Shown piece by piece: positions 1-13,246 of a stretch of DNA of 13,246 bases. Position 1 is the first letter of the stretch; every line of letters starts with the position of its first letter. The notes beneath the pieces were generated by a model. That model was not told where the DNA came from. It ran no database searches and was given only the letters and a program-made list of their open reading frames with translations. This DNA is from Candidatus Latescibacterota bacterium. Its GTDB lineage: Bacteria > JAAXHH01 > JACQVL01. The stretch spans positions 1 through 13,246 of the forward strand of contig JACQVL010000228.1 in the NCBI GenBank assembly GCA_016209865.1. Direction: 5' to 3'. Made by a program: the position numbers and the translations under genes.

Positions 1-419
1 CCGTCGTCGATCAGCTTGCGGCAGGTCTGCAGCCCCCCGCCGAGAAACGTATCGGGCGCGCCGCCGATCAGGAGTCGTTACGCGGCCGCAAGGGCGACCA
101 TCCGGCGGCCATCCTCACGGCTGACGGCGAGGGGTTTTTCGTTGTACACGCACTTGCCCGCTTCGAGCGCGGCCATGCCCACCTCGGCATGCGCCTTCGG
201 GATGGTCAAGTTGATGACGACCTGAATCTCCGGGTCGTCGAGGAGGTCTTCGACGGTGTACACACGAGGAATCCCGAACTCTTCCGCTCGCGCCTTCGCC
301 CGGTCGATGATGAGGTCGGCGCACGCCACGACCTCGAACACGCGAAACCTTTTTGCGACTTCGAAGTAGACTTTGCTGATCGTGCCGCATCCGATCACAC
401 CCGCTTTGATCGTTGGCAT
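1..419 (-). pseudogene. Gfo/Idh/MocA oxidoreductase, N-terminal part, broken by an in-frame stop
   Basis: This is the NAD(P)-binding half of a Gfo/Idh/MocA-family dehydrogenase, a family that oxidises or reduces sugars, inositols and related compounds. The start ATG is at 419-417 and the first 113 codons are intact. They show the Rossmann glycine motif GVIGCGTIS (residues 7-15) and the family EKP motif (residues 94-96). A TAA at 78-80 follows ALAAA. Without any frame shift the reading frame then continues to the window edge as RLLIGGAPDTFLGGGLQTC, which is the conserved family sequence expected at that point. One base change (for example AAA to TAA) would explain the stop. It is therefore a recent pseudogene, a sequence error or a readthrough case. 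The rest of the gene lies outside the window. A ribosome binding site (AGGAGAG, about 12 bases upstream) sits inside a hairpin. The gene follows a membrane-protein gene on the same strand, probably in one transcript. The exact substrate cannot be told. Confidence 0.85.
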
Positions 420-431
420 AAAGATGGGAAT

Positions 432-475
432 CTCTCCTGTTGAGACGGGAGAGGCTGCCCTGCATGAGGGCAGCC
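432..475 (-). promoter_or_regulatory. Two adjacent hairpins, the second covering the oxidoreductase ribosome binding site
   Basis: In the minus-strand transcript two stem-loops lie back to back in the gap between the membrane-protein and oxidoreductase genes. The first is a perfect 9-bp stem (GGCTGCCCT at 453-461 with AGGGCAGCC at 467-475, 5-base loop). The second pairs 432-440 with 445-453 around a 4-base loop, with one A-C mismatch on the transcribed strand. The two stems share base 453. The 3' arm of the second contains AGGAGAG, the likely ribosome binding site for the ATG at 419. There is no T-run after either stem, so a classic intrinsic terminator is unlikely. Control of translation or mRNA processing is possible; the function is inference. 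Confidence 0.5.
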
Positions 476-494
476 ACACAGAGCAGCCCCTCCG

Positions 495-944
495 TCATGA
501 CGCCGCTGGCTGTGCCGCCCCTCGCTTGGCCACTTTGTACACGACAGCACTGACGAGGATCGCGTAGACCCCAAACACGACGCCGACGATCAGGTGCGTG
601 CCCGCGTGTCTCCAGATCATGGCCGTCGAGGTCATTTCCTCCGGGCTCAGGTAGTGGGTCTGGACTCCAAGAAGCCCGGTCGCCGCAGTGGCGATGGCGA
701 CCGTGATCTCTCCCCAGAACGCGAACAGAAAGCTCGCCAGCGCCAACTCTGCGTAACCGGACAGGGCGCCGCGCGCGGCTTTGAGTCCGAGATAGAAGGG
801 GACTGCCAGGATGACGACGGTCGCGCTGATGAAGCGGGTGACGGAGAACGGGACACCCGCCGCTTCGGTGCCGAACCGGGCGAGGGTCACAAGGGTCACG
901 AGAAGTATCGGGCCCCTGGCGACGCTGAGAGACCGACTGAACAT
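495..944 (-). CDS. Small integral membrane protein, four predicted helices, unknown function
   Basis: This 149-residue protein is not one I recognise. It has four hydrophobic stretches, at about residues 11-23, 34-54, 64-93 and 115-138, a positively charged N-terminus (MFSRSLSVAR) and a basic C-terminal tail, so it is probably an inner-membrane protein. The third stretch is long and carries an acidic residue (E79, in FWGEITVAIA), which could matter for function if it lies in the membrane. A soluble loop HYLSPEEM precedes the last helix, and a histidine pair (H113, H117) opens that helix. The ATG at 944-942 has an AAGGGGG sequence five bases upstream, which supports this start. The oxidoreductase gene follows 75 bases downstream on the same strand, so the two may be co-transcribed. 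No transport, enzyme or signalling motif is visible. Confidence 0.75.
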   Translation of the reverse strand: MFSRSLSVARGPILLVTLVTLARFGTEAAGVPFSVTRFISATVVILAVPFYLGLKAARGALSGYAELALASFLFAFWGEITVAIATAATGLLGVQTHYLSPEEMTSTAMIWRHAGTHLIVGVVFGVYAILVSAVVYKVAKRGAAQPAAS

Positions 945-957
945 GGCATCCCCCTTG

Positions 958-987
958 ACTATAGACGTTCAGGATTAAGGATTTCAA
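958..987 (-). promoter_or_regulatory. Possible promoter for the small membrane-protein gene
   Basis: Reading the minus strand, TTGAAA (987-982), an 18-base spacer and TATAGT (963-958) resemble a sigma70-type promoter. A transcript starting about seven bases after the -10 box would leave almost no leader and would cut into the AAGGGGG ribosome binding site at 956-950. The match is therefore either fortuitous or the mRNA is nearly leaderless. Confidence 0.25.
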
Positions 988-1004
988 TCACACTGCATCT
1001 TGAA

Positions 1005-1081
1005 CCTCACCCCTACCCCACTGGCCCCCTTCCCCTCTCCGCAGACGGAGAGGGGAAGGGGGAGCGGGGGATGAGGTGAGG
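1005..1081. repeat. Long GC-rich inverted repeat with a perfect 17-bp stem
   Basis: The core is a perfect 17-bp inverted repeat (1025-1041 paired with 1046-1062) around the 4-base loop CAGA. The arms are pyrimidine-rich and purine-rich respectively. Outside a poorly matched stretch, CCTCACC (1005-1011) pairs with GGTGAGG (1075-1081). It lies between two divergent genes. It resembles the extragenic palindromes with a CCTCACCCC...GGGGTGAGG pattern seen in several bacterial groups. It could act as a transcription block between the divergent units, or be a dispersed repeat. Confidence 0.75.
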
Positions 1082-1106
1082 TGGACAACGAAACACCGCC
1101 TTGCCC

Positions 1107-1135
1107 CCTGATGAATGTTAACACAATTCATCAGG
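1107..1135. promoter_or_regulatory. Operator-like perfect inverted repeat
   Basis: CCTGATGAAT (1107-1116) is followed after a 9-base spacer containing GTTAAC by its exact reverse complement ATTCATCAGG (1126-1135). A 10-bp arm and 9-bp spacer put the half-site centres 19 bp apart, close to two helix turns, which suits a dimeric regulator. It lies about 63 bases upstream of the candidate -35 box for the large exported-protein gene, in a locally AT-rich stretch. No regulator gene is adjacent, so the cognate protein is unknown. Confidence 0.45.
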
Positions 1136-1197
1136 ATAGGATCATTTCCCTCTTTTCAACCTTAACCGGAATCGTCCGCAACGTCAAGCAAAATATC

Positions 1198-1226
1198 TTG
1201 CCCGATAGCGTCTATCATGGTATATT
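1198..1226 (+). promoter_or_regulatory. Candidate promoter for the three-gene envelope unit
   Basis: TTGCCC (1198-1203), a 17-base spacer and TATATT (1221-1226) fit a sigma70-type promoter. Transcription would begin near 1233, giving a leader of about 70 bases before the ATG at 1303. The surrounding 1111-1260 stretch is clearly AT-richer than the coding DNA, as expected for a control region. Confidence 0.45.
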
Positions 1227-1302
1227 TGAGCTATCTTTCCATCTCAATTCCTCAGTCGAACCCAGGATGATGAAGTCCTCATTCAGCGTTCTGGAGACCG
1301 CT

Positions 1303-4300
1303 ATGCGTTCGACACCCCGGATGATCGTCGTCGGACTCTGCCTGTGGGCGTGTCTCGCCACCCCAGCCGCCGGCCAGCCGGCAGAGGCCGCGTCCGCCCA
1401 GACGCACATCGAGGCGGCCGTCGCGCATTATCAACGGCGCGAGTGGGCGGCGGCGAAGATGGAACTGCAGGCGGCGCTGAGCCTGCAGAAGAAATCCGCC
1501 CTCGCCCATCACTGGTTCGGGATGGTCGCCCTGCAGGAAGGGAAGAAAAAGGACGCCGAGCGGTCGTTCCAGAGAGCGGCCTCGTTGGACAGGAAGCTGG
1601 CTGAGCCGTACAACGGCCTCGGCCTGCTCTATCGCTCGATGAAGAATCGGAAGATCGACGCCATCAGCGCGTTCAAACGCGCCCTCGAACTCAACCCGGC
1701 GTACGCCGACGCTCAGTACAACTTAGCGACGGCATACCTCGACATCAACGTCATGAACGTGTTTCCGTTGACGTTCACCAGACCATTGTATTCCGGCCTC
1801 GGCCGGCAGGCGCTCCAGAAGACGCTCGACCTCAACCCGGATCACCCGGACGCAAACTACGCTCTCGGCGTGATCTATGAAGTCGAACTGAACAACCCCG
1901 ACAAAGCCATCCCCTTCTACGTCCGGCAACTCCAGGTCAACCCCGACCGGGTCGAGACACTCAAACGCCTGGGCGTGTGTTATTTCAAAACGCGCCAGTA
2001 TCAGGACGGGGTGAACGTGTTCACCGCCCTCGTCCGCCAGCACCCGGCGCTGGAGACGACCACCCGCCCGATCATGGCGATGCTCCAGGCGTCTGCCGCC
2101 ATCAGCGCCAAGCAGTACGAACGGGCGGCGGCGACGTACGAGGAGTACTTGCAGACCCTCCCAGGCGACGAACGGGCCGTCTACGAAGACCTCACGGCGG
2201 TGGCTTCGGAGAGTGAACGCCGGGAGTACCAGTCCCTGCCCGAACCGGCGAAGGCGGAGTACCGGCGGCAATTCTGGAAGCAGCGGGACTCCGACCCGAC
2301 GACGCTCGTGAACGAGCGTCTGATCGAGCATTACCGGCGAGTGACGTTTGCCCGCTTCCATTTCGGGGAACGGAAATCCCCGTGGGACCGGCGCGGGGAG
2401 ATCTACGTGCGCTACGGCGACCCGGATGATCGCCAGGCCTTCGTCTTCTCCATCGGGGAACGCCAGGCTGACACCAAGGCCCCGGAAGAATGGGCGGGCT
2501 TCCCACGGACGACCCGGACGATCGCCGAGGGGATCCGGGAGAAGGCCCAGGCATCGAACCTCGAACGCTCCGCGTTTGCCCCGACCGGCAACGCGCGGGT
2601 CGACGCCATCCGGGAGATGAACCAGCAACTCCGGTATCAGTTGAGCGTCGAAGCCTCCACGATCGGCCTCTCCGCGTACCGGGTGGAGAGCTGGGTGTAC
2701 GTGCCCATGGGAGTCGAGCTGTTCTTCGTCGACCAGCTCGGCAACGGGATGTTCGACTACCCGCTGCCGACCGAACCCCGGAATATCGTCCGGGCCGCGC
2801 GACAGGCGGAGTACCATCCGGAGAAACTCGCCCGGGAGATGATCAAGAAAGTGCCGGAATACTACCGGTACGATTACGGCGGGGAGCTTTTGCGCTTCTT
2901 CTTCGACGCGGTGACGTTCCGGGGAAGCGGGAACAAGAGCGCGGTCGAGGTGGCGTTCGCCGTCCCGATGAACCAGCTTGGCGCCGTCTCCGACGGGAAG
3001 GGGGCGCAGACCTCCCTGGAAAGCCGGGTGACGATGACCAACGCCGAGTGGGAGGATGCCGCCAGCGCCGCCACTCAATTCGGGCCGTTCACCCGTCCAG
3101 CCTCCATCCGCCCGAAGGAGGCCGGGACGGAGTTGACGACGTTCCAATTGCCCGTGTCCGCCCTGCCCGGTGAGTATACCATCGCGGTCTCGGTGCGGGA
3201 CGCGGCGACTCGCCGGGTGGGCATCTACCGCCAGCCGGTGATGATCCCGTCTTACTCGTCCAATCAGTTGATGATGAGCGACATCAAGCTCGCCTCGTCG
3301 ATCAGTCCGACGGTGAAGTCCGGCCCGTTCGTCCGGCACCGGCTGGAGATCGTCCCCAACCCGACCCGCACGTTCGCCGTCTCCCGCCCGGTGTACGTCT
3401 ACTACGAACTGTACAACCTCCGCCAGGACGGCGACGGCAAGACGAACTTTAAGACGGACGTGACCGTCACCGCCCGGCAGGAGCAACAGGCGCTCGTCTG
3501 GCGTATCCTTTCCGGGTTCGGCCGGCTCGTCGAGAAGCCGGACCAGGACAAAGCGTTGACGTTCAGTATCCTCGATGCGTCGGCTTCTCCGACGGAAGCC
3601 CGGTATACCGCGCTCGACTTGAGCGGGTCTCCACCGGGACGGTATACCGTCGAGATCGCGGTGACGGACCTGAACACGAACCGGACGGTGAAAAAGACGT
3701 CGGAGTTTGTCGTCACCGCCGATGTCGCCGAGAAAGCCACTCAGGCCTCCCGCTGGCGGGTGAGCGGGCAGGACTCGACGGCGGAAGCGGCCGCGCCAGA
3801 GGATTCTATCGTCGTGCCGGTCCTCGCCTCGTCCATCCCGCCGGATTCCGGCGCGGCCTCCGGGGGCATGAGCGAACTGGCACGGCCGTCCTGGAACGAC
3901 CTGCTCCGCATCCTCCAATCCCCCCAGTACACGGTAGGGGCGAGGGATTCCTTGCAGAGAAGCGTCACGGACAGCGCGGTCGGTGAGTTTCTTTCCGGCC
4001 TGACTGAGAGTCTGAACGAGCAGCCCGGCGTCGGTTCTCCCGGTGAGGGGGATGAGTATAAGGACATGGTCTACGTCCCGGCCGGGCCGTTCTGGATGGG
4101 CGGCGACAGCACGAACGCGGACGAGCGGCCGTTTCACCAGGTGTCCACTGAGGCCTTCTACGTCGATCGGTATGAGGTCACCAACGCGCAATACAAACGG
4201 TTTCTGGAGGCGACCGGCCATACCCCTCCGCGCCACTGGCTCAACGGGGAATACCCGCCCGGCGAGGCCCGGTATCCGGTCGTGGGGGTGAGTTGGTACG

Positions 4301-4995
4301 ATGCGGATGCGTACGCGAAATGGGCGGGCAAGCGGTTGCCGTCAGAAGCGGAATGGGAGAAAGCGGCACGCGGCACGGACGGCCGTCTGTATCCCTGGGG
4401 GGATGAGTTCAGACCGGAGCGATTGAACGTGGGTGGGAATGAGGATTCCTACGAGACGACCTCGCCGGTCGGGTCGTTCCCGGAGGGGGTGAGCCCGTAT
4501 GGGGTGCTCGACATGGGGGGAAACGTGTGGGAATGGACGACCGACTGGTACGGCCCCTACCCCGGCAACCTCACTCCCAACCCGGCGTACGGGGAGCAGT
4601 ACCGGGTCATCCGGGGCGGGTCGTGGATGAACTACGACCTCAACACCCGGGCGTCTAACCGGGGGAAGTACTACCCGTCCGATACGAGCCTGTTGCTCGG
4701 CTTCCGGTGCGCGCGGGAGCCGAAAGCCGCCAGGCAGAAGCCCCGGTCAATCGCGGCAGGGGGGACCGCATCGTCCGTCTACGGGTATCTGCTCGTCGTC
4801 ACACCGGGCACGTGGGCGGATGTCTATGTGGACGGCGAAAAGCTGGGACAGACCCCCCAGGCCGACCCGCTGCGTCTGACGGTCGGGACACACCTCCTCC
4901 TGCTGACCAACCCCTTCTATCACGAATACCGGCGTGAGGTCGTGATTCAGGAAGACGCGCTGTCGAAAGAGCGGGCGGTGATGGTGAGGAAGTGA
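1303..4995 (+). CDS. Large exported TPR - GWxTD - FGE-like - PEGA protein
   Basis: This 1230-residue protein has a signal peptide (hydrophobic core MIVVGLCLWACLATPAAG, cut near residue 25), so it acts outside the cytoplasm. About six TPR-like repeats follow (residues about 35-300). A GWxTD-type domain comes next: FWKQRDSDP near residue 323 and WDRRGEIYVRYGDPDD near 365, the signature being degenerate because G is replaced by P. Beta-rich segments lead to a formylglycine-generating-enzyme/SUMF1-like domain (about 921-1135; VYVPAGPFWMGGD, GGNVWEW, VIRGGSW). A PEGA domain (about 1162-1230; VYVDGEKLGQTP) ends it. The two catalytic cysteines of true formylglycine enzymes, expected after GGSW, are N and T here, so this domain probably binds rather than oxidises. 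The ATG at 1303 has GGAG seven bases upstream; the same frame is open back to a GTG at 1081, but that start would bury the signal peptide. It is probably first in a three-gene unit. Its role is unknown; a surface or peptidoglycan-linked scaffold is inference. Confidence 0.9.
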   Translation: MRSTPRMIVVGLCLWACLATPAAGQPAEAASAQTHIEAAVAHYQRREWAAAKMELQAALSLQKKSALAHHWFGMVALQEGKKKDAERSFQRAASLDRKLAEPYNGLGLLYRSMKNRKIDAISAFKRALELNPAYADAQYNLATAYLDINVMNVFPLTFTRPLYSGLGRQALQKTLDLNPDHPDANYALGVIYEVELNNPDKAIPFYVRQLQVNPDRVETLKRLGVCYFKTRQYQDGVNVFTALVRQHPALETTTRPIMAMLQASAAISAKQYERAAATYEEYLQTLPGDERAVYEDLTAVASESERREYQSLPEPAKAEYRRQFWKQRDSDPTTLVNERLIEHYRRVTFARFHFGERKSPWDRRGEIYVRYGDPDDRQAFVFSIGERQADTKAPEEWAGFPRTTRTIAEGIREKAQASNLERSAFAPTGNARVDAIREMNQQLRYQLSVEASTIGLSAYRVESWVYVPMGVELFFVDQLGNGMFDYPLPTEPRNIVRAARQAEYHPEKLAREMIKKVPEYYRYDYGGELLRFFFDAVTFRGSGNKSAVEVAFAVPMNQLGAVSDGKGAQTSLESRVTMTNAEWEDAASAATQFGPFTRPASIRPKEAGTELTTFQLPVSALPGEYTIAVSVRDAATRRVGIYRQPVMIPSYSSNQLMMSDIKLASSISPTVKSGPFVRHRLEIVPNPTRTFAVSRPVYVYYELYNLRQDGDGKTNFKTDVTVTARQEQQALVWRILSGFGRLVEKPDQDKALTFSILDASASPTEARYTALDLSGSPPGRYTVEIAVTDLNTNRTVKKTSEFVVTADVAEKATQASRWRVSGQDSTAEAAAPEDSIVVPVLASSIPPDSGAASGGMSELARPSWNDLLRILQSPQYTVGARDSLQRSVTDSAVGEFLSGLTESLNEQPGVGSPGEGDEYKDMVYVPAGPFWMGGDSTNADERPFHQVSTEAFYVDRYEVTNAQYKRFLEATGHTPPRHWLNGEYPPGEARYPVVGVSWYDADAYAKWAGKRLPSEAEWEKAARGTDGRLYPWGDEFRPERLNVGGNEDSYETTSPVGSFPEGVSPYGVLDMGGNVWEWTTDWYGPYPGNLTPNPAYGEQYRVIRGGSWMNYDLNTRASNRGKYYPSDTSLLLGFRCAREPKAARQKPRSIAAGGTASSVYGYLLVVTPGTWADVYVDGEKLGQTPQADPLRLTVGTHLLLLTNPFYHEYRREVVIQEDALSKERAVMVRK

Positions 4996-5001
4996 ACGAG
5001 C

Positions 5002-5029
5002 AGTGACGAGTGACCAGTGACGAGTAAGA
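5002..5029 (+). repeat. Heptamer repeat array upstream of the TPR/DUF5683-like gene
   Basis: Three period-7 units (AGTGACG 5002-5008, AGTGACC 5009-5015, AGTGACG 5016-5022) end in AGTAAGA (5023-5029). The array fills almost the whole 37-base gap between two genes and stops three bases before the next start codon, where a ribosome binding site would be. A degenerate earlier unit begins at 4991 and contains the stop codon of the preceding gene. It belongs to the same family as the arrays at 6254, 9635 and 9825. Confidence 0.85.
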
Positions 5030-5032
5030 ACC

Positions 5033-6151
5033 ATGCAACGACTGTTCATGCTGGCATCATGCATTCTCCTGGCAACCCTCTGCCGTCCCGTTCAGGCGCA
5101 GGAGAGTGCGTCAGCGATCCAGGACGCGATCGCGCGGTACAGGGACGGCCGTCCGGCGGACGCCATCGAACGGTTGAACGACCTGCTCGCGTCGCCCGAC
5201 ACGATCGGCGTGGAACGGAAGGCCCGCGCCCTGGCTGAGACGTACCTGGCGTTGAGCTATCTGGCGACGGGCCGGCAGGAAGAAGCGCAGGCCGCGGTCG
5301 AGCGGGCGATCCTGACCGAACCGTCTGCGCTCGCCGAACACGCTGACGCATGGCCGAAGAAGCACAGAGCCGTGATCGACTCGGCGGCGGCTCGGCTCGT
5401 GACGGATGCGATTCGCCTGTACGACGATGCCGAGTACGAGCGCGTCATCGATCAGCTTCAGGCGGTGGCCTCTCTGGACGGCATCGTGAGTCAGGGGCTC
5501 TCCGCCGAGGTTCATACATACCTGGCGTTTACGTACGTCGCCATGAATCGTCTGGACCGCGCCCGCCACGAGTTCCAGACGGCCCTCCAGGCCAACCCGA
5601 AGCTGACGCTCGACGATGAAGCCGTGGTCGCGCCGAAGCTCCGTCGCGTCTTCGTCACGGTCCGCCGCGAGACGCTCTCACGCGCGCGGGGGAGAACGCT
5701 GCGGAACACATTCTGGCGGTCCCTCGTCCTCCCCGGCTGGGGACAGGTGTACCGGGGACAACACGTCAAGGGCTACGGGTTGATGGCCGCAGAGGCAGGA
5801 CTCGTCACTGGCGCGGTGATTGCGGTTCGATCCTTCATCGCGGCGCGGAATGCGTACGTGCGCTTTAGCACCGACGAAGCCTTAGTTATCTACAACCAGC
5901 GCCGGTCGATCGACGATGTTAACACGGCGGTTCAGCGACGGTACGACCGGTACGCGTCGAGCGCCCGGCGGGCGAACGTGATGGTTGGCCTCGCCGCGGG
6001 CTTCTGGGGGTTGAACATGCTCGATGCGCTGATCGTTGCACATCGCGATGAGAGCCGGTCGCGTGCGTCACACGATCAACCGGCCGGCCTGACGATGGCA
6101 TGGGAGCCGGCAGCACAGCAGTGGTTGGTGAAGTATCAGGTGATGTGGTAA
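5033..6151 (+). CDS. Exported TPR protein with a DUF5683-like membrane tail
   Basis: This 372-residue protein has a signal peptide (MQRLFMLASC onward, cut after VQA, residue 22). A TPR-rich region spans about residues 25-200; IERLNDLLASPD and ARHEFQTALQANPKLTLDD are typical repeat pieces. The C-terminal part begins with LVLPGWGQVYRGQHVKGY (about residues 230-247), the pattern of DUF5683-type domains. It holds two hydrophobic segments, near residues 247-268 and 318-340, separated by a charged loop with YDRY and RRSIDD. The likely topology is a periplasmic TPR part anchored in the inner membrane. It lies 37 bases after the GWxTD protein gene, so co-transcription is likely and the two TPR proteins may interact. 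Only a weak AAGAA precedes the ATG, because the heptamer array takes up the ribosome binding site position. The role is not known; DUF5683 is a domain of unknown function. Confidence 0.82.
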   Translation: MQRLFMLASCILLATLCRPVQAQESASAIQDAIARYRDGRPADAIERLNDLLASPDTIGVERKARALAETYLALSYLATGRQEEAQAAVERAILTEPSALAEHADAWPKKHRAVIDSAAARLVTDAIRLYDDAEYERVIDQLQAVASLDGIVSQGLSAEVHTYLAFTYVAMNRLDRARHEFQTALQANPKLTLDDEAVVAPKLRRVFVTVRRETLSRARGRTLRNTFWRSLVLPGWGQVYRGQHVKGYGLMAAEAGLVTGAVIAVRSFIAARNAYVRFSTDEALVIYNQRRSIDDVNTAVQRRYDRYASSARRANVMVGLAAGFWGLNMLDALIVAHRDESRSRASHDQPAGLTMAWEPAAQQWLVKYQVMW

Positions 6152-6165
6152 TGGAAACCTGTCGG

Positions 6166-6197
6166 GGGGAAAAGGGCCAAAGGCGAAAAGGCGAAAA
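6166..6197 (+). repeat. G/A-rich octamer array
   Basis: Four period-8 units run in a row: GGGGAAAA, GGGCCAAA, GGCGAAAA and GGCGAAAA (6166-6197). A reverse-complement unit (TTTTCGCC, 6293-6300) lies about 100 bases on, inside the next coding sequence. It is the first part of a cluster of three repeat types between the TPR gene and the lipoprotein gene. Confidence 0.7.
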
Positions 6198-6204
6198 AGA
6201 CTGG

Positions 6205-6224
6205 ATTCCCGTCTGTGCGGGCAT
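6205..6224. repeat. dRS3-like palindrome
   Basis: ATTCCCG (6205-6211) and CGGGCAT (6218-6224) form a near-palindrome with one mismatch around a 6-base spacer, preceded by CTGG and followed by GAG. This is the shape of the dispersed ATTCCC...GGGAAT palindromes known from Neisseria (dRS3) and seen in other bacteria. Its reverse strand reads as the familiar spurious peptide MPAQTGIQ. One possible start codon of the lipoprotein (6223) overlaps its right arm. Confidence 0.6.
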
Positions 6225-6231
6225 GAGAGTC

Positions 6232-7605
6232 ATGAACCGTCCCTCTATTTTCTCGTCACTCGGCACTCGTCACTCGTCACTGCTTCTCGCCCTTTTCGCC
6301 CCCTGGCTCGTCGGCCTATTCAGCCTCGGTCTCTGCTCCTGCTACAAAGCAGAGCGAAGCAACCCGCTCGATGGCCAGGCCGCGCAACTGTTTGTCCCGC
6401 AGGTCCTCTCCCCCAGCGGGGGTGAACAATGGTTTGCCAGCACCACGCAACATATCCGCTGGAAGCCTGCTGAGCAAGTCATCGATTCGGTCGTCACCCT
6501 GCAACTGGTGAGCGACCAGGATCTTAACGGCAGCGGGGGTGGCAGACGTCCTCTCCCCTACCTTTACGTCATCGCGGAGAACATCCCGAATACCGGCCAT
6601 TTTACGTGGGCTGTTCCCAACCTCAGTTCCCGGTCCTGTCGGATTCGGGTCGTGACTCGTCGCGGCCAGGCGGAGAGCGAGGGCACCTTCCGGATCAGCC
6701 CGCCGCCCGTTCTGAACCAGTTCCCTATCCGCGGGGAGGGACGGGAACCCACGGCACTTCGAGATCTGGTCGTCTTTACTTCTAACCGGGGCGGGAGCGA
6801 TGACCTGTGGATGATCAACCTCCGGACGGGCGACCTGACACAGTTGACGAACGCACCGGGGTTCGATGGGCAGGCGGATTGGTTCAGGCCGAACGGGAAC
6901 CTCCTGGCGTTCACCTCGGACCGGAGCGGACAGAAAGACATCTGGCTGCTCAACATGAGTCAGCTTCCCCCTCGGCCAATCCGCCTCACCACCACCGGGG
7001 GGGAGCAGCCGACCTGGCAGTCCAGTTTCCTTCACTATCCTTCCCTGGCGTACGTGGCGGCCGATCCAAGCCAGCCCGGCCTGTCCCAGATTCTGGCCGT
7101 CACACTCGCCATCCCGACTACGGTGATTGATACCCTGTCCGACCCAGTCCCCCCCTTTACCTCAGTCCGGTTGACACGCACCCGCTTCAACCTCTCCAGC
7201 CGCACGAACATTCAAAGTCCGTCCTGGGGGCTTCCCGGAAGTGTTAACGACAATGTACTCGTGTATGAAACCCGTTCGACCGAGTCGTTCTCGACCTTCC
7301 CAGCCCTGTGGGCGCTGGAGTTCTCCACCATCGCGATGGAAGCTGTCTCCCTGAGCCGGTTCACCACTCCGCCCGGCCTGCCCGCCACGCATCCGTCGTT
7401 TTCCCCCAGCGGGGCGCGTGTGGCGTTCAGCGCCCTGGGAAACCTGTGGGTCAAATCCCTGGCCGGGGTCTCGGCACTGCAACTGACGTACGACGACGCG
7501 GAGGATGATTTCCCCGGCTGGGCGACCGAGACGACGATCGTCTTTCAGCGACGGCCGACGCCCAACAGTCCCTGGGAACTCTGGACGGTGGAGGTGGTGG
7601 AGTAG
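6232..7605 (+). CDS. Lipoprotein with Kre9/KNH-like domain and PD40 beta-propeller
   Basis: This protein of about 457 residues starts with a hydrophobic signal followed by LGLCSC. The second cysteine (C37, preceded by LCS) is the best lipid-attachment site, so it is probably a membrane-anchored lipoprotein. Residues about 57-156 resemble the Kre9/KNH-type Ser-Thr-rich domain (VLSPSGGEQWF, HIRWKP, NIPNTGHFTW, SCRIRV). Residues about 160-457 carry TolB/PD40-type propeller repeats (FTSNRGGSDDLWMINL, FTSDRSGQKDIWLLNM, HPSFSPSGARVAFS, FPGWATETTIVFQR). The frame is open back to 6100, overlapping the previous gene. The ATG at 6232 is preferred (6223 is the alternative), but neither has a convincing ribosome binding site. 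The signal peptide is partly encoded by repeat DNA (SSLGTRHSSL by heptamers at 6254-6281, and LFAP by a TTTTCGCC unit). It lies 80 bases after the TPR/DUF5683-like gene. Binding of envelope proteins or glycans is plausible but not shown. Confidence 0.82.
   Translation: MNRPSIFSSLGTRHSSLLLALFAPWLVGLFSLGLCSCYKAERSNPLDGQAAQLFVPQVLSPSGGEQWFASTTQHIRWKPAEQVIDSVVTLQLVSDQDLNGSGGGRRPLPYLYVIAENIPNTGHFTWAVPNLSSRSCRIRVVTRRGQAESEGTFRISPPPVLNQFPIRGEGREPTALRDLVVFTSNRGGSDDLWMINLRTGDLTQLTNAPGFDGQADWFRPNGNLLAFTSDRSGQKDIWLLNMSQLPPRPIRLTTTGGEQPTWQSSFLHYPSLAYVAADPSQPGLSQILAVTLAIPTTVIDTLSDPVPPFTSVRLTRTRFNLSSRTNIQSPSWGLPGSVNDNVLVYETRSTESFSTFPALWALEFSTIAMEAVSLSRFTTPPGLPATHPSFSPSGARVAFSALGNLWVKSLAGVSALQLTYDDAEDDFPGWATETTIVFQRRPTPNSPWELWTVEVVE
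6254..6281 (-). repeat. Heptamer repeat array inside the lipoprotein signal-peptide coding region
   Basis: Four exact period-7 units on the plus strand (CGTCACT, CGGCACT, CGTCACT, CGTCACT) are the reverse complement of the AGTGACG unit. The A-rich tail of the family appears as TATTTTCT just before the array (6246-6253). The repeat is in frame with the lipoprotein and encodes most of SSLGTRHSSL. Confidence 0.85.
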
Positions 7606-7618
7606 GGGTTTTCACCCC
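7605..7618. terminator. Short hairpin between two convergent genes
   Basis: GGGGT (7605-7609) and ACCCC (7614-7618) form a perfect 5-bp stem with a TTTC loop. It overlaps the last base of the TAG of the lipoprotein gene and the TGA (7614-7612) of the isomerase gene on the other strand. The stem is short and has no T-run, so it would be at best a weak bidirectional terminator. Only six bases separate the two stop codons. Confidence 0.3.
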
Positions 7619-8433
7619 CGGCATCCCAGCGTCTGCATGATCGTCGCCGTCTCCCGGTACGCCTCCCCCACCCACTCGACGATCTTCGCCGGCTCCGGGG
7701 AGTACTCCAGTTCGATGCTCACCGTCCCGTCGTACCCGGTCGCTTTGATCTGCTCCAAGTACGCTGCGATCGGGGTATTACCCCGTCCGGGCGGGAGGTC
7801 GCCGTGCTTCTGGCCGTCGCAGTCCGACAGATGCACGTGGGCGATCCGTCCGGCGAGCTTCTGCACGCCAGCGAACGGCGTCTTGACGAGGTGCAGGTGG
7901 GAGATGTCGCAGTTCGCCCGCACGTTGGGTAATCCCACGTCGTCGATGAACTGCACCATCCGGTCCACGCTGTTGATGAGGGAGAGGTGAAACGGCTCCA
8001 GCTCGATAGCGATCTCCAGGCCGAGGTCGCGGGCGTGTTCGCCGAGTGCCCGGACGTTCGTCGTCCCGAATTCCCACTGCGCGGCGGGCGGGATGACTTC
8101 CTGCTGCCAGATGTACTCCCCGATGACGAGGAGCAGGTTCTTCGCCCGGAACTCATAGCACAGGTCGAGAAACCGCCTGCACCGGTCGACGTTGAACCGC
8201 TGGACACTCGGGTTAAAATCGATCAGTCCGACCGCCACGCAGGCGACCGAAACGATGGGCAAGCCGCACGCGGCTGCGGTGTCGATGATCGTCCGCTTCT
8301 CCTTCGCGTCGATATCCAGCGGGTCCGTGAAGATGTCGATCGAGTCGAACCCGATCTCTTTCGTCTTGGTGATCCCGAACGCGGTGTCTTTCCCCGCCTG
8401 CGCCCAGGCGGAATTGATTAAACCGAGTTGCAT
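7612..8433 (-). CDS. Sugar phosphate isomerase/epimerase-like TIM-barrel protein
   Basis: This 273-residue protein is a full-length member of the xylose-isomerase-like TIM-barrel (AP endonuclease 2) family, whose members isomerise or epimerise sugars with a divalent metal. The likely metal ligands are visible: E144 (or E146) in IAIELEPF, D176 in NCDISHLHL, H201 in AHVHLSDCDG and E241 in VSIELEY. The start MQLGLINSAW is typical, and an AAGGAGG ribosome binding site lies six bases before the ATG. No signal peptide is seen, so it is cytoplasmic. It lies 99 bases after the deaminase gene on the same strand, with an octamer repeat array in the gap; co-transcription is likely. Isomerases of this family often sit beside Gfo/Idh/MocA dehydrogenases; one lies 7 kb away here but not in the same unit. 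The substrate cannot be told from sequence. Confidence 0.9.
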   Translation of the reverse strand: MQLGLINSAWAQAGKDTAFGITKTKEIGFDSIDIFTDPLDIDAKEKRTIIDTAAACGLPIVSVACVAVGLIDFNPSVQRFNVDRCRRFLDLCYEFRAKNLLLVIGEYIWQQEVIPPAAQWEFGTTNVRALGEHARDLGLEIAIELEPFHLSLINSVDRMVQFIDDVGLPNVRANCDISHLHLVKTPFAGVQKLAGRIAHVHLSDCDGQKHGDLPPGRGNTPIAAYLEQIKATGYDGTVSIELEYSPEPAKIVEWVGEAYRETATIMQTLGCRG

Positions 8434-8453
8434 GGAAAACCTCCTTGGATAGC

Positions 8454-8553
8454 GTTAGAACGTTCGCACGTTTACACGTTAGAACGTTCAAGACAAGAAG
8501 AGGCCAGAAAGAGGTTTGAACGTGCCAACGTTCTAACGTTCCAACGTTCTAAC
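8454..8553. repeat. Octamer GTTNNNAC array forming a large inverted repeat
   Basis: The left half has four octamers (GTTAGAAC, GTTCGCAC, GTTTACAC, GTTAGAAC; 8454-8485) plus GTTC. The right half has GAAC, GTGCCAAC, then GTTCTAAC, GTTCCAAC, GTTCTAAC (8518-8553). The halves are reverse complements over 36 bases with 29 matches, separated by a 28-base purine-rich loop (8490-8517). In the minus-strand transcript this would fold into a long stem between the deaminase and isomerase genes. The right half overlaps the deaminase 3' end (8533-8553) and encodes its last six codons and stop. Confidence 0.85.
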
Positions 8554-9609
8554 ATGCTCCTTCGTCACTGTCTTTAACCTCCCCATCTCCTCCCGAAACG
8601 CCGCTTCCATCGCCTGCTTGCGCTCAAGGGACAGGAAACTGTACCGCACGCTGTTCAACACGATCTCATCGATCGCCGTGACATCCAGCCCGAACGGGTC
8701 GATGAGTGTCTCCATCTCGTCGTTGAGGGTGGTGTTGAACAGGGACGGGTCGTCGGAATTCACGGTCACGACCACCCCGGCGTCGTGCAGGCGGCGCAGG
8801 GGATGGCCGGCCAGGCTGGGGGAGACGCTCAGCCGGACGTTGCTCGTCGGGCTGATCTCTAACGGAACACACTGCTCAGCCAGGTACGCCACCAGGGCCG
8901 GGTCCTCGATTGCCCGGACGCCGTGACCGATCCGCTCCGCCCCTAAGGCTCGCAGCGCGCCCCAGACGCTCGCCGGACCGTCGAGTTCGCCCGCGTGCGG
9001 GACACTGTGGAGGCCGGCCGCCCGCGCCCGGTCGAACCAGGGGGCGAACGGCTCGGGCGGATAGCCCGCCTCCAGCCCACCCAACCCCAGCGCGATGACT
9101 CCATCCATCCGGCTGTCGATCGCCACGTCCGTCGTGTAATTCCAGGCTTTCTCCCCCTTCTCGGAGTTCCGGACGACGTCAAACACCCAGTTGATCTCCA
9201 CTCCACATTCCTTACGCACCCGCTCCCGGCCGCGCGCCAGTCCTGTGAAGTACGTCTCGTACGGGATTCCCACGAACCAATAGTGCGTGCTGGGGGAGAA
9301 CGTCACCTCCGCGTAGCGCACCTGCTGGCGGGCCATCTCGGCCCCAAACTCGTAGACGATCAGCTCGTAATCCTCGGCAGTCTTCAGGCAATGGGTGATG
9401 GCGACGTAGATATCGATGAAATGGTTGAAGTCGCGGTAGACGAACCATTGCTGCAACCCCTCGACCGTCTCCGCTGGCAGGCCAACATGATTGCGCTTCG
9501 CTAAGGCCAGCAGGGTGGCCGGCCGGATGGAGCCTTCGAGATGGACGTGCAGTTCCACTTTCGGGATGGCGCGGATGTAGCGGAGCAGGTGGTCGGAGTC
9601 AGGAGACAT
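8533..9609 (-). CDS. Adenosine deaminase-family enzyme (adenosine or aminodeoxyfutalosine deaminase)
   Basis: This 358-residue protein has the complete zinc and catalytic set of the adenosine deaminase family. HVHLEGS gives the zinc ligands H21 and H23. HAGE gives zinc ligand H205 and catalytic E208. RIGHG gives H229. NSDDP gives zinc ligand D286 and D287. The family hydrolyses the 6-amino group of adenosine or related purines in the cytoplasm. Some members act instead on aminodeoxyfutalosine in the futalosine menaquinone route, and others on adenine; sequence alone does not decide. No other menaquinone gene is in the window. The ATG at 9609 with AGGA ten bases upstream is preferred over an in-frame GTG at 9627, which has no ribosome binding site. 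The last six codons (VRTLER) and the TAG lie in an octamer repeat array, so the native C-terminus may have been changed by repeat growth. Confidence 0.9.
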   Translation of the reverse strand: MSPDSDHLLRYIRAIPKVELHVHLEGSIRPATLLALAKRNHVGLPAETVEGLQQWFVYRDFNHFIDIYVAITHCLKTAEDYELIVYEFGAEMARQQVRYAEVTFSPSTHYWFVGIPYETYFTGLARGRERVRKECGVEINWVFDVVRNSEKGEKAWNYTTDVAIDSRMDGVIALGLGGLEAGYPPEPFAPWFDRARAAGLHSVPHAGELDGPASVWGALRALGAERIGHGVRAIEDPALVAYLAEQCVPLEISPTSNVRLSVSPSLAGHPLRRLHDAGVVVTVNSDDPSLFNTTLNDEMETLIDPFGLDVTAIDEIVLNSVRYSFLSLERKQAMEAAFREEMGRLKTVTKEHVRTLER

Positions 9610-9634
9610 AGGGAACAGTTCCTGCACAGACGTT

Positions 9635-9662
9635 AGTGGTCAGCGGCCAGTGGTCAGTAAAA
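9635..9662 (+). repeat. Heptamer repeat array upstream of the deaminase gene
   Basis: The units are AGTGGTC (9635-9641), AGCGGCC (9642-9648), AGTGGTC (9649-9655) and AGTAAAA (9656-9662), in exact period 7. It is the left arm of a 28-bp inverted repeat whose right arm is at 9825-9852 (25 of 28 bases match). It would lie in the deaminase 5' leader or overlap its promoter. Confidence 0.85.
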
Positions 9663-9684
9663 GAGAGAATAATCTCTTTATCAA
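9656..9684 (-). promoter_or_regulatory. Possible promoter for the deaminase gene
   Basis: On the minus strand TTGATA (9684-9679), a 17-base spacer and TTTACT (9661-9656) resemble a sigma70-type promoter. The -10-like box is the A-rich end unit of the heptamer array. The leader would be about 40 bases long. Confidence 0.3.
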
Positions 9685-9720
9685 TCATTCTTTTCATGTG
9701 TTCTGATCATCGAATATTGA

Positions 9721-9749
9721 TTGACGACACCTTCCGATAAGTATATTTT
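9721..9749 (+). promoter_or_regulatory. Candidate promoter for the MBL-fold hydrolase gene
   Basis: TTGACG (9721-9726), a 17-base spacer and TATTTT (9744-9749) fit a sigma70-type promoter in the AT-rich divergent gap. A TATATT with a shorter spacer overlaps the -10 box. The transcript would have a leader of about 125 bases that contains the right-hand heptamer array. Confidence 0.45.
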
Positions 9750-9824
9750 TCAACACTCATGACACCACATTCGAATCGAGCAAACTCTACACGATGGACT
9801 GGCTCAGTGTGTTCCCAACCCCTG

Positions 9825-9859
9825 TTTTACTGACCACTGACCACTGATCACTGACCCCT
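9825..9859 (-). repeat. Heptamer repeat array in the MBL hydrolase leader
   Basis: On the plus strand the array reads TTTTACT (9825-9831), GACCACT (9832-9838), GACCACT (9839-9845), GATCACT (9846-9852) and GACCCCT (9853-9859). It is the reverse complement of the 9635 array and ends just before the AAAGGA that precedes the hydrolase start. Confidence 0.85.
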
Positions 9860-9880
9860 GAAAGGAATCACCCCACACCC

Positions 9881-10726
9881 ATGCTGATCGACGGCCAGAC
9901 GGAATACCGGATCGTGAGCGGCGGACGGTTCATGCTGGACGGCGGAGGGATGTTCGGGATCATCCCCAAGACCCTCTGGGCGCGGCTCAGGACTCCCGAC
10001 GAATTGAACCGGATCGAGATGGCGACCAACTGCCTGCTCGTCCGGACTCCTCAGCAGACGATCCTCGTCGATACCGGGTACGGGACGAAGCTGTCCGCCA
10101 AGGCGCGGGAGATCTACGGGATCACGGAGACGGACGCGCTCGTCCGTTCCCTCGCCCACGCGGGAGTCCGTCCGGACGACATCGACCTGGTCATCCTGAG
10201 CCACCTCCACTTCGATCACGCGGGGGGCGCGACGGTCGCCGATCTGGAAGGGCACCTGTATCCGGCTTTCCCGCACGCCCGGTATATCGCCCAGCGCGGA
10301 GAATGGGATGACGCGGTCAACAAGCGCGCGACGATGACCGCATCGTACATGGATGACAACTACCTGCCCCTTCGTGACTACGGGCTATTGACGCTGATCG
10401 ATGGGGATGACGAGGTGTGTCCGGGCGTTCGGGTGTTCGTGACCGGAGGGCATACCCGGTGTCATCAGGTGGTGATGGTGGAGTCAGCCCACCAGACCGT
10501 GGTCTACGCCGGGGACATCCTGCCGACGACGTCCCACCTCCGGGGTCCCTACAACATGGCGTACGACCTGTTCCCGTACGAGACGATGACCCAGAAATCG
10601 CGATGGCTCGAACGGGCGGCGGCCGGCGGATGGCTCCTCGTCTGGAATCACGACCCAATCACCCCGGCGGGACGAGTGATCGACGAAGGGAATGGGCAGT
10701 ACCGGCCGGAACCGGTGGCGTTGTAA
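9881..10726 (+). CDS. MBL-fold metallohydrolase
   Basis: This 281-residue protein is a metallo-beta-lactamase-fold hydrolase with the full two-metal motif. SHLHFDH gives H108, H110, D112 and H113. GGHTRCHQ gives H191, YAGDILPT gives D212, and WNHDP gives H257. This spacing fits the lactonase/hydrolase-like MBL proteins (as in AHL lactonase-type enzymes), but no feature fixes a substrate; true beta-lactamase activity is not implied. There is no signal peptide, so it is probably cytoplasmic. The ATG at 9881 is the first in frame; an AAAGGA sequence lies about 14 bases upstream, rather far, and a later ATG (residue 18) is less likely because the first strand would be lost. It faces the deaminase gene across the repeat-bounded gap and converges with a response-regulator gene, its TAA being three bases from the other stop. 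Confidence 0.9.
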   Translation: MLIDGQTEYRIVSGGRFMLDGGGMFGIIPKTLWARLRTPDELNRIEMATNCLLVRTPQQTILVDTGYGTKLSAKAREIYGITETDALVRSLAHAGVRPDDIDLVILSHLHFDHAGGATVADLEGHLYPAFPHARYIAQRGEWDDAVNKRATMTASYMDDNYLPLRDYGLLTLIDGDDEVCPGVRVFVTGGHTRCHQVVMVESAHQTVVYAGDILPTTSHLRGPYNMAYDLFPYETMTQKSRWLERAAAGGWLLVWNHDPITPAGRVIDEGNGQYRPEPVAL

Positions 10727-10729
10727 CCT

Positions 10730-11101
10730 TCACTCTTCCGAATGCAACGTCAGGTGGACGGTGAGCTGGTTGTCGAGTTGTTCAAAGCTGAAAGGTTTCG
10801 TGACGTAATCGCTCGCCCCGAGTTCCAGCGTCCGGCGACCGACCTCATTGTCACTCGTCGCCGTGACCATGATGACCACGACATCAGGGGCGCGCTGCTT
10901 GATCGCTTTGAGGACCTCGATTCCATCCATCCCGGGCATCCGAATGTCCAGGAGGACGAGGTGCGGTTTGAAACGCTCCAGTTGGGCCAGGGCGTTTGGA
11001 CCGTTTCCCGCTTCTTCCACCTCGTACCCCTTCCTCGTCAGGAAGGTGGTCAGGACGTTCCGGACGGGTTCTTCATCGTCTACCACCAGGAGTCGACTCA
11101 C
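10730..11101 (-). CDS. Stand-alone CheY-like response regulator receiver
   Basis: This 123-residue protein consists only of a receiver domain. The acidic pair is D8-D9 (LLVVDDEEP), the phosphorylated aspartate is D52 (LVLLDIRMPGMDG), the switch threonine is T80 (IMVTAT) and the conserved lysine is K102 (DYVTKPFS). There is no output domain, so it would signal by protein contact or pass phosphate on. The GTG at 11101-11099 is chosen because GGAGG lies five bases upstream; ATG codons at 11113 and 11128 lengthen the frame but have poorly placed ribosome binding sites. No histidine kinase is in the window, so it is an orphan here. Its short C-terminal tail (TVHLTLHSEE) replaces the last helix of a usual receiver only loosely. 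Confidence 0.93.
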   Translation of the reverse strand: MSRLLVVDDEEPVRNVLTTFLTRKGYEVEEAGNGPNALAQLERFKPHLVLLDIRMPGMDGIEVLKAIKQRAPDVVVIMVTATSDNEVGRRTLELGASDYVTKPFSFEQLDNQLTVHLTLHSEE

Positions 11102-11175
11102 GGCATCCTCCATTCCTCCGAGATCCATCAGGAGTCGTATAGGGTCACGCGTTGATCGATCCTCGCTCCGCCGGG

Positions 11176-11204
11176 AGTGTAGTACGATGGTTCGGGGTTG
11201 TCAA
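11176..11204 (-). promoter_or_regulatory. Promoter for the response-regulator gene
   Basis: On the minus strand a perfect consensus -35 box TTGACA (11204-11199) is followed by a 17-base spacer and TACACT (11181-11176). Transcription would start near 11169, leaving a leader of about 68 bases before the GTG start. This is the strongest promoter match in the window. Confidence 0.55.
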
Positions 11205-11220
11205 GCGTTTTATTCAGTGG

Positions 11221-11241
11221 GGGCGATCCTTGTGATCGTCC
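11221..11241 (+). other. Hairpin upstream of the PEP-synthase-like gene
   Basis: GGGCGATC (11221-11228) pairs with GATCGTCC (11234-11241) around a CTTGT loop, with one G-U pair in RNA. It lies 55 bases before the GTG at 11297 in the 195-base divergent gap. No clear promoter for the rightward gene was found, so whether this hairpin is transcribed is unknown. Confidence 0.35.
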
Positions 11242-11296
11242 GCATCGGGGTGAAGACAGTATTCGCCCAGCTCTTCATGGATAGGGAGATGGGGGC

Positions 11297-13246
11297 GTGA
11301 ACCGCTCACCAGACCTGCCCCTCGAATTGGAGGGAGCTCTCTGCCCGCTCGGCGCGTTTGAACGAGCGAGTGGGCACTCGTTCGGCGGAAAAGCGGACTC
11401 GCTCGACCGGCTGGTCCGGATGGGATTCCCGGTGCCGGAAGGGTTCGGGATCGCGGCGGAGGTGTACCGCGCGACGGTCGGCGGGATCGGCCTGGATCGG
11501 CTCTGGCAGGAGGCCGGGTGGGATGCGCTGGGACAGAGACAGCCGGGGACGCACGAGCGTCTCAACGCGGTCTGTGCCCGGCTGCGCGCCGCGATCGAGC
11601 GGGCGCCGCTCCCGGACGTCACGCAGCGGGCGATCGGCCGACTGTATGCGGCCCTCGGCGACGAGGTCTCCGTGGCAGTCCGGTCGTCAGCCGTCGGGGA
11701 GGACGGCGAGGCCCACTCGTATGCGGGACAGCATACCAGCGTTCTCCGGGTACGGGGATCGGATGGGGTGCTGGAAGCAGTCCGCCGGTGCTGGGCGTCG
11801 CTCTTCTCCCCGCACGCCCTTCAGTACCGGCTCCGTCTGGGCGTCGGGCCAGTCGACGGCCAGATGGGGGTCGTCGTCCAGCGGATGGTGGAGGCCCAGG
11901 CGGCGGGAGTGGGGTTCAGCGCAGACCCGGCCGGACGCTTAGACGGTCGAGTGCTGATCGACGCGGTCGCCGGACTGGCGGACAGCCTGGTCTCCGGGGA
12001 ACGGACGCCGGCCGAGGTGGAGGTCGACCCGGACGGCCGGGTGCGCCGCCGGTCGGCCGGAGAGGGAGTCCTCTCAGACGCCCTGGCGCAGGAGGTGGCG
12101 GCCGTCGTCCGCCGAATCGCGGCCGCCTTCGGGACACAACAGGATGTGGAGTGGGCGTACGACGGGTCTCGCGTCTGGGTCGTCCAGGCGCGCCCGCTGA
12201 CGATCCCGGTCGCCCGGCCGGATGAGGGCACGAAAGTGGTCATCTGGACGGGGGCCAACCTCCAGGAAGCCATTCCGGAGCCGCTCACCCCGCTGTCGGA
12301 ACAGCTCACGCTTCGCTTCGTCGACCTGACGATCCGGCTGTCCTTCGAGGCCTTCGGTATCCCCAACGACCCGGACGACCCGTCCCTGATGGTCTACCGG
12401 GGACGGTTCTACATGAACTACAGCACATTCACATCCTGGACGTCGGTCCTGCCGGGGGTTGACCTCAGCCAGATCTTCCTCCAGTACGGCGACCCGCCGC
12501 GTCTGATCGACCGGCTCGCGTTCCGGCGGCGGAGCAAGCTCCGCTACCTGCTCCGCCTTCCTGCGGCCTTGCTCACGATGCTGGGCTGGTGGCTGTTTGC
12601 GGACCGGCGGATCGCTAAAGTGGTCGTGAAGAATGAAGAGAAGATCAGACAGGTCATCCGGCTGGCCGTCCCGGAGACGCCGGATGAGGCGCTGGGACGC
12701 ATCTTCGAGATGTCCGGTCCGGATCATGGGGTGATCAAAGCGTTCGGGATCGTCGGGGGGCTGGCGATGAGCCATCTCGCCTTCGCGCAGAAGGCGGCGA
12801 TGAAGGCGATTCCCGGCCTGGATTCCGCCACCGCCTGGGCTTCGACCGCCGGAATCGAGATGGCCAGCGCGGAGATGGGCCGCCGGCTGGCGCAGATGGC
12901 CGACCTCCTCCGGGACGACCCACCATGCCTCCAGCGGCTGGCGCAGGCCCTGACGGACGGACAGAGCGGCGTCCGGGTGCTCGACGAGCCGGGTTTCGCT
13001 GGCCTGCGCGCGCAGTTCGACGCCTTCATGCAGGCGTGCGGCCACCGGACGGAGAACGAGGCGGAGCTGGCTCAGCCCCGCTGGCAGGAACGACCGGACG
13101 ACGTCCTCCGGCGGGTGATCCAACTGGCGCGCGCCCCACGGCGGGACGTCAGCCCCGACGCGGTGCGTTCGACGATCCTGGATCGGGTGTCAGGGCTGAG
13201 ACGCTGGTTGATCCGGATGATGATCGAGCGCGCGCAGTTCTGGCAG
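11297..13246 (+). CDS. PEP synthase/rifampicin phosphotransferase-like enzyme, partial (right edge)
   Basis: An unbroken frame of 650 codons runs from a GTG at 11297 to the window edge. Residues about 20-305 form the ATP-grasp (PEP/pyruvate-binding) domain: SFGGKADSLDRL (28-39), GFPVPEGF (43-50), VAVRSSAVGEDGEAHSYAGQ (126-145), VQRMVEAQAAGVGFSADP (194-211), QDVEWAYDGSRVWVVQARPLT (282-302). A linker ANLQEAIPEPLTPLS (320-334) and a helical region with GHRTENEAEL and PRWQE (about 582-600) match the central domain of rifampicin-phosphotransferase-like proteins. That family moves a phosphate from ATP through a swivelling histidine domain; that domain would be beyond the edge. AGGGAG lies eight bases before the GTG, and an in-frame TAG at 11282 rules out an earlier start. 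GLADSLVSG replaces the usual GLGEALVSG. Pyruvate, rifamycin or another acceptor cannot be told apart here. Confidence 0.9.
   Translation, partial: MNRSPDLPLELEGALCPLGAFERASGHSFGGKADSLDRLVRMGFPVPEGFGIAAEVYRATVGGIGLDRLWQEAGWDALGQRQPGTHERLNAVCARLRAAIERAPLPDVTQRAIGRLYAALGDEVSVAVRSSAVGEDGEAHSYAGQHTSVLRVRGSDGVLEAVRRCWASLFSPHALQYRLRLGVGPVDGQMGVVVQRMVEAQAAGVGFSADPAGRLDGRVLIDAVAGLADSLVSGERTPAEVEVDPDGRVRRRSAGEGVLSDALAQEVAAVVRRIAAAFGTQQDVEWAYDGSRVWVVQARPLTIPVARPDEGTKVVIWTGANLQEAIPEPLTPLSEQLTLRFVDLTIRLSFEAFGIPNDPDDPSLMVYRGRFYMNYSTFTSWTSVLPGVDLSQIFLQYGDPPRLIDRLAFRRRSKLRYLLRLPAALLTMLGWWLFADRRIAKVVVKNEEKIRQVIRLAVPETPDEALGRIFEMSGPDHGVIKAFGIVGGLAMSHLAFAQKAAMKAIPGLDSATAWASTAGIEMASAEMGRRLAQMADLLRDDPPCLQRLAQALTDGQSGVRVLDEPGFAGLRAQFDAFMQACGHRTENEAELAQPRWQERPDDVLRRVIQLARAPRRDVSPDAVRSTILDRVSGLRRWLIRMMIERAQFWQ

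Follow-up and report, generated by a model that had tools for sequence, protein, structure and literature searches.

A three-gene envelope locus of a Latescibacterota bacterium, read as a kinase-less relative of a PEGA and TPR-DUF5683 module

Described envelope systems and the window locus

In PorK, which is anchored in the outer membrane as part of the PorKN ring, an FGE (formylglycine-generating enzyme) fold serves as a docking hub, a precedent for an inactive FGE domain (PMC12421860). PorE (PG1058) combines TPRs with a beta-propeller and has been proposed to be an envelope scaffold (PMC5053529). It is a single lipoprotein with an OmpA-like peptidoglycan-binding domain. In Tol-Pal (TolB with CpoB), a PD40/TolB-like propeller is found next to TPR proteins.

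The window is the whole stretch of DNA that was analysed, 13,246 nucleotides from a Candidatus Latescibacterota genome (G000). Its plus strand carries three consecutive open reading frames, encoding P0001, P0002 and P0003 (Table 1). A sequence-only reading had described them as neighbouring genes for exported proteins with TPR, PD40, PEGA, GWxTD, FGE-like and Kre9/KNH-like domains, and the open reading frames and Pfam/NCBIfam profiles bear this out. The same reading was reminded of Tol-Pal-like or surface-assembly machines by the combination. The Tol-Pal resemblance does not hold, as the TolB equivalog model scores 57 against a cut-off of 343, and TolA, TolQ, TolR and Pal are absent from the neighbourhoods read. 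Like PorK and GldK, P0001 has an FGE fold that lacks the catalytic cysteines, but unlike PorK it carries a signal peptide with no lipobox. PorE differs in that the window has its TPRs and propeller on separate proteins and an OmpA domain is absent. From sequence comparison and gene order, we take the locus to be related to an envelope module, apparently undescribed, of PEGA and a TPR-DUF5683 protein, but to lack its kinase.

Table 1. Features of the three-gene locus and its upstream flank, in window coordinates.
Feature	Position	Strand	Basis or remark
P0001, exported multidomain scaffold, 1230 aa	1303..4995	+	Domain profiles, AF2 model, G013 orthologue
P0001 TPR region, ~residues 35-290	1405..2172	+	Pfam TPR models
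P0001 GWxTD domain, residues 294-390	2182..2472	+	TIGR04514, 57 bits vs cut-off 28
P0001 tandem Ig/FnIII-like beta-sandwiches, residues 528-649 and 654-808	2884..3726	+	AlphaFold2, pLDDT mostly >90
P0001 FGE-like domain, residues 919-1138, catalytic Cys pair absent	4057..4716	+	Pfam FGE-sulfatase, 222 bits
P0001 C-terminal PEGA, kinase-cluster subtype	4786..4959	+	Kinase-PEGA HMMs, 50-54 bits
P0002, TPR and TM-hairpin (DUF5683) protein, 372 aa	5033..6151	+	Domain profiles; AF2 pLDDT 89
P0002 DUF5683 region, residues 225-339, PGWG invariant	5705..6049	+	Pfam, 42.7 bits vs cut-off 26.7
P0003, lipoprotein, Kre9/KNH-like Ig domain and PD40 propeller	6232..7605	+	ORF reaches upstream to 6100
GFO/IDH oxidoreductase, N-terminal 139 aa, flanking, non-module	3..419	-	Divergent from P0001 in 4/4 genomes

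The three proteins and their conservation

P0001 is composed of a signal peptide, TPRs, a GWxTD domain, two Ig-like domains, an inactive FGE-like domain and PEGA, which forms its end in place of any C-terminal sorting domain. Its score places it in the GWxTD-domain family (TIGR04514) by the curated cut-off, with the motif itself reading PWDRR in the window. AlphaFold2 was run on residues 285-870 (41 sequences, pLDDT 78.7) and modelled the GWxTD region as helical. By Foldseek/VIA, the Ig-like tandem of the model matches the tandem-FnIII protein RbmA, along with further Ig-like proteins, at Z ~10; such fold matches are generic. From a PDB profile search with the GWxTD-Ig region, no meaningful relative by sequence emerged. 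For the FGE-like domain, the best alignments are to the structures of ToxD and human FGE, and its matches include PorK/GldK and T. denticola variable protein 1. The positions of human FGE C336/C341 are D/A in the window protein and D/T in the G013 orthologue, and the other orthologues likewise lack the pair, so a formylglycine-generating enzyme is ruled out. The generic Pfam PEGA model scores 23.6 bits against a cut-off of 20.8. No full-length relative of P0001 was found in a scan of public genome contigs, which returned mainly FGE domains. At L153, L154, L155, L156 and L157, paralogues of the TPR-GWxTD-Ig type without FGE or PEGA form tandem arrays with as many as six or so members, and in front of them is a conserved small protein (~200 aa) rich in Arg/Trp.

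P0002 has TPRs, a DUF5683 region (42.7 bits; cut-off 26.7), a signal peptide and two more hydrophobic segments. Its AlphaFold2 model runs from TPR helices through a long helix and a PGWGQ turn to a membrane hairpin and a C-terminal beta hairpin. The loop joining the two membrane helices is Arg-rich, so by the positive-inside rule the TPRs and the C-terminus would be periplasmic. The sequence-only reading had arranged the three proteins as a layered assembly; the confident model and TM hairpin of P0002 support the membrane-anchored TPR/DUF5683 part of this predicted arrangement. VIA-align of the P0002 model returned TPR folds only, a comparison that barely probes the DUF5683 part. Membership in the TssQ T6SS-associated lipoproteins was rejected (57.8 bits, under the cut-off of 65). 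In another genome, a CsgG/LpoB-like domain is joined to DUF5683 (L203, 7419-8357).

P0003 matches PD40 at 42.1 bits. Its Kre9/KNH match, at 22.9 bits, is slightly below the cut-off of 24.6 and recurs in two paralogues. The true start is probably 6223 or 6232, from which the signal peptide reads ...LGLCSC-Y, with the codon of the lipid Cys at 6340-6342. Shortly after the lipobox Cys is an SNPLD motif, and [ST]NPLD-like motifs are common to P0003 relatives. Outside the window's order, searches with P0003 match propeller blades only. In G000, a 979-aa frame on contig C278 (L060) is matched by both a Ser/Thr kinase profile and P0003, as a kinase with a PD40 propeller sensor.

The phylum sample is composed of 16 genomes from one order and five genera. 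P0002 orthologues are found in four of them (G000, G001, G011 and G013), which represent four of the five genera, and P0001-P0002-P0003 are adjacent and in the same order in all four at 37-52% protein identity. Conservation of the neighbourhood had been proposed as a check on the locus, and the orthologues are not scattered. The P0001 orthologue of G013 is full-length and 52% identical to that of the window; that of G001 is divided between two contigs, and that of G011 has frame breaks. G013 and G001 have an extra P0003-like copy downstream. Upstream, on the minus strand, the relatives carry a GFO/IDH oxidoreductase together with a second propeller lipoprotein, and beyond these, if the contig extends far enough, a DUF815 ATPase. 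In G000, this flank continues across a contig break, and contig C133 (L149) holds the remainder of the GFO/IDH gene and the second propeller gene.

In the fifth genus (12 genomes/species), P0002 and the P0001 C-terminus are missing from all 12. At the five loci examined there, DUF815 directly follows GFO/IDH, and a 664-aa membrane gene, which in G011 lies downstream of P0003, is kept on the other side. The three genes and the second propeller gene are thus missing at two separate sites, and no convincing remnant of them was found at these loci. Presence in three families and absence from one genus suggest one ancestral set that was later lost jointly. Because the genomes of the genus that lacks the set are mostly smaller, this co-loss may partly reflect general reduction, and it is supportive rather than conclusive. 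GFO/IDH, DUF815 and the 664-aa membrane gene were rejected as parts of the module, since the genus without the module retains all three.

Other features of the surroundings were also observed. The GFO/IDH frame of the window has an in-frame TAA (AAA*RLLIGG) where its relatives read through, which is either a nonsense mutation or an assembly error. A REP-like palindrome and short repeats of the CTCGTCA/GTGACGAGT type are intergenic at window positions 1000-1083, 4990-5030 and 6250-6290. A metallo-beta-lactamase-fold protein is encoded at 9881-10726 (+), nearest to lactonases of the YtnP type (200 bits against a cut-off of 425). Beside DUF815 in two genomes (L149, 2838-7064; L144, 2-4333) are large secreted proteins with a purple-acid-phosphatase N-terminal domain, fn3 domains and a Por_Secre_tail/FlgD_ig end; SprA was not found in G000.

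Kinase-linked relatives in other phyla

The search for genes like P0002 covered 384 genomes, and 20 loci were fetched by similarity to P0002. The full TPR-DUF5683 architecture is present in 10 of these, and in 8 of the 10 a Ser/Thr kinase with C-terminal PEGA is encoded no more than two genes away. By Pfam, this cluster usually comprises an NPLDP lipoprotein that bears a CarboxypepD_reg domain, then a GAF-sigma54 activator and the kinase, which has two PEGA domains, and after these a kelch propeller, in some cases with Por_Secre_tail, and the TPR-DUF5683 protein. A second set of loci shows the same pattern, though it was chosen by profile and is hence less independent. G359, a single contig of 4,978,541 bases (45.5% GC locally), holds the kinase-linked form, and PEGA-DUF5683 fusions are found in two other genomes. 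Recurrence of the cluster across phyla was observed at L185, L187, L189, L191, L192, L194, L199, L200, L262, L263 and L266-L270, often with the kelch propeller. The cluster has the appearance of an undescribed trans-envelope signalling system.

The relationship of the window to this cluster, which the sequence-only reading had overlooked, involves P0002 as well as the C-terminal PEGA of P0001. Homology between P0002 and the TPR-DUF5683 protein that accompanies the kinases extends across the TPR part and the membrane part alike. Among 28 P0002 relatives placed in a tree, the four orthologues of the window's phylum form one clade (100/100) inside a large group made up mostly of kinase-linked rows; the deeper forks are unsettled and several branches are long. 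The PEGA domains were compared with HMMs built from kinase PEGA domains alone. The HMM of tandem copy 2 and the pooled HMM give the four P0001 orthologues 47-64 bits and that of copy 1 gives them 44-59 bits, whereas no other PEGA domain of the phylum in this comparison exceeds 34 bits (the comparison took in 15 stretches, a subset of the phylum's PEGA domains). The generic PF08308 model ranks several other PEGA proteins of the phylum above P0001, and the kinase-PEGA HMMs reverse this ranking. Because of these scores and the homology of P0002, P0002 and the PEGA of P0001 are both specifically related to a pair that is adjacent in other phyla.

The window and the kinase cluster have in common the PEGA subtype, the homologous TPR-DUF5683 protein and an NPLD-type lipoprotein. 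In the cluster, however, a transmembrane Ser/Thr kinase carries PEGA as its sensor end, and a GAF-sigma54 activator and a kelch propeller lie next to it, whereas in the window PEGA ends a soluble TPR-GWxTD-Ig-FGE protein. The window also has a propeller gene near by, but its product is a PD40 lipoprotein that corresponds to the kelch protein in fold class alone. Neither P0001 nor its neighbours were found to contain a kinase or sigma54 domain, and with both kinase and activator missing, the locus is a relative and not a member of the cluster. The literature searched, which was limited in scope, held no description of either form of the PEGA/TPR-DUF5683 module, nothing relevant on the function of GWxTD or DUF5683, no PEGA and kinase paper describing the cluster, and no functional paper on kinase-type PEGA domains.

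A possible function and its alternatives

The three genes are inherited together in the window's order and are missing together in one genus. We give a probability of roughly 50% to the reading that they act as one unit and build a periplasmic assembly anchored in the inner membrane, which would serve as a sensor or structural bridge and have no kinase output of its own. The PEGA subtype and the homology of P0002 tie it to the kinase module, and a propeller gene is close by in both contexts. Homology and synteny are observed; the physical contacts we infer. The two-helix hairpin would anchor P0002 in the inner membrane with its TPRs in the periplasm, where this part of P0002 would engage the PEGA of P0001. 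As PEGA sits on a soluble scaffold and not on a kinase, P0001 would be kept at the inner membrane. The TPR, Ig and non-catalytic FGE-like domains of P0001 could then bind the propeller lipoproteins (P0003 and its divergent paralogue) and perhaps a surface ligand. In the kinase form, engagement of PEGA by a P0002-type protein would report to the kinase, whereas in the window form it would hold P0001.

A different possibility is that P0001 and P0002 are signalling partners that feed a Ser/Thr kinase, which may be encoded elsewhere in the genome, with the assembly sensing envelope state or carbohydrate. Other phyla couple the same pair to a kinase and a sigma54 activator, and Ser/Thr kinases are abundant in G000. 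We nevertheless consider this unlikely, because no kinase adjoins the module in the four genomes and none was found in the phylum that carries the PEGA subtype of P0001. A whole-kinase profile recovered kinase domains without PEGA there, and its PEGA matches were only P0001 of G000 and G013.

P0001 could also be a secreted adhesive of the surface or matrix, with a lectin-like FGE fold, that P0002 and P0003 help to reach or stay at the surface. The likeness of its Ig-like tandem to the biofilm scaffold RbmA points this way, as does the fact that FGE-like folds also serve for binding, with T. denticola variable protein 1 among the matches. The Ig-like matches are generic, though, and P0001 ends in PEGA and has no C-terminal sorting domain, which makes this quite an unlikely account.

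The TPR, PEGA, FGE and propeller domains are promiscuous, a caveat on any shared assembly, and paralogous TPR-GWxTD arrays multiply freely. Three generic, domain-shuffled envelope proteins without a shared function, in an order that was merely inherited, would fit these facts. Retention of the order at such identities, joint absence at two sites and recurrence of the P0001/P0002 pairing in other phyla render this improbable. A sub-complex diverged from type IX secretion or gliding machinery, with a PorK-like FGE and PorE-like TPR/propeller parts, has a similar fold inventory in its favour but is hardly credible, given a GldK score of 99 bits against a cut-off of 350, the missing lipobox of P0001, and a SprA distribution (present in all 12 module-lacking genomes, not found in that of the window) that does not track the module.

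Beyond the inner-membrane assembly that we favour for the window, we tentatively propose, at less than even odds, that many phyla share a trans-envelope sensing module, so far undescribed, with PEGA and TPR-DUF5683 at its core. It would usually be read by a Ser/Thr kinase and a sigma54 activator, and in the window's order the kinase end would be replaced by the propeller-coupled periplasmic TPR-GWxTD-Ig-FGE scaffold. PEGA-TPR pairing at the inner membrane would give DUF5683, GWxTD proteins and kinase-type PEGA a common, testable context. The kinase-less form would show how a sensor domain passed between a kinase and a structural scaffold, in whichever direction.
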